Shown here one piece after another: positions 1 through 51,907 of a stretch of DNA of 51,907 nt. A program made the position numbers and the translations under genes. This stretch comes from a virus. Every line of letters begins with the position of its first letter. Within the stretch, counting starts at the first letter, position 1. Location of the stretch: IMG/VR virus record IMGVR_UViG_3300017743_000014, positions 1 to 51,907 of that record. The stretch is one strand, 5' to 3'. Under the pieces are notes generated by a model. That model ran no database searches and had not been told where the DNA came from. It saw only the letters and a program-made list of their open reading frames with translations.

Positions 1-1
1 A

Positions 2-508
2 CCGATGCCAGCTCTGATGAAGATTATGGAGTGGGAAGACATACCTGAGTTCCCAGCTCAAAAGATATGGACTCAAAAAGGTAGGATTGATTCGCCTGAA
101 TGTAATATTTATCAAACAATATATTATCCAGATCCTTTGACGCCATATTATCGGGTGTCTGTGATTGGCGACACTGTGATATCTGAATTTGTACGAGACC
201 CTGATGGCTCAATTGGTCCACACATCATGAGTGTGTTGATGGATGATTTCGGCATCAAGCCTGATGCCATTGTTGACATGAAACAGTCTCAGCAGTATTA
301 TGGTAAGATCCGTCCCATTGATGAAGACTTGCGCAAGCAGTTCATCTTTGAGATGACAAGCAAACATGGCATCTATTCATTGGGTCGTTTTGCGACTTGG
401 CGTCAGTTGCTACTAGATGATGTTGTGGATGACCTACAGCACATCGAATCATTCATTCGGGCAAAGTCGGACTATGCTCGTTTGATGCACTCTCAGAAAG
501 GAGAATAA
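2..508 (+). CDS. C-terminal part of an FAD/NAD(P)-binding oxidoreductase (partial)
   Basis: The frame is open to the window edge, so this is probably the C-terminal part of a longer protein, although an ATG sits at 5. Near the end is SLGRFATWRQLLLDDVVDDL, which resembles the terminal segment of amine-oxidase/UDP-galactopyranose-mutase-like flavoproteins (GRxxxxR...D). The stretch with PYYRVSVIGD fits the same fold. The N-terminal Rossmann motif that would prove FAD binding lies outside the window. It ends one base before thyX, so the two are probably co-translated, and both would be flavoenzymes. The family call rests on remembered resemblance; the substrate is unknown. Confidence 0.45.
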   Translation, partial: PMPALMKIMEWEDIPEFPAQKIWTQKGRIDSPECNIYQTIYYPDPLTPYYRVSVIGDTVISEFVRDPDGSIGPHIMSVLMDDFGIKPDAIVDMKQSQQYYGKIRPIDEDLRKQFIFEMTSKHGIYSLGRFATWRQLLLDDVVDDLQHIESFIRAKSDYARLMHSQKGE

Positions 509-509
509 C

Positions 510-1154
510 ATGAAAGTCCAATTGGTAAATTATACGGATGATGCAGTGAACCTGCTCATCTTCACAAAGAACACTCGCCTTATGAACGACGAGGACTCCT
601 ACGCAAAGGTGTCTGGGTGGCCTGAGGAAAAGAAGCAGGAAGAGCTTGACTACATGCTCAAGACCATCCGCTCATCTTGGGAGTTTATCGACTACACATT
701 TAATATCCGTGATGTCAGCAGAGGCTTCACCCACCAGTTCGTGCGGACTCGTCAGGCTTCATATGCCCAGCAATCACAACGCACAGTAGACATGCATGGC
801 TTCGGGTACTACACGCCACCTCGTGTTGCTGAGAATGAAGTTGCCAAGGCTTTGTATGATGATGCGATGAATCAGATCAATGAAGCCTATCAAGCATTGC
901 GAGACATTGTTCCTGCTGAAGATGCTCGTGGCGTTCTGCCGACAAACATTCATACCAACATTGTTGCCAAGTTCAATCTGCGCACGATGAGTGAGATGGC
1001 TAAGTCTCGCCTATCACCCAGAGCACAAGGCGAATACCAAGAGGTGTTCAAAGGCATGGTTGCGGAGGTTGTTAAAGTTCACCCATGGGCTGAGGCATTC
1101 CTTACTCCAACTGAGTGGGCAGCACCATCAATGTACAAAGCACTAAACAAATAG
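510..1154 (+). CDS. thyX: flavin-dependent thymidylate synthase ThyX
   Basis: Converts dUMP to dTMP using methylene-tetrahydrofolate, FAD and NADPH, supplying thymidylate for phage replication. The 214-aa length is normal for ThyX. The signature RHRxxSxNxxSxR appears as RTRQASYAQQSQR around residues 78-90, with Thr in place of the usual His. The second conserved block, ARGVLPTNIHTNIVAKFNLR followed by an AQGEYQ segment, is also present. The start is preceded by TCAGAAAGGAG at 493-503, a strong ribosome site related to the TGAGAAAGGA motif used by other early genes here. It lies directly downstream of the flavoprotein fragment. Confidence 0.93.
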   Translation: MKVQLVNYTDDAVNLLIFTKNTRLMNDEDSYAKVSGWPEEKKQEELDYMLKTIRSSWEFIDYTFNIRDVSRGFTHQFVRTRQASYAQQSQRTVDMHGFGYYTPPRVAENEVAKALYDDAMNQINEAYQALRDIVPAEDARGVLPTNIHTNIVAKFNLRTMSEMAKSRLSPRAQGEYQEVFKGMVAEVVKVHPWAEAFLTPTEWAAPSMYKALNK

Positions 1155-1163
1155 GAGGTATCA

Positions 1164-1439
1164 ATGCCTAAACAAGAAATGATTAACAAAGCTCATTATA
1201 TGAAGCAACTTGGCGAAAGCCACAGCACAATCAAGAAAAAGCTAAAGTTGACTCAAAATCAGCTTTCGTACATCTTGTATCAAAAAGAGCCATCTCCCAA
1301 AAATAACATTGTCGCTATAGCACCAGCCCCAAAGAGGGAAACAGAGATTGAAGCTGCATACAAGCAAGCATCAGAAGCTGTGTCATTCGCCAATGAAACC
1401 ATTCGTCGGGTCAAGAAGATTCTTGGGATGAAGGCTTGA
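1164..1439 (+). CDS. small basic protein, possible helix-turn-helix
   Basis: 91 aa, lysine-rich, preceded by AGGAGG seven bases before the ATG. Residues about 12-40 (LGESHSTIKKKLKLTQNQL) have the look of a resolvase- or Trp-repressor-like helix-turn-helix, where a helix, a turn and a second recognition-like helix follow one another. The C-terminal half is a predicted amphipathic helix (EIEAAYKQASEAVSFANETI). I do not recognise a family. A DNA-binding role is an inference from the N-terminal pattern only. Confidence 0.6.
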   Translation: MPKQEMINKAHYMKQLGESHSTIKKKLKLTQNQLSYILYQKEPSPKNNIVAIAPAPKRETEIEAAYKQASEAVSFANETIRRVKKILGMKA

Positions 1440-1486
1440 TCTGACGACTTAAAAAGAGTAAAGTAAAGACACTGAGAAAGGAATTA

Positions 1487-1999
1487 ATGATGAACATATT
1501 TTACTTAGACGATGACCCTGTTGTCGCTGCAAAGATGCATTGTGACGTGCATTCTTACAAGATGATATCAGAGTCTGTGCTCATGCTTTGCAATGCGCAT
1601 AGGTTTTTGGATGGGGATGAGTATGCTGATGAGGTTGGCATGTTCCCTGTGGGATACGAGAATCACCCATGCTCAAAATGGGTTAGGAAGTCAGCAGCAA
1701 ACTACAACTGGCTTCTGGTTATGGTCACTCAGCTTGCCAAGGAATATTATCAGCGTTATGGCTCAAAGAAAAAAGAGCCAGTGAATCACAAACATGCTTC
1801 GCTGATACCTGCCCTCAACAAGTTGCCCAACAATATCCATTTTGCTGACCTGACTGCCCCTCACTTGGGGATGCCAGATGAATACAAGGTCAATGATCCT
1901 GTTCAATCATACCGCAACTACTACTTGGGTGAAAAGCTCGGCCACATTCAAAACGGAACATACAAATATACGGAGGCACCATCATGGGCAAGCGTATAA
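1487..1999 (+). CDS. phage protein of the 'YLDxDP' family (related to pyrimidine-dimer glycosylase-like proteins)
   Basis: 170 aa. The N-terminus carries the pattern YLDDDPVVAAKMHCDVHSYK, then MISESVLMLCNAH and HPCSKWVRKSAANYNWL, characteristic of a widespread phage family sometimes annotated as pyrimidine dimer DNA glycosylase-like. Its biochemical role is not established. TGAGAAAGGA lies at 1473-1482, five bases before the ATG; a second ATG at 1490 is also possible. It overlaps the next gene by 16 bases. The short spacer 1440-1486 carries the AAAGAGTAAAG...ACTGAGAAAGG leader seen after the repeated promoters, but I see no promoter there. Confidence 0.72.
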   Translation: MMNIFYLDDDPVVAAKMHCDVHSYKMISESVLMLCNAHRFLDGDEYADEVGMFPVGYENHPCSKWVRKSAANYNWLLVMVTQLAKEYYQRYGSKKKEPVNHKHASLIPALNKLPNNIHFADLTAPHLGMPDEYKVNDPVQSYRNYYLGEKLGHIQNGTYKYTEAPSWASV

Positions 2000-2421
2000 T
2001 TATCTGCGATCTTGATGGCACGATATCTGATTATGGGCATCGTTTGAAGCTCTTCAAGTTACGAGACTATGAAGCCTTTAATGCCGCAGGCATAAACGAC
2101 AAGCCAATTCAAAATATTTGTAATATCCTGCGAGGTCTTCATGATGAAGAGACTCATGTAATAATTATGACTGCAAGAGATGAGTCCCACATGGCTCAAA
2201 CTGAAAAGTGGTTGAATCTGAATGAAGTCCCTTTTGATGAATTGATCATGCGTGATACAGGTGATCAGTCGAGTGATGATGTTTGCAAACTCAAACTCAT
2301 GGAAAAGCATATCCCGAACTATGAAGACATTTGGTTCGTGCTTGAAGACAGGAAGTCGGTCGTTGATATGTGGCGTGGTGAAGGATTGACTTGCCTTCAA
2401 GTTGCCCCAGGAGACTTTTAG
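1984..2421 (+). CDS. HAD-superfamily phosphatase (polynucleotide kinase 3'-phosphatase-like)
   Basis: 145 aa. Motif I is DLDGT at residues 9-13, where D9 would be the nucleophile and D11 the general acid. Motif II is the Thr of VIIMTAR, and the acidic motif is EDRKSVVDMWR near residue 125. This order and size match the HAD phosphatase domain found at the C-terminus of phage polynucleotide kinases, here standing alone with no kinase P-loop. The likely role is removal of a phosphate from nucleotides or nucleic-acid 3' ends; the substrate is inferred. The gene abuts the next one (stop 2421, ATG 2422). Confidence 0.82.
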   Translation: MGKRIIICDLDGTISDYGHRLKLFKLRDYEAFNAAGINDKPIQNICNILRGLHDEETHVIIMTARDESHMAQTEKWLNLNEVPFDELIMRDTGDQSSDDVCKLKLMEKHIPNYEDIWFVLEDRKSVVDMWRGEGLTCLQVAPGDF

Positions 2422-2685
2422 ATGAACATAAGAATCATAGGGAATGACATTGAAATTGATGGTGAGAAGGTTGCCCGTATATTTGATATTAGGGCAACTC
2501 TTAGGGATTGCCTCGAAGATGCTGTAGACAGAGCTGAACGCTATGAGCGTATGGTTGATGATCAAGTCAGCAAATCAGAAGACGCATATGAAAAAGGTTA
2601 CGAGGAGGGAAAACAATATGGCAAGGAAGAAGGAAGGCAAGAAGGATATGAGCAACGAGAAGCTGAAGAACAGAATACCAACTGA
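2422..2685 (+). CDS. hypothetical charged helical protein
   Basis: 87 aa. The first 45 residues look like a small folded segment. The rest is a highly charged, Gly/Glu/Lys-rich helix with repeated YEKGYEEGKQYGKEEGRQEGY units spaced four residues apart, consistent with an extended helix or coiled coil. It starts immediately after the HAD gene and overlaps the next gene by 68 bases in another frame. No family recognised. Confidence 0.55.
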   Translation: MNIRIIGNDIEIDGEKVARIFDIRATLRDCLEDAVDRAERYERMVDDQVSKSEDAYEKGYEEGKQYGKEEGRQEGYEQREAEEQNTN

Positions 2686-2986
2686 TTGCATTGCTGAGGC
2701 TCTTGAAACATTCAGAGAGCGTAACCAATCATATGGTGACAATTATCTTCAGCATGGTGAAGTTATGACTGTATTATTCCCTGATGGCATTGAGCTGAAG
2801 ACTGTTGAAGATTGGAACAGGTTTGGGATTATTAATATGATCGTCGCAAAGATGACTCGTTACGCTCAAAACTGGCCTGACGTAAACAAAGGCACCATTG
2901 ACTCGCTGCACGACTTAGGAGTTTACTCATTCATGCTTGAGTCAATTGATTCATTTAAGTGGGGATCAGAAGATGACAGCAAGTGA
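2618..2986 (+). CDS. DUF6378-like / MazG-like phage protein
   Basis: About 122 aa from the ATG at 2618, chosen because GAGGAGGG lies eight bases upstream; an in-frame ATG at 2543 lacks such a site. The core reads ALETFRERNQSYGDNY, then FGIINMIVAKMTRYAQN, then TIDSLHDLGVYSFMLESI. This matches the remembered pattern of DUF6378 phage proteins (R..YG, K..R, D...D..Y), helical proteins thought related to MazG-type nucleotide pyrophosphohydrolases. A nucleotide-pool function would suit the neighbours (ThyX, HAD), but is inference. Confidence 0.65.
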   Translation: MARKKEGKKDMSNEKLKNRIPTDCIAEALETFRERNQSYGDNYLQHGEVMTVLFPDGIELKTVEDWNRFGIINMIVAKMTRYAQNWPDVNKGTIDSLHDLGVYSFMLESIDSFKWGSEDDSK

Positions 2987-3143
2987 AGAAGCAAAAAAAG
3001 TTCTTGATACTATGATGAAGGAAATGCCTATTAAATTTGAGCTATTGTTGGGTGACGATGTCAGAGAGACTATGCAAAAATGCTACGAGCTTGGATTCAA
3101 GCATGGCTTTGAACACGAGGATGAAAAACATGATAGTATTTGA
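2973..3143 (+). CDS. hypothetical 56-aa protein
   Basis: Starts at the ATG at 2973, overlapping the previous stop by 14 bases, with GGGATCAGAAG upstream. Acidic and helical (EEAKKVLDTMMKEM...), ending in a His/Asp/Glu-rich tail (KHGFEHEDEKHDSI). It overlaps the start of the exonuclease gene by 14 bases. No recognisable family. Real translation is supported by the tight, overlapping gene packing rather than by homology. Confidence 0.5.
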   Translation: MTASEEAKKVLDTMMKEMPIKFELLLGDDVRETMQKCYELGFKHGFEHEDEKHDSI

Positions 3144-3663
3144 CCTAGAGACCACAGGCTTGCCTAAAGCAGAAGGTTCTGACCTAGACATTCAACCTCG
3201 CATCATTGAGTTCGGTGCAATCAAGTTGGATGGCTCTTTGAAAGAGATTGAGAGGCTTGAGTTCTTCTGCAATCCTGGGCATCAGCTTGACCCGAAGATA
3301 ACCAAGATCACAGGCATAACAGACGACATGTTAAAAGGCGAAAAGCCATTCATTGCTTATTATAAAAATCTTTGCGAGTTCTTTTTAGGAGAAACTTCTA
3401 TTGCTGCTCACAACTTGGCTTTTGACAGAAAGATATTAAAGTTTGAGCTTGAGAGGCTTGACAAGCTGACAAAGTTCCCATGGCCATATGATCATGTCTG
3501 CACAGTTGAGGTTGGAGAGTCTGTTTGGGGCAAAAAGAAAAAGCTCGGGGATATCCATGAAGAGCTTTTCGGGACTAAGATTGATGGAGCGCACAGATCA
3601 ATCAATGATGTTGAAGCAACTGTGCGCATAATTGAGTGGTATGAAAAGGAGGGGCATCTATGA
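3130..3663 (+). CDS. DEDDh 3'-5' exonuclease (DnaQ/epsilon-like proofreader)
   Basis: 177 aa. Exo I motif DLETTG begins at residue 5, Exo II contains HNLAFDRKIL, and Exo III ends with GAHRSINDVEAT (H and D), the full DEDDh set. The start at 3130 is chosen because GAGG lies nine bases upstream and the DLETTG strand must sit at the N-terminus; in-frame ATGs at 3121 and 3037 fit less well. It lies just upstream of the DnaE-type polymerase, whose own PHP domain has lost metal ligands, so this is the likely proofreading partner acting in trans. Its TGA overlaps the next start (ATGA). Confidence 0.9.
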   Translation: MIVFDLETTGLPKAEGSDLDIQPRIIEFGAIKLDGSLKEIERLEFFCNPGHQLDPKITKITGITDDMLKGEKPFIAYYKNLCEFFLGETSIAAHNLAFDRKILKFELERLDKLTKFPWPYDHVCTVEVGESVWGKKKKLGDIHEELFGTKIDGAHRSINDVEATVRIIEWYEKEGHL

Positions 3664-3719
3664 TGGAAAGTATATTGTTAGGTATTTTCTTTGCGCTTGT
3701 GAAAGTAGCACTTTCATGA
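3660..3719 (+). CDS. 19-aa hydrophobic peptide
   Basis: Reads MMESILLGIFFALVKVALS, a single potential membrane helix. Its ATG overlaps the exonuclease stop (ATGA) and follows a strong site, AAGGAGGGG, at 3647-3655. Its own stop TGA overlaps the ATG at 3716 of the next gene (ATGA). It is therefore either a real membrane micropeptide or a leader whose translation couples the exonuclease to the downstream gene. The overlaps and ribosome site are seen directly; function is unknown. Confidence 0.5.
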   Translation: MMESILLGIFFALVKVALS

Positions 3720-3880
3720 CCGCTGTTGAGATACAACAGTTCGTTGAGAAGTTGATCCGTAGGTGGGAAGAAACGCACACAATCGCTCCTACGGATCACA
3801 TATCAAAATTTCTTATATCAAACGACATTCTTAAATTAGTTAAAAAGGTGAAAGATGCTCAACATAAGAGTCAGAACTGA
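3716..3880 (+). CDS. hypothetical 54-aa protein
   Basis: Begins MTAVEIQQFVEKL at the ATG overlapping the stop of the 19-aa peptide. An in-frame ATG at 3632 would give 82 aa but would run inside the exonuclease gene. Helical and basic toward the C-terminus (ILKLVKKVKDAQHKSQN). Its end overlaps the polymerase start by 26 bases. Its position between proofreader and polymerase hints at a replication accessory role, but no family is recognised. Confidence 0.5.
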   Translation: MTAVEIQQFVEKLIRRWEETHTIAPTDHISKFLISNDILKLVKKVKDAQHKSQN

Positions 3881-6668
3881 ATACTGCTTCCGCAAGGCAT
3901 ACGGACCACTTCAAAAAGTCATAGACTCAATTGATGGGTCAGCCATCGGGATCTGCGACACTGGCACTTGGGGTCATGTGAATTTTGAACATGCCTGCAA
4001 AAAAGTTGACAAAAAGCCTTTGCTTGGGGTTGAGATACCTATAGTTGAAGATGCAACAGAGCGATCAAAGCAACCAGCCAATGACATGGCATTCATAGCT
4101 AAGAACAATGATGGCCTCACAGAGATATATCACCTCGTCACAAAAAGCACAGACAAAGAACATTTTTATTATCATCCTCGTTTAAGTTATGAAGATTTAT
4201 TTGATGTCAGTGAAAATGTAATAATACTCAGCGGGACAAACCCAGATTGGGGATTGTTGCCTTTGACCAAAAAAGACAATCTTTATATTGAGTTGAATCC
4301 AATGAGCACTCGTAAGGCTTTGGAGTTTGCGGACAAAAAAGGATTCAATGTTGTAGCGACTTCAGATAATTTTTACCCAACAGTGCAAGACAAAAAGGCA
4401 TACGAGGTTTTGGTGGGTCGTAACCGAACAGACCGAACAAAGCCAATGCATGTCATGAATGAATGGGAGTGGAGAGACGCAGTGCCGTGGGCACCAGAGT
4501 CAGCCATAGAAAACACCTACAAGATTGCAGAGATGTGTAACGCAGAGTTGCCAACAGCACAAATGGTTTCATTTGATCCAGAAAAGACTTTGCGCAAAAT
4601 GTGCGAGGAAGGTGCACCACCCCGCAACATTGACCTAAATGACCCAGCTTATAAAGCTCGTCTTGACCGAGAGTTGAAGTTGATATCTGACAAAGAGTTT
4701 GAAGATTACTTTTATGTCATCGCTGACATGATCAACTACGCCAAGAAACATATGCTCGTTGGGCCAGCACGAGGATCATCTTCTGGTTCACTGGTTTGCT
4801 ACCTCACTGGCATAACTGACATTGACCCGATTGAGCATGACTTACTGTTTGAGAGATTCATTGATATCACTCGTGAGGACTTGCCCGACATTGATATTGA
4901 CTTTCAGGATGATCGCAGAGAGATGGTGTTTGAGTATCTGAGGGAAAAGTATGGAGCGGAAAAGGTTGCACACCTAGGAACAGTGTCACGCTACAAAGCT
5001 AAAAGCACAATCGCAGAAGTAGCCAAAGAGCTCGGCATACCAGCGTGGGAAGTAAACGATCTCAAAGGTGCAATCATTGAACGTAGCTCTGGCGACTCCC
5101 GTGCAGCATTCTGTATCCTTGATACTTTCAACGAGCTTGATGTGGGTCGGGAAGTGATGCAAAAATATCCGCAGATGAAAGTTGCCGCAGACATGGAGAA
5201 CCATGCACGTCACAATGGTGTTCATGCCGCAGGAATCATAGTGACAGAAAAACCAGTCAGTGAGTATTGCTCTGTTTCAGGTCAGACAGGTGCAGCCCAG
5301 ATAGACAAAAAGGATGCTGAGGATCTCAATCTACTGAAGATTGATGCACTGGGGCTGAGGACTCTTTCAGTTTTGCAAGATGTTCTTGATCAAGTCGGTT
5401 GGACTCGTGATCAGTTGATCAATTACCCTCTTGAGGATGAAGAGGCATTCAAAATATTAAACGACGAGAAGTATGCAGGAATATTTCAGTTTGAAGGCTA
5501 TGCACTGCAGTCAGTGACTAGGCAGATGAAAGTTCACAAGTTTGAGGACATTGCAGCCATCACTGCTTTGGCTCGTCCTGGACCACTCAACTCAGGTGGC
5601 ACAACCCAGTTTATAAAACGCCACACAGGTGCATCGCCTGTTGAGTATCTTCACCCACTGACTGAGACAATAACAAAGGTCACCAATGGGGTTGTTGTTT
5701 ATCAGGAACAAGTGATGACAATAGCCAGAGATGTGGGTAAGCTCTCATGGGAAGATGTATCAACTCTTCGCAAAGCAATGTCAAAGTCATACGGGAAAGA
5801 ATATTTTGATACCTTTTGGGAAAGGTTCAAAGTTGGTGCAGCTGAGAATGACATTGAGGAAGACCAAGCCCAACGCATATGGGACAACATCAACACAATG
5901 GGATCATGGGCATTCAACAGATCACACGCCATCGCATATGGGATGGTCAGCTATTGGTGTTGCGTTCTTAAGAGCAAGTTTCCTCTGGAGTTTGCTGCAG
6001 CATGTTTGCGTAACGTCAAAGATGACGAGCAGGCAGTCAGGCTTTTGCGTGAGGTTGTGCGTGAGGGTTTGGACTACAAGCCATTTGACAAATTCAAGTC
6101 AAATCAAAACTGGTCTGTGCAAGATGGTGCTTTGATAGGTGGTTTGATCGGAATAAAAGGAATCGGTCCAAAAATGGCTGAGGACATCCTTAACAGACGT
6201 GAGATGGCCCAACCTATGACTCCTCGTCAAGAGTCGCTCCTAGACAATGGAGAAACGCCTTACGACGACATATTTGAATGCGAAAGAAGGTTCGGGCATA
6301 TAAAAGCTGACCCAGCCGCACATAACATTGTTTCTGACATAACTGACATAATGGATCTGGATGCTGACAATCCAGGAATGTTTGTGTTCTTCGGGAAGCT
6401 GAAAGAAAAGAATCTGCGTGATATGAATGAGACTGTTAACCTTGCCAAGCGTGGTGGTCGCAGGGTTGATAAAAATAATCTGTGGCTCAATCTGACTTTT
6501 GAGGATGACACTGGCCCAATCATATCAACCATTGATCGTTTCAAATATTCACGCATGGGCAAGCCAATAGTTGAGGATGGCAGGATCGGTGATTGGTATC
6601 TTGTCAAAGGCATGATCAGGCAAGGATTCAGGAAAATTTATGTAGAAAAAATTCGTAAACTTACATAA
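3855..6668 (+). CDS. dnaE: DnaE-type DNA polymerase III alpha subunit
   Basis: 937-aa replicative polymerase of the C family. Residues 1-240 form a PHP-like domain in which the usual HxHxx metal ligands are missing (NIRVRTEY at 3-10). The palm follows: GPARGSSSGS at 303-312, PDIDIDF at 344-350 with D347 and D349 as catalytic aspartates, and KIDALGLRTL carrying the third. A helix-hairpin-helix (GIKGIGPKMAEDIL) lies near residue 770, and an OB-like fold closes the chain. It is shorter than bacterial DnaE (about 1160 aa), lacking most of the tau-binding tail. Start ATG at 3855 follows GGTGAAAG. It is the last gene of its transcription unit before the promoter at 6717. Confidence 0.95.
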   Translation: MLNIRVRTEYCFRKAYGPLQKVIDSIDGSAIGICDTGTWGHVNFEHACKKVDKKPLLGVEIPIVEDATERSKQPANDMAFIAKNNDGLTEIYHLVTKSTDKEHFYYHPRLSYEDLFDVSENVIILSGTNPDWGLLPLTKKDNLYIELNPMSTRKALEFADKKGFNVVATSDNFYPTVQDKKAYEVLVGRNRTDRTKPMHVMNEWEWRDAVPWAPESAIENTYKIAEMCNAELPTAQMVSFDPEKTLRKMCEEGAPPRNIDLNDPAYKARLDRELKLISDKEFEDYFYVIADMINYAKKHMLVGPARGSSSGSLVCYLTGITDIDPIEHDLLFERFIDITREDLPDIDIDFQDDRREMVFEYLREKYGAEKVAHLGTVSRYKAKSTIAEVAKELGIPAWEVNDLKGAIIERSSGDSRAAFCILDTFNELDVGREVMQKYPQMKVAADMENHARHNGVHAAGIIVTEKPVSEYCSVSGQTGAAQIDKKDAEDLNLLKIDALGLRTLSVLQDVLDQVGWTRDQLINYPLEDEEAFKILNDEKYAGIFQFEGYALQSVTRQMKVHKFEDIAAITALARPGPLNSGGTTQFIKRHTGASPVEYLHPLTETITKVTNGVVVYQEQVMTIARDVGKLSWEDVSTLRKAMSKSYGKEYFDTFWERFKVGAAENDIEEDQAQRIWDNINTMGSWAFNRSHAIAYGMVSYWCCVLKSKFPLEFAAACLRNVKDDEQAVRLLREVVREGLDYKPFDKFKSNQNWSVQDGALIGGLIGIKGIGPKMAEDILNRREMAQPMTPRQESLLDNGETPYDDIFECERRFGHIKADPAAHNIVSDITDIMDLDADNPGMFVFFGKLKEKNLRDMNETVNLAKRGGRRVDKNNLWLNLTFEDDTGPIISTIDRFKYSRMGKPIVEDGRIGDWYLVKGMIRQGFRKIYVEKIRKLT

Positions 6669-6716
6669 GTCTTTGATTTGCATGAAAAGAAAAATCACTT
6701 TCTTGTTATTTTTTTG

Positions 6717-6745
6717 TTGCTTTCTTTCCCAGAAAAGGCGATACT
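6717..6745 (+). promoter_or_regulatory. repeated early promoter, copy 1
   Basis: TTGCTT at 6717-6722, a 17-bp spacer, and GATACT at 6740-6745. Upstream are ATAAGTCTTTGA (about 6665) and ATCACTTTCTTG (6694). The same boxes in the same order occur before the genes at 7929, 45301 (minus) and 51486. It resembles a sigma-70 promoter and would start a transcript with a leader of about 30 bases. Confidence 0.75.
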
Positions 6746-6781
6746 AACAAGAGTTAGGAATTACTGAGAAAGGAAAATAAA

Positions 6782-7297
6782 ATGGAAAAGCACACCCCAA
6801 CCCGTCGCCCTATTACTGATTGGATCGGTAACCAACGTAAAACTTGGTGTGGCCCATACGCCATTGCCACTGTTTGCGGAACTGGTTATGAGCCAGCCTA
6901 TCAGGTCGCCAAAACTGTTCGCGGTAAGCGTCACGCCAAAGGCATCACCAACACTGACCTGCAGAAGTCTTGCGCAAAGCTCGGTGTCAAAGGCGAGTGG
7001 TTCCCGATCTCAAGCGTCGGTGCTGGCAACAAGTCAAAGATGAAGCTCGAGAACTTCCTCAAGCTCCTGCTTCCTGGAAAGGTTTATGTGATTAATATCA
7101 CCAAGCATTTCATCGTTGTTGACACTCGTGACTTCACGACCATTGACAACCAGAACCCTGACGCATGGATCGCGATGGAAGCGACCAAGCATAAGAACAA
7201 GCTCGTCCACAACTACTTTGTGGTTGAGAACCCGAAGTTCGATCCCAAGAGTGACGACACTTGGCTGATTGAACCACTGGCTGCAGCCAGCAACTAG
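6782..7297 (+). CDS. papain/C39-like cysteine-protease-fold protein
   Basis: 171 aa with a probable Cys-His pair. TWCGPYAIATVCG has the CGPxA pattern of the C39/papain-like active-site helix, with C23 as candidate nucleophile. KHFIVVDTRDFTTIDNQNPD supplies the His and a following Asp/Asn, as in bacteriocin-processing and transglutaminase-like peptidases. There is no signal peptide, so a cytoplasmic target such as a host protein or phage precursor is possible. It is driven by its own copy of the repeated promoter and TGAGAAAGGA (6765-6774), suggesting strong, separately timed expression. Protease activity is inferred from motifs only. Confidence 0.65.
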   Translation: MEKHTPTRRPITDWIGNQRKTWCGPYAIATVCGTGYEPAYQVAKTVRGKRHAKGITNTDLQKSCAKLGVKGEWFPISSVGAGNKSKMKLENFLKLLLPGKVYVINITKHFIVVDTRDFTTIDNQNPDAWIAMEATKHKNKLVHNYFVVENPKFDPKSDDTWLIEPLAAASN

Positions 7298-7315
7298 CAA
7301 GAAAGGGATCCCTCC

Positions 7316-7338
7316 TGAGCATGAGGCAAAACTGCTCA
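7316..7338. other. small inverted repeat between genes
   Basis: TGAGCA at 7316-7321 and TGCTCA at 7333-7338 can form a 6-bp hairpin between the protease-like and SleB-like genes; a GGGATCCC palindrome lies just upstream. There is no U-tract, so it is more likely an RNA-processing or stability element than an intrinsic terminator. Confidence 0.35.
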
Positions 7339-7361
7339 CAACCAACTGAGAAAGGATTGAT

Positions 7362-7778
7362 ATGTTTGAGGCAGCATTAGTTTGCATGACTATGGCAGTT
7401 TACTTTGAAGCGAGAGGTGAGCCTCTTGTTGGGCAGTCAGCCGTAGCTCATGTCATTATGAATAGGGTTGAGGATGAACGCTATCCTGATAGTGTTTGTG
7501 AGGTTGTGAAGCAAGGACCAACCTACAAGTGGGCAAACTTCCCGATCCGTCACAAATGCCAGTTTAGCTTTTACTGTGATGGAATGTCTGATCAACCTAA
7601 AGATGAAGATGCTTACAGATGGGCTGAGATGATATCGTTTGGTGCTTTGACTGGAAGAACATATGACCCAACAGAAGGTGCCACTCACTATCACGCCTAC
7701 TACGTCAATCCCTCTTGGGCTCAAACAAAGCACATGACAGTTCGTATCAACGACCACATATTTTATGCTTGGGACTAA
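7362..7778 (+). CDS. SleB-like cell wall hydrolase (Hydrolase_2 family)
   Basis: 138 aa, close to the size of the Hydrolase_2 catalytic domain, a lytic transglycosylase/amidase-like peptidoglycan hydrolase. The conserved helix YFEARGEPLVGQSAVAHVIM with NRV follows at once from the N-terminus; E16 is the expected catalytic residue. The C-terminal GATHYHAYYVNPSWA and the final H-x-FY also fit the family. There is no signal peptide, although the first 15 residues are fairly hydrophobic. TGAGAAAGGA sits at 7347-7356. It is encoded far from the lysis cassette at 20.7-22.0 kb, so it may serve entry, superinfection control or an alternative lysis step. Confidence 0.85.
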   Translation: MFEAALVCMTMAVYFEARGEPLVGQSAVAHVIMNRVEDERYPDSVCEVVKQGPTYKWANFPIRHKCQFSFYCDGMSDQPKDEDAYRWAEMISFGALTGRTYDPTEGATHYHAYYVNPSWAQTKHMTVRINDHIFYAWD

Positions 7779-7782
7779 CACA

Positions 7783-7800
7783 TTGCATTGCCCAATGCAA
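7783..7800. other. perfect inverted repeat downstream of the SleB-like gene
   Basis: TTGCATTG at 7783-7790 and CAATGCAA at 7793-7800 form a stem directly after the stop codon. No U-tract follows (CCAATCGTTG). Possible transcript-end stabiliser or weak terminator before the next promoter. Confidence 0.4.
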
Positions 7801-7864
7801 CCAATCGTTGAAGAAGAAAATTATAAGTCCTTGAAAAAGAACGAAACAAATATCACTTTCTTTG

Positions 7865-7893
7865 TTGCCTTTTGCATCAAAAAAGCCGATACT
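7865..7893 (+). promoter_or_regulatory. repeated early promoter, copy 2
   Basis: TTGCCT at 7865-7870, 17-bp spacer, GATACT at 7888-7893. ATAAGTCCTTGAAAA (about 7823) and ATCACTTTCTTTG (7852) lie upstream, and the leader AAGGTAAAGAGTTACTGAGAAAGG lies downstream. Near-identical to the promoter at 45337-45365 on the other strand. Confidence 0.78.
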
Positions 7894-7928
7894 AAGAAGG
7901 TAAAGAGTTACTGAGAAAGGAAAGAATC

Positions 7929-8702
7929 ATGAATTTCAAATGGATGACAGAGCAGGATGGTGATTTGTTTCGTAGCCTAAAGGGTCTTGTAAACAATGGT
8001 GGCTTTTTCAAGTCATCAGGTCAGGCAGCATTTTTTGAGAAGCGTGTTAAAGATGGCTGTCCTCACATTGGTCCATGCACTGCTTGGGATGCTTCTGTTG
8101 AGATTGCTGAAGGTCAGTACGCAGTCATCTGCGAGGGTCTGATCGGTATCACTGGTGACGACAACAGCTGGGGCAGTCGTTCACGTCGCAAGGCTTGGAT
8201 CTTCCTCATGGACAGCATGGGTGTTGTGGCTATGTTCATCGGTCGCTGCAAACACTACAGCGATGGATCTTCCCCGAATGGTGAAAAGACTGTTCGTGAG
8301 TTCGTCCGCACTGATGATGGTCGTGCGCAGGAGCTTGCCAAGACTTGGGCAGATGAGCGTGCCGCAAAAACCAAAGCCATTGGCGACAAGCGTTCTGCTT
8401 CCGAGCATGTTGGTGAGGTTGGCGAGCGTATCGTGATTGAAGGTTTCGCTAGACTCATCACTTCTTTTGACAATGCATATGGCACCAGCTACATGTACAT
8501 GATTGAGGACGCAAATGGCAATGCCTATAAATTTATCGGCAAAGGCATTCACACCTCAGAGCAGAGTGCTGATCGTCGCATTGCTTTTAAGTTGAAGGCA
8601 AAGTTCACTGTTAAGGCTCACGACGAATACAACGGCCAGAAGCAGACTGTGGTCAACCGCCCAAAGCTCATTGAGAACGAATCATTAGGAGTTGCGGCAT
8701 GA
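7929..8702 (+). CDS. phage protein with C-terminal OB-fold-like domain, possible ssDNA-binding protein
   Basis: 257 aa. The N-terminal ~150 residues are unrecognised. Residues about 160-250 read like a small OB fold: IVIEGFARLITSFDN, then SYMYMIEDANGNAYKFIG, FKLKAKFTVKAHDEYNG, and TVVNRPKLI, a pattern I associate with phage proteins of unknown function that may bind nucleic acid. It is expressed from its own repeated promoter with TGAGAAAGGA (7911-7920), which would suit a protein needed in large amounts such as an SSB. Its stop overlaps the next start (ATGA). Confidence 0.5.
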   Translation: MNFKWMTEQDGDLFRSLKGLVNNGGFFKSSGQAAFFEKRVKDGCPHIGPCTAWDASVEIAEGQYAVICEGLIGITGDDNSWGSRSRRKAWIFLMDSMGVVAMFIGRCKHYSDGSSPNGEKTVREFVRTDDGRAQELAKTWADERAAKTKAIGDKRSASEHVGEVGERIVIEGFARLITSFDNAYGTSYMYMIEDANGNAYKFIGKGIHTSEQSADRRIAFKLKAKFTVKAHDEYNGQKQTVVNRPKLIENESLGVAA

Positions 8703-8920
8703 TTAGTTGGCACAATGCTCCCGAGTATTCTTATAAAGGATACATTTATAAACCAGATGTTGATGAATACGATGATGGGGTTCGAAAGGCTTGGCACAAC
8801 ATAGTCAGAAGAGAGAACCCTGATGTTGTTGTCTTTACAACCAACCACTCGCCATACAGATGGATGACAGAAAGTGATTTCAAAGATTTTATAAACAGGA
8901 TGGAAAAAGTGACAGCTTAA
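8699..8920 (+). CDS. hypothetical 73-aa protein
   Basis: Starts by ATGA overlap with the OB-fold gene and ends by TAATG overlap with the helicase, so it is translationally coupled on both sides. The sequence is rich in Tyr, Asp and Trp (YSYKGYIYKPDVDEYDDG) with no signal or membrane segment. No family recognised. Confidence 0.6.
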   Translation: MISWHNAPEYSYKGYIYKPDVDEYDDGVRKAWHNIVRRENPDVVVFTTNHSPYRWMTESDFKDFINRMEKVTA

Positions 8921-10611
8921 TGATAATACAAAAAGCAAAAGGCAAGCACCTCATAGCTAGGGTTGCGCTAGATGGCAACTCAATACAAAAACTTTCCTCC
9001 CTCCCAGGATTTAAAAAGTGGGTCGGGAGGGATTTGCTTTTTGCACCAACTGGTGCCAACATTGAGCACATTCACAAGTTTTGGCCAGACGCACATTGGT
9101 CTGTTGATGCTATGCCTGTGCTTGAAGAATATATTGAGACTCTTCGGGAAGCTGAGCAAAACCGAGAAGACAAAAGCAAGCCTGTTGAAGATCTCGGTGA
9201 CTTCATGTTTAAGACTCGTCCCTTTGATCATCAACGTAAAGCCTTTTATCTTTCCCGAGACAAAGAGTCGTTTGCACTTTTGATGGAGCAAGGCACAGGC
9301 AAAACAAAAGTAGTGCTTGACAATGCGGCATATCTTTACGGAAAAGGCAAGATAACAGCTCTTGTTGTTATAGCTCCCAATGGTGTTCACCGAAACTGGC
9401 TTAGCAAAGAGATACCAGATCATATGCCTGACTGGTGCCCAACAAAGCCAGTTTATTATTACTCAGGCATGACTAAAAAAGAAACAGAAGCCTTTGATGA
9501 GGTTCTGGCTGAAACAGAGATGCTAAAAGTCTTTAGCTTCAATGTTGAGGCTTTTGTGAGCGACAAAGCTACAAACTTCATGAAGAGAGTTCTTTTAAGC
9601 AACGAGGTAATGCTTGTTGTTGATGAAAGTTCCCGCATCAAACGTCCAGGAGCCAAGCGAACAAAGATCATAACTAAATTTTCAAACATGGCTAAATATC
9701 GTCGGATAATGACAGGCACACCAGTGACCAAAGGACCAGAAGACATTTACAGCCAGTTCAAGTTCCTTGATCATCAGATCCTAGGATATGACAGCTTTTA
9801 CTCATTCAGAGCTCGCTATTGCATCATGGGTGGTTTTGAGAACAAACAGATCGTCTCGTATCAAAACATTGATGAGCTAACGAGGAACATTGAAGGTCAT
9901 TCATTCAGAGTTCTTAAAAAAGATTGCCTAGACTTGCCTGAGAAAATATATCAGCGTCACCCTGTTGACCTATCCCCAAAACAACGCAAGCTCTACAATC
10001 AGCTTCGCAAAGACTTCATAGCAGAACTAGAGGGTGAGCAGATTGATGCTCCAGAAGCAATAACTAGGTTGCTCAGGCTTCAGCAGATTGTTTGCGGGTG
10101 GTTCCCAATGGAAGAAGAGGTGAAGCCAATTGATGAAAAGAATCCTCGTTTGCAGGCTCTTTTGGATATTCTTAGCGACATTGAGTGCAAAGTAATCATA
10201 TGGGCACGATTTAAAGCTGATTTAAGGGTCATAGAGCGTGCTCTTGGGGAGTTGGCAGTGGCTTACCACGGAGAGGTGTCAAACGACCAGCGAGCGATCT
10301 CCGTAGAGCGATTTCAGAATGACCCGAAGATACGTTATTTTATAGGTCAGCCGCAGTCGGGTGGAATCGGTTTGACGCTGACAGCTGCAGAGTGTGCCAT
10401 CTATTATTCAAATAGCTTTGATCTTGAGACTCGCCTTCAATCCGAGGACAGGTGCCACCGCATCGGCACAAAGAATAATGTCACTTACATTGATTTGGAA
10501 TCACCAAAAACAATTGACACAAAAATCATCAAAGCTCTGAGAAGCAAAAAGAGCCTAGCTGATATTGTAACAAAAGACCCCATATCATTATTTTTAACAG
10601 ACGAGGACTGA
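8920..10611 (+). CDS. SNF2-type superfamily 2 helicase
   Basis: 563-aa ATP-dependent DNA translocase or helicase. Q-like motif PFDHQ at 101-105, Walker A EQGTGKTK at 123-130, Walker B VVDESSRIK near 230, motif III MTGTPVTKG, and motif VI SEDRCHRIG near 505, the SNF2 (QxxxRxHRIGQ-like) form. The first 90 residues are an extra N-terminal region with a WSVDAMPVLEEYIETL-type segment, probably a HARP-like or accessory domain. It is followed without a gap by a VRR-NUC-like nuclease, a pairing common in phage replication and recombination modules. Confidence 0.92.
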   Translation: MIIQKAKGKHLIARVALDGNSIQKLSSLPGFKKWVGRDLLFAPTGANIEHIHKFWPDAHWSVDAMPVLEEYIETLREAEQNREDKSKPVEDLGDFMFKTRPFDHQRKAFYLSRDKESFALLMEQGTGKTKVVLDNAAYLYGKGKITALVVIAPNGVHRNWLSKEIPDHMPDWCPTKPVYYYSGMTKKETEAFDEVLAETEMLKVFSFNVEAFVSDKATNFMKRVLLSNEVMLVVDESSRIKRPGAKRTKIITKFSNMAKYRRIMTGTPVTKGPEDIYSQFKFLDHQILGYDSFYSFRARYCIMGGFENKQIVSYQNIDELTRNIEGHSFRVLKKDCLDLPEKIYQRHPVDLSPKQRKLYNQLRKDFIAELEGEQIDAPEAITRLLRLQQIVCGWFPMEEEVKPIDEKNPRLQALLDILSDIECKVIIWARFKADLRVIERALGELAVAYHGEVSNDQRAISVERFQNDPKIRYFIGQPQSGGIGLTLTAAECAIYYSNSFDLETRLQSEDRCHRIGTKNNVTYIDLESPKTIDTKIIKALRSKKSLADIVTKDPISLFLTDED

Positions 10612-11022
10612 ATGAGCGAAAAAAACTTTTGGGTGCTGTTGCGCACTTCAATGAGAAAATTAAAAATGTATAGAGTTGAGAACAGGGTTATGAAAGGAAT
10701 GCCTGATGTTCATTACATACGTGAGGGAAGCTCTGGCTGGATAGAATTAAAATATATGAAGAGTTGGCCAAAGACCCGCATGTCAACAGGATTAAAATTG
10801 AATCAATCTTTCTGGCTAAAGGAATACGACGAACACAAAGGCAAGTGTTGGATCCTTATAAGAGTCGGTAGAGACTTCATAGGCCTAATAAATGGCAACA
10901 ATGCAAAAAGGCTTTTTGACAGACCATCAAGAAAAGATTTTTTTGAAATGCTTGATTACAAAAAGATGGGCAACATGACCAAGGAAGATTGGGACGAGCT
11001 TCAGGCTATCTTGATTGCTTGA
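10612..11022 (+). CDS. VRR-NUC-like PD-(D/E)XK nuclease
   Basis: 136 aa. The compact nuclease core is visible: VMKGMPDVHYI gives the GxPD aspartate, and SSGWIELKYM gives the E-x-K of the (D/E)XK motif, as in VRR-NUC and phage endonuclease I-like proteins. Its ATG directly follows the helicase stop, so the two are probably made together and may act as a helicase-nuclease pair on branched DNA. The last 17 bases overlap the convergent minus-strand gene. Confidence 0.82.
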   Translation: MSEKNFWVLLRTSMRKLKMYRVENRVMKGMPDVHYIREGSSGWIELKYMKSWPKTRMSTGLKLNQSFWLKEYDEHKGKCWILIRVGRDFIGLINGNNAKRLFDRPSRKDFFEMLDYKKMGNMTKEDWDELQAILIA

Positions 11023-11449
11023 GTATATAAAGCCACCAGACAAATGCAACAAGAATAGCTACACCGATCGCTATGATGCCAGCGACAGCTATATATTCTA
11101 TGACCTCTTGCCGTCGTCTTTTTGCAAGCTCTTCTTGAACCCTGCGTGACTTTCTTGCTTCAACCAAGAATCTTTGATAATCACTCCATAGTCCAGGACG
11201 CCCTGACCAAATCATAAATTGTTTCAGCTGGTCTTCTTGTTCTCTGATTTTTTCAAGAGCCATAAACTCTTCAAGGTCTGACCCGCCAACCCCACCACGT
11301 TTTTTCTTATTGCCTTTACGTTGAAGCTCTTCTTTGGCTGTCACAAAGTTGGCTATTGCTGAGCCAGCCGCAGTTAGCTCTCGTCCGTTTTGGACGCAAC
11401 TTTTGATTACTGCGAATGCGGCATTTGCTGCAGCAAGTTCTGCTAACAT
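11006..11449 (-). CDS. virion-associated membrane-anchored protein (internal virion protein candidate)
   Basis: 147 aa. An Ala-rich N-terminal helix (MLAELAAANAAFAVIKSCV) precedes a charged middle and coiled region (EEFMALEKIREQEDQLKQF, VQEELAKRRRQEVIEY), and a single membrane helix, about residues 120-142 (VAGIIAIGVAILVAFVWWLY). It is the last gene of the late block, next to two large internal virion proteins, so a role in the ejection apparatus or membrane crossing is plausible. It converges with the nuclease gene, overlapping 17 bases, with no terminator visible between them. Confidence 0.6.
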   Translation of the reverse strand: MLAELAAANAAFAVIKSCVQNGRELTAAGSAIANFVTAKEELQRKGNKKKRGGVGGSDLEEFMALEKIREQEDQLKQFMIWSGRPGLWSDYQRFLVEARKSRRVQEELAKRRRQEVIEYIAVAGIIAIGVAILVAFVWWLYILKQSR

Positions 11450-11450
11450 G

Positions 11451-13709
11451 TTACTGCGATTGAGCTGACTGATTCAGCTTGTTGATTACTGATGGGGGTG
11501 CAGACTCTATTATTGATTGAAGTGATGGAGAAGAAACTTCGTCTCCCATTTCTTCAACAACTGTTGGCCTTGTTGATATGGACAATGCGGAGGTGAACAA
11601 AGGCATATTGGTTCTTCTTAAATATTGCCTTGTTGCGTCTTTTGCGGCACCTGTGGCTTTTATGCCTTCAATCGCGTCAACTGCATCCCTACCAACAATT
11701 GGCACTATCCTCGCATAGTTAAGCAAGCCATTGCGAGCCAAACCTGACAAAACTGTGTAGCCTGAGTTTGAAGGATTCAATTTTACTTCAGCCCAAAGTG
11801 TAGGCATCACATCATTGCGGAACTGGCTTACACGTGCAATCTCATCAGGACTAAAGAGCAGACCTGTGATCGCTTTGTTTTTGACGAACACATCATCATA
11901 GTTGTTAACGATATTTGTGCGGGTGACACCAGACTTGCCAGACCCTGAGAATGCTTTCTCAAGAACTGCGTCTTTGGCTAATGCAACCACTTCTGAATAT
12001 TGATCTTCAGGCAGTGCTGCCTTCAGTTTATTCAAGACCAAACCCATTGATTGATTCGGGTTAAATTTTGCATGACCGAAGAATGCATTCACAACTTGCT
12101 TGGGGGTGAAGTTCTCATTTGTGATCATTGTTAGTATTCTGTTGGCTGCTTTTTCTTGAGCATCTTTGCCTGTGGCTTTTCCTGTCAGTCCGATGTACTG
12201 CCTGTAAAGGTCTGTGGCCTCTTTAAGCGAATCAAGAACAGCTTGGTCACCAGTCATAAAGCCTGATTCAATTCCATCAAAGACAGCTTGATCAACTTCT
12301 GTTTTAATTTTTCCGAGAGCCAATGCCTCTGGTGATCCTGCTTCTGCTGTCCTCATTGCTCTGTTAAGGCTTTTTTGATAACCATGCAAGATATTAAGTG
12401 GCGAACCTTTGAAACGAGGATTTTGGGCGAGCTTGTTAATTTTTTTCAAGTAGTCAATCTCACGCTTGAGCAAAGACATATCACCAAGCTCTCTGGCTGT
12501 AATGCCAAGTCCATCAGGGCTAAGCACTGAATCAAGAGCACGTTGAGAAGTCGTCAAAACTCCATCGCGAGTCATCACAGGCTGAAACTCAGACCCTTGA
12601 ACAACATCATAGGCTTTGCCTGCTCTGGCTTTAAGGCTTGCTGCGGCTGATACGCCTGTTGCTTGAATCTCTTCAGCGACTGCCGTTGGCACATCTGCGG
12701 CATCTGTTATTGCTGGGCGACCTGTTCCAAACTCATCAGCCAAAGCTGCTGCATCAGCCCTAATCTCATCAAGCTGACGCTCATCAAAACCACGAATAAT
12801 GTTTGCGGCAACTGGGTTAGTTCCTGGAGCACGACGCATAACGTCTTCAGACTCAAGATCTGGAGTGACCTTTTCAGTTGGTCCAGATTTCCTGTCAGGC
12901 AGAGGTGCGGTACGTTGCCCGACTGTCAGTGGGTACTTTGATGTTTGTATGTTCTTAGGCTCAAACCTTGGGAAAACTTTCGCCACAGTTTCGGAGACTG
13001 TGCTTGTGCCTGCTCTCAGAGCTTTGCTTGTGCCTTTGATTACTGGTGGTGCCAGAACATCAATAGCTACGCCCAAACCTGTAGCCACCCCGACATCACC
13101 AGCAACATCACCCATGTCTTGATCTTTGGCTTTTGTTGTTTCGGGTGTAAGCAATGCCTCACCAGCTTGCCCAGCCAACTCTGTGGCAGAGTATGCACCA
13201 GTTCCGCGAAGGATTGTTTGAACTATATTTTTTGCACCACTGACAAATTTACTAGCAGGTGCGAACTTAATTATCTCACCAGTCAGAGTCCCGATGTCTT
13301 GGCCAGAGAATCCTGGCTTGTTTACATAATATGGCTTGTCATTCCAAACAATCATAGGGTTGTCAAACTTATCAACAAATGCTCCACCCCAGCGTTCATC
13401 GTCGCCAAAGGTGTCTTCCATGATTTCAGCTTTACCAAAGTCGTCACGAGCGAACATTAGCTTGTTGTTCATCATGAATGCTTCAAAGAATCCTGGAGCT
13501 GCATCGCCCATGTCTGTTGTTTCAGGAATGTTCGGGAACTCAATCGGGATGCCCTCGCCAGTAGCAGCTGCATATATGCCTCCAGGAAGAGCAGCAATGT
13601 CTTCCCAAAGACTAGTTTCGTTTGCCTCAACAACTTGCTCTGCCTCAGGAGTCGGGTTGTTCCCTACATTAACACCGCCAGCACCAGCTGGTAAAGGAAT
13701 TCCTGCCAT
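11451..13709 (-). CDS. large internal virion / DNA-ejection protein
   Basis: 752 aa from the ATG at 13709, which overlaps the preceding stop (TAATG); an upstream in-frame ATG at 13727 lies inside the previous gene. Long predicted helical stretches with Ala/Gly-rich segments occupy residues 170-240 (VAGDVGVATGLGVAIDVLAP). Size, order (next to other internal proteins at the end of the late block) and composition suit a podovirus ejection protein comparable in role, not sequence, to T7 gp15/gp16. No lysozyme motif seen. Confidence 0.6.
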   Translation of the reverse strand: MAGIPLPAGAGGVNVGNNPTPEAEQVVEANETSLWEDIAALPGGIYAAATGEGIPIEFPNIPETTDMGDAAPGFFEAFMMNNKLMFARDDFGKAEIMEDTFGDDERWGGAFVDKFDNPMIVWNDKPYYVNKPGFSGQDIGTLTGEIIKFAPASKFVSGAKNIVQTILRGTGAYSATELAGQAGEALLTPETTKAKDQDMGDVAGDVGVATGLGVAIDVLAPPVIKGTSKALRAGTSTVSETVAKVFPRFEPKNIQTSKYPLTVGQRTAPLPDRKSGPTEKVTPDLESEDVMRRAPGTNPVAANIIRGFDERQLDEIRADAAALADEFGTGRPAITDAADVPTAVAEEIQATGVSAAASLKARAGKAYDVVQGSEFQPVMTRDGVLTTSQRALDSVLSPDGLGITARELGDMSLLKREIDYLKKINKLAQNPRFKGSPLNILHGYQKSLNRAMRTAEAGSPEALALGKIKTEVDQAVFDGIESGFMTGDQAVLDSLKEATDLYRQYIGLTGKATGKDAQEKAANRILTMITNENFTPKQVVNAFFGHAKFNPNQSMGLVLNKLKAALPEDQYSEVVALAKDAVLEKAFSGSGKSGVTRTNIVNNYDDVFVKNKAITGLLFSPDEIARVSQFRNDVMPTLWAEVKLNPSNSGYTVLSGLARNGLLNYARIVPIVGRDAVDAIEGIKATGAAKDATRQYLRRTNMPLFTSALSISTRPTVVEEMGDEVSSPSLQSIIESAPPSVINKLNQSAQSQ

Positions 13710-15379
13710 TAGTTTGTGCCTCCCCAACCTTTAATTATGTATGGCGAGTTTGAATCAAATATGCCATTGTTGATTATTACAGACCCATCAGGCAGTCCGT
13801 TATAAAACTCAAGGACAGCTTCTTCATCAGAGGGATCGCCTAAGAATTTTTCAAAGATTCCTGTATCATTTGTCCCCAGAGCTGCGTTAACTTCTTTCAT
13901 GCTGCTATATTCACCCGAAGTTAAAAGTTCTGTCTCAAGTTGATTGAGCCTAACTCCATTTTCAGCCATCTTTTTAAAAGCATACAAAGAGATATAGTTG
14001 GCTTCAGGAGTGTTGCCGAGGTATAATGCTGCTTGCTGGTAGGCTTTAAATTCCATATCGGAAGTTGAACCAGAACCAACAGGACGCATCTTAGGAGCCA
14101 AGAAGTTTGAAGTCGCTTGCAAAGTCTCAAGACCCATAACTTCAGGATCATTGATCCCAAACGACTGATTAAATATCTGCTTGAATGGGAGCAGTGCTTG
14201 ATTAAGACGACCTGTTTCAACTTTACCAGACAACAATAGGCTCATCGCCTCATCAACCCTCGGGATAACCTCACGAGCTGTCGTGTTGTATGTGTCGGCT
14301 GACTTCGCAATGATCGGGAGACGCTTCTCAACATATGTCGTAAAGTATGGAGCTGCTGCACTTTTGGAAGGTGAAAGCTGAAGACTAATGACCTCTCCAT
14401 CTTTGAAGAGTGGGAACACCTCTGTATATACGCCAGCTTGAACGATAGGTTTTCCGACTTGAGCATCTCTTTTTGCTGTAAGTTGATCAACAAAAGATTT
14501 AAACTTAGGATTGTCTTTCGCCATCCCCTGAGAAATAACGAATGCTTTTGCATCTTCCGCAGTCATGTATGTTGCCAGAGTTCCTGCGCTAACAGTCTTG
14601 ATTGTGCTGGTTAAGGATTCAGGCTTGATGTCTGACCAACCACCTTCTTCACTTGTGGAAGAAATGTAATCAGCCTCAGAATAAACTTTTTTCTCTTCAC
14701 CATCTTTGTAAACTGTACGAGCAGAAAACTTTGTAGGTTTGCTGGTCAGGAAGAAGCCACCACCCTGCGCAGCATCAGAGGTCGCAGTTGAATAGGCTTG
14801 TGTTCCTGGAACAACTCTGACAGACTCACCAGAACTGTTATAAAGAGTTACGGCTGGCTGCTTGGTTGTCGGGTCAGCCATCTGGACAGTTCGGAGCAAG
14901 TTGCCTGCTTTGTCCTCAACCCTATAATTATAAAATGTTGCACCTGTTGTTTGATCAATCTTGACTGAACCATCTTCATTAGTCACTGGCTCTGCTCGCT
15001 TGTAGTTTTCGCCTACGCCTGTGCCTGCTGGTGATTTTGTAAGTTGTGCGATGTTAAGAGCTGTTTGAGGAAGAGATGCTTCATACTTCTGCTGGGCTTC
15101 TCTGTCTTTCATTAAATATTGTGCTGGGACGAGTGCTGCTTGACTTGCTGCCCCCAGAGCTGTGGCTCCTGGCTTTGAAGCCTCTGCAGCCATGTTAGTA
15201 AAAAACTGGAATGCAAGTTGTGCGGGTGTTAAGCCTTGTGGCCTTGGCTGAATTGATTGAGCCAGCTGGATGGCATTTGCAACATTATCACGTCCACCGA
15301 ATCCTTTAAGTGCACCCTGCGGGAGATTCAAGATGTTTGTGTTTGATGCTCCTAGGAGTTTATTATCACCAACAGCCAT
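13709..15379 (-). CDS. internal virion protein
   Basis: 556 aa. N-terminal region Ala/Gln-rich and helical (LTPAQLAFQFFTNMAAEA), a middle with short beta-like repeats (KIDQTTGATFYNYRVEDKAG), and a helical C-terminal half. It is coupled to the next gene by TAATG. No catalytic motif seen. Placed with the ejection proteins by position and composition only. Confidence 0.58.
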   Translation of the reverse strand: MAVGDNKLLGASNTNILNLPQGALKGFGGRDNVANAIQLAQSIQPRPQGLTPAQLAFQFFTNMAAEASKPGATALGAASQAALVPAQYLMKDREAQQKYEASLPQTALNIAQLTKSPAGTGVGENYKRAEPVTNEDGSVKIDQTTGATFYNYRVEDKAGNLLRTVQMADPTTKQPAVTLYNSSGESVRVVPGTQAYSTATSDAAQGGGFFLTSKPTKFSARTVYKDGEEKKVYSEADYISSTSEEGGWSDIKPESLTSTIKTVSAGTLATYMTAEDAKAFVISQGMAKDNPKFKSFVDQLTAKRDAQVGKPIVQAGVYTEVFPLFKDGEVISLQLSPSKSAAAPYFTTYVEKRLPIIAKSADTYNTTAREVIPRVDEAMSLLLSGKVETGRLNQALLPFKQIFNQSFGINDPEVMGLETLQATSNFLAPKMRPVGSGSTSDMEFKAYQQAALYLGNTPEANYISLYAFKKMAENGVRLNQLETELLTSGEYSSMKEVNAALGTNDTGIFEKFLGDPSDEEAVLEFYNGLPDGSVIINNGIFDSNSPYIIKGWGGTN

Positions 15380-15383
15380 TCAC

Positions 15384-16493
15384 CTATCTCCCTTGACTCA
15401 TATAGTAAGCACTGGCCAAAGAGCCAAGCCCACCGAGTGTTTGTCCATAAATAGATGGCGTTTGAACATACTGCTGACCCTGAGAAAGAGAGTACTGAGT
15501 TGTCTCATACGGCACACCTTTAAGAGCACCCATAGCAAAGTTAAGCATCTGGAATGGATATTCTCTTTGCTCTACGTAATCTGAATAGGCCAAGTCAAGA
15601 GCCATCTGATCAAGCTTCCTGCGACCTTCTCCAGCAGAAAGCAATCCTGATGCTGCTTGTTCTGTCAATCCTTGAACCAAAGGTGCGAATGTTTGAAGTT
15701 GCTCTGCTGACCTTAGTCTTGAGGCTTCTTGAGTTTCGTAGCCAGCACGTTGTGCGCTCTCAGCCCCAAAACGAGCTTCTCTTTCTGTGTCAAAGTTTGA
15801 ACGCATTACATTCTCAGCTTGGAATCTTGCAGCCCTGTCTCTTTCTGATTGCGCTCTGTCTGCATCGAACCTTTGTGCACCAAACTGCAAACCTTCTGCG
15901 CCAGCTCTAGCACGGATGTCTCCTGCTGCCCTAGCAGTGCGGTCTGCCACTTCCATCTCTCCGAGGAACTGACGAGAACCTCCGAAAGATGATCCTGATC
16001 TTGCACGTTGTTGAATAAGTTGCTGTTGAAGTTGCCTTTCAGCTTCTGCGACTGCTGGGTCTGCGGCAGCTTGATACATGTCTATGAATGGCTGGGCTTG
16101 ATCAAGGCTAAACTGAGCAGATGGTCCACCTACAAGATCTTGCCTACTTGCACCTTCATATTCTTGGCCAAGAAGATCAGCACGAGATGCTTGATCATAA
16201 CCACTGCCAAGACGCTGTGTCGCATCATATGCTGCTTTCAAATATGGGTCGTAAACATCAGCACCCTGAGCCAAAAGACCAAAGCCTTGCTGCTCTTCTG
16301 GTGTTAGCTTGCTTCCACCATAGCTGGCGATCCTTGGACCTTGATACCCAGGATAATCACTTTTTGCTAGTTCTGCAGCTTGCTCAAAAAGGGTTCTGCC
16401 TCCTGCAGAAACCCAAGCAGGGATGTCTGTGCCTGTGAGAGTTTCTTCATATGTGGGTAAGTCTTCAACCCCTGTTGTACACAATCCACCCAT
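15384..16493 (-). CDS. coiled-coil virion protein with C-terminal GVPY motif
   Basis: 369 aa. A long central Ala/Arg/Gln-rich coiled coil spans roughly residues 120-290 (QRFDADRAQSERDRAARFQ). The C-terminal REYPFQMLNFAMGALKGVPY followed by Gly/Ser/Gln-rich tail is a recurrent feature of virion proteins in marine podoviruses. It probably belongs to the ejection core or tail. It lies 1 base from the GNAT gene (ATG 16493, stop 16494). Confidence 0.62.
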   Translation of the reverse strand: MGGLCTTGVEDLPTYEETLTGTDIPAWVSAGGRTLFEQAAELAKSDYPGYQGPRIASYGGSKLTPEEQQGFGLLAQGADVYDPYLKAAYDATQRLGSGYDQASRADLLGQEYEGASRQDLVGGPSAQFSLDQAQPFIDMYQAAADPAVAEAERQLQQQLIQQRARSGSSFGGSRQFLGEMEVADRTARAAGDIRARAGAEGLQFGAQRFDADRAQSERDRAARFQAENVMRSNFDTEREARFGAESAQRAGYETQEASRLRSAEQLQTFAPLVQGLTEQAASGLLSAGEGRRKLDQMALDLAYSDYVEQREYPFQMLNFAMGALKGVPYETTQYSLSQGQQYVQTPSIYGQTLGGLGSLASAYYMSQGR

Positions 16494-16934
16494 CTATGCC
16501 TCCACGAACACTGAACCTGCTTTGGTCATGCCCAACTTTTCAAAGAACTTATCTTTACGTTCAAGATCTCCTGAAAAAATATGACCTAGCCTTACAGGTA
16601 GTTTAGCGTCATTTGCTGATTTTATAAAGTTTTTAATCAGATTAAGAGCTGCAGGAGTTTTACGATGATCAGGCGAAACATAAAACCAGTTGTCTGCAAG
16701 GAATTTTTCTTCCGACCACCAGTCTTGGCCGACCATCCCTCCGACAGACCCGATTAAATTATTTTTTTCATCCAATGCCACGAAAACAACACCTCTGTGT
16801 ATCACTTCATTTACTTTCGCCACCATCTTCTCGCTATTTATCTTTGGGGTTTCAAGCTCTGTACCTTGATGCATTTCTAGCAACATTCCCAATATAGCTG
16901 TAATATCAAATGGCGAAGCTCTCCTGATTTCCAT
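16494..16934 (-). CDS. GNAT-family N-acetyltransferase
   Basis: 146 aa, the size of a single GNAT domain. IRRASPFDITAILGMLLEMH is the usual N-terminal strand and helix; VVFVALDEKNNLIGSVGG is the beta2-beta3 hairpin; WFYVSPDHRKTPAALNLI carries a divergent acetyl-CoA motif A (R-x4-A instead of Q/RxxGxG/A); and FFEKLGMTKAGSVFV is the C-terminal strand. Its position inside the virion block suggests modification of a virion or host protein; the substrate is unknown. Confidence 0.82.
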   Translation of the reverse strand: MEIRRASPFDITAILGMLLEMHQGTELETPKINSEKMVAKVNEVIHRGVVFVALDEKNNLIGSVGGMVGQDWWSEEKFLADNWFYVSPDHRKTPAALNLIKNFIKSANDAKLPVRLGHIFSGDLERKDKFFEKLGMTKAGSVFVEA

Positions 16935-17260
16935 TACATGTTTCCAAGAGCACCCATATTTTTAGGCATGCCACCTGCTTGTTGGGGAGCTGCTTGACGC
17001 TGCATTCCTTTTGATTGCCCTGCGACAGCTTGTACGAGCTCTTGCAACTCTGGCAACAGCTTCATAAGAACTCTGGCAACTTCTGGGGTGATCGCAGAAT
17101 CAAGCATCCTCAGCTCTTCTGGACCCATGTTTGCCAGCCTTGACATAAGAACTGCACGGATGCCGTCTGATGATTTCATTAGGTTGGTGCGAGCTTCAGC
17201 TGGCATTGCTGCCAGAGGATTGGCAGTAGCACCATCCATCTTCATTGGTTCACGAGCCAT
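16934..17260 (-). CDS. hypothetical 108-aa late protein
   Basis: Mostly helical with a Gln/Pro/Gly/Met-rich C-terminal tail (QRQAAPQQAGGMPKNMGAL). It joins its neighbours by stop-start overlaps at both ends (17260 and 16934), so it is co-translated with the virion genes. No family recognised. Confidence 0.6.
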   Translation of the reverse strand: MAREPMKMDGATANPLAAMPAEARTNLMKSSDGIRAVLMSRLANMGPEELRMLDSAITPEVARVLMKLLPELQELVQAVAGQSKGMQRQAAPQQAGGMPKNMGALGNM

Positions 17261-18594
17261 TATTTAATCTCCTTTGGCTTATATAATACAGACCAGTCTT
17301 TGGTCTTTGAAAATGCACCCATGACCCAACATGTTGGCTCTAAAATGCGACGATATACTTTGCCTAAATAATCAGGCTTTTCCCGCTCACCATAAATGTA
17401 AGCTATTTCATTTGCTCTGTGCCCAGCAACATGTTTCCAAAAATTTACAAATTGACCTTTGCGCATCTGGCGTACCATCCACAAAGCCCATAGGTGATAA
17501 CCATTGACATGTTGCGGTGTTAAGTAATCACGAGTAAACCGATAATCAAGAACAACTTGCTTGCGAGTCATTACACCTTGACGACAAAGCTCGTTACATA
17601 TAACTCTGCCACCGAGAACCCCGCCAAGCACGCCACCGACAACTCCACCGAGTCCAGGAAGCAATGCATTTCCGATTGCAGTTCCGATTGCTGATGCGCC
17701 AGCTGACTTGGCTGCTTTCTCGGGATCTTCGCCCATAGCGAGTTGAACACCAAAGTTAACAAGACCAGCACCTGCGGCACCAGTCCAGTTTGCTTTTGCT
17801 GCTTCAGTACCATAAAGTCTATCGCCAACAGTTTCTATATATCCTGGAGTTGATGAAGATGCTGTGATTGCTTCGGATGTTATGTTGCCCTTGCCGTCTG
17901 CTACGGAAACAGAGCCTGACTTATCAACTTTGACTCCTGCTTTGCCTAACTCATCTGCGGTGTAAGAGGTAACATTGTCTCCGAGATTAGTTCCGACTTT
18001 ATCTCCTAGTTTATTATAAATGTCTAGGTTGCCTGTGGCTTCAGCGACATTCCTGTTGGCCAACTCAGAAACAACAATATTTTCTTTTGGCATTGATGCT
18101 ATATTATCAAACGCCAAACCCCTCACTGACGAGACTTCTTGCCCAGGAAGTTTACCGAATGTGCTTCCTACGCCTGAAAGAACTTTACTTCCTGTTCCTC
18201 CTGTCAAGTAAGGATCAAACAGTGCCGCACCAACTTGAGATGCTGCAGCTTGCCCTACTTGTCCAGCTGTGCCGATTGCTACTGCTTTGCCGATGTCTGA
18301 CCAATTAGGAAGTCCTGGAGGTGGCTCTCTGCCTTCTGTTAACTCTCTGTATTCTTCTAGCCTTTGCCTATCAACCAAATCATTAGGGTCATATGTGCGA
18401 GTTCCTGACTGAATGGTTTTGACCCATTCAAAAACAGGCATTGCTCCTGTGCCATAATTTTGCTGTATGTATTCAGCACTCACTGTTGGCGTTTGAGCTA
18501 CATTTTGATAAACACCATATACAACTGGCCTATCACCTTCTTCATCAAGCGTGAGGCCTGTCAGTGCTCCTGGATTATCTGTCACTTGTACCAT
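17260..18594 (-). CDS. virion protein with glycine-zipper segment and GYHLWA C-terminal domain
   Basis: 444 aa. Residues about 300-330 form a Gly-rich hydrophobic stretch (LLPGLGGVVGGVLGGVLGGR), a glycine-zipper-like membrane-active segment. It is followed by a Cys/aromatic-rich C-terminal domain containing VICNELCRQGVMTRKQV, DYRFTRDYLTPQHVNGYHLW and HRANEIAYIYGEREK. The same layout (Gly-rich linker, C-V/I-I start, aromatic helical domain) closes the 593-aa virion protein at 37124. I associate this C-terminal module with many alphaproteobacterial phage proteins. It may insert in the cell envelope during ejection; inference. Confidence 0.55.
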   Translation of the reverse strand: MVQVTDNPGALTGLTLDEEGDRPVVYGVYQNVAQTPTVSAEYIQQNYGTGAMPVFEWVKTIQSGTRTYDPNDLVDRQRLEEYRELTEGREPPPGLPNWSDIGKAVAIGTAGQVGQAAASQVGAALFDPYLTGGTGSKVLSGVGSTFGKLPGQEVSSVRGLAFDNIASMPKENIVVSELANRNVAEATGNLDIYNKLGDKVGTNLGDNVTSYTADELGKAGVKVDKSGSVSVADGKGNITSEAITASSSTPGYIETVGDRLYGTEAAKANWTGAAGAGLVNFGVQLAMGEDPEKAAKSAGASAIGTAIGNALLPGLGGVVGGVLGGVLGGRVICNELCRQGVMTRKQVVLDYRFTRDYLTPQHVNGYHLWALWMVRQMRKGQFVNFWKHVAGHRANEIAYIYGEREKPDYLGKVYRRILEPTCWVMGAFSKTKDWSVLYKPKEIK

Positions 18595-18842
18595 TAGCTT
18601 ATGACTCCTTTCGCTTTCAAATCTTCAATTAATGTCCCTAAAACATCTGCCACTTCTGCTAAAGTTGTTGAGTCTGCGTCTAAAACATAATCTTTTGTTA
18701 CATTGGTTGTTTGATATGGTGTTGCAGAGGCAGAAGAATTTATTTCATTAAGCTGAAGCTCAATTGTCGATATGGTTCTTTGTGCCCAAGACTTGTCCCA
18801 TTCTTTGGGTGGCTGTGGCAATCTTACATTTATCCTGCTCAT
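18594..18842 (-). CDS. hypothetical 82-aa tail-region protein
   Basis: Begins MSRINVRLPQPPKEWDKSWA, then a helical segment (QRTISTIELQLNEINSS) and a C-terminal helix (LAEVADVLGTLIEDLKAKGV). Overlaps the 633-aa tail protein by four bases upstream and the 444-aa gene downstream, so it belongs to the same late transcript. Likely a small structural or assembly protein; no family certain. Confidence 0.58.
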   Translation of the reverse strand: MSRINVRLPQPPKEWDKSWAQRTISTIELQLNEINSSASATPYQTTNVTKDYVLDADSTTLAEVADVLGTLIEDLKAKGVIS

Positions 18843-20740
18843 CTTAAACCATCCTGCCGTACATTAACTCTGAAATCACCAAGCGACCAACTATCACCGA
18901 TGGCATCACTTTGCAATTTAACACTCATCTGACGACCACGTGCTCGCATGCTTACTTTAGTTGAATTCTGAGAAATAGTAAATGGTCCTTTTGTGACAGC
19001 TGTCGAATTAGGATATTTCTGCGTTTCTATCGTAACATCCAAAGTTCCTGTTATTGTTGCGTCTGGTATTATTTTATCAACCAGCATCAAAGAGTCTCCA
19101 GATCCTGTCATCTCCAAAGGTGAAGACTCAACATGAGCATTCAATGCTGCGCCATCTGCGTCTGTGCCACTCTCATGTTCGTATAGACATCCATCAGAAT
19201 CATATGCGAAAGGCTTAGTCCTGAAGCCAAAAGAATCAAACCAACAAGTCCTATCAATAGAACCAAAAGACCAAGCTGCATTCTCATAATTATAAGTCAC
19301 ATATGAATCAGGCTCTGGGTTTCCTGTTGTGTTTGTGTTGGCTGTTGAGACATAAAACCAACTGACCTCATTAAACTCTTTGTTGTGGGCTGCAAAACTT
19401 TTATCCGCAAAATCATTTTGCATCCTGTCAAACACAAAGTATTTAACTGAGCAAGGCATTTCATTAACAGCACCATTGTACATGAAGAAATTTTTCTTGC
19501 CCATCCAGTAAACATCACCATCAACATTCATCAAGGTATTTTTGCCAATAGCACCGCAATTTGTACCCACAAGCCTGAATGCAAAAGTGAATGGCGGACC
19601 AACAAAGCTCATTCCGTAAACTGCTTCATCAGTAGATATAAATGTTTCGTCTCTCGTCGGGATCATAGCGACAATCTTTGTCCCGATCTCCAGCCTTTGA
19701 TCACCTGCTGTGTTTGTTGCGGATGGAGTCCAATTCTTAAAATCTTCTTGATCAGACCAACGAACAAGCATAGGGTCGATATCTGAACCACCCAATGGAG
19801 TTGTTCCACCGCAAACAAGATGCCTATCAGGGAAGGAAACTGTTGAGACTCTGTTTTCAGTAGGAACACCTGATGCACCCCCAAGACTAGAAACCAGAAC
19901 TGCCCTAGATCCAACTCCTGTTGAGGTGTCCCAATAGTATATACCACCATTACGAACAGTGGCTATCAAGTCTTCGCCCCAAAGAGACAAAGACCACTGA
20001 GAGTTTTCCATAACAACAGTTGAAGTTGTTGATGACCTCGGTGTTCCCCAAGTGCCAATTCCCCAGCCACCTGACCCCCAGCCTAGAGCTGCTGCAGATG
20101 TTTGAGTTCCTAAGTTGTCTGCCAAGCCTATTAAGTAATCAGCATCTACCCCAGAGCCACCACCAGATGCTGTTGAGGTTGCTGCTGTTGGGACTTCAAT
20201 TGAATATGAGTTCGCATTTATATAAGTGAGCTGATATCCGTAATATCTGTTAAGGGTGTCTGCAGATATGCCACCTGTTGCTGTTGCTTCTTTGAAGCGA
20301 ACAAAGTCTCCATCACTCGCACCATGTGCTGTGTCTGTAACTGTGACAGTTGTGCTACCACTAACAGCAGCAAAAGGATCTGCATTTATATTTGTTGCTG
20401 AAGCACGCAAAGGTGTTATGTCAAAAAGAGCTTCATTCTCAAGTATGAAAAGATGATTGTGCGTCCCGATCGCCATATAATCTTCGCCATCAGAAAGCGA
20501 TCTCCAGAAATTCAAATTTCTTGCCATTCCTATAAGTTTCGCTTCTGTTGAGTAATCAGCATTACCATCAGGCAACACTCCATACATTGTGTCTTTTACC
20601 CAACCACCTATTTTTGTAGGATAGCCATTCCGGAAACGGATGTTGCTCCCATCAACCCAATATGGACCATTTTTGCCAGCACTGTATTCAGTAATATCTT
20701 TAACGATTCCTGGATTAAATTTAAGAAGCTGCAATGTCAT
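18839..20740 (-). CDS. tail protein (tail tube/nozzle-like beta-propeller candidate)
   Basis: 633 aa, beta-rich throughout. It begins LLKFNPGIVKDITEYSAG and YWVDGSNIRFRNGYPTKIGG, the opening typical of large podovirus tail proteins in marine phages, followed by repeated strand-turn blades (WSLSLWGEDLIATVRNGGIY; FISTDEAVYGMSF). A tryptophan-glycine stretch, GWGSGGWGIGTWG, lies near residue 225 and is echoed at the end of the 515-aa protein at 26361. Probably the tail-tube B/nozzle equivalent; inferred from size, position and blade-like repeats. Confidence 0.6.
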   Translation of the reverse strand: MTLQLLKFNPGIVKDITEYSAGKNGPYWVDGSNIRFRNGYPTKIGGWVKDTMYGVLPDGNADYSTEAKLIGMARNLNFWRSLSDGEDYMAIGTHNHLFILENEALFDITPLRASATNINADPFAAVSGSTTVTVTDTAHGASDGDFVRFKEATATGGISADTLNRYYGYQLTYINANSYSIEVPTAATSTASGGGSGVDADYLIGLADNLGTQTSAAALGWGSGGWGIGTWGTPRSSTTSTVVMENSQWSLSLWGEDLIATVRNGGIYYWDTSTGVGSRAVLVSSLGGASGVPTENRVSTVSFPDRHLVCGGTTPLGGSDIDPMLVRWSDQEDFKNWTPSATNTAGDQRLEIGTKIVAMIPTRDETFISTDEAVYGMSFVGPPFTFAFRLVGTNCGAIGKNTLMNVDGDVYWMGKKNFFMYNGAVNEMPCSVKYFVFDRMQNDFADKSFAAHNKEFNEVSWFYVSTANTNTTGNPEPDSYVTYNYENAAWSFGSIDRTCWFDSFGFRTKPFAYDSDGCLYEHESGTDADGAALNAHVESSPLEMTGSGDSLMLVDKIIPDATITGTLDVTIETQKYPNSTAVTKGPFTISQNSTKVSMRARGRQMSVKLQSDAIGDSWSLGDFRVNVRQDGLR

Positions 20741-21249
20741 TTCATAAGCTCCTTGGCTTGGTGCTCTGTTTCTGAATTTCGACGTGTCCAGCCTTTGCCG
20801 AATGTTTCAAATGTTTTTAGGCTTTCATAGAAATCTTGCCTAACATTGCAAACTTTTTCTATTATATCTATAGGTTCCACTTTGGCCACTGCAGCCAGTG
20901 TCATGGGACCAATGGCTCCGTCTGTAGAAACCCCCACAACTTCTTGGAGAGCCTTTGCAGAGCGTCCTGGACCACTGTTAACAGCCCAATCAAATATGCA
21001 CCAGTCAACCCCGTCTGGCAGGTCATCACCTTTAACTTTATCCCAGTATTTTTCTTTATAAAGTGGAGTCACGTCTGCAACAGTCAAAGCCTTTATATCA
21101 TCTTTCGTAACTTCTTGACCTATGTAATCTTCCCAGACCTTTTTTGTAACACCCAGATTCGTTGCCCCTCCAGGATCATCTGGGTGATCAACATAGCCAC
21201 CTTCATGAGCCAGAAGCATCTCCATACATTTATTTAGGTTGTGATTCAT
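20737..21249 (-). CDS. endolysin, glycoside hydrolase family 108 N-acetylmuramidase
   Basis: 170 aa, normal for GH108. The catalytic Glu is in HEGGYVDHPDDPGGATNLGV at residues 15-34 (E16 of EGGY). The C-terminal half contains the peptidoglycan-binding-like segment (KALQEVVGVSTDGAIGPMTL). It cleaves the glycan backbone of peptidoglycan to release progeny. No signal peptide, so it needs the adjacent holin. It overlaps the tail gene by four bases and sits one base after the holin gene. Confidence 0.93.
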   Translation of the reverse strand: MNHNLNKCMEMLLAHEGGYVDHPDDPGGATNLGVTKKVWEDYIGQEVTKDDIKALTVADVTPLYKEKYWDKVKGDDLPDGVDWCIFDWAVNSGPGRSAKALQEVVGVSTDGAIGPMTLAAVAKVEPIDIIEKVCNVRQDFYESLKTFETFGKGWTRRNSETEHQAKELMK

Positions 21250-21250
21250 T

Positions 21251-21628
21251 TTATTTTCTCAACCCTCTTATTCCTCTTATGCCAAAGCTAGCTCCAATGC
21301 TAGCATACATTGCCCATTGAAACCAATCTGGTGTTTTTGAAAGTGCTTCAAATCCACCTTCAACATAAGGCTGTGTGAAAGGTATGAAGCACATTGCAAT
21401 GATAACTATAAACAGAATAGTCCAAGCCTCATCTTTCCAACTGTTGTCGGAGGCCTGTGCCATTATTTTTTCCCAGCCAGCTTCATGCGTAGCGGCAACC
21501 TTCATCACTTCAGCTTCAGCCTCAGCTTTTGCTCTTGCGACTGCACCTTTGGCTTTTGTTTGCTCAACCTTTGATTCCATCCAAGACCCAGCAAGGTTAG
21601 CGATCGGTCCAATTAAAGCCTGTATCAT
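21251..21628 (-). CDS. holin of the GTA 3-TM type
   Basis: 125 aa. The N-terminal half is helical and Ala/Lys/Glu-rich (VEQTKAKGAVARAKAEAEA). It is followed by SWKDEAWTILFIVIIAMCFI with a membrane segment, then FTQPYVEGGFEAL and a second membrane-like segment ending ASFGIRGIRGLRK. This pattern matches the 3-TM holin family first seen in gene-transfer agents (PF11351-like), common in alphaproteobacterial phages. It would form the lesion that releases the GH108 lysin immediately downstream. Overlaps the upstream gene by four bases. Confidence 0.85.
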   Translation of the reverse strand: MIQALIGPIANLAGSWMESKVEQTKAKGAVARAKAEAEAEVMKVAATHEAGWEKIMAQASDNSWKDEAWTILFIVIIAMCFIPFTQPYVEGGFEALSKTPDWFQWAMYASIGASFGIRGIRGLRK

Positions 21629-21819
21629 TTCTCACTCCCGAGCCAAACAGCGAATGCACCAGTCATCGCCCCACTGACGACGCTGATCATTGCACTTTGC
21701 TGAGTTGTCAAATCGTCAAGGCTGATGCCCCATTCAATGACACGTATATACATGACAGTCATAACAAACATCATCAATCTTGGAAGTATTTTCCATCTCA
21801 AAAATGTTTCTACTGTCAC
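21625..21819 (-). CDS. small two-TM membrane protein, second holin/antiholin candidate
   Basis: 64 aa starting at a GTG that directly follows the TAG of the preceding gene; GGAG lies eight bases upstream in AAGGAGTGTTTAG. It has two hydrophobic segments (LPRLMMFVMTVMYIRVIEW and SAMISVVSGAMTGAFAVWL). Its position between the 57-aa coiled-coil membrane protein and the 3-TM holin makes it a lysis-cassette member, as holin or antiholin. Confidence 0.7.
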   Translation of the reverse strand: MTVETFLRWKILPRLMMFVMTVMYIRVIEWGISLDDLTTQQSAMISVVSGAMTGAFAVWLGSEK

Positions 21820-21993
21820 CTAAACACTCCTTGTTAAAATGCCCACCAACAAAAGTATGGTAGTTCCAGCAGTGCCAATCATTATATGCTCAATGCGTTT
21901 TATACGGAGGATTGTTTCTTTCCACCTCTCCGCACAAACTGCCTCATGAGTATCAATTTGCGATTGTAGCTTCTGAACTGTTGGCTTGGTCAA
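21820..21993 (-). CDS. 57-aa XhlA-like coiled-coil/TM lysis protein, TTG start
   Basis: Reads MTKPTVQKLQSQIDTHEAVC, then AERWKETILRIKRIEHIMIG and TAGTTILLLVGILTRSV. It has an amphipathic helix with the IDxHExxCAERWKE pattern followed by one membrane helix, as in XhlA/hemolysin-like phage lysis proteins. The start is TTG at 21993, preceded by GGAGGAG with six bases between GGAGG and TTG; no ATG serves. The TAG stop touches the next GTG, showing coupling. It overlaps the end of the 78-aa gene by 41 bases. It is easily missed because of its start codon. Confidence 0.8.
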   Translation of the reverse strand: MTKPTVQKLQSQIDTHEAVCAERWKETILRIKRIEHIMIGTAGTTILLLVGILTRSV

Positions 21994-22189
21994 CTGGCTC
22001 CTCCACAGATTTTATTAAGGCAGCAGTGAAATGGTCTTGAGCAACCTGAACCTGATCAAGTTGAAATCTCAAAGAACCAGCTTTTCCCTGAAGGTCTCGT
22101 ATCTGATTGATCAGATACACCTGCTGATTATTCAAGCTGGACTCATCGTACTCTTTGCCTGCGATTGTGATCACATTTGACTCACTCAT
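21953..22189 (-). CDS. DUF6447-like small phage protein
   Basis: 78 aa with N-terminal VITIAGKEYDESSLNNQQVY, followed by a helix (YLINQIRDLQGKAGSLRFQL). The 'I-x-G-K-x-Y' opening and following helical segment match a small protein often found beside tail-fibre genes in marine phages (DUF6447 as I recall). It overlaps the TTG-start lysis gene by 41 bases and the upstream gene by four. Function unknown. Confidence 0.6.
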   Translation of the reverse strand: MSESNVITIAGKEYDESSLNNQQVYLINQIRDLQGKAGSLRFQLDQVQVAQDHFTAALIKSVEEPVDQANSSEATIAN

Positions 22190-22431
22190 GATGCGGTGTA
22201 CGCCTTACCTGCTGTGATTGCGGCATTTACTGCTGTCATGCTTTGATCTGTCCAGTAAGATTGAGCTACCATCAACTCCAGATGTTCAACATTGCGATCA
22301 ACACACTTCTGACGATCTGCTGCATCTTCTGTTTCCATTCTGCTGCCAGCAATAACAGCAGTAATCATGTCAACACTGTCACCCATTGCGCTATAATTCT
22401 GTGCAATTTGCTCTGTTGTGATTTCGTCCAT
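22186..22431 (-). CDS. hypothetical 81-aa protein next to the tail fibre
   Basis: Mostly helical, acidic (TEQIAQNYSAMGDSVDMITA, ADRQKCVDRNVEHLELM). It is encoded one base after the tail-fibre stop and coupled to the next gene (ATGA). Location suggests fibre assembly or attachment; no recognised domain. Confidence 0.55.
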   Translation of the reverse strand: MDEITTEQIAQNYSAMGDSVDMITAVIAGSRMETEDAADRQKCVDRNVEHLELMVAQSYWTDQSMTAVNAAITAGKAYTAS

Positions 22432-22432
22432 T

Positions 22433-25306
22433 TTATTCTCCTATTTTGGTTTCCAATTCAGCGACCTTTGCTGAAAGTTCTTTAACGGCATTTACCAAAT
22501 ACCACGTCATGTTATCTGGGTCAACAGACATGACTCCTGTCGTTTCTGTTCTTACCATGTCTGGAAGAACTTCTGCGATTTCTTGAGCTATAACGCCAAG
22601 CTGTTCTCCTGGTTTGTTGAGGATCGCTTGATTAGAATCAAGTTCTGTTACTTCTCCTGGATCACGATACTTAAAGTTTTTTACTTTAATTTTATTAATC
22701 GCATCAAGACCAGTGCTGTTGTCTATGATATCTTTTTTAAGCCGTCTGTCTGAAGTGGTGGACCAAGAAGAAGAGTTATTACTTTGATACATACCTCCAC
22801 CATGGAGTTGCATGATGCCAGTACGAGACCCTTTGGTGGTGGCGTTGTAGCCGATGCCTATAGAAAACTCATCGCTGGCGGCAGCTGGCTGACTGTAATC
22901 ACCTATTATAGTGTTACCAGTTCCAGTTGTCAGTGAAGTGCTATAATAAGCTGCTTGGAAACCAATTAAAATATTATCTGTTCCAGTAGTAACGTTGTTA
23001 CCAGCACGCTTACCTATACAAGTATTCAAACTGCCTGTTGTTATGCTTACTCCTGCGTCCCGACCAATAAGTGTACATCCATCTACTGTCGTAGCCAAAC
23101 GCCCAGCGTCAATGCCCATACCTACATTGTCTGTGCCTGTGGTAAGGTCAGCAAAGCAGTTTTGGCCCACGGCTGTGTTGTAGCTTCCTGTAGTCAAATC
23201 AGAAAGGCAGAAAATGCCTACACCTGTGTTTTCAGTTGCCGTTGTCATCGCATCCAAAACAAAAGCACCAAGTGCTGTGCTGTCTGTGCCTGTGGTACAA
23301 GATGCAAGAGCCAACTTGCCAAATGCTGTGTTTGTTGATCCTGTGGTGTTTTGATACAAAGCAGCATAACCCATAGCAGTGTTTCCTGCTGCTGTCGTGT
23401 TGGCTTGAAGTGCCTGTTGGCCCACTGCTGTATTATCGTTGCCTGTGGTGGTGTTTTGAAGAGCAAATGTACCCAATCCAGTATTAGATGAGCCTGTTGT
23501 TGTTGTGTTTAGTGCACTCGCACCAAGAGCTACGTTGTTTCCACCAGAAGTTATAGAATATCCTGCATTATCACCAATTATAGTATTAAGGTTGCCTGTG
23601 ACAGCCCCGCCAGCAAGAGCATTATCACCAATAGCAATATTTTGCTGGCCTGTGGTCATTGATGCACCAGCATTATTACCCACACAAACATTTTCACCAT
23701 TACCAGTAGTGATGGCAGAGCCAGCATTGTGACCAACAAGAGTGTTGCTTGGAGAAGTCGTTATTGCATCACCAGCGTTCATGCCGATTACTACGTTGTT
23801 TGATGCTGTAGTATTTGACGCTAAAGCATTATCACCAATTCCTACGTTAGATGCACCAGTAGTATTTGCAATTAATGCACCCTCTCCTACCGCCGTATTT
23901 CCTGCTCCTGTCGTGTTTGAAAACAAAGCACTGTCACCGACTGCCGTATTGTTAGCCGCAGTGGTGTTTCCGCTTAGAGCATTTCTTCCAACGGCTACGT
24001 TGTTTGAGCCTGTTGTGTTTGCATCAAGTGCTTGGGCACCGATAGCAACATTCTGTGCGCCCGTGGTGTTTGCGTATAACGCTTGATACCCGCAAGCGGT
24101 ATTGCTTCCTCCTGTGGTGTTTGTCTCCAGTGCAAGACCACCAACCGCTGTGTTTATTTCGCCAGTGGTGGTTGAGTTCAAAGCAGAGTATCCAATAGCC
24201 GTGTTGTAATCCACACCGCTATCAGTGGCGTTATATGTTTCAAGCGCACCATACCCCATCGCCGTGTTTCGGCCACCAGTGGTGTTTGCAGTCATAGCGT
24301 TGTAACCGATTGCTACGTTTCTATCACTTGAAGTGGCAGCGTCAAGTGACGCATAACCAACAGCTACGTTTCTTGCGCCATTAACATTAGCGTCCATTGA
24401 CGCATAACCGATAGCCGTATTGGAACTTGCTACGGTGTTGTTTTGCAAAGCAGCCCTGCCCACAGCGACATTCTCTTCGCCTGTAGTGTTTGAAGTCATA
24501 GCATTTTGACCGATTGCTGTGTTACTATTTGCCGTAGTATTTGCATCAAGAGCTTGCGCCCCTACAGCTACGTTAAGAGTGCCAGTGGTGTTTGCATCCA
24601 AAGCACGAAAGCCCATCGCCGTATTGTTAGATGCCGTAGTGTTGTTATCTAACGCCCGATGTCCGACTGCTGTATTTGATGCCCCCGTTGTATTTGCTAC
24701 TAGGGCAGACATTCCTACCGCAATATTTTCTGCACCAGATGTATTAGCGGATAAGGCCGCATGACCAATAGCTGTGTTGTTTCCACCAGACAACGAACCA
24801 TCATCCAATGCGGTGTCACCCAATGCCACATTGTTTGTGCCTGTCGGGTAGTTGCCGTCTAGCTTGATTGTGCCGCCGTCTACTGACAAGTTTGTTAAGC
24901 TGTCAACAGCTTCAACAACATTAGTTGCATCGCAATATAAAAACTTCGTTTGGCCATTGGGGATCGTTATCCCTGTGCCACCAGAAGTTTTAACTGTGAT
25001 TGCGTAGCCACCACCTGTATTATTTTTGAATAGGTACAACTTATCAGAACTAGGAACTACAACATTCCTAGCAGCACCTAAAGTTCCTGTTATAATGACA
25101 CAAGCATTACGAGATTCATCACTCGCACCATTGCTTGTTGTCAAGGAATAATTTGCTGAATCGTCGTGAGTTACATTAGCGACTCCTGAGATTGATTGCT
25201 CAATCAAAGTGCCAATGTTAGTATTTGAGATGTTTCCCCATGTTCCTGACTTCTCGCCAGTCGCCATGAGTTCAAAGCGAAGATTGGTTGAGTAAGTACT
25301 AGCCAT
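22433..25306 (-). CDS. tail fibre/spike with 17-aa repeats and S74 intramolecular chaperone
   Basis: 957-aa receptor-binding fibre. Residues 1-157 form an N-terminal attachment and beta region. Residues about 158-810 contain roughly 38 tandem 17-residue units of the form NTAVGxxALxxNTTGxx, a left-handed beta-roll or trimeric beta-helix pattern resembling trimeric autotransporter adhesins. The C-terminal ~110 residues are a peptidase_S74 chaperone: SDRRLKKD at about 852-859 provides the Ser-Asp and Lys used for self-cleavage, and LGVIAQEIAEVLPDMV is the conserved helix. The chaperone trimerises the fibre, then cleaves itself off. Start ATG follows GGGAG. Confidence 0.92.
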   Translation of the reverse strand: MASTYSTNLRFELMATGEKSGTWGNISNTNIGTLIEQSISGVANVTHDDSANYSLTTSNGASDESRNACVIITGTLGAARNVVVPSSDKLYLFKNNTGGGYAITVKTSGGTGITIPNGQTKFLYCDATNVVEAVDSLTNLSVDGGTIKLDGNYPTGTNNVALGDTALDDGSLSGGNNTAIGHAALSANTSGAENIAVGMSALVANTTGASNTAVGHRALDNNTTASNNTAMGFRALDANTTGTLNVAVGAQALDANTTANSNTAIGQNAMTSNTTGEENVAVGRAALQNNTVASSNTAIGYASMDANVNGARNVAVGYASLDAATSSDRNVAIGYNAMTANTTGGRNTAMGYGALETYNATDSGVDYNTAIGYSALNSTTTGEINTAVGGLALETNTTGGSNTACGYQALYANTTGAQNVAIGAQALDANTTGSNNVAVGRNALSGNTTAANNTAVGDSALFSNTTGAGNTAVGEGALIANTTGASNVGIGDNALASNTTASNNVVIGMNAGDAITTSPSNTLVGHNAGSAITTGNGENVCVGNNAGASMTTGQQNIAIGDNALAGGAVTGNLNTIIGDNAGYSITSGGNNVALGASALNTTTTGSSNTGLGTFALQNTTTGNDNTAVGQQALQANTTAAGNTAMGYAALYQNTTGSTNTAFGKLALASCTTGTDSTALGAFVLDAMTTATENTGVGIFCLSDLTTGSYNTAVGQNCFADLTTGTDNVGMGIDAGRLATTVDGCTLIGRDAGVSITTGSLNTCIGKRAGNNVTTGTDNILIGFQAAYYSTSLTTGTGNTIIGDYSQPAAASDEFSIGIGYNATTKGSRTGIMQLHGGGMYQSNNSSSWSTTSDRRLKKDIIDNSTGLDAINKIKVKNFKYRDPGEVTELDSNQAILNKPGEQLGVIAQEIAEVLPDMVRTETTGVMSVDPDNMTWYLVNAVKELSAKVAELETKIGE
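22880..24835 (-). repeat. tandem 51-bp repeats inside the tail-fibre gene
   Basis: About 38 units of 51 bp encode the 17-aa fibre repeats. Units differ at third codon positions but keep the NTAVG...AL...NTTG core. Some neighbours vary by an inserted residue or a longer unit (for example the one with ETYNATDSGVD). Such arrays can gain or lose units by recombination and would change fibre length. The opposite strand shows long spurious open frames for the same reason. Confidence 0.9.
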
Positions 25307-25321
25307 GGTTTATAATCTCCC

Positions 25322-25738
25322 TTAGTCTATCCGTATGATTGCGCTTGTCCCAGCTGCAGGGAAAACAATTTTGAAAGTTCCTGAGGAAACTGTGAAATCT
25401 CCACCAAAGTCAAGAACAGCTATCGCCTTGTCACTAGCAGAGCTGTTATAAACTAAAGCACCCCTAGCAGTAAATGAAGCAGAAGTCCAAGTTGGGTCGT
25501 CTGCGTCAAAATAAGCAGTTGTACCAGAAGTTGCTACAACTCTGTTTGTAAGAGTTTCTCCGCCAGCACTGTAACCAGAACCGCTGACTTCATTGCTTGT
25601 GCTGTATGCTGTTGTTGTTGCACCCAAAGAAGCAGAGCTTGTAAAAAGTGCAATCTTAATGGTGTCTGCTACTAGGTCGTGAACTTCGTCCAAGATCTCT
25701 GCCTTGAATGATGTACACATTGCTTGTGATATCGCCAT
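25322..25738 (-). CDS. virion protein of the 'MAISQAMCTSFK' family
   Basis: 138 aa. Begins MAISQAMCTSFKAEILDEVH, then IKIALFTSSASLGATTTAYS and SGSGYSAGGETL. This opening and the GY-x-AGG motif recur in small structural proteins beside tail genes of many marine podoviruses. Beta-rich. Perhaps a tail or fibre-base component. The role is inferred from context. Confidence 0.65.
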   Translation of the reverse strand: MAISQAMCTSFKAEILDEVHDLVADTIKIALFTSSASLGATTTAYSTSNEVSGSGYSAGGETLTNRVVATSGTTAYFDADDPTWTSASFTARGALVYNSSASDKAIAVLDFGGDFTVSSGTFKIVFPAAGTSAIIRID

Positions 25739-26364
25739 TATATACCTCCATTGTATTCAGCTGTGTAGTTCCGAGCCATCTCTTGCTGGAACAGTTGAAC
25801 AGCTTCATCAAACTGCCCCTTGTATAAGTTTAGCGTTTCTGATGCTTTAAGAAAAGCAGAACTTTCATAAAGTGCTGCAGAAAGCAAAACATTTTCTGCA
25901 TTGTCACCGACCCAACTGTTTGAGTTTGTTGCGGAAAGACCAGTTTCTGGTGCTATTATATCAGCTTCATAAGAATAAGTTGCATCTGGCGTAGGAGCCA
26001 CAGTTATTGTTGTTCCTGCTATTGCGGAGGAATCTGTGCTATAAACTTCTGGAGTTCCTTGTGTCGCTGGATTTGGGAAATAATCCCTTAAATAAGAGTC
26101 GATCCTGTGATCTAAAAAAATAAGATTGTTTGAATTTGTTATTGATACTTGACGAATCATCCTAACGCTTGGTATTGTGTATGCTGCTGTGCCTATGACC
26201 ATGTTTCCTGTTGCAGATGACCTATAACAAGGCAAGCTTGGCAATCGCTGAAAGATCATCTCTTCAGCTTGAGATATTATTGTATCTATTGAATTAGAAA
26301 ACTCTGTTGAGTCGTCTTCCATGAAATCTTTAATGTTTTGAACTAATGCTGTATAATTCATCAT
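25738..26364 (-). CDS. head-tail adaptor-like protein (first of two)
   Basis: 208 aa with a helical N-terminus (LVQNIKDFMEDDSTEFSNSI), AEEMIFQRLP, a beta middle, and a C-terminal ALYESSAFLKASETLNLYKG helix. This layout (AE-x-I-x-R-L, then P..d...Y..dI) matches phage adaptor/gp10-type proteins that bridge portal and tail. A second, differently patterned adaptor lies at 27912. Overlaps neighbours by one to four bases. Confidence 0.62.
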   Translation of the reverse strand: MMNYTALVQNIKDFMEDDSTEFSNSIDTIISQAEEMIFQRLPSLPCYRSSATGNMVIGTAAYTIPSVRMIRQVSITNSNNLIFLDHRIDSYLRDYFPNPATQGTPEVYSTDSSAIAGTTITVAPTPDATYSYEADIIAPETGLSATNSNSWVGDNAENVLLSAALYESSAFLKASETLNLYKGQFDEAVQLFQQEMARNYTAEYNGGI

Positions 26365-27908
26365 TCACCCCATGCACCTGCACCCCATGCACCTTGACCC
26401 CAAGCAGCATCAACTTCGACTGAGAGAGTTCCAATAGCACCTGTTCCTGCGAGTCCTGTTTCAATAGCTTCACTAACTGCCTCTTCTGTTCCAACATTTC
26501 CTACTCCAGCTATACCTGATATTCCTGTAACAATCAATTGAATGTTGCCACTTCCTGATAAGCCAAAGCCTTCTACACTTCCTGTTGCAGCAACTGATGA
26601 AGCTATAGCAAACCTAGATATCTCTATGCTACTTATTGTTCCTGTGTTTGCTGTTGCCTCAACACCTGCATTTGTTGGGGTGCTGACCTCTGGGACTTCT
26701 GTTCCTGTTGTGCCTGTGCCTATTGCACTTGATGGCTGGGCAGAGAGTATTATGTTGGTGCCTGATTCAGTTACAGCTGGTGTATTAAGTTGACCACCCA
26801 TGCCAGAGTGTGCTGTGCAATAATAGTAAAGTGTCGGTGCACTTGATGCCACAGTTATCTCTGTATATGCCCCTGCACTTCCTGGAGTGCCATTTGTCGT
26901 AACACCTGTTGTATATTCTGAACCGCCACTATGCGACCCACCAGAGGTTGTGCTGAATCTTAATGGATGCCCAGAGTTGGTGCCATCAGACTGATCAAAC
27001 CTGTATGTTGTTCCTTCTGTAAGGCTTATTGTTGGAGCAGGACCACCAGTGTCAATGTAATATTTATTGCCAGAACCAGGATTGGATACTGTTATGGCCA
27101 GAGATATGGTTCCTGCGGCTGGGGTGTAAGATGTGCCACCCATGCCAGAGTGATTTGTACAATAATAATATAAAGTTGGTGCTGAGCCAGCAACCACTAT
27201 CTGAGTGTATGCTCCTGCTGATCCTGGAGTTCCAACTGTTGTGACTCCAGTTGTATACTCTGACCCACCGCTGTGAGAGCCACCAGAAGTTGTTGAGAAT
27301 CTCAGAGGATGCCCAGAATTAGTAGCATTAGACTGATCGAACCTGTAGGTCTTGCCTTCTTGTAAATAAAGCTGTTGTTGCTGAACTGAATCAATGTAAT
27401 ACTTGTTCCCACTTCCAGGATTTGCTACAGTTATTGCGTAATCAACATACTCAATAGCATGCAAGCTTCCGACATCACCAGTGCCTGCTACGCCTGTTAC
27501 TTGTGCATCAAGAGTTATAAAGAGACTTATTGTCCCGACTGCCCCTGATCCTGCGACTCCTGTTACTGTCAGATTAGGTACATCTAAATTTATTTGGGCA
27601 TAGCCTATTTCTGAAAAAGCTGGGACACCTATTGGTGGCCTTTGTGTTATTGGGATGAAAGGATCAAAATTGAATCCTATTTTGACTTCTGCATTTTCAG
27701 GGTCATTATCAGGCCTAGGATTAAAAAGAGCAGTGGCATCAACAACATTCCTTGGTGGCGTAAGTTGAGGATGTTTCGGTTCATAATCCTCAGGCTCAAC
27801 ACGCAAGCCATCCCAAGTCGTTTTAAGAGAGGTGTATGGGACTCTGAATCCAGAGCGATCGCCTATCGCTACAGACTTTTTCCCTCTTGCTCTCCTAACT
27901 CCTGCCAT
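26361..27908 (-). CDS. virion protein with two cupredoxin-like domains
   Basis: 515 aa. A basic N-terminus and Pro-rich linker (1-105) are followed by beta repeats (VTGVAGSGAVGTISL, VTGVAGTGDVGSLH). Two near-identical ~107-aa domains follow at residues 158-264 and 271-378. Each has GNKYYID, TYRFDQS, SGHPLRFSTTSGG and YYYCxxHSGMGG. The residues H200/C250/H253/M256 and H314/C364/H367/M370 form a His-Cys-His-Met set like a type-1 copper site, with C-x2-H-x2-M spacing. The C-terminus adds more GxAGxGxVGT repeats and ends AWGQGAWGAGAWGE. It is encoded between two adaptor genes, so it is likely a surface or tail protein. Copper binding is inferred. Confidence 0.7.
   Translation of the reverse strand: MAGVRRARGKKSVAIGDRSGFRVPYTSLKTTWDGLRVEPEDYEPKHPQLTPPRNVVDATALFNPRPDNDPENAEVKIGFNFDPFIPITQRPPIGVPAFSEIGYAQINLDVPNLTVTGVAGSGAVGTISLFITLDAQVTGVAGTGDVGSLHAIEYVDYAITVANPGSGNKYYIDSVQQQQLYLQEGKTYRFDQSNATNSGHPLRFSTTSGGSHSGGSEYTTGVTTVGTPGSAGAYTQIVVAGSAPTLYYYCTNHSGMGGTSYTPAAGTISLAITVSNPGSGNKYYIDTGGPAPTISLTEGTTYRFDQSDGTNSGHPLRFSTTSGGSHSGGSEYTTGVTTNGTPGSAGAYTEITVASSAPTLYYYCTAHSGMGGQLNTPAVTESGTNIILSAQPSSAIGTGTTGTEVPEVSTPTNAGVEATANTGTISSIEISRFAIASSVAATGSVEGFGLSGSGNIQLIVTGISGIAGVGNVGTEEAVSEAIETGLAGTGAIGTLSVEVDAAWGQGAWGAGAWGE
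26775..27098 (-). repeat. second copy of duplicated cupredoxin-like domain
   Basis: Encodes residues about 271-378 of the 515-aa protein. It is strongly similar at DNA level to 27117-27437 (for example GGATGCCCAGAGTTGGT versus GGATGCCCAGAATTAGT), pointing to an in-gene duplication with a 114-codon period. Confidence 0.8.
27117..27437 (-). repeat. first copy of duplicated cupredoxin-like domain
   Basis: Encodes residues about 158-264 of the 515-aa protein; partner of 26775-27098. Differences cluster at the edge strand (DSVQQQQLYLQEG versus DTGGPAPTISLTEG), while the metal-ligand segments are conserved. Confidence 0.8.
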
Positions 27909-27911
27909 TAT

Positions 27912-28592
27912 TTATCCTAAATTCATACCTGTTGGACGAATACGAAGTGTCACACCATCATTATCAGCTGCAGCTGCATAACTGAATGTTTGCTCATAAA
28001 CTTGATTCATTAATGTAAATTTGTCTGGCATATACTTCATAGCCAGCTTGCTAGCTAGGCCAGCACAAATGCAATCGCTCCATCTGTAAGGAACATCAGC
28101 ATCTTGATTTGAAGCATCTACATCTTCAAGCTGATTTATTGACCAATAAACAAGACTGTAATCATTGCTGTCAGGAACCTGCCAAGTGTAAAGAACAGGT
28201 ATGTACTGCTTGTCAAGCATGTACTGGCTAGGCCTACCTGAAGAAGTTTTGTCTGGAAGTTGATTGTATTCTGATATGCTTATTCTCTGAACTACTGTGT
28301 CAGTTGTAGAACCACCAACAGTTTCCCTGATTACAACATCAATTAAATCAATCGTGCCTGCTGGCAAAGCATAAGATGATGTTCCTTGAGTCAGTGCAAG
28401 AGTATTGTTTTGAACTGCCCAGTAGTTTATTCCTCTGTTTGCCCACTCACTAAATAAAAGATTTAAGCTCCTGCGAGCTGCTTTTGCATGATATCCTGTC
28501 AGGGTCTGAGAGTCCATGCCGATCCTCTCATAAGACTCGGCAATGATTTCTTCAACATTTGGCCTGAAAGCCACTGTGCCTGAAGTAGCCAT
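27912..28592 (-). CDS. head-tail adaptor / P22 gp4-like tail accessory protein
   Basis: 226 aa. Contains AARRSLNLLFSEWANRGINY, LTQGTSSYALPAGTIDLIDV, ISISEYNQLPDKTSSGRPSQ, and LASKLAMKYMPDKF. These blocks are the signature of a common podovirus head-to-tail connector family comparable to P22 gp4. It binds below the portal and completes DNA packaging. Its start follows GGAGG and it sits after a hairpin at 28612. Confidence 0.8.
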   Translation of the reverse strand: MATSGTVAFRPNVEEIIAESYERIGMDSQTLTGYHAKAARRSLNLLFSEWANRGINYWAVQNNTLALTQGTSSYALPAGTIDLIDVVIRETVGGSTTDTVVQRISISEYNQLPDKTSSGRPSQYMLDKQYIPVLYTWQVPDSNDYSLVYWSINQLEDVDASNQDADVPYRWSDCICAGLASKLAMKYMPDKFTLMNQVYEQTFSYAAAADNDGVTLRIRPTGMNLG

Positions 28593-28611
28593 ATTGCCTC
28601 CTAAGTTTTAA

Positions 28612-28633
28612 GAGGGTGACCTGAGCCACCCTC
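28612..28633 (-). terminator. hairpin between late genes
   Basis: GAGGGTG (28612-28618) and CACCCTC (28627-28633) form a 7-bp stem. On the minus strand it is followed by TTAAAACTT, a weak U-run. It lies between the 137-aa gene and the adaptor gene; probably a partial terminator or processing site that lowers downstream expression. Confidence 0.5.
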
Positions 28634-28639
28634 CTTGGT

Positions 28640-29053
28640 TTAATATACTTTAGCCACCCTCATGACTATTTGATAAGTATCTCCTACAGCACCTGCACCA
28701 GTGGTCGTGAACTTCACATCACCAGTCGGGCTTGTTCCGTAGCTTTTGCTTGATGGAAGTCCACCAAAAGTTGTGAAGTCTTGATAGCCAGACTGATCTT
28801 CAGACAAGTGCAACATCATAACATTAGTCGATGCAGCTGCCAATATTTGAACAGTCATGCTTTTCATTACCCACCAGCACTCAAGGATTCTTATTCCTAC
28901 ACAAGTGTCACCTGCGGAACTTACAGCCAGAGAAGAAACATCAATTTTGCTGACAGCACTTTCGTCGCCAGTATCAACATACTGGTAATGAAAAGCGAAA
29001 ACAGCCTCACGAGGATTGTCGGCTATCGTAGTTACGCTTACGATATCAGCCAT
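28640..29053 (-). CDS. hypothetical virion protein, 137 aa
   Basis: Beta-rich protein beginning MADIVSVTTIADNPREAVFA with FHYQYVDTGDES and DTYQIVMRVAKVY at the end. Conserved appearance next to capsid and decoration genes suggests a minor head or tail protein. It is preceded by AGGAGAG before the ATG and ends just upstream of a hairpin. Confidence 0.58.
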   Translation of the reverse strand: MADIVSVTTIADNPREAVFAFHYQYVDTGDESAVSKIDVSSLAVSSAGDTCVGIRILECWWVMKSMTVQILAAASTNVMMLHLSEDQSGYQDFTTFGGLPSSKSYGTSPTGDVKFTTTGAGAVGDTYQIVMRVAKVY

Positions 29054-29063
29054 CTATCTCTCC

Positions 29064-29588
29064 TTACGATGCACTACCATCAGTTCCGAATGAAGAATCG
29101 TAAACGTGGTAGTGAATTCTCAAATTGATGTTGCCACCAGTTGCAGCAGAAGCACCCACACCACCTGTAATTTTAACAGGGAAGTCTGCGCTCATCACGA
29201 AGCCGAAGTCATTCCCAACAGTTGCTGTTGAAAAATTAAAGACTGTGTGACCTGCATCTGCATCGCCATCATCAATGATTCCATCGGTGTCTGAAGTAGC
29301 ACCAGAACTTTTTATTTCGATGAAGCCAAGGTCAAAAGTCGGGTTTGTACCGCCAGTTGCATCTGCTTCTGCTTCGATATTTGTGATGATTGCGCCAGCA
29401 GGCAAGATCACTGCCTTTGAAGAGTTGCCAGTTGCGCTGGATCCTCTGCGAAGTTCTGTCGTGGTTGCTGCTGTTGGGTCAGCCATGTAGGCTGTTGCGA
29501 CGAGACTTACTGCGCCAGCAAATTCTGCATCACTTGTTTTTTGAGCCTTTCCTACACGGACTGGACCCGAGAAAGTTGTTCTAGCCAT
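29064..29588 (-). CDS. probable capsid decoration/minor head protein
   Basis: 174 aa, beta-rich, opening MARTTFSGPVRVGKAQKTSD and ending NINLRIHYHVYDSSFG. GPVRVG-type openings are common in small head proteins encoded directly after the major capsid gene in marine phages. Good ribosome site (AGGAG). The role is assigned by position. Confidence 0.6.
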   Translation of the reverse strand: MARTTFSGPVRVGKAQKTSDAEFAGAVSLVATAYMADPTAATTTELRRGSSATGNSSKAVILPAGAIITNIEAEADATGGTNPTFDLGFIEIKSSGATSDTDGIIDDGDADAGHTVFNFSTATVGNDFGFVMSADFPVKITGGVGASAATGGNINLRIHYHVYDSSFGTDGSAS

Positions 29589-29639
29589 ATCAATCTCCTG
29601 TCGTGGCTATGTCTGCCGAAGCAGTCAGGGTTGAGTTGA

Positions 29640-29661
29640 GGGAGGAGCTTCTGCCCCTCCC
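29640..29661 (-). terminator. hairpin downstream of the major capsid gene
   Basis: GGGAGG (29640-29645) and CCTCCC (29656-29661) form a G/C stem in the 82-base gap right after the capsid stop, where many phages attenuate transcription. No long U-tract follows, so termination would be partial. Confidence 0.5.
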
Positions 29662-29670
29662 CACATTTGT

Positions 29671-30579
29671 TTAAGCTCCTTCAGAACCGAAGATGCCACG
29701 CCAGTCAGTGAACCCGAACGAATAACGCTCACGCACCTTATAACGTACATTGCCAGTTTCAAAGTCGCCCTCTACACCTTTTTTAAGAGGTGAACGTTGG
29801 AAGTGCTTAAGACCATCAGGAACATCCGTCATAATGTAGAATGCATCTGAGTCAGAAAGACGACGCATCACGTGATAACCTTGTGGCAGATAACCGCCAT
29901 TACGGATCGCATTGATGTCGTTGTCAGCAGTCCCTGTGCGTAGCTGAGACTCAAGCAGACGCTCTGCAACAAAGCTGTATGCTGTCGGGATGACAAGCAT
30001 TGTGCCTTGAGCAGCAATCCGGAGACCTCGGTCATCCTTCATGTCTGCGATTTGAATCAGCATCTGCTCCAGAGAAGTTTCTGAAAGGTCTGCCGCAGTT
30101 GCCAAAGTGTTTGACTGGTTGCCTGAACGAGTCGGGTGATCAGTCGCACACAAAGTTTTGCCATCACCACCAGTTACGCCTGAACCGCTAAAAGCATTGT
30201 TCAGAACATTAGCACCTTTGATTTCCTTTGTGGAAGCCAGTGAGCGTGCTAGTGCTTTTGTGTAACGAGCTGCAATAGATCCATAGAGACCATCTTCTTC
30301 AGCTTCTTCTGTAATGCTGAAAGCAAGAGCAATTGTCTCATGTTGATAGCGAGAGGTAAAACCTTGACTCGCTGCATCATAAGATATCGCTGCACCTTCA
30401 TTTTTTACAGGAGCATTGCCGAAGCCTTCCAAAAGGACATCTTCTTCAAATGCCTTCTGAGAGGTGTTGGTATCAAAGACTGACTGCCACTCTGGTGGAT
30501 ATCGGTCGTACTCTAAGCCAAAGAGGGTGTTCAGTCCTGGCTCGAGCATTTTCGCAAATTGCGCTCTATTCATTGCCAT
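29671..30579 (-). CDS. major capsid protein, HK97 fold (Mu gpT-like)
   Basis: 302 aa. Features of the HK97-fold group with Mu-like capsids: N-terminal AKMLEPGLNTLFGLEY, the E-loop/spine region (YQHETIALAFSITEEAEEDG), CATDHPTRSGNQSNTL, and C-terminal TDVPDGLKHFQRSPL with FETGNVRYKVRERYSFGFTD. It builds the icosahedral head. GGAGGG precedes the ATG. It lies between a 183-aa structural gene and a decoration gene, with scaffold further upstream. Confidence 0.9.
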   Translation of the reverse strand: MAMNRAQFAKMLEPGLNTLFGLEYDRYPPEWQSVFDTNTSQKAFEEDVLLEGFGNAPVKNEGAAISYDAASQGFTSRYQHETIALAFSITEEAEEDGLYGSIAARYTKALARSLASTKEIKGANVLNNAFSGSGVTGGDGKTLCATDHPTRSGNQSNTLATAADLSETSLEQMLIQIADMKDDRGLRIAAQGTMLVIPTAYSFVAERLLESQLRTGTADNDINAIRNGGYLPQGYHVMRRLSDSDAFYIMTDVPDGLKHFQRSPLKKGVEGDFETGNVRYKVRERYSFGFTDWRGIFGSEGA

Positions 30580-30594
30580 TTTTATAGCCCTCCG

Positions 30595-31146
30595 TTAAAT
30601 ACCAGCTGTGCCTTTCAGGACATGCTCATTGATGAGCACTTCCATAACAGCATTAGCACCGAATGCATTTTCTGGTGCGTCATACAACGCCAGAATCTTA
30701 CACTGGGCACTTCCTGCTGCCATGGTTCCTGAAATTTCCATAGCTGATTGGCCTGTTATTGTTGATCCAGAACCAACTACGATATCAGCACAATTGCCGA
30801 TGTTGGTCTGGGCGGTAGTGCCAGCTGATTGGACTTTGTACACAATGTACGGATCATCGTAAACATACGCGATAATATCTGTACCTGCAGTACTAGCGAC
30901 CCAATTTTCGCTGTACACATATGAGCCATCACTTGCAGTGTATGAAACTCCTGCGAAAACACCTACATTGTTGGTGTTGGTAGCTGCTGCTTGTTCAAGT
31001 TCGCCATCGGCTGCAAGAACAACCATGTCTCCGTTGAAGATACCAGTAGCATAACCAGTTCCAATAGTGTATTTGTTAGCACGAGGTGCATAACCGCTCA
31101 TGTGGCGAACTGGGACGAACCCAAAGGCTGCATCTGTATTAGCCAT
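30595..31146 (-). CDS. structural head protein preceding the capsid gene
   Basis: 183 aa, beta-rich: MANTDAAFGFVPVRHMSGYA, GDMVVLAADGELEQAAATNT, and the motif VAGVSYT-like FAGVSYTASDG. This pattern recurs in small proteins beside capsid genes of marine phages, probably decoration or head-completion proteins. No catalytic residues seen. Confidence 0.65.
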   Translation of the reverse strand: MANTDAAFGFVPVRHMSGYAPRANKYTIGTGYATGIFNGDMVVLAADGELEQAAATNTNNVGVFAGVSYTASDGSYVYSENWVASTAGTDIIAYVYDDPYIVYKVQSAGTTAQTNIGNCADIVVGSGSTITGQSAMEISGTMAAGSAQCKILALYDAPENAFGANAVMEVLINEHVLKGTAGI

Positions 31147-31170
31147 TTTCGCTACTCCTTATTATAGCAG

Positions 31171-31656
31171 TTAATCATCAGCCATAACCGAAATGTCTCG
31201 GCCACGACTACTCGAAGATTTCCTATCCTGATGAATAGGAATGCCCCCTGTCCTTGCCATCGCATCAAGTTCTCCAGGAATCGATTCGTTCTGAGATTGT
31301 CCACGCTCACGAAAATATTCTTTCATAGCTTTGAATTTCTCTTCAGGCATTTCACATAAGATCATGCCTTCAATTCCAATTGAACCTGCCCACTGCCCGT
31401 GATTGATAGTTGGATATCTCTGATCTTTCACCGTATCAGCAGGACGAGGATTCCAGCCCGCACGCATACGCTTGTACACGTTGTCTGGAGTCTCTCTACC
31501 CTGAATCGAGGTAGCAATCCATCGTTGAACCATCCCAGGACGGGGATCGGGTGCGTCCAACAATGATGGTGGTTTCCATGCAGTATCTGGACGAGCATCC
31601 TCTGCACGGGTTTCGGAACGAGATTCTTGTGCACGCACATTTCTATTATTAGCCAT
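31171..31656 (-). CDS. hypothetical head-region protein
   Basis: 161 aa, basic with disordered ends (AQESRSETRAEDARPD at the start, RKSSSSRGRDISVMADD at the end). Central block GMVQRWIATSIQGRETPDNVYKR and YKRMRAGWNPRP resembles segments seen in phage head proteins between scaffold and capsid. Encoded two bases after the scaffold stop. Function unknown. Confidence 0.6.
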   Translation of the reverse strand: MANNRNVRAQESRSETRAEDARPDTAWKPPSLLDAPDPRPGMVQRWIATSIQGRETPDNVYKRMRAGWNPRPADTVKDQRYPTINHGQWAGSIGIEGMILCEMPEEKFKAMKEYFRERGQSQNESIPGELDAMARTGGIPIHQDRKSSSSRGRDISVMADD

Positions 31657-31658
31657 GG

Positions 31659-32564
31659 TTAGCTCCTCTGCTGTTGTTTGATCTCATTAGCATATGCCTT
31701 CAAAGATCTTTCATCATTAATACCGAGTTCTCTAGCCATTCGTAACTGATCCTGTGTCATGCGAACCCTGTTTCCTTTGTAAGTTCCCGAACCGCCTGCA
31801 GTTGGGGCGACTGGTGCTCTGCTTTTTGTCCGAGGCTTACTCTGCTCGCTCCCTGAGCTTAACTCGGGGAACACATTAAGTAAACGATTATTAAGCAGTT
31901 CGTAATAATCATCACTATTTTTGTCATGACCTTCAAGGTCTAACTGCACATCAATCGCACGTGCTGCAGCAGTTTCACGCTCAAATCCTTGGGTATTGAA
32001 CCAACGATTTTTCTGCCACCAATCCATTGCTTTCGGTGGTGCGGGTTGCTGAGCAACTGATTCAGCTCGCCCAACTGTGGGCGAAACTGCTTGTGTTGCA
32101 GCTTCTTGCTTTCGCATTTCAGCAATGCGCATTGCCGCACGCATATCAGCTATTTGTTCAGTAAATTCGAGTTGGGCTTGAGTGTCACCTTCCTCCACTG
32201 ATTTGGCCAATGCTGCCTTTGTCTGCTCGTAGCGTTGATGAAATTCGTTTTCAGCTCGATGATTGTTTCCTTGCTCAAGTCTGGCAAGCCTTGCTTCAAG
32301 CTGTGCGACTTGATCTTGAGCTTGAGTTGTTTGTAACTCAGCTTCGCGACGTTGATCTACGAGTTTTTTGATTCGCGTTTGAACCTTTTGACCGTATTCT
32401 CCATCACTATCGGACTCTTGTACTTGTTCTTCAGCCTTTTCCTCAGCTGCCTGAACTTCATCAGAGCTTCCGTCGTCAATCTCGATTTCAAGATCTTCGT
32501 CATTTTGACCTTTTGTCTTTTCAATCTCTTTTTCGATTTCTGCCAATACTTCTTCTTGTGACAT
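31659..32564 (-). CDS. capsid scaffolding protein candidate
   Basis: About 301 aa from the ATG at 32564, chosen because GGAGG lies eight bases upstream; an in-frame ATG at 32579 lacks a site. A very acidic N-terminus (IEIDDGSSDEVQAAEEKAEE), a long coiled coil (about 65-170), and a basic, conserved C-terminus (RMTQDQLRMARELGINDERS) are the standard scaffold design: acidic core, helical spacer, basic capsid-binding tail. It lies just before the head genes. Confidence 0.8.
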   Translation of the reverse strand: MSQEEVLAEIEKEIEKTKGQNDEDLEIEIDDGSSDEVQAAEEKAEEQVQESDSDGEYGQKVQTRIKKLVDQRREAELQTTQAQDQVAQLEARLARLEQGNNHRAENEFHQRYEQTKAALAKSVEEGDTQAQLEFTEQIADMRAAMRIAEMRKQEAATQAVSPTVGRAESVAQQPAPPKAMDWWQKNRWFNTQGFERETAAARAIDVQLDLEGHDKNSDDYYELLNNRLLNVFPELSSGSEQSKPRTKSRAPVAPTAGGSGTYKGNRVRMTQDQLRMARELGINDERSLKAYANEIKQQQRS

Positions 32565-32588
32565 GGTAGCGTCCTCCATGGTTAATCG

Positions 32589-32993
32589 CTATGTTAAATA
32601 TGATGTAAGGGTTGCACCTTCTGGGATGATTGATGTGATTTCATCATCATTCAGCAAGAGCATCTTTACACCATTCACTGTTAGTTTTTGACCTGCATAC
32701 TTCCCGTACGTAACACAGTCACCCACTTGTGGCCAATCGCCTTTCCATGAGCTGCCTGTTTCACGATCTCGGTATGCTAGTTCCCCTTTGGCCAAAATGT
32801 TTCCATGGGCAGTGAGATACTCCTCATTTTCCATGCTTTGGGATGGCAGATAGATTCCACCTTTGGTCTGTTTCTTAGCCTGATTTGGCTGAACCAAAAC
32901 TTTCCAACCCATAGGTTTTGGGAACTGATGCGACGCAATTGTCGCATTACTTTCCTCATCTGTGATGAGATCTTTTGCATGTGGATGAGACAT
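32589..32993 (-). CDS. GroES-like co-chaperonin
   Basis: 134 aa, longer than bacterial GroES (about 97). The fold markers are present: GWKVLVQPNQAKKQTKGGIY (strand plus mobile loop), GDWPQVGDCVTYGKYAGQKL, and MLLLNDDEITSII at the roof and base. The N-terminal 25 residues and a middle insertion (AYRDRETGSSWKGD) are extra. Like T4 gp31 it probably partners the host GroEL to fold the capsid protein, consistent with its place beside scaffold and capsid genes. Confidence 0.85.
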   Translation of the reverse strand: MSHPHAKDLITDEESNATIASHQFPKPMGWKVLVQPNQAKKQTKGGIYLPSQSMENEEYLTAHGNILAKGELAYRDRETGSSWKGDWPQVGDCVTYGKYAGQKLTVNGVKMLLLNDDEITSIIPEGATLTSYLT

Positions 32994-32996
32994 GAT

Positions 32997-33197
32997 TTAT
33001 ACATCCTCCTCGTCATCTAGTTTTTTCATCATATCGCCAATGATCTGATGAGCTCTGTCGAGACCCTCAGCTACACCGACGCTCTTTTTATACGACTCCT
33101 GATCTTGCATGCGACCAAGAACCATATTTTCAGCTATCGTCGCCCTCTCTTCTTTGAGATCTCTCTGAATCTTCCTCAACAGGTCTGTCACTGTCAT
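32997..33197 (-). CDS. hypothetical 66-aa helical protein
   Basis: Two charged helices (TDLLRKIQRDLKEERATI and VGVAEGLDRAHQIIGDMMKK) with an acidic tail. Three bases upstream of the co-chaperonin gene. Similar small proteins accompany GroES-like genes in marine phages; function unknown. Confidence 0.58.
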   Translation of the reverse strand: MTVTDLLRKIQRDLKEERATIAENMVLGRMQDQESYKKSVGVAEGLDRAHQIIGDMMKKLDDEEDV

Positions 33198-33265
33198 TTT
33201 TTAACTCCGACTTTCCCGCCATTGAAACTCCAGAAACGAAGACTTCAACAACTTCAACTTCTTCA

Positions 33266-33364
33266 TCATGCATAAGATGATTTCTTTTTCATCTTTTTCT
33301 TGCCAGCCATTTTCTTCGTAGGCTTTTTCTTCATAGTCTTTTTCTTTTTACCTGCGTGATCCAT
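33266..33364 (-). CDS. 32-aa lysine-rich protein
   Basis: Reads MDHAGKKKKTMKKKPTKKMA then GKKKMKKKSSYA; 16 of 32 residues are Lys. It has a strong ribosome site, AAAGGAGGG, six bases before the ATG at 33364, in a gap that otherwise looks empty. It belongs to a run of tiny basic proteins (33.2-36.8 kb). A DNA- or RNA-binding, DNA-condensing or virion role is conceivable. Confidence 0.65.
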   Translation of the reverse strand: MDHAGKKKKTMKKKPTKKMAGKKKMKKKSSYA

Positions 33365-33408
33365 CTTTGACCCTCCTTTGGTTATGAGCGATGAAAACGA
33401 AGCTCTGT

Positions 33409-33705
33409 TCATTTCTTTTTAGCCTTTTTCTTGCCTTTAATCAAATCGGCATCTGCTTTACGTGCGCCACCTTTGCCAGTAGCGAACGATCTTACCCGAC
33501 CAATAGCCCAAGAAGTGGGTGTTTGGCCAGGACGGGATCCTGATGAATAGTATGCGCCCATGCCTCTTTTGGCAACTTTGCGGAGCTTGTCTTTTGAAAA
33601 GCCTGAAGACTTACTATATTTATCAATAGCTGCTTCTAGGCCACCACCTTTTTTCTTTTTACTTGCGCTTTTTTTTGCTGGCTTTTTTGTAGCTTTTGGT
33701 GACAT
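33409..33705 (-). CDS. DUF5824-like basic phage protein
   Basis: 98 aa with Lys-rich ends (TKKPAKKSASKKKK and KGKKKAKKK). The core KLRKVAKRGMGAYYSSGSRP and TSWAIGRVRSFATGKGGARK matches the R-G-x-GAY...WA..RV.SF pattern I know from DUF5824. GAGGAGG lies seven bases before the ATG. Overlaps the 74-aa basic gene by 47 bases in another frame. Often found near head genes; function unknown. Confidence 0.75.
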   Translation of the reverse strand: MSPKATKKPAKKSASKKKKGGGLEAAIDKYSKSSGFSKDKLRKVAKRGMGAYYSSGSRPGQTPTSWAIGRVRSFATGKGGARKADADLIKGKKKAKKK

Positions 33706-33883
33706 TTTTAGACCTCCTCTTTGCTATTCGCTCCATCTCAGCTTTGGTAAGTTTGCCTTCACGATACTTTTTGGCTGTGCTTTTAATTTCAGCTTCTTGG
33801 GCTTTTTTATTTTTTGCGCCAAGAACATATTTTACGTTGACGCCTTTTTTAGTTTTGGGCTGGGTTTTGAACTTGCGTGCCAT
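33659..33883 (-). CDS. 74-aa lysine-rich protein
   Basis: MARKFKTQPKTKKGVNVKYV, then a helix (KAQEAEIKSTAKKYREGKL) and a Lys/Arg-rich end (SYKKASKKKRK). Start preceded by GGAGGG. The last 15 codons overlap the start of the next basic protein, so the same DNA codes Lys-rich peptide in two frames. No family recognised. Confidence 0.65.
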   Translation of the reverse strand: MARKFKTQPKTKKGVNVKYVLGAKNKKAQEAEIKSTAKKYREGKLTKAEMERIAKRRSKNVTKSYKKASKKKRK

Positions 33884-34529
33884 TTTGCCCTCCTATTGCT
33901 GATAGTGCTCCTGGAGCTGCAATGCCCGCAACACTTAAAAATTTAATTAGATCGCCGAGAGTCCCGATGTTCCTGCTAGGGATCTCAACATCGTTAATAA
34001 ATGACTCTTCACTGAAGACTGGGGTGTCTGGTGACATTGTTTGCAGTCTTGGTGTTTTATATTGAGGGACAACTTCAACAAGTGACTTGGGATAGCCCAA
34101 CTCCTTCATGGCTGTGTTCATGTGCCTGCCATCATGCATGTTAACTTTCAAAGATCCATCATTTTGAAGCCTCAGACCCAGTTGCGGGAAGGTAAACTCC
34201 TCCCTAGGAACTCCTGCTGCTATGTCTGCTTTCTTTTTGTCAATTGTTTCTCTTATAAAGTCAAAACCCTTTTGATCAAGAGGCATCTGTGCAGCCATAT
34301 CAAGGAATCTTTGAGGGTCTGTTACGCCAAGGCCACTGCCTGCTGTTCTTGAGTTGTATATCGCTCTGCCAATGTCTTCTTCGTCATAGAGCTTGAAGAA
34401 TCTTGGATCCTCTTTTACTATTTTCTCAGCCTTTGCCCCGTATGTTGATGCTGTTTGATCAGGTGTCATGAATACCTTTTTGCCGAGGCTATCCAAAAAC
34501 TCGCTGACTATTTTTGATACTGCACCCAT
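33849..34529 (-). CDS. hypothetical protein with 'HDGRHMNTAMKELG' motif
   Basis: 226 aa. Residues about 122-145 (GSLKVNMHDGRHMNTAMKEL) resemble the 'hDGRHR..A...G' segment of large polyvalent-protein or ParB-like domains found in phage virion polyproteins. The C-terminal third is hydrophobic and Gly/Ala-rich (FLSVAGIAAPGALSAIGGQ). It follows the 376-aa protein directly and shares its polyvalent look. Function unknown. Confidence 0.55.
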   Translation of the reverse strand: MGAVSKIVSEFLDSLGKKVFMTPDQTASTYGAKAEKIVKEDPRFFKLYDEEDIGRAIYNSRTAGSGLGVTDPQRFLDMAAQMPLDQKGFDFIRETIDKKKADIAAGVPREEFTFPQLGLRLQNDGSLKVNMHDGRHMNTAMKELGYPKSLVEVVPQYKTPRLQTMSPDTPVFSEESFINDVEIPSRNIGTLGDLIKFLSVAGIAAPGALSAIGGQNGTQVQNPAQN

Positions 34530-34531
34530 TA

Positions 34532-35662
34532 TTATTCGCCAACTATTGTAGTGTCTTGTTCAACAGCATTCATCCAATCAACAATGTTAACACGTGAATT
34601 AGGATATTCACTTTTGTATTGATCGAAGCTTCCTGAGAATGATTTCATTCTTGAGATCTCCTCTGCTTCATCAACAGGGAGATCAAAGCCCTCTTTTTTC
34701 ATCAGACCATCAGCTTCTTCATCTGACAGTTTGTAAATATCTTTGAGGTCTTCTTTTATAGCATCACGAACATCATCATATGTATCAGCTATATCAAATC
34801 TGCTTGAATCAGAAGCCTGATCAACAAGATCCATCATGTCATCACCAACATCTTCTATTTCATCAAGATTATCAATGAAATCATAATCGAATGTTTCAAA
34901 TTCTTCGACAAGATAATCGTCAATCAGTCGTTTTGCGTTTGGCAAGTCTCTTAAGATGTTAAAGTTTTTAGGAAGAGCTAGCCTCGTAGCTTTGGCAACA
35001 GGAGCGACATCATCAATCTTCCCCAAAGGCAACTTGCTCAGTGCACCTGCGACTGGTGTTGCTGCCATGCCTTGAACAAATGTTCTGCGAGGGATATTTG
35101 GACCAGCTGAAGCTATCAATGGCTCTGCATTTGGAACAATGTCTGAGGAAGTTTTGCGTCCCAAGCTACTCAAGAATCCCTTAATAGGCCTTGTGACTGC
35201 TTTGGCAAAGGGCAAAGCCTCAACAGCACTCAGACCCAAGTTAATGCTTGGCGCGATATAATCGGTTGCTGTTTGTGCCTTCCCTATATCTCTGGCAGCC
35301 TCCTCACTTGCATAAACCAGACCCATATTAAGACCTGTGTTCAAACTAGGGATCGGTATGAAATCAGCGATGCCAATGCCCCCAGCATTCCTTGGATCTG
35401 GACCAGCATTACCATAAATGCCTTCAGCGGCATCTTGTGCCAAAATTTTTGAAAGGCCACCATATTCTTGCAAAAAGTTTGCCAGTGCGGAGCGATCTTT
35501 CTCGCGCATTGTTGGTTCGTATGCACCAATAGTGCCTTCTTTGGCCATATAATCAGCTGTTGCCTGAGGAGCAAAATACATACGCCCAGTTGCGTCCATG
35601 CCTGTTTCGGGATTGAACAGGCGATCATTCTCTGGGTCGTAATAGTTGCTCTTGTCAGCCAT
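34532..35662 (-). CDS. large polyvalent-like virion protein with internal RRTFVQG segment
   Basis: 376 aa. A Tyr/Asp-rich start (YYDPENDRLFNPETG), a hydrophobic helical middle, then PRRTFVQGMAATPVAGALSK near residue 190, which looks like a twin-arginine signal core but is internal. An acidic helical region (FETFDYDFIDNLDEIEDVGD) follows. It starts by TGATG overlap after GGAGGAC. Proteins like this are probably packaged and ejected; the twin-arginine likeness may be a processing or targeting signal, unproven. Confidence 0.5.
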   Translation of the reverse strand: MADKSNYYDPENDRLFNPETGMDATGRMYFAPQATADYMAKEGTIGAYEPTMREKDRSALANFLQEYGGLSKILAQDAAEGIYGNAGPDPRNAGGIGIADFIPIPSLNTGLNMGLVYASEEAARDIGKAQTATDYIAPSINLGLSAVEALPFAKAVTRPIKGFLSSLGRKTSSDIVPNAEPLIASAGPNIPRRTFVQGMAATPVAGALSKLPLGKIDDVAPVAKATRLALPKNFNILRDLPNAKRLIDDYLVEEFETFDYDFIDNLDEIEDVGDDMMDLVDQASDSSRFDIADTYDDVRDAIKEDLKDIYKLSDEEADGLMKKEGFDLPVDEAEEISRMKSFSGSFDQYKSEYPNSRVNIVDWMNAVEQDTTIVGE

Positions 35663-35853
35663 CAGACTTGTCCTCCTGAAAGCTCTCTCGCAAGAACCTG
35701 CAATGTTTCTTGAAAACCTTTGTCAAGCTCTTTTGCAGCCATGGCGAACTTCTTTGGGCTGACTTCTTCAGTCTTGATTCCTCTGCGATCTAAAAAACTC
35801 TTTGCTGCTCTTATTTCTGCTGCTGCTACTTTTTTGATTGCTGCTCTTGCCAT
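35662..35853 (-). CDS. hypothetical 63-aa basic helical protein
   Basis: MARAAIKKVAAAEIRAAKSF followed by LDRRGIKTEEVSPKKFAM and a C-terminal helix (LQVLARELSGGQ). Coupled to the 376-aa gene by TGATG overlap. Member of the small basic-protein run. No family recognised. Confidence 0.58.
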   Translation of the reverse strand: MARAAIKKVAAAEIRAAKSFLDRRGIKTEEVSPKKFAMAAKELDKGFQETLQVLARELSGGQV

Positions 35854-35856
35854 GGT

Positions 35857-36066
35857 CTAACCTTTGATCTTTTTTGTTATATATAAAAATGCTGCGTAAA
35901 CAATGAAGCCATATATTGTTGCTATGCCTATGTCAAGCAAATGCTCACGCATATGATAAATAAATTCTATTCCTGCTTGAACGTCGCTTTGCGAACCGCC
36001 AGAGCCAATGTTAATTGACTTTGTGCCAACCTCTCCTATTGTTTGCTCAATATTTATTTCATCCAT
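35857..36066 (-). CDS. 69-aa single-TM protein
   Basis: Start chosen at the ATG at 36066 (MDEINIEQTIGEVG), because the longer in-frame version would lie inside the adjacent basic gene. An N-terminal soluble part is followed by a membrane helix (IGIATIYGFIVYAAFLYI) and a KKIKG tail. Likely a membrane or virion-associated peptide. Confidence 0.58.
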   Translation of the reverse strand: MDEINIEQTIGEVGTKSINIGSGGSQSDVQAGIEFIYHMREHLLDIGIATIYGFIVYAAFLYITKKIKG

Positions 36067-36067
36067 A

Positions 36068-36325
36068 TTACCATGCCTTGCAAGACCAATAGCGTGCTTT
36101 TGTTTTTGGTCCAGGATTATCGCAGTTATGACGTGAGCGGAAGTTGCTTCTGCGTCCTTCTTGATTTTTCTTAATGCGCATGTTCGGATCCCCAAAAGTC
36201 ACACGCTTCACTCTATCGCCATCTTTAACATAAACGACAGATTTCTTTTTGCCATATGATGGTTCGCCTTTGCCAATGCGACGAGGCTTGTTAAGAGTTA
36301 CTGTGCGTCCTTTGTATTTGGCCAT
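36068..36325 (-). CDS. basic protein with NPGPKTKARYWSCKAW motif
   Basis: 85 aa from the ATG at 36325 (TAATG overlap with the preceding gene). Basic N-terminus (MAKYKGRTVTLNKPRR), then SVVYVKDGDRVKRVTFGDPN, RRSNFRSRHNCDNPGPKTKA and the ending RYWSCKAW. The RHNC...NPGPKxKARYWSC core is very conserved in phages from many environments; two Cys and His could bind metal. Function unknown to me. Confidence 0.7.
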   Translation of the reverse strand: MAKYKGRTVTLNKPRRIGKGEPSYGKKKSVVYVKDGDRVKRVTFGDPNMRIKKNQEGRRSNFRSRHNCDNPGPKTKARYWSCKAW

Positions 36326-36552
36326 TAATATATCCTCACAGAGTCTTTTTGAACATACTTGGGAATGCAATAAGACGTGACTTTGTCTTTGGCTGACATC
36401 CTGTCAAGGTATTGGTAGTTGCCATATCTTTTTGCCATTTGACTCGCATACCAGTTACACTCCACAAGATCGTAAAAATACATATCTTGACTTATAAGTT
36501 TTCTGCTGTCGCCAGCTCCTAAATAAACCATTAACAAAAAAACATGAACCAT
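36325..36552 (-). CDS. 75-aa protein with N-terminal hydrophobic segment
   Basis: MVHVFLLMVYLGAGDSRKLI, possibly a short signal or membrane segment, then YFYDLVECNWYASQMAKRYG and SYCIPKYV. The two Cys (FYDLxECN...YCxP) fit a small secreted or periplasmic phage protein family of unknown role. Coupled to the next gene by TAATG. Confidence 0.55.
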   Translation of the reverse strand: MVHVFLLMVYLGAGDSRKLISQDMYFYDLVECNWYASQMAKRYGNYQYLDRMSAKDKVTSYCIPKYVQKDSVRIY

Positions 36553-36708
36553 TCATTTAGAGTGTGCTTTCTGCACTTCAAAAGACGCTTTCTTGCTAGC
36601 ACCTTTGTGAGACTTGTATCCTGTTGATGGGTCTTTCATTAGCTTATAGCCTTTGCCTGACTTCATCCAGTGAAAGCCTTTAGGTGCTTCTACGCTTCTT
36701 TTTGCCAC
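36553..36708 (-). CDS. 51-aa basic protein, GTG start
   Basis: Start assigned to GTG at 36708 because GGAG lies six bases upstream (AAAGGAGACAAGC); the longer frame from 36810 lies entirely within the MPVRKVKGG gene. Reads MAKRSVEAPKGFHWMKSGKG then YKLMKDPSTGYKSHKGASKK; basic, with a GFHWMxxGKxYKLM motif. Overlaps the preceding gene by 29 bases. Confidence 0.65.
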   Translation of the reverse strand: MAKRSVEAPKGFHWMKSGKGYKLMKDPSTGYKSHKGASKKASFEVQKAHSK

Positions 36709-36832
36709 GCTTGTCTCCTTTGTATCCTGCCGCATAGATGGCTCTTCCTTGACGCTCGGCTGCTGCCTTTGTCTTGTAGACTTTGCCAGATGATCCCCAT
36801 CTGTAGCCACCTTTGACTTTGCGGACTGGCAT
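36680..36832 (-). CDS. 50-aa basic 'GGYRWGSSGKVYKTKAAAERQ' family protein
   Basis: Reads MPVRKVKGGYRWGSSGKVYK, TKAAAERQGRAIYAAGYKGD, KRGKKKRRST. I recognise GGYRWGxxGKxYxTKAxAERQ as a widespread tiny phage protein near head genes; function unknown. ATG at 36832 overlaps the previous stop (TAATG), and the TAA lies at 36680. Too short to appear in many gene calls. Confidence 0.82.
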   Translation of the reverse strand: MPVRKVKGGYRWGSSGKVYKTKAAAERQGRAIYAAGYKGDKRGKKKRRST

Positions 36833-37122
36833 TAGCTCATAATCTTTGGACCGCCATGACCAAGCATCTCATCCATTATACCAGCCATGTCGCCACCTTT
36901 TACTTTAATGACTTTGACTTTCATGCCATCGTCATGCATCTCATCCATCTCTTCGTCCTCAGACTCTGCACCAACGCCATATTCCATCTGCTGGCAAAGC
37001 AGCAAAAAGTTTACGAGCTGATCGTCCGAGAGCTCCAAGCCTTCCGAGTCATGAGCAAAGCCCATCTTCTCCATGAAGAGCTCTGCATTATTTTCCATGT
37101 TGTCTACTTCTACTTCAGCCAT
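36832..37122 (-). CDS. hypothetical acidic 96-aa protein
   Basis: Acidic, with LELSDDQLVNFLLLCQQMEY as a helix, SEDEEMDEMHDDGMKVKVIK, and a Gly/Met-rich end. It contrasts with the basic proteins downstream and could balance them or act as an assembly chaperone, which is speculation. Encoded one base after the 593-aa virion gene. Confidence 0.58.
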   Translation of the reverse strand: MAEVEVDNMENNAELFMEKMGFAHDSEGLELSDDQLVNFLLLCQQMEYGVGAESEDEEMDEMHDDGMKVKVIKVKGGDMAGIMDEMLGHGGPKIMS

Positions 37123-37123
37123 T

Positions 37124-38905
37124 TTAGTTCTCCTTTATAAATAAGCCAGTGACAAAAAACTGGGTTGTGCGTGCATAATATTTGATGCCCAGCATCAAGC
37201 CTTTTTTAACGCCACGACCATAGGCGACAAAGTCTTTGAATTCTTGATAGTGCTCACGAGCCTTGCCCTGATCAATACAACGTTGACCTGCAGCTCTGTA
37301 GCCTCTGCGAAATGCTTCGCCATACCACTTGCCGTGATATGTTTTTTGACACCACAACTCAGCTTTGGCTTTTTCCATTGGGGTGAAACCACCTGTCATT
37401 ATTCCATGAGTTGCGATCACACAACCACCGCCACCATTGCTGTCAGAATCATTGTTATCGTTTGATGAAGAAGTCGTGCCATCTTTGTCATTGGCTGTTG
37501 CTGCAATATTTGAAGATGAAGAGCTTGTGCTGTATTCTCCTGCGGCAGTTGGCGAAACACCTGAGCCTGATGAGATTCCTGAGCCTGTGCTAGTGCCACT
37601 TCCTGATTGGTCGTTGTTGTTGTTATCATCACTGCTAGCATCATTCGCAAACATTCCTGAGCTGGCAACTTCAAATGTTCCTGCTGGCCTTGGATCATCT
37701 TTAGCCTTTTGCATACCACTTGTTATGGCATCCATAATGCTTTGGCTGGTCAGATCTTCAGTAGGTTTTGATTCTGGCTCTGGTTCTGGCTCTGAGCTCA
37801 TGAAATCACTGAAGAAATTTCCTACAGATGAAAAAATATTGCCTGTTGTTTCAGTTTTATCTGGAAGTGCACCGAAGTTTGTGAATGTTCCGCCAGATGT
37901 TACAGGCTTTGATCCATCACCACTTGTGACTGCCTTGCCTGAACTGTCTGTGACAACTGAACCACCTACGAATGCTGAGCCACCTGAATCTTTCTGTTGT
38001 TGAATGTAATCAAGCATCTGCTGATTTGATACTGTTTTGTTTTCTTGAATGTCTTGGTAGGCTTGTGCTCCTGAGGACGTAGGATCAGAGAAAGCCTTAA
38101 CCTCATCAGCAGTAATAGTTCCATCATTGTTTAAGTCTGCTTGAGATGGCATCATATCAGTGTTGCCTGAAACAACTGTTCCGAAACCAAATAATCCAGG
38201 ACTCAAGCCAATTGGTGTTGTGGTTCCAGGAAGAGATCCAGGAGCATAAAAATCATAGCCTTCTGTGCCAGACTGAGTCTCGCCATAAATATTCTCAAGG
38301 TTGTTAAGTGACAACTGCCCAACAGCTCCGATGAGTCCACCACCACCTGTGTTGAATGGCGTTCCCCAAGAAGTTTCAACCATTGTAGGGTTGACGAGAG
38401 TTGATACCAAACCGAGTCCAGGAACAACATTGAATGTTGAATCAAGAGCTGTGTTTACTGCTAAATTAGGTACATTGACATCTCCGACTCCAGGAACAGA
38501 AAGATTTAGATTGCCAATATTATCTTGAACGAGGTTGGTGAGTGCACCATATTGCGTTTGGTTTAAATTAGGATTAAATGTTCCTGATGGACCAATCGCC
38601 CCACCAACAACAGGAACATTTGCATTGTCAGCCCCATCGCTTATAATATTTGTAATATCTTCTATGGGATTTGAAATGCCGTCGTCTGTTTCATCGTCAA
38701 GAGAAAATAGAGGATTAAATCCTGCCAGTGTGGCTCCTTGAAATCCACCTTTTCCAAATATGGGGGCATTCTGCCCTGCCAATGAAGCTCTGTATGCAGC
38801 TTCAGCTGCAGAGCCTGAACCTAGGATCGCACCTATCGACCCATCTTCTTCTTGATTTGTTAAACTTAAAAGTTGATCGGATGGTACGACTCCTGGAATT
38901 GCCAT
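37124..38905 (-). CDS. virion protein with low-complexity linker and C-terminal CVIATHG domain
   Basis: 593 aa. An Asn/Gly/Val-rich beta N-terminal part, an EF-hand-like DLNNDGTITADEVKAF near residue 270, a Ser/Asn/Asp low-complexity linker (about 410-495), then GGGGCVIATHGIMTGGFTPM and a basic aromatic C-terminal domain (about 497-590: YHGKWYGEAFRRGYRAAGQR, YQEFKDFVAYGRGVKKG). The C-V-I-A-T start recalls CFI-box C-terminal domains. It parallels the C-terminus of the 444-aa virion protein. Calcium binding by the EF-hand-like loop is possible. Confidence 0.6.
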   Translation of the reverse strand: MAIPGVVPSDQLLSLTNQEEDGSIGAILGSGSAAEAAYRASLAGQNAPIFGKGGFQGATLAGFNPLFSLDDETDDGISNPIEDITNIISDGADNANVPVVGGAIGPSGTFNPNLNQTQYGALTNLVQDNIGNLNLSVPGVGDVNVPNLAVNTALDSTFNVVPGLGLVSTLVNPTMVETSWGTPFNTGGGGLIGAVGQLSLNNLENIYGETQSGTEGYDFYAPGSLPGTTTPIGLSPGLFGFGTVVSGNTDMMPSQADLNNDGTITADEVKAFSDPTSSGAQAYQDIQENKTVSNQQMLDYIQQQKDSGGSAFVGGSVVTDSSGKAVTSGDGSKPVTSGGTFTNFGALPDKTETTGNIFSSVGNFFSDFMSSEPEPEPESKPTEDLTSQSIMDAITSGMQKAKDDPRPAGTFEVASSGMFANDASSDDNNNNDQSGSGTSTGSGISSGSGVSPTAAGEYSTSSSSSNIAATANDKDGTTSSSNDNNDSDSNGGGGCVIATHGIMTGGFTPMEKAKAELWCQKTYHGKWYGEAFRRGYRAAGQRCIDQGKAREHYQEFKDFVAYGRGVKKGLMLGIKYYARTTQFFVTGLFIKEN

Positions 38906-39378
38906 TATTTTGCTCCTCTTGCCATCATCCTTTGCATGTCCATATCAGACATTGAGCCAGTCGGTGGAGGTGACTGAGGTGGCATTGACTTCATAACAGC
39001 ATCCAAAGCACCCATATCTGCATCACTCACAGCACCACCCATCCGTTCACGGATCTGACGAGCTTTTTCTTGAATGTAACGCATCATGCTTTCTTCATTT
39101 TGGAAATCAGGAGCTGGCATGTCACCAGACGGCATTTGTGACCTCATCATTGCTGCTTCTTGATCACTCATTGGTGGTCGCGATGCCATCGGATTCGGCA
39201 TCGGTGAAGCAGGCATTGAACTTCTCATCATTGCTGCTTCTTGATCACTCATTGCACCCATTAGAGGTGGAGCCATTCCTGCTTCAATCCCGCTGAATGC
39301 TCCTGGATTTACTGGCCTCATAGCCGAAAGTTGATTGGCTCCCATCATAAGAGCCATTTCTGTATCAGACATTGCCAT
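38905..39378 (-). CDS. Met-rich repeat protein next to the portal
   Basis: 157 aa with five variants of a short repeat: MSDTEMALMM, MSDQEAAMMRS (twice), VSDADMGALDAVMKS and MSDMDMQRMMARG, separated by Pro/Met-rich spacers. The start overlaps the portal stop by 14 bases. The helix between repeats (SMMRYIQEKARQIRERMG) is amphipathic. Possibly a portal-associated or scaffold-like factor; no family recognised. Confidence 0.58.
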   Translation of the reverse strand: MAMSDTEMALMMGANQLSAMRPVNPGAFSGIEAGMAPPLMGAMSDQEAAMMRSSMPASPMPNPMASRPPMSDQEAAMMRSQMPSGDMPAPDFQNEESMMRYIQEKARQIRERMGGAVSDADMGALDAVMKSMPPQSPPPTGSMSDMDMQRMMARGAK

Positions 39379-41827
39379 TTTTCATTGCCTCCATTTGCAT
39401 CTTCGCTGCATTCTTTTCACGTTCAAGTTGCAGGTCTGCTTCAAGTTTTAATACTTTTGCCTCTAGATCTGCTTTAACTTTTGCTTGATTAATTTCCAGA
39501 TCCTGTTTAGCTTTCGCTTGATCGATAGCAATATCAGATTGAGCTCTAGCTTGGTCAGCTGCAATCTCAGATTGAGTTCTTTGCTGTAGTGCTTGAGCTT
39601 CGAGTTGAGCCAGTTGTTGAGCATATTGAAGAGGATTGCCTTTCTGTCCTTGTTGCTGCATCGCTTGAAGTGCACGTATCGGTGCCATCTGAGGTGCCTG
39701 CTGGACGACTTGGGCAGCTCTTTGCGATATCAACATATCCATTTGTGGGTCAATGTCATCGAACTTAAATTTAGGATCACGCAAGTTTGGCAAGTTCGGA
39801 AGTGGTACGCCAATGCTTGACTCCATGCGCTGACGATACAACAATGCAATATGTTCAGCAACGTGCGCAATCAGAATAGGTTGCATCGCCTTGGCTGCTG
39901 GGTTGCCTGCGAGTGATGGGTCTTGCATAAACTGGAGGTGAACTGCGATATGAGATTCATGCTCTTGCTCTGGAAATGCTTTGATTGGCTTGCCATACAT
40001 CACCGACATATTCTCATCGATCGGGTCAGTGCGGGGTGCCTCGTCTGGCTCTTTCAGAATCTCATCAATATTAGGGATGCGGATCGCTTCATACATACGT
40101 TTGTATGCCGCATATAAATCGTGCAGCTGGGGGGCTGAACGAGCCATTTCAAGAATGGCTTGAGCTTGTGCGATCCGCTGTGCAGTGCTGAAAATGTTTG
40201 GGTCTGATACGGGGAGGATGTCGACCCTATCATTAAAGTCAGCTGCAAAAATTGTTTGTGTTCTGCCTGATATTGCGAACTCAAAGGACTCAGGAAGGTT
40301 GTCAGCATTGACTTGAGAAAGCAATCTGAACTCTTGACCTTGTGAGTTGTGCAGGCGTTTGTGAATTGCTGAAAAGGCTTTTGAGCCTTGTTCAATCAGA
40401 GCCACAGTTGATCCGACTGGTGCATTGGGGTTGACATCGCCGACATTCATGTCTGCTGTTGATGCGAACCTTTGGCCAGACTCAACAATAAAGCCCATGA
40501 GCTGAAACAAAGTACCACTCGGCTCTTTGAACGGCAATGGCATGATTGCTTTATTGACATCATCAACTGTTGCGTCTAGGTCAACGAACTCTCCAGGATT
40601 GACATCGATCTCGCCACCGCTGACTCTGCCTTTAAGTTTGAAGCCACCTTGCATGTTTGCGAATGCAGCTGAATCAAGCAGAGCTCTGAGTGCTCCTGTT
40701 GCTGCCTTGCCTAAACCACCGATCATGTGATAAAGGCCAAAGCCATAAAAACCAACCCCAGGAAGGAACTTATAACTCACAAACCAATTTCTGCGCTCTT
40801 TACGACTGTCGTCTTCACGCCAGTTCCTGCGAATTGATACAATTTTCTCTGAATCATAATCAATAGTTATGACATACGGCAACGCCACAAGGCTTTCTTC
40901 CTCTTGGTTTTCAATGCCGTCCATGCCTTCAAAAGCCTGATAAACATGCATCTCAAGCAAGGTCATAACTTCATCTTGCTCGTCGTCTGCGTATGCATTT
41001 ACGCCTTCAATTTCAGATGTGATATCACCAGATGGGTCTATTCCATCACCTGAATATTTACTTGGTAAATACCAACCTGCCTGAACATAACGATTGTAAT
41101 CGTTTTTTGGCAAACGTATGACTTGGGTGTATCTTGGCGAAGTAAAAAGATCTGTGCTCTCTGGCGCAACAATGAAGTCTTCAGCCTTTACAAACTTCGA
41201 GCATTGACGCTCAAGATTTGCATCCCACCAGACCTTTTTAAAAGTTTGACCAACAAGAGGAAGTTGAAAGAGCATCTGATCAAGATCAGGAAAATATTCT
41301 GGCATCTGCTCAGTGATTTGGTAATTCATGAAGTCTCTGACACGAGCTGCTTGAGCTTCAGTGTCTTCATTCGGCTCACCAACGATTGTGGTCTTTACTG
41401 GTCCACCAGCTGGATAAAGTTCTGAGATTGCTTTAGCGTTAAACTGGGTTGCTGCTTCAGCTATGAGAGGATGAACAACTGTACTCAAGCCACGGCTGGC
41501 TCTTTCCTCTTCAGACTCCTCAAGCCCACCATCTGGGTCAAGTGTTCGCAAGCCATTTTTGTATCGCTCTTCCCATTCAGATCTTGCTGCGCTATCTGAC
41601 TCGTAAGATTTAATGAGAGTTGAAGCACGACGACCAAGCTCTTCTTCAGAGATTAATTCAGCAATGTTTGAATCAAAGTCTGTGCCGACCTCTTCAACAA
41701 AATCTAATTCAGGGTCACCTATGAGAACTTCATTATCGCCAAAAGCCTCAACTTGAAGCTCGTCTGATGGCGCACCCTCCGCAAACGGGATTGTGTCTGG
41801 GTTTAGTGGGATTGGTTCTCTAGCCAT
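39365..41827 (-). CDS. portal protein (P22-like)
   Basis: 820 aa. Acidic N-terminus, then the portal core (SEWEERYKNGLRTLDPDGG; ATQFNAKAISELYPAGGPVK; GQTFKKVWWDANLERQCSKF; SWREDD-like RRNWREDDSRKERRNWFVSY) and the crown-like C-terminal coiled coil with repeated SDIAIDQAKAKQDLEINQAK units (about 720-810). It forms the dodecameric DNA gate at one vertex. It overlaps the terminase by eight bases and precedes the Met-rich gene, the normal late-gene order. Confidence 0.9.
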   Translation of the reverse strand: MAREPIPLNPDTIPFAEGAPSDELQVEAFGDNEVLIGDPELDFVEEVGTDFDSNIAELISEEELGRRASTLIKSYESDSAARSEWEERYKNGLRTLDPDGGLEESEEERASRGLSTVVHPLIAEAATQFNAKAISELYPAGGPVKTTIVGEPNEDTEAQAARVRDFMNYQITEQMPEYFPDLDQMLFQLPLVGQTFKKVWWDANLERQCSKFVKAEDFIVAPESTDLFTSPRYTQVIRLPKNDYNRYVQAGWYLPSKYSGDGIDPSGDITSEIEGVNAYADDEQDEVMTLLEMHVYQAFEGMDGIENQEEESLVALPYVITIDYDSEKIVSIRRNWREDDSRKERRNWFVSYKFLPGVGFYGFGLYHMIGGLGKAATGALRALLDSAAFANMQGGFKLKGRVSGGEIDVNPGEFVDLDATVDDVNKAIMPLPFKEPSGTLFQLMGFIVESGQRFASTADMNVGDVNPNAPVGSTVALIEQGSKAFSAIHKRLHNSQGQEFRLLSQVNADNLPESFEFAISGRTQTIFAADFNDRVDILPVSDPNIFSTAQRIAQAQAILEMARSAPQLHDLYAAYKRMYEAIRIPNIDEILKEPDEAPRTDPIDENMSVMYGKPIKAFPEQEHESHIAVHLQFMQDPSLAGNPAAKAMQPILIAHVAEHIALLYRQRMESSIGVPLPNLPNLRDPKFKFDDIDPQMDMLISQRAAQVVQQAPQMAPIRALQAMQQQGQKGNPLQYAQQLAQLEAQALQQRTQSEIAADQARAQSDIAIDQAKAKQDLEINQAKVKADLEAKVLKLEADLQLEREKNAAKMQMEAMKNGNV

Positions 41828-43325
41828 ATAATGTCACCCTTTGTCTTGGTGCTTCATCATCATCTTCAAAATCTTCAGAATGCGAAACAAACCACCCTTT
41901 TCTAAGCCTCAACCAAGCTTGTGTGCATGTGTCAACTATATCGTCATTATCACCAGCTGGAAAGGCTGCACAAATATCTATTAAATTTTTAGCCCATTTT
42001 TTGTCAGAAGGAAAGTAAATTCTGCCATCTTCCAAAAGAGCAGAACTTGCATGAGCACGAGCTTCCTTGTCTCTGTCAGGCATATACTCAATTACTGGGA
42101 TTCCTGCAATGCGAAGATCTTGCAACAAACTTTGACCAGAAGCCTTCTTTTCAATCATAACTGCATCAGGTTCAAAATCATAATATGCTTCTTGAGCTAT
42201 TCTTCTCAGCTCTGGGTAAGTTACTCTGTCATACCACATATCAATAACAATAGCATTCATTTGACCATGTTGACGGAAAACACCCCATGTTGTTCTTGCT
42301 GAATACGAGCTTTTCTCTTTTGTGCTGAAAGCAGTGTCCCAAGATTGAATGACATATTCTATTTCGGGCAGATCATCACCCTCCCATGGAACCCACCATT
42401 CAGCTCGCAAGATTCCCCCACCTTTCGGCATCGGACGTTGCTGCAGTTGTCCTGCTGAGGCATATGTACCCAGTGACCGCTCGAGTTTTGTGAGTGTGAT
42501 GTCATCAATTCTCTTTGGCCAGAGGAGATCTCCCTCTGCTGTTCTCGGGTCTGTGAAACCGAGAGATGTCTGGGTTGGTGTTGGATGCCCGATCTCATAT
42601 CGAGCAGGTAAGCATAAATGATCCCAATCGTCATGTTCGTTCGCCAATATGTGTCCTGTTAAATCATTTTCGTGAACTCTCTGCATAATTATAATGAATG
42701 CACCTGTCTTTGGGTCATTGAGTCGGGATTGCATGGCTTGATCCCACCACTCAAGAACACCTACCCGCACTGCGGAAGATTCTGCTTCACGAACATTGTG
42801 CGGATCGTCAATTACAATGATGTCTCCACCTTCACCAGTCAAAGCACCATCAACCGAAGTGGCTATCCTTTGGCCAGTCTTGTCATTCTCAAAACGTTGT
42901 TTCTGGTTCTGGTCACCTGTTAGGCTGAATGTTTCCCCAAAGTGATCTTTGTACCATGGGCTATCAATCAGGCGTCTGCATTTTACCGAATCTCTGACGG
43001 AAAGTGATGCTGCGTATGACGCAAACAAGAATCTCTTTTGCGGCTGGATGGTCCAAGTCCAAGCAGGCAAAGCCACTGCCACCGATATTGACTTCATGTG
43101 CCTCGGTGGTATGTTGATGATCAATCTCTTTATGTCACCTTCAACAACTGCTTGCAAATGTTCGCTGATAGCGTCAATGTGCCAGTTGTCGTGAAACTCT
43201 CGTCCTGGTTCAATCGTTGGCCAAGAGCTCTTGGTAAACTCCTTCAGAGATCTCCTCATCTTCTCCGCTCTCACTTCCTTCAATGACAGCGTGTTCAAGA
43301 ACTCGTTCAATTGTGGTGAGGTCAT
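41820..43325 (-). CDS. terL: terminase large subunit
   Basis: 501 aa. ATPase: Walker A PPRHMKS at 73-79, Walker B IIVIDD at 169-174. RNase H-like nuclease: SWDTAFSTKEKSSYSARTTW with D330, VMIEKKASGQSLLQDLRIAG, and DDIVDTCTQAW. It cuts concatemers and pumps DNA into the head. It overlaps the small subunit by 116 bases; an alternative start, ATG at 43259 (MRRSLKEF), has GGAG four bases upstream and would give 479 aa. Confidence 0.93.
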   Translation of the reverse strand: MTSPQLNEFLNTLSLKEVRAEKMRRSLKEFTKSSWPTIEPGREFHDNWHIDAISEHLQAVVEGDIKRLIINIPPRHMKSISVAVALPAWTWTIQPQKRFLFASYAASLSVRDSVKCRRLIDSPWYKDHFGETFSLTGDQNQKQRFENDKTGQRIATSVDGALTGEGGDIIVIDDPHNVREAESSAVRVGVLEWWDQAMQSRLNDPKTGAFIIIMQRVHENDLTGHILANEHDDWDHLCLPARYEIGHPTPTQTSLGFTDPRTAEGDLLWPKRIDDITLTKLERSLGTYASAGQLQQRPMPKGGGILRAEWWVPWEGDDLPEIEYVIQSWDTAFSTKEKSSYSARTTWGVFRQHGQMNAIVIDMWYDRVTYPELRRIAQEAYYDFEPDAVMIEKKASGQSLLQDLRIAGIPVIEYMPDRDKEARAHASSALLEDGRIYFPSDKKWAKNLIDICAAFPAGDNDDIVDTCTQAWLRLRKGWFVSHSEDFEDDDEAPRQRVTLYG

Positions 43326-43773
43326 TATCGCTCAATCTGCTGATATCCAGCACCTTTCTCTCTTCAATCTGTGCTTTTATTTCTACTGCCTTTAGGTCTG
43401 GGACGCACTTGCCCAAAAGTGTCTTGGCAGCCATTACACGCAATTCAGGATCAGCTGCAACCTTTCCTGCTTCTGTGGCCAATCCTTCAGAGTCTTTTAT
43501 ATAAACTGGGAACATCTCTTTGCCCTGCATGACGCCAGCAAGAAAACCAACAGGATCTGCTTGTCCCATGATCCAATTGATTGTTGCGTGATGATTCCAT
43601 TTGTATGGTTTTTGCCGAGCCTTCTTTTGGTTCTTCATTGGCTCAACTGATTTAAAACGACCATCCCATGTCTCTGGCCGGACTGGTGGTCCATCCTTAA
43701 CAGGACGCTTTATTATCGTCTCAGGTTCTCTAGGCTTCCTTGGACGACCTAGTTTCTTCTTCTCTTCTGACAT
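43210..43773 (-). CDS. terS: terminase small subunit candidate
   Basis: 187 aa. Starts with an AT-hook-like GRPRKPREPETIIKRP, then NHHATINWIMGQADPVGFLA, a DNA-binding-type helical core (AADPELRVMAAKTLLGKCVP) and an acidic C-terminus. Position directly upstream of terL, size and helical core support the call; sequence homology alone would be weak. It is the first gene of the late block, downstream of the terminator at 43845-43878. Confidence 0.72.
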   Translation of the reverse strand: MSEEKKKLGRPRKPREPETIIKRPVKDGPPVRPETWDGRFKSVEPMKNQKKARQKPYKWNHHATINWIMGQADPVGFLAGVMQGKEMFPVYIKDSEGLATEAGKVAADPELRVMAAKTLLGKCVPDLKAVEIKAQIEERKVLDISRLSDNDLTTIERVLEHAVIEGSESGEDEEISEGVYQELLAND

Positions 43774-43844
43774 ATTTACAGCCTTTCAACCTTGGTTTCT
43801 GTGGTCAACAGTAAAACTAACTGTCATGAGTATTACTTATTTTT

Positions 43845-43878
43845 ACCAAAAAGAAAAGCCCAGACGAATCTGGGCTTA
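43845..43878 (-). terminator. intrinsic terminator of the 44-45 kb minus-strand operon
   Basis: AAGCCCAGA (43856-43864) and TCTGGGCTT (43869-43877) form a perfect 9-bp stem with a CGAA (or TTCG) loop. On the minus strand it is followed by TTCTTTTT. A textbook intrinsic terminator separating the 43949-45301 operon from the late block that starts at 43773. Confidence 0.88.
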
Positions 43879-43948
43879 AAGTTTAAGGGATAAAACATGC
43901 ATGAAATTGCTGCTTACTTTTTTATGATCGCTCGCATTGGTCAAAGAA

Positions 43949-44362
43949 TCAAGTTTTATTTTTCTCATCATCATCATTAGCTGGCATGAAAGGCCAATGA
44001 CCTTTTGGATCAACTGGTTCTTTGGCGTAACATTCGTTGCAATACCATTGGCCTTCAGAATAAACTGCCAAGAATAATTCACCAACTGATTGAGGTGCAC
44101 CACCACATCCCCTGCAAAGATCACCATGCCAAGTATACCAATAATGACTGCCCATGTTTTCAGTACCGATGTAATCAGTGAAGCCATGAAGAATCATTGT
44201 TCTTGTTTTTGAGTTGTGCTCAAGTTCTTTACGGATCTTTGAAAACCTTTTGAAGTCTTTCTTTAACTCAGCATGAGTTTTGTTACAGCAGATGCACCTG
44301 TTCTGGTGCACCTTTTTACCGTCAATAATTTTGAACCATTCACCTTTGTGATTATTTATCAT
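43949..44362 (-). CDS. zinc-finger-like protein, 137 aa
   Basis: Start at the ATG at 44362 (MINNHKGEW), which overlaps the previous stop and has GGAGG upstream. Three Cys clusters (CICC near 24, CRGCGG near 82, CNEC near 108) suggest one or two zinc sites. KNKT/acid tail at the end (ANDDDEKNKT). Last gene of the small minus operon; possibly a regulator of host or phage expression. No family recognised. Confidence 0.6.
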   Translation of the reverse strand: MINNHKGEWFKIIDGKKVHQNRCICCNKTHAELKKDFKRFSKIRKELEHNSKTRTMILHGFTDYIGTENMGSHYWYTWHGDLCRGCGGAPQSVGELFLAVYSEGQWYCNECYAKEPVDPKGHWPFMPANDDDEKNKT

Positions 44363-44543
44363 AGTCAAACACCTCCATAAACTGTTCAACAGTCACACAA
44401 GAGCTGTAATCATTCCACAACTCTTTTTCCCAAGTCTGACAATTCATCATCATATTAATGACAACAAACACAACAGCGAAAGAGATGAACACAGTCATGA
44501 ACATCCCAATTATAAATTCAATCAACCTTATCATTTTGACCAC
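44352..44543 (-). CDS. 63-aa single-TM protein
   Basis: N-terminal membrane helix (IGMFMTVFISFAVVFVVINM), then a soluble tail with CQTWEKELWNDYSSCVTVEQ (two Cys). Resembles the small membrane proteins encoded early by lytic phages. It overlaps both neighbours by 11-13 bases. Confidence 0.58.
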   Translation of the reverse strand: MVKMIRLIEFIIGMFMTVFISFAVVFVVINMMMNCQTWEKELWNDYSSCVTVEQFMEVFDYDK

Positions 44544-44719
44544 CCCCCAATAGTTGAGTAGCCGAGCATGTAGCTCAAACGACCATTGGCTGAAAATCCC
44601 TCAACACAAGTGTCAAACCCAGTTGCCTCTGCAGCCTTTTTGGCTTCATTGAGGTCACGGAACACTTTGTCTTCAACTGAGGAGTGCGGGATGTTAACAA
44701 GACGCAACTTATAAATCAT
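44531..44719 (-). CDS. hypothetical 62-aa protein
   Basis: Start at the ATG at 44719 (MIYKLRLVNIPHSS), chosen because TGAGAAAGGA sits at 44727-44736, seven bases upstream; a longer in-frame version would begin within that motif. Contains DLNEAKKAAEATGFDTCVEG and YMLGYSTIGGW. No family recognised. Confidence 0.6.
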   Translation of the reverse strand: MIYKLRLVNIPHSSVEDKVFRDLNEAKKAAEATGFDTCVEGFSANGRLSYMLGYSTIGGWSK

Positions 44720-44744
44720 GATGATTTCCTTTCTCAAAAAGAGA

Positions 44745-44765
44745 GGGTGAGGCCAATCCCCACCC
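44745..44765 (-). promoter_or_regulatory. hairpin and U-run overlapping the ribosome site
   Basis: GGGTG (44745-44749) and CACCC (44761-44765), plus inner GG/CC pairs, form a stem. On the minus strand it is followed by TCTCTTTTTGAGAAAGGA, so a U-run merges into the ribosome-binding motif of the next gene. It may act as an attenuator between the 174-aa gene and the rest of the operon. Confidence 0.5.
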
Positions 44766-44776
44766 CCAATGTTACC

Positions 44777-45301
44777 TTAAAAATTGTAGTCGTAAAACTT
44801 TCTTGGCTGAGTTGACAGGACGTGCTTGCCCATGGCTGACTTCCAACCTCTTTTGCCCAAGCGAACTTTTACCACCTGACCATCAGGGCAAGATGTGTAA
44901 CCATAAGTCTGCTTGTTCTGGTTGGTGCAATGACCAGCAAACCCTCCAGGAATAACCTCAGGCTTGAATCCTTCATCAAGATCAGCCTTCATTGCCCTGA
45001 CTTCAATGGTCTTGGGAGAGACAACACGGATGATCTCAAATGGATAAACGTCTGACCAGCCATGCATGTTTGCATATTTGTACTCAATCGCTTCAACCTC
45101 ATACTGGTATTCACGAGAGTAGTTGCCCATCTCTTTGAAAGTTGGCAAAGTAGCCATGTGCTCTTCAGCTTCTTCACGAGTTGAAAAAACCAAGTCAGTG
45201 CCACCCATTTGACGAACAAACTCAGTTTGCATGTCGGAGTGGGCATTTGTGCCCTTGGCGAAGATGATGTAGTCAGAACGAATTTTGTAAACTGTAAGCA
45301 T
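44777..45301 (-). CDS. conserved phage protein with C-terminal KFYDYNF motif
   Basis: 174 aa. N-terminal MLTVYKIRSDYIIFAKGT, central FSTREEAEEHMATLPTFKEM, and a very conserved C-terminal part: PFEIIRVVSPKTIEVRAMKA, FKPEVIPGGFAGHCTNQ, STQPRKFYDYNF. I recognise this pattern from many phages of diverse hosts; no known function. First gene of the minus operon, expressed from the repeated promoter at 45337-45365 with TGAGAAAGGA at 45309-45318. Confidence 0.78.
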   Translation of the reverse strand: MLTVYKIRSDYIIFAKGTNAHSDMQTEFVRQMGGTDLVFSTREEAEEHMATLPTFKEMGNYSREYQYEVEAIEYKYANMHGWSDVYPFEIIRVVSPKTIEVRAMKADLDEGFKPEVIPGGFAGHCTNQNKQTYGYTSCPDGQVVKVRLGKRGWKSAMGKHVLSTQPRKFYDYNF

Positions 45302-45336
45302 GATGTTTTCCTTTCTCAGTAACTCTTTACTCTTTT

Positions 45337-45365
45337 AGTATCGCTGATTCTTTCACAAAAAGCAA
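45337..45365 (-). promoter_or_regulatory. repeated early promoter, copy 3 (minus strand)
   Basis: Read on the minus strand: TTGCTT (45365-45360), 17-bp spacer, GATACT (45342-45337). Upstream AACTTTCTTTGTTGC and CAAGTCTTTG boxes match the other copies, and the leader AAAAGAGTAAAGAGTTACTGAG leads to the ATG at 45301. Confidence 0.78.
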
Positions 45366-45622
45366 CAAAGAAAGTTATTTTTATAATCAGGCAAAACAAA
45401 GACTTGCAATATTTTACGAAAAAAGTTCCCAGACTCTGGGTTGCCGTTTCCCTTACTTTTTAGGTTTGGGTCGCCTTTCAGTACGTTGCAAACGAAAGGT
45501 TTTTTAACTTCCGAAACCGACGAAACCACAAAATTGGAGATTTTAAACAAAAGTTTTTTCACCCAAAATATTCCCTTATAGTAAAGAGCCCAAGGACGGG
45601 TACAAAAACAAACAAAGCTGAA

Positions 45623-45678
45623 AAGACTGGGATCTTTGGTTTCGCTATTGTTTTATTTGAGTAAGACTGGGTTCTTTG
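45623..45678 (+). repeat. direct repeat upstream of the 45690 promoter
   Basis: AAGACTGGGATCTTTG (45623-45638) and AAGACTGGGTTCTTTG (45663-45678), 15 of 16 identical, 40 bp apart (about four helix turns), lying just upstream of the -35 region. Probable regulator-binding sites. Confidence 0.55.
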
Positions 45679-45689
45679 AAAAAATCTTC

Positions 45690-45718
45690 TTTTCATTTGA
45701 ATTTTTTTCAGGCATAGT
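45690..45718 (+). promoter_or_regulatory. early promoter for the 45839 gene (variant)
   Basis: TTTTCA at 45690-45695, 17-bp spacer, CATAGT at 45713-45718, the same -10 as the 51430 copy. The upstream boxes are not conserved; instead two direct repeats lie at 45623 and 45663. The leader is about 115 bases long. Confidence 0.5.
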
Positions 45719-45722
45719 AAAT

Positions 45723-45816
45723 TTGTGATCGCTGTGGTGAACCCACTTGCGCGAACCCTCTAATGTACGCATGATGGGGGTCAATCCTACAGTCTTAGTA
45801 AACCATGGGATCACAA
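45723..45816 (+). promoter_or_regulatory. possibly structured leader RNA ahead of the zinc-ribbon gene
   Basis: TTGTGATC (45723-45730) and GATCACAA (45809-45816) are a perfect 8-base inverted repeat enclosing 78 bases. Inside, GTGG/CCAC (45734-45746) and TGCG/CGCA (45748-45771) can pair, giving a possible multi-stem fold that ends four bases before TGAGAAAGGA (45821). As DNA the two arms could also be operator half-sites. Chance occurrence cannot be excluded. Confidence 0.35.
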
Positions 45817-45838
45817 CAATTGAGAAAGGAAACAACCT

Positions 45839-46171
45839 ATGAAATGTCCGAAGTGCAATTTTGGTAAGAGCTTGGTCTGTGACTCAAGACCTCGTGAAGA
45901 TGACTTTGCGACTATGCGTAAACGCAAATGTCAAAATTGTGACTTCGTTTATCACACTGTTGAGATATTTTATAATAAGCCTGTGAAGCCAAAAGTTGTG
46001 AAGCCAAAGCCCAAGGCTGATATCAAGCAAGCCAAGAAAGCCCAAATGAATAAAAGGCTCGCAAAGATTAAACGCAGGGAAGCAGCAGAGCGCATTGATA
46101 TGATGAGTGATGAAGAGCTTGAGCAGGCAATGTTTTCAGGTTCAGATTTAAAAGAGCTTGGCCTCGACTGA
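45839..46171 (+). CDS. NrdR-like zinc-ribbon protein
   Basis: 110 aa. MKCPKCNFGKSLVCDSRPRE with MRKRKCQNCDFVYHTVE is the N-terminal zinc ribbon of NrdR repressors (CPxC..DSR...RRxxC..C...T.E). The ATP-cone that lets NrdR sense dATP is absent; instead a Lys-rich linker (KPVKPKVVKPKPKADIKQAK) and an acidic helix follow. It may bind DNA at phage or host nrd-type promoters, or be a general zinc-ribbon factor. TGAGAAAGGA at 45821-45830; its stop TGA is the first triplet of the next TGAGAAAGGA. Confidence 0.75.
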   Translation: MKCPKCNFGKSLVCDSRPREDDFATMRKRKCQNCDFVYHTVEIFYNKPVKPKVVKPKPKADIKQAKKAQMNKRLAKIKRREAAERIDMMSDEELEQAMFSGSDLKELGLD

Positions 46172-46185
46172 GAAAGGAATGTTGA

Positions 46186-46572
46186 ATGTCAAAAGTATAT
46201 ATAGTGAACAGGCCTGTGAAGAATAAGTTTGGTTGGGTGCCAGACTTAAGTGATGCCAGTCGGTATGGTGCACTTGAGATTGTTTTTGAGCCCAATGACA
46301 AACCACAGTTTCTTCCTGGACCAAGCGTCCAAAAGGCTCGAAGAATAATGAAGGACTTTTCGTCAGAGGATTACATACTCTGGCCAGGAGGTGGTGACCC
46401 AATCGCTGTAATGATCACATGCATGATCGCCAGTGAAAAGGCCAACACAGTGAGAGTGCTCCGCTGGGAGCGTAACAATGATGAGGGTGAAAGGGATAGA
46501 CGGAAAGGTTGGTATATGCCTGTAGCTCTCGAACTGAGAAAGGAAGACTATGACAGATATAGATCTGCTTGA
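46186..46572 (+). CDS. conserved hypothetical phage protein
   Basis: 128 aa. MSKVYIVNRPVKNKFGWVPD, YGALEIVFEPNDKPQFLPGP, DFSSEDYILWPGGGDPIAVM and WYMPVALELRKEDYDRY. Such sequences recur in replication-region neighbours of marine phages; function unknown. TGAGAAAGGA at 46169-46178. The last 23 bases overlap the next gene, whose own motif (46535-46544) lies inside this coding region. Confidence 0.65.
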   Translation: MSKVYIVNRPVKNKFGWVPDLSDASRYGALEIVFEPNDKPQFLPGPSVQKARRIMKDFSSEDYILWPGGGDPIAVMITCMIASEKANTVRVLRWERNNDEGERDRRKGWYMPVALELRKEDYDRYRSA

Positions 46573-47140
46573 GGATGTGGCACCAGCATCCAATGAACTT
46601 GGTGCAATCGCTGATGTGGCTCAGAGGATGTTTAATCTTGAAGATGAGATAAAGCAACTTGAAGAGGCATTGAAGCAGAAAAAGCAGAATCTCAAGACGT
46701 TGGCAGAACAGGACTTGCCTGACTTAATGCAAGAACTGAACATCAAGAACTTCACTCTGAGCAATGGTGCAAAGGTTGAAGTGAAAGATGTAATCTCAGC
46801 TTCTGTCCCATCACAAGGTGCGATTGATCGCGTCAAAGATGAGGATGAAAAGGAAGCAATGAGAATGCTCCAACAGCAGTGCTTTGGTTGGTTGCGTGAG
46901 AATGGTCTCGGTGACTTAATTAAAAGTAATGTTGAGGTTCAGTTTGGTCGTAATGAAGATGACGCATGCAATGAATTCACTGAAGAGTTGCGGGAGCGGA
47001 AACTTTATTACAAACGTGCAGTCGGGGTGCATCCCTCTTCACTTAACGCAACATTAAAAGAGCGTATGGGTGAAGGCAAAGATGTACCTGTTGAAATGTT
47101 CCGTGTTTACATGGGACGCAAAGCCAACATAAGGAGATAA
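46550..47140 (+). CDS. coiled-coil phage protein, replication region
   Basis: 196 aa. A coiled coil at about 25-60 (FNLEDEIKQLEEALKQKKQN), then TLAEQDLPDLMQELNIKNFT and a folded C-terminal part ending RVYMGRKANIRR. It precedes the SSB-like gene and primase, so it may load or organise the replisome; no known domain. Ribosome site TGAGAAAGGA six bases before the ATG. Confidence 0.6.
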   Translation: MTDIDLLEDVAPASNELGAIADVAQRMFNLEDEIKQLEEALKQKKQNLKTLAEQDLPDLMQELNIKNFTLSNGAKVEVKDVISASVPSQGAIDRVKDEDEKEAMRMLQQQCFGWLRENGLGDLIKSNVEVQFGRNEDDACNEFTEELRERKLYYKRAVGVHPSSLNATLKERMGEGKDVPVEMFRVYMGRKANIRR

Positions 47141-47144
47141 TGAA

Positions 47145-47933
47145 ATGGCTAATGATGTAGTTAAGAAAAAAGAAAGCAATGTTGTGGCGTTTGACGAAAG
47201 CATCTTGCTTGAAGATATTGGTTCTGGTTCAGAAGGAATGACAAAAGACGATGTGATGATTCCTCGTCTGAGTATCCTTCAACAAATGTCAGACCAAGTA
47301 AACAAGCGTCATGGTTCATACATTGATGGTGCTGAGCCAGGAATGATTATGGACAATGTTGCAAACGTCTCATTTGATGGCGAGAAGGGCATAACAGTCG
47401 TCCCGATCAGCTATCGTCGTGCACACATTGAATGGAAGCCAGATAGAGGTGGCTTGGTCAATGATCATGGCTCATCTTCTGATTGCCTTGAAAGCTGTCA
47501 GCGTGGTGACAAAGGTGAGTACTTTACTAGCGAGGGCAATGAGATTGTTCCTACTGGTGAGTATTTTGTATTTGTCATTGATGGTGATGGCAACCACACA
47601 CCTGCACTTTTGAGTATGAGCAAGTCTCAAATGAAAAAGGCAAAGCAGTGGAATGCCATGATCTCACGCCTGATGATTGATATCAACGGCAAAAAAGAAA
47701 ACCCAGCGATGTTCTGGACATCATACCAGCTGACAACTGTTCCTGAGTCAAATGATCAGGGTTCGTGGTTTGGTTGGTCTGTGAAGATGAATCATGACGC
47801 TCAATCAGGTGGCATCATTCAAAACTTGTCCAATGGCAAGAACATTTACCTTGAAGCACGCAAATTTAAAAAAGACGTGCAATCAGGTAATGTTAATGTT
47901 TCTGCTGAGTCAGTAGACGATGATGTAATGTAG
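47145..47933 (+). CDS. SSB-like phage protein with acidic tail
   Basis: 262 aa. Conserved-looking blocks: VMIPRLSILQQMSDQVNKRH, GEKGITVVPISYRRAHIEW, GDGNHTPALLSMSKSQMKKA and SWFGWSVKMNHDAQSGG, ending with the acidic SAESVDDDVM, as in SSB proteins that recruit partners by their tails. Upstream of the primase and downstream of a coiled-coil factor, a single-stranded DNA-binding role is the best guess. AAGGAG precedes the ATG; a strong hairpin follows the gene. Confidence 0.6.
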   Translation: MANDVVKKKESNVVAFDESILLEDIGSGSEGMTKDDVMIPRLSILQQMSDQVNKRHGSYIDGAEPGMIMDNVANVSFDGEKGITVVPISYRRAHIEWKPDRGGLVNDHGSSSDCLESCQRGDKGEYFTSEGNEIVPTGEYFVFVIDGDGNHTPALLSMSKSQMKKAKQWNAMISRLMIDINGKKENPAMFWTSYQLTTVPESNDQGSWFGWSVKMNHDAQSGGIIQNLSNGKNIYLEARKFKKDVQSGNVNVSAESVDDDVM

Positions 47934-47955
47934 AGGGGTCTCATTGCATTATCTA

Positions 47956-47976
47956 GGGAGAGGCACTGCCTCTCCC
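47956..47976 (+). terminator. perfect 9-bp hairpin after the SSB-like gene
   Basis: GGGAGAGGC (47956-47964), loop ACT, GCCTCTCCC (47968-47976). Very stable, but followed by GACGACTCAGAAAGG rather than a U-run, so it is more likely an mRNA-stability or processing element. It sits four bases before the ribosome-site variant CTCAGAAAGGA of the primase gene. Confidence 0.6.
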
Positions 47977-47998
47977 GACGACTCAGAAAGGAACAAAG

Positions 47999-49531
47999 AT
48001 GGAACTGACTAAAAGATTTATGCGTTTGTTCAGAGGCTATGAAAAAGCTCATGGCGAATATCGCGTTCAAAAAACAGAAGCTGACGGCAAGATGTCTGGT
48101 CGTGCAGTCACAGTGGCTGAGCCAGCAACAGCTAATCATTTTGAATCTCACCTTAGAGGTGGTGACTACATTCTCGGAATTATTATGTTGCGTGAAAACA
48201 ACTCATGCAATTTTGGAGTTATTGATATTGACATCAGAGGCGAGGTAAAACTCAACGAGTCGCTTGAATCGTTGGAGAAGAAAATTGAAAGCACGCCTCT
48301 TGTTCTGTGCCGCTCTAAGTCTGGTGGTGCTCATCTTTATTTGTTTTGTGAACCTGCGATTGCCGCTATTGATATGGTGGCTAAACTTAACGAGTTCGCA
48401 GCTACATTAGGTTATGGTGGGGCTGAAATTTTCCCCAAGCAAATATCTCGTGCTAATGAACGTGACCGAGGCAACTGGATAAATCTTTGTTACTGGGATG
48501 GCAATGAATCTGAGCGTCACGCAATACACAAAGGCAAAAAGCTAAGTCTTGAGCAGTTTCTAGACCTCGCTGAGAAAAAGCAAACCAGCTACGAAGCTCT
48601 TGAAAATTTTAAGCCTGACTTGATCAACATGTTTGAGGATGGTCCACCATGCCTCCAACACATCATGACAATGGGCTTCCCAGAAGGTGGCAGAAACATA
48701 TCTCTGTTCAATGTGGGTGTTTATTACAGAAAAAAGAATCCAGACGACTGGCAAGAAGATTTAATGAAATTCAACTATGAGCATTTGTCTGAGCCACTGC
48801 CTAGTGGCGAGGTCAATGGCCTAGTCAAATCAGTTTCAAAAAAAGAATATGCCTACACATGCAAACAAGCACCAGTCTGCAACTATTGCGAGAAAAGCAA
48901 GTGCATGAAGCGTGAGTATGGGGTTGGTGGGATTGGTGGCGGTCAAGCCATAGAGATTGACGCCATAACAAAATACGAAACTGAGAACAGACAATCAGTC
49001 CGTTGGTATATTGAAATACAAGGTGAGCGGATTGAGGTGACTACCCAGCAACTTCTTGATCAGCGTCAGCTGCAAAAGCTATGTGTTGAGAAGTTGAACA
49101 AGTGCCCAAGTACTATGCCAGGACAACGCTGGGAACAACGCATCAATGAGCTGTTGGGTTCTGTTGAGGTTGTCATTGACCCAGATGATGCAAGTCCGCA
49201 AGGTCAATTTGAAAAGATGCTTGACTCATTTTTGACAGGCAAAGTCCAAGCTCGTCATCGTGATGAGATCATGAATGCCAAGCCTTGGCACGATACAGAT
49301 GAGGGGAAAGTTTATTTTAGATCTGAAGATCTTTTCATATATCTTGACGCAAGACGATTCAGATATCCTTCTCAACATCAAATTTGGTCTTGGCTAAGAG
49401 TTATTGGTGGTGACAGAAAAACATTTAGAATTAAATCAAAACCAGTTAAAGTATGGTCAGTCCCTGCTCCTGATTTTTATGATGATGAGGATCAGCTGGA
49501 TGTCCCGACAACTGTAGAGGATAATTTTTAA
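47999..49531 (+). CDS. archaeo-eukaryotic-type primase / primase-polymerase
   Basis: 510 aa. AEP motifs in order: DID at 76-78 (NFGVIDIDI), the S-x-H motif SKSGGAHLYLF with H112, and the acidic AEIFPK with E143. Residues 215-310 resemble a PriCT-like region (GRNISLFNVGVYYRKKN) and contain a Cys cluster, C288/C294/C297/C302, likely a zinc finger. It would synthesise primers for the DnaE polymerase. No helicase domain is fused; the SF1 helicase lies two genes downstream. TAATG overlap with the next gene. Confidence 0.88.
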   Translation: MELTKRFMRLFRGYEKAHGEYRVQKTEADGKMSGRAVTVAEPATANHFESHLRGGDYILGIIMLRENNSCNFGVIDIDIRGEVKLNESLESLEKKIESTPLVLCRSKSGGAHLYLFCEPAIAAIDMVAKLNEFAATLGYGGAEIFPKQISRANERDRGNWINLCYWDGNESERHAIHKGKKLSLEQFLDLAEKKQTSYEALENFKPDLINMFEDGPPCLQHIMTMGFPEGGRNISLFNVGVYYRKKNPDDWQEDLMKFNYEHLSEPLPSGEVNGLVKSVSKKEYAYTCKQAPVCNYCEKSKCMKREYGVGGIGGGQAIEIDAITKYETENRQSVRWYIEIQGERIEVTTQQLLDQRQLQKLCVEKLNKCPSTMPGQRWEQRINELLGSVEVVIDPDDASPQGQFEKMLDSFLTGKVQARHRDEIMNAKPWHDTDEGKVYFRSEDLFIYLDARRFRYPSQHQIWSWLRVIGGDRKTFRIKSKPVKVWSVPAPDFYDDEDQLDVPTTVEDNF

Positions 49532-49752
49532 TGACCTCTCCTGAAGAAGATTACAAAAAGAGGCAAAGAGCAAACTGCCATGAAAGAGTAAAAAATATGA
49601 CTGAGGCAAAAGCCAATGAGATGGTTGACAGAACATTAGGTATTTTGCGGAACTGTGCAGTGCCCAAAGATTATTTCAAAGATGTTGAGAAAATGGTTGA
49701 GCATTTCGAGCAATTGAAAAATGGAAATACTATATATGTCGAAAGGCATTAA
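49531..49752 (+). CDS. hypothetical 73-aa protein
   Basis: Highly charged and helical (EEDYKKRQRANCHERVKNMT; DVEKMVEHFEQLKNGNT). Coupled to the primase by TAATG and overlapping the zinc-ribbon frame by 17 bases. No family recognised. Confidence 0.58.
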   Translation: MTSPEEDYKKRQRANCHERVKNMTEAKANEMVDRTLGILRNCAVPKDYFKDVEKMVEHFEQLKNGNTIYVERH

Positions 49753-50020
49753 ATACGAACAGCATTATGAACGTCACATCGAGTGTGACTTCTGCGGGGC
49801 AATGACTCGTGGCAGAATATGGGAAGATGACCCAAAGAATATAAAATGCGGTGCATGTCACAATGTGCTGTTTGAGAAAGGAACTGATCATGAGGCGAGT
49901 ACAGATAATTCTTGGACCTCCAGGAACAGGCAAAACCACAACTCTGCTGCGCATAGTCGAAGACGCACTAGCACGTGGAATCCCTCCCGAGCGAATAGCA
50001 TATTTGGCTTTCACTCGTAA
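49736..50020 (+). CDS. small zinc-ribbon protein with long overlap into the helicase
   Basis: Start ATG at 49736 (MSKGIKYEQHYERH). CDFC and CGAC (about 18-21 and 42-45) form a four-Cys zinc ribbon. The frame runs 131 bases into the helicase gene, and its last ~43 residues (from about DHEAST) are low-complexity and look out of place. A stop in another frame (TGA of TGAGAAAGGA at 49873) would end it neatly at the ribosome site, as happens at 46169. Either the overlap is real or a one-base indel hides the usual stop. Confidence 0.5.
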   Translation: MSKGIKYEQHYERHIECDFCGAMTRGRIWEDDPKNIKCGACHNVLFEKGTDHEASTDNSWTSRNRQNHNSAAHSRRRTSTWNPSRANSIFGFHS

Positions 50021-51350
50021 AGCTGCATATGAAGCTCAAGAAAGAGCCATGGCCCAGTTTAGTTTTGATGAGGGCAGATTTCCTTACTTCAGGACACTTC
50101 ACTCTTTGGCCTTCAGAGAGCTGGGAATGCAAAGAGAAGAGGTAATGACCAATGCACACTATCGCAAGTTGGGCAAGGCTCTCGGTGTTGAGTTCAAAGG
50201 AATTTATGATGAGGACTTGGGGATCCATACAGGTGATGGGCTTGGTGACAAGTGCTCAAGAGTTGAGTCTCTGGCAAGAGTTGGCTTAAGAGATCTTGAG
50301 ACTCAATACTCAATAACAAACACAAACGACCTGACTCTTCACGCAGTTAACCAGTACGACTCTGCTTTGAAAAAATACAAACATGAAAATGGACTTTTTG
50401 ATTTTACTGACATGCTTGAAAATTATGCTTCACCTTTGCCTGTTGACATAATAATATTTGATGAAGCTCAAGACTTGAGTTCACTTCAATATAAGATGGC
50501 TATCATTGCTGCACAAAACGCTGAGGAAGTTTATATTGCTGGCGATGATGATCAGGCTATTTTTGGTTGGGCTGGTGCGGATGTTAACAAGTTCTTGAGC
50601 CTCAAAGGTGATAGGCTCGTCCTGCCACAAAGTTACAGAATCCCAAGATCAGTCCACAAGTTGGCTGCAGAAGTTGTGACGAGGATAAAGCACCGATATG
50701 TAAAGCCTTGGTCACCAAAGACTGAACAGGGCATGGTTGATTATGTTGCGGATGAACAGCAGATAGACTTTTCAGGCCATGGCACTTGGATGTGCTTGAG
50801 CCGAAGCAAATATCTTATGAACAGATTTCAACAATCCGTCAGGCAACAAGGCTATGCATATTCCTACAATGGCAAGCACTCCCTAGAGTCCAGTGAAACA
50901 AGGGCAATAATGACTTGGGAAAGATTGCGCAAAGGCAACAAGGTCTCTTTACATGAGGCCAAAAATGTTATACAGTTTTTTGGGTTCAATGTTAATCTCA
51001 TAAAACAAGAGTCATATGGCTTGACTGATCTGGGACTGCCAGAGGACGCAAAGAAAATTGATTGGATGAGTATGCTCAGAGGCATAGCTCCAGACGAGAG
51101 AGAATATTTAAGGTCATGTTTGCGCAATGGTGAAAAGTTTTCTGACAAGCCAAGAATCAGCATATCAACCATTCATCAGTCAAAAGGTGGTGAGGCTGAC
51201 AATGTTGTGTTGGCCACCGACATGGGAAAGCTCAGTTGGGAAAACTCTCACACAGATGAAGAGAACAGAGTCTGGTATGTCGCATTGACCAGAGCGAAGG
51301 AAAATTTGTTCATAGTGAGGCCTAGGAGCTTGAGGCATTATGACATTTAA
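49890..51350 (+). CDS. UvrD/Rep-type superfamily 1 helicase
   Basis: 486 aa from the ATG at 49890, chosen because TGAGAAAGGA (49873-49882) lies seven bases upstream; an in-frame ATG at 49851 lacks a site. Walker A GPPGTGKTTTLL at 8-19, Walker B DEAQDLSSLQ, motif III AGDDDQAIFGWAGAD, motif V ISTIHQSKGGEADNVVL, and motif VI VALTRAKENLFIV. The 3'-5' polarity typical of UvrD/PcrA is inferred. Probably the replicative or recombination helicase working with the AEP primase. Confidence 0.92.
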   Translation: MRRVQIILGPPGTGKTTTLLRIVEDALARGIPPERIAYLAFTRKAAYEAQERAMAQFSFDEGRFPYFRTLHSLAFRELGMQREEVMTNAHYRKLGKALGVEFKGIYDEDLGIHTGDGLGDKCSRVESLARVGLRDLETQYSITNTNDLTLHAVNQYDSALKKYKHENGLFDFTDMLENYASPLPVDIIIFDEAQDLSSLQYKMAIIAAQNAEEVYIAGDDDQAIFGWAGADVNKFLSLKGDRLVLPQSYRIPRSVHKLAAEVVTRIKHRYVKPWSPKTEQGMVDYVADEQQIDFSGHGTWMCLSRSKYLMNRFQQSVRQQGYAYSYNGKHSLESSETRAIMTWERLRKGNKVSLHEAKNVIQFFGFNVNLIKQESYGLTDLGLPEDAKKIDWMSMLRGIAPDEREYLRSCLRNGEKFSDKPRISISTIHQSKGGEADNVVLATDMGKLSWENSHTDEENRVWYVALTRAKENLFIVRPRSLRHYDI

Positions 51351-51406
51351 TTTCGTAAAAAATCATAAGTCCTTGAAAGTGTTGAAAAAGAAAATCACTT
51401 TCTTTG

Positions 51407-51435
51407 TTGCCTTTTGTGACAAGTTGGCGCATAGT
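51407..51435 (+). promoter_or_regulatory. repeated early promoter, copy 4
   Basis: TTGCCT at 51407-51412, 17-bp spacer, CATAGT at 51430-51435; ATAAGTCCTTGAAAG (51365) and ATCACTTTCTTTG (51394) lie upstream. The leader is longer (about 45 bases) than in copies 1-3 and ends in TGAGAAAGGA at 51467-51476. Confidence 0.75.
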
Positions 51436-51485
51436 AATAGGACAGTCGGAAAGATTCTGGCTGATTTGAGAAAGGAAAAAATCAA

Positions 51486-51907
51486 ATGACAGCTTTTGCT
51501 ATTGACTATAAAAAGAACACCATCCGTGCTTTTAAATCTAAGAGTGCTGCTCAGAACATGGGCAATGGTTTGGTCGTTTTCACCTCTGTTGACGAGTTGC
51601 TTGATAATCGCAATACAACCAATCAAGGCATCGTCGCAGTTTATAACAACAACACAGATGTAGCAGTGAAGAGATTCTCTGACACCCGCACAGGTGCAGC
51701 ACGCCTGTTCAAGCTGGCTCAGCAAATTCATATCGAGTCAACTCCATTTGACAACAGCAAGGAAAAAGAAATGAACGATGTTGAAATTCACGTCAAGACT
51801 GCAGACGCAAAAAAGAAACGTGGACGCAACTCTGGGTTTGAGGGCAAGATGATTCGTGCGCTCGTTGAAAAGAATCCTCGTCGTGAAAACACTCATGGCT
51901 TTCATTC
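51486..51907 (+). CDS. DUF3489-like phage protein (truncated by window end)
   Basis: About 140 codons, open to the window edge, so the C-terminus is missing. TGAGAAAGGA lies nine bases before the ATG. Residues about 55-75 read AVKRFSDTRTGAARLFKLAQ, the 'PVKKFxDRxTAxxRIW' pattern of small DUF3489-related phage proteins. The C-terminal part KKKRGRNSGFEGKMIRALVE with KNPRRENTHGFHS suggests a winged-helix-like DNA-binding segment. Promoted by its own repeated module, it may be an abundant early DNA-binding protein. Confidence 0.68.
   Translation, partial: MTAFAIDYKKNTIRAFKSKSAAQNMGNGLVVFTSVDELLDNRNTTNQGIVAVYNNNTDVAVKRFSDTRTGAARLFKLAQQIHIESTPFDNSKEKEMNDVEIHVKTADAKKKRGRNSGFEGKMIRALVEKNPRRENTHGFH

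Follow-up and report, generated by a model that had tools for sequence, protein, structure and literature searches.

The 515-residue protein described here carries two tandem domains which are predicted to be cupredoxins and which hold between them two complete type 1 copper ligand sets (His-Cys-His-Met). The fold of the second domain is well supported by its model, as is, from comparison of its relatives, the retention of the four ligands as a set, and each domain is likely to bind one copper ion. In our view the two domains form a displayed attachment or decoration module whose type 1 site binds copper, a reading to which we assign a probability of roughly 0.55. The protein is encoded in the window, by which we mean the whole 51,907-nucleotide stretch of viral DNA that was analysed (IMG/VR record IMGVR_UViG_3300017743_000014). 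The relevant features are as follows.

26361..27908, minus strand: gene for the 515-residue protein (N-terminal module, Gly-rich repeats, two cupredoxin domains, Gly-rich repeats, WGxGxWG tail)
27639..27908, minus strand: conserved N-terminal module, residues 1–90, overlapped at residues 7–68 by a match to PHROG 28581
27117..27437, minus strand: predicted cupredoxin domain 1, residues 158–264
H200 27309–27311, C250 27159–27161, H253 27150–27152, M256 27141–27143, minus strand: ligand codons of domain 1
26775..27095, minus strand: predicted cupredoxin domain 2, residues 272–378, with an AlphaFold2 model and fold matches in the PDB
H314 26967–26969, C364 26817–26819, H367 26808–26810, M370 26799–26801, minus strand: ligand codons of domain 2
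26364..26772, minus strand: C-terminal Gly-rich repeat region and WGQGAWGAGAWGE tail, modelled at low confidence
27912..28592, minus strand: upstream neighbour, SU10-type head–tail adaptor (Pfam PF24175 SU10_adaptor, E 4e-11)
25738..26364, minus strand: downstream neighbour, second SU10-type head–tail adaptor (Pfam PF24175 SU10_adaptor, E 6e-19)

A self-comparison of the protein shows one peak only, at an offset of 114 (103 identities; next best 55). The two repeats, at about residues 158–264 and 272–378 (about 105–107 residues each), share 79% identity in a gapped protein alignment. Cys250 and Cys364 are the only cysteines in the protein and Met1, Met256 and Met370 the only methionines; His200, His253, His314 and His367 complete both ligand sets, and the residues and the 114-codon offset are as an earlier note on this DNA had given them. 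The DNA of the two repeats is 68% identical, with third codon positions at 47%, which argues that the duplication is old and against an error of assembly. Each repeat is, in most orthologues with two domains, nearest to its same-position counterpart, which suggests that the duplication predates that orthologue lineage.

Domain 2 (residues 265–384) was modelled using AlphaFold2 with an alignment of 42 natural relatives from viral contigs. The domain alone has a mean pLDDT of 90 and a pTM of 0.83, and the highest ranked PDB structures in a Foldseek search with this model are cupredoxins (multicopper oxidases/laccases, rusticyanin, amicyanin and plastocyanin), with TM scores of up to 0.60 for rusticyanin. 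The Foldseek E values are modest (best 1.3e-3), yet nearly the whole of the top list consists of cupredoxins, the one other protein among the top matches being a semaphorin at rank 34. Superposition using VIA-align gave a Z score of 9.6 over 104 residues (r.m.s.d. 2.9) for the first of the three domains in the Hyphomicrobium copper nitrite reductase 2dv6 and 8.3 for rusticyanin. The 2dv6 domain, which is the best structural match, is likewise a cupredoxin unit within a larger polypeptide, but it shares 15% identity with the phage domain and belongs to a nitrite reductase with further copper domains and enzyme activity. In the domain 2 model the cysteine ends strand 97–101 and the methionine just precedes strand 108–112. 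The full-length model has the same strand order in both repeats and is of low confidence elsewhere (mean pLDDT 55).

A search of the PDB with the single sequence gave no match. Profiles did give matches, headed by Cu nitrite reductases, plastocyanins and amicyanin (E 0.002–0.04), and in these alignments the four phage residues (His, Cys, His and Met) fall on the copper ligands of plastocyanin. No Pfam family scores over its cut-off across the domain; Copper-bind (PF00127) reaches 16.5 bits against a cut-off of 21.2 (E 0.012, whole protein), and a search of NCBIfam gave no match. The phage domain has the fold and ligand order (H ... C-H-M) of amicyanin and plastocyanin in common with these proteins, but lies below the PF00127 cut-off, is present in tandem and is part of a phage structural protein in which we noticed no export signal. 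The Greek-key β-sandwich of the model resembles those of solved cupredoxins, and the cupredoxin-like fold anticipated by the earlier note, which had suggested a comparison with plastocyanin, is borne out by it; plastocyanin is itself among the matches. The same model also matches β-sandwich proteins of a pithovirus and a marseillevirus in BFVD (A0A481Z6J5 and A0A481YVH3; E about 1e-5 to 4e-5).

Type 1 copper sites consist of a His2-Cys-Met set on a cupredoxin fold, in which a separate upstream histidine is combined with a Cys-His-Met loop, and the C-x2-H-x2-M spacing found here is that of amicyanin. Both elements, the upstream histidine and the conserved loop before the last strand, are present in the phage domain. 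Since some of the search seeds carry the ligands, the profile was rebuilt with the four ligand columns masked and the search was repeated. It returned H-C-H-M in 264 of 266 unique complete copies, the other two having N-S-N-L; when more phage records were added this became 273 of 276, the exceptions being two copies with N-S-N-L and one with D-A-T-M. Copies recruited without any ligand-bearing seed word agree (104 of 112, the remainder being truncated or having lost the set), and we reject recruitment bias as the source of the count. The earlier suggestion of a type 1-like ligand set is thus upheld. It had also drawn a likeness to cytochrome-oxidase subunit 2, which does not hold: a CuA centre is bridged by two cysteines, and a site of this kind is excluded by the single cysteine of each domain.

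Several observations indicate that the ligand set is maintained by selection. The four ligand columns are within the six most conserved of 100, and H-C-H-M is kept across sequences which are less than 40% identical. The codons of the ligand His, Cys and His are about evenly split between synonyms (145/131, 115/160 and 143/132, respectively), which suggests that the amino acids are held by selection and not by recent ancestry. The exceptions among the 276 complete copies lose three or four ligands, and single-ligand loss is found in none. In two orthologues of the window gene (L199 and L200) domain 1 is without all four ligands while the fold residues are kept; domain 2 retains the set in L199 and is cut by the contig end in L200. 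The second copy in S-RIM44, which has Y and then S-N-F at the ligand positions, and the single domain of P-SS2 (D-A-T-M, three of four ligands lost) look like further losses of the set. Residues which are lost and kept together in this way behave like metal ligands.

The P-SS2 domain is encoded by a stand-alone single-domain gene of this siphovirus (ORF080; L364:2980–3318), and mass spectrometry of purified virions detected its product from an average of nine peptides (PMC2784084). As the site has been lost in this protein, the fold alone can be part of a virion. This observation, together with the copies in L199, L200 and S-RIM44 that are without the ligand set and a 515-residue protein which consists of many repeats and little besides, favours a second interpretation, in which the sandwich serves only as a scaffold for adhesion or decoration, like phage Ig-like domains, while conservation of the four residues reflects packing or the binding of a different metal, for instance zinc, and copper has no part. 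The near-universal retention of the ligands across divergent copies and their loss as a set argue against it, as does the general knowledge that His2-Cys-Met on a cupredoxin fold is the type 1 copper set. We regard a purely structural role as possible, if on the whole unlikely, and prefer the copper-binding module.

The location of the gene bears on where such a module would be found. Both flanking genes score over the Pfam SU10_adaptor cut-off, confirming the earlier placement of a gene for a protein with possible copper centres between head–tail adaptor genes, and a capsid protein gene is nearby (29671–30579). This order, with the orthologue of the 515-residue protein between both adaptor genes, is kept in most of the related viral contigs that have both. 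The gene thus lies among head–tail genes, as a virion protein of the neck/tail module would, and judging from this setting its product is most likely a component of the virion. The C-terminal Gly-rich repeat region may be a stalk.

The cupredoxin domains are an optional part of this gene. Orthologues were fetched with the N-terminal 84 residues alone, and the closest 80 loci, of which 68 are complete, were compared; the proportions that follow apply to near relatives only. One or two cupredoxin domains are present in 32 of the 68 complete near orthologues and none in the other 36, which consist of the N-terminal module, 'GVAGTGAIGT'-like repeats and the 'WGxGxWG' tail. Protein gp53 of the cultured Roseobacter phage CRP-902 has the N-terminal module, repeats, tail and neighbours of the window gene but differs in the absence of the cupredoxin domains. 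The domain is dispensable, because it is absent from about half of the close orthologues and from CRP-902. Copper is not mentioned in the paper describing CRP-901 and CRP-902. In many homologues the N-terminal module contains a zinc ribbon-like CxxC ... CPxC pattern (L206, L067, L369 and L389; e.g. CDRCGFEYKLHELREEWNNLKTCPSCFEPK), whereas none of these cysteines is present at 27770–27890 of the window (GDRSG ... EPED).

A scan of viral contigs with domain 2 gave at least 597 confirmed relatives. The earlier note had thought a copper-type domain unusual in a phage particle; on the contrary, 131 phage records match the form of the domain found in the window and 330 match a gp9 baseplate form, two counts which overlap, and the domain is a widespread module of marine phages. 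The 330 are almost all from Synechococcus and Prochlorococcus phages. In PHROGs the domain is found inside families annotated as tail fibre and as 'baseplate wedge tail fiber protein connector' (E down to 5e-36). Tail-fibre carriers include those of the Pelagibacter phages HTVC028P and Baldr and the Methylophilales phage Melnitz. The gp9-type connectors of T4-like cyanophages (e.g. S-ShM2 and Syn9) have this domain as their C-terminal part, and every copy read contains the ligand set; the connectors differ from the window protein in being another carrier at another site on the particle, annotated there without a cupredoxin label. In S-TIM5 the domain is part of a virion protein whose gene is the second one past that for the portal. 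Another relative, S-SCSM1_231, carries a virion protein annotation, and the virion proteome of its phage has been measured (PMC9602691). In phage 023Pt_psg01 (L094:7983–9080) an SU10-like head–tail adaptor begins with the cupredoxin domain and is followed by a gene orthologous to the part of the window gene that encodes the N-terminal module, an arrangement which suggests that the domain has moved between neighbouring genes.

Among 84,980 genomes only 13 loci were found, mostly in marine metagenome-assembled genome contigs, and a search of plasmids found none. These genomes and plasmids do not provide a cellular source of the domain, although a more distant one may exist. The variety of virion genes that carry the domain, combined with the small number of cellular loci, indicates an exchangeable virion module of marine tailed phages, and the sequences show it to be mobile, recurring in the tail fibres, baseplate connectors and neck proteins of different phages of this kind. 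In the open-access literature searched we found no description of a phage virion cupredoxin family with intact type 1 ligands, and as far as this search shows the widespread family reported here is undescribed. The cupredoxin fold itself and metal sites on phage fibres are already known. The latter include the HxH iron sites in the tail fibres T4 gp37 and that of Alteromonas phage R22Y, on which an iron hypothesis for attachment is based (PMC11705849). Like the phage domain these place proposed metal ligands on a structure used in attachment (PMC11705849), but the HxH sites are paired histidines binding iron in a trimeric fibre, in contrast to the cupredoxin with a Cys-His-Met loop described here.

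The copper-binding module that we favour might operate as follows. The N-terminal module and the Gly-rich repeats would display the two inserted cupredoxin domains from the virion, each domain holding one copper ion, and this ion would keep in place the loops at one of the ends of the β-sandwich. Phages assemble in the cytoplasm, which contains little free copper, and for this reason the ion would be acquired following lysis or at a cell surface and not during assembly. Less certainly, the module would be an external one that makes contact through the end fixed by copper; both its exposure and its part in host contact are suggested by the nature of the carrier proteins. The module would be swapped between phages like other fibre domains. 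A broader proposal, that marine tailed phages, many T4-like cyanophages among them, have type 1 copper centres as a standard exchangeable module of their particles and use the copper in host contact, for example by showing it to a copper receptor, seems to us distinctly unlikely.

A more specific form of host contact is a copper 'Trojan horse', in which the loaded domain would be recognised by an outer-membrane copper receptor of the host and so aid adsorption. We know of no receptor for any of these carrier phages. The identity of the carriers as tail fibres, baseplate proteins and neck proteins is consistent with such recognition, and the iron hypothesis that rests on the HxH tail-fibre sites is analogous (PMC11705849). 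Azurin, a cupredoxin, has been reported to bind the TonB-dependent copper receptor OprC (PMC6907878), but the azurin–OprC complex was not reproduced using native OprC (PMC8610252). We consider such a Trojan horse improbable. A redox role for the domains, either as electron carriers or as scavengers of oxidants on the surface of virions in sunlit water, is very improbable: type 1 sites are electron carriers and the hosts Synechococcus, Prochlorococcus and Pelagibacter live in surface seawater, but the neighbouring genes examined include no redox partner or second metal centre and the data give no call for electron transfer.

If copper is held, the virions of abundant ocean viruses would be copper proteins, the hosts concerned being Synechococcus, Prochlorococcus, Pelagibacter, Methylophilales and, through the kinship of this phage, probably roseobacters. 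Copper would then join a debate on metals in phage attachment that has so far centred on iron, and virus particles would be a possible pool of copper ligands in seawater. The assignment provides many proteins named tail fibre, baseplate connector or hypothetical with a fold that can be recognised and a site that can be tested, and since a single domain of about 110 residues is sufficient the copper question is cheap to test.

Other genes of the window provide some further observations. The 957-residue protein encoded at 22433–25306 contains NTAxGxxAL repeats of about 20 residues and ends in a Peptidase_S74 chaperone domain; it is a tail spike or fibre with a self-cleaving tip. A weak match to a tail tape measure protein (17260–18594; E 2e-6) contrasts with the head–tail adaptors, which are of the type found in the podovirus SU10. 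At 3855–6668 and 8920–10611 there are a DNA polymerase III α-like gene with a PHP domain and an SNF2-type helicase. The related CRP-901-type phages have been described as being without a DNA polymerase gene.
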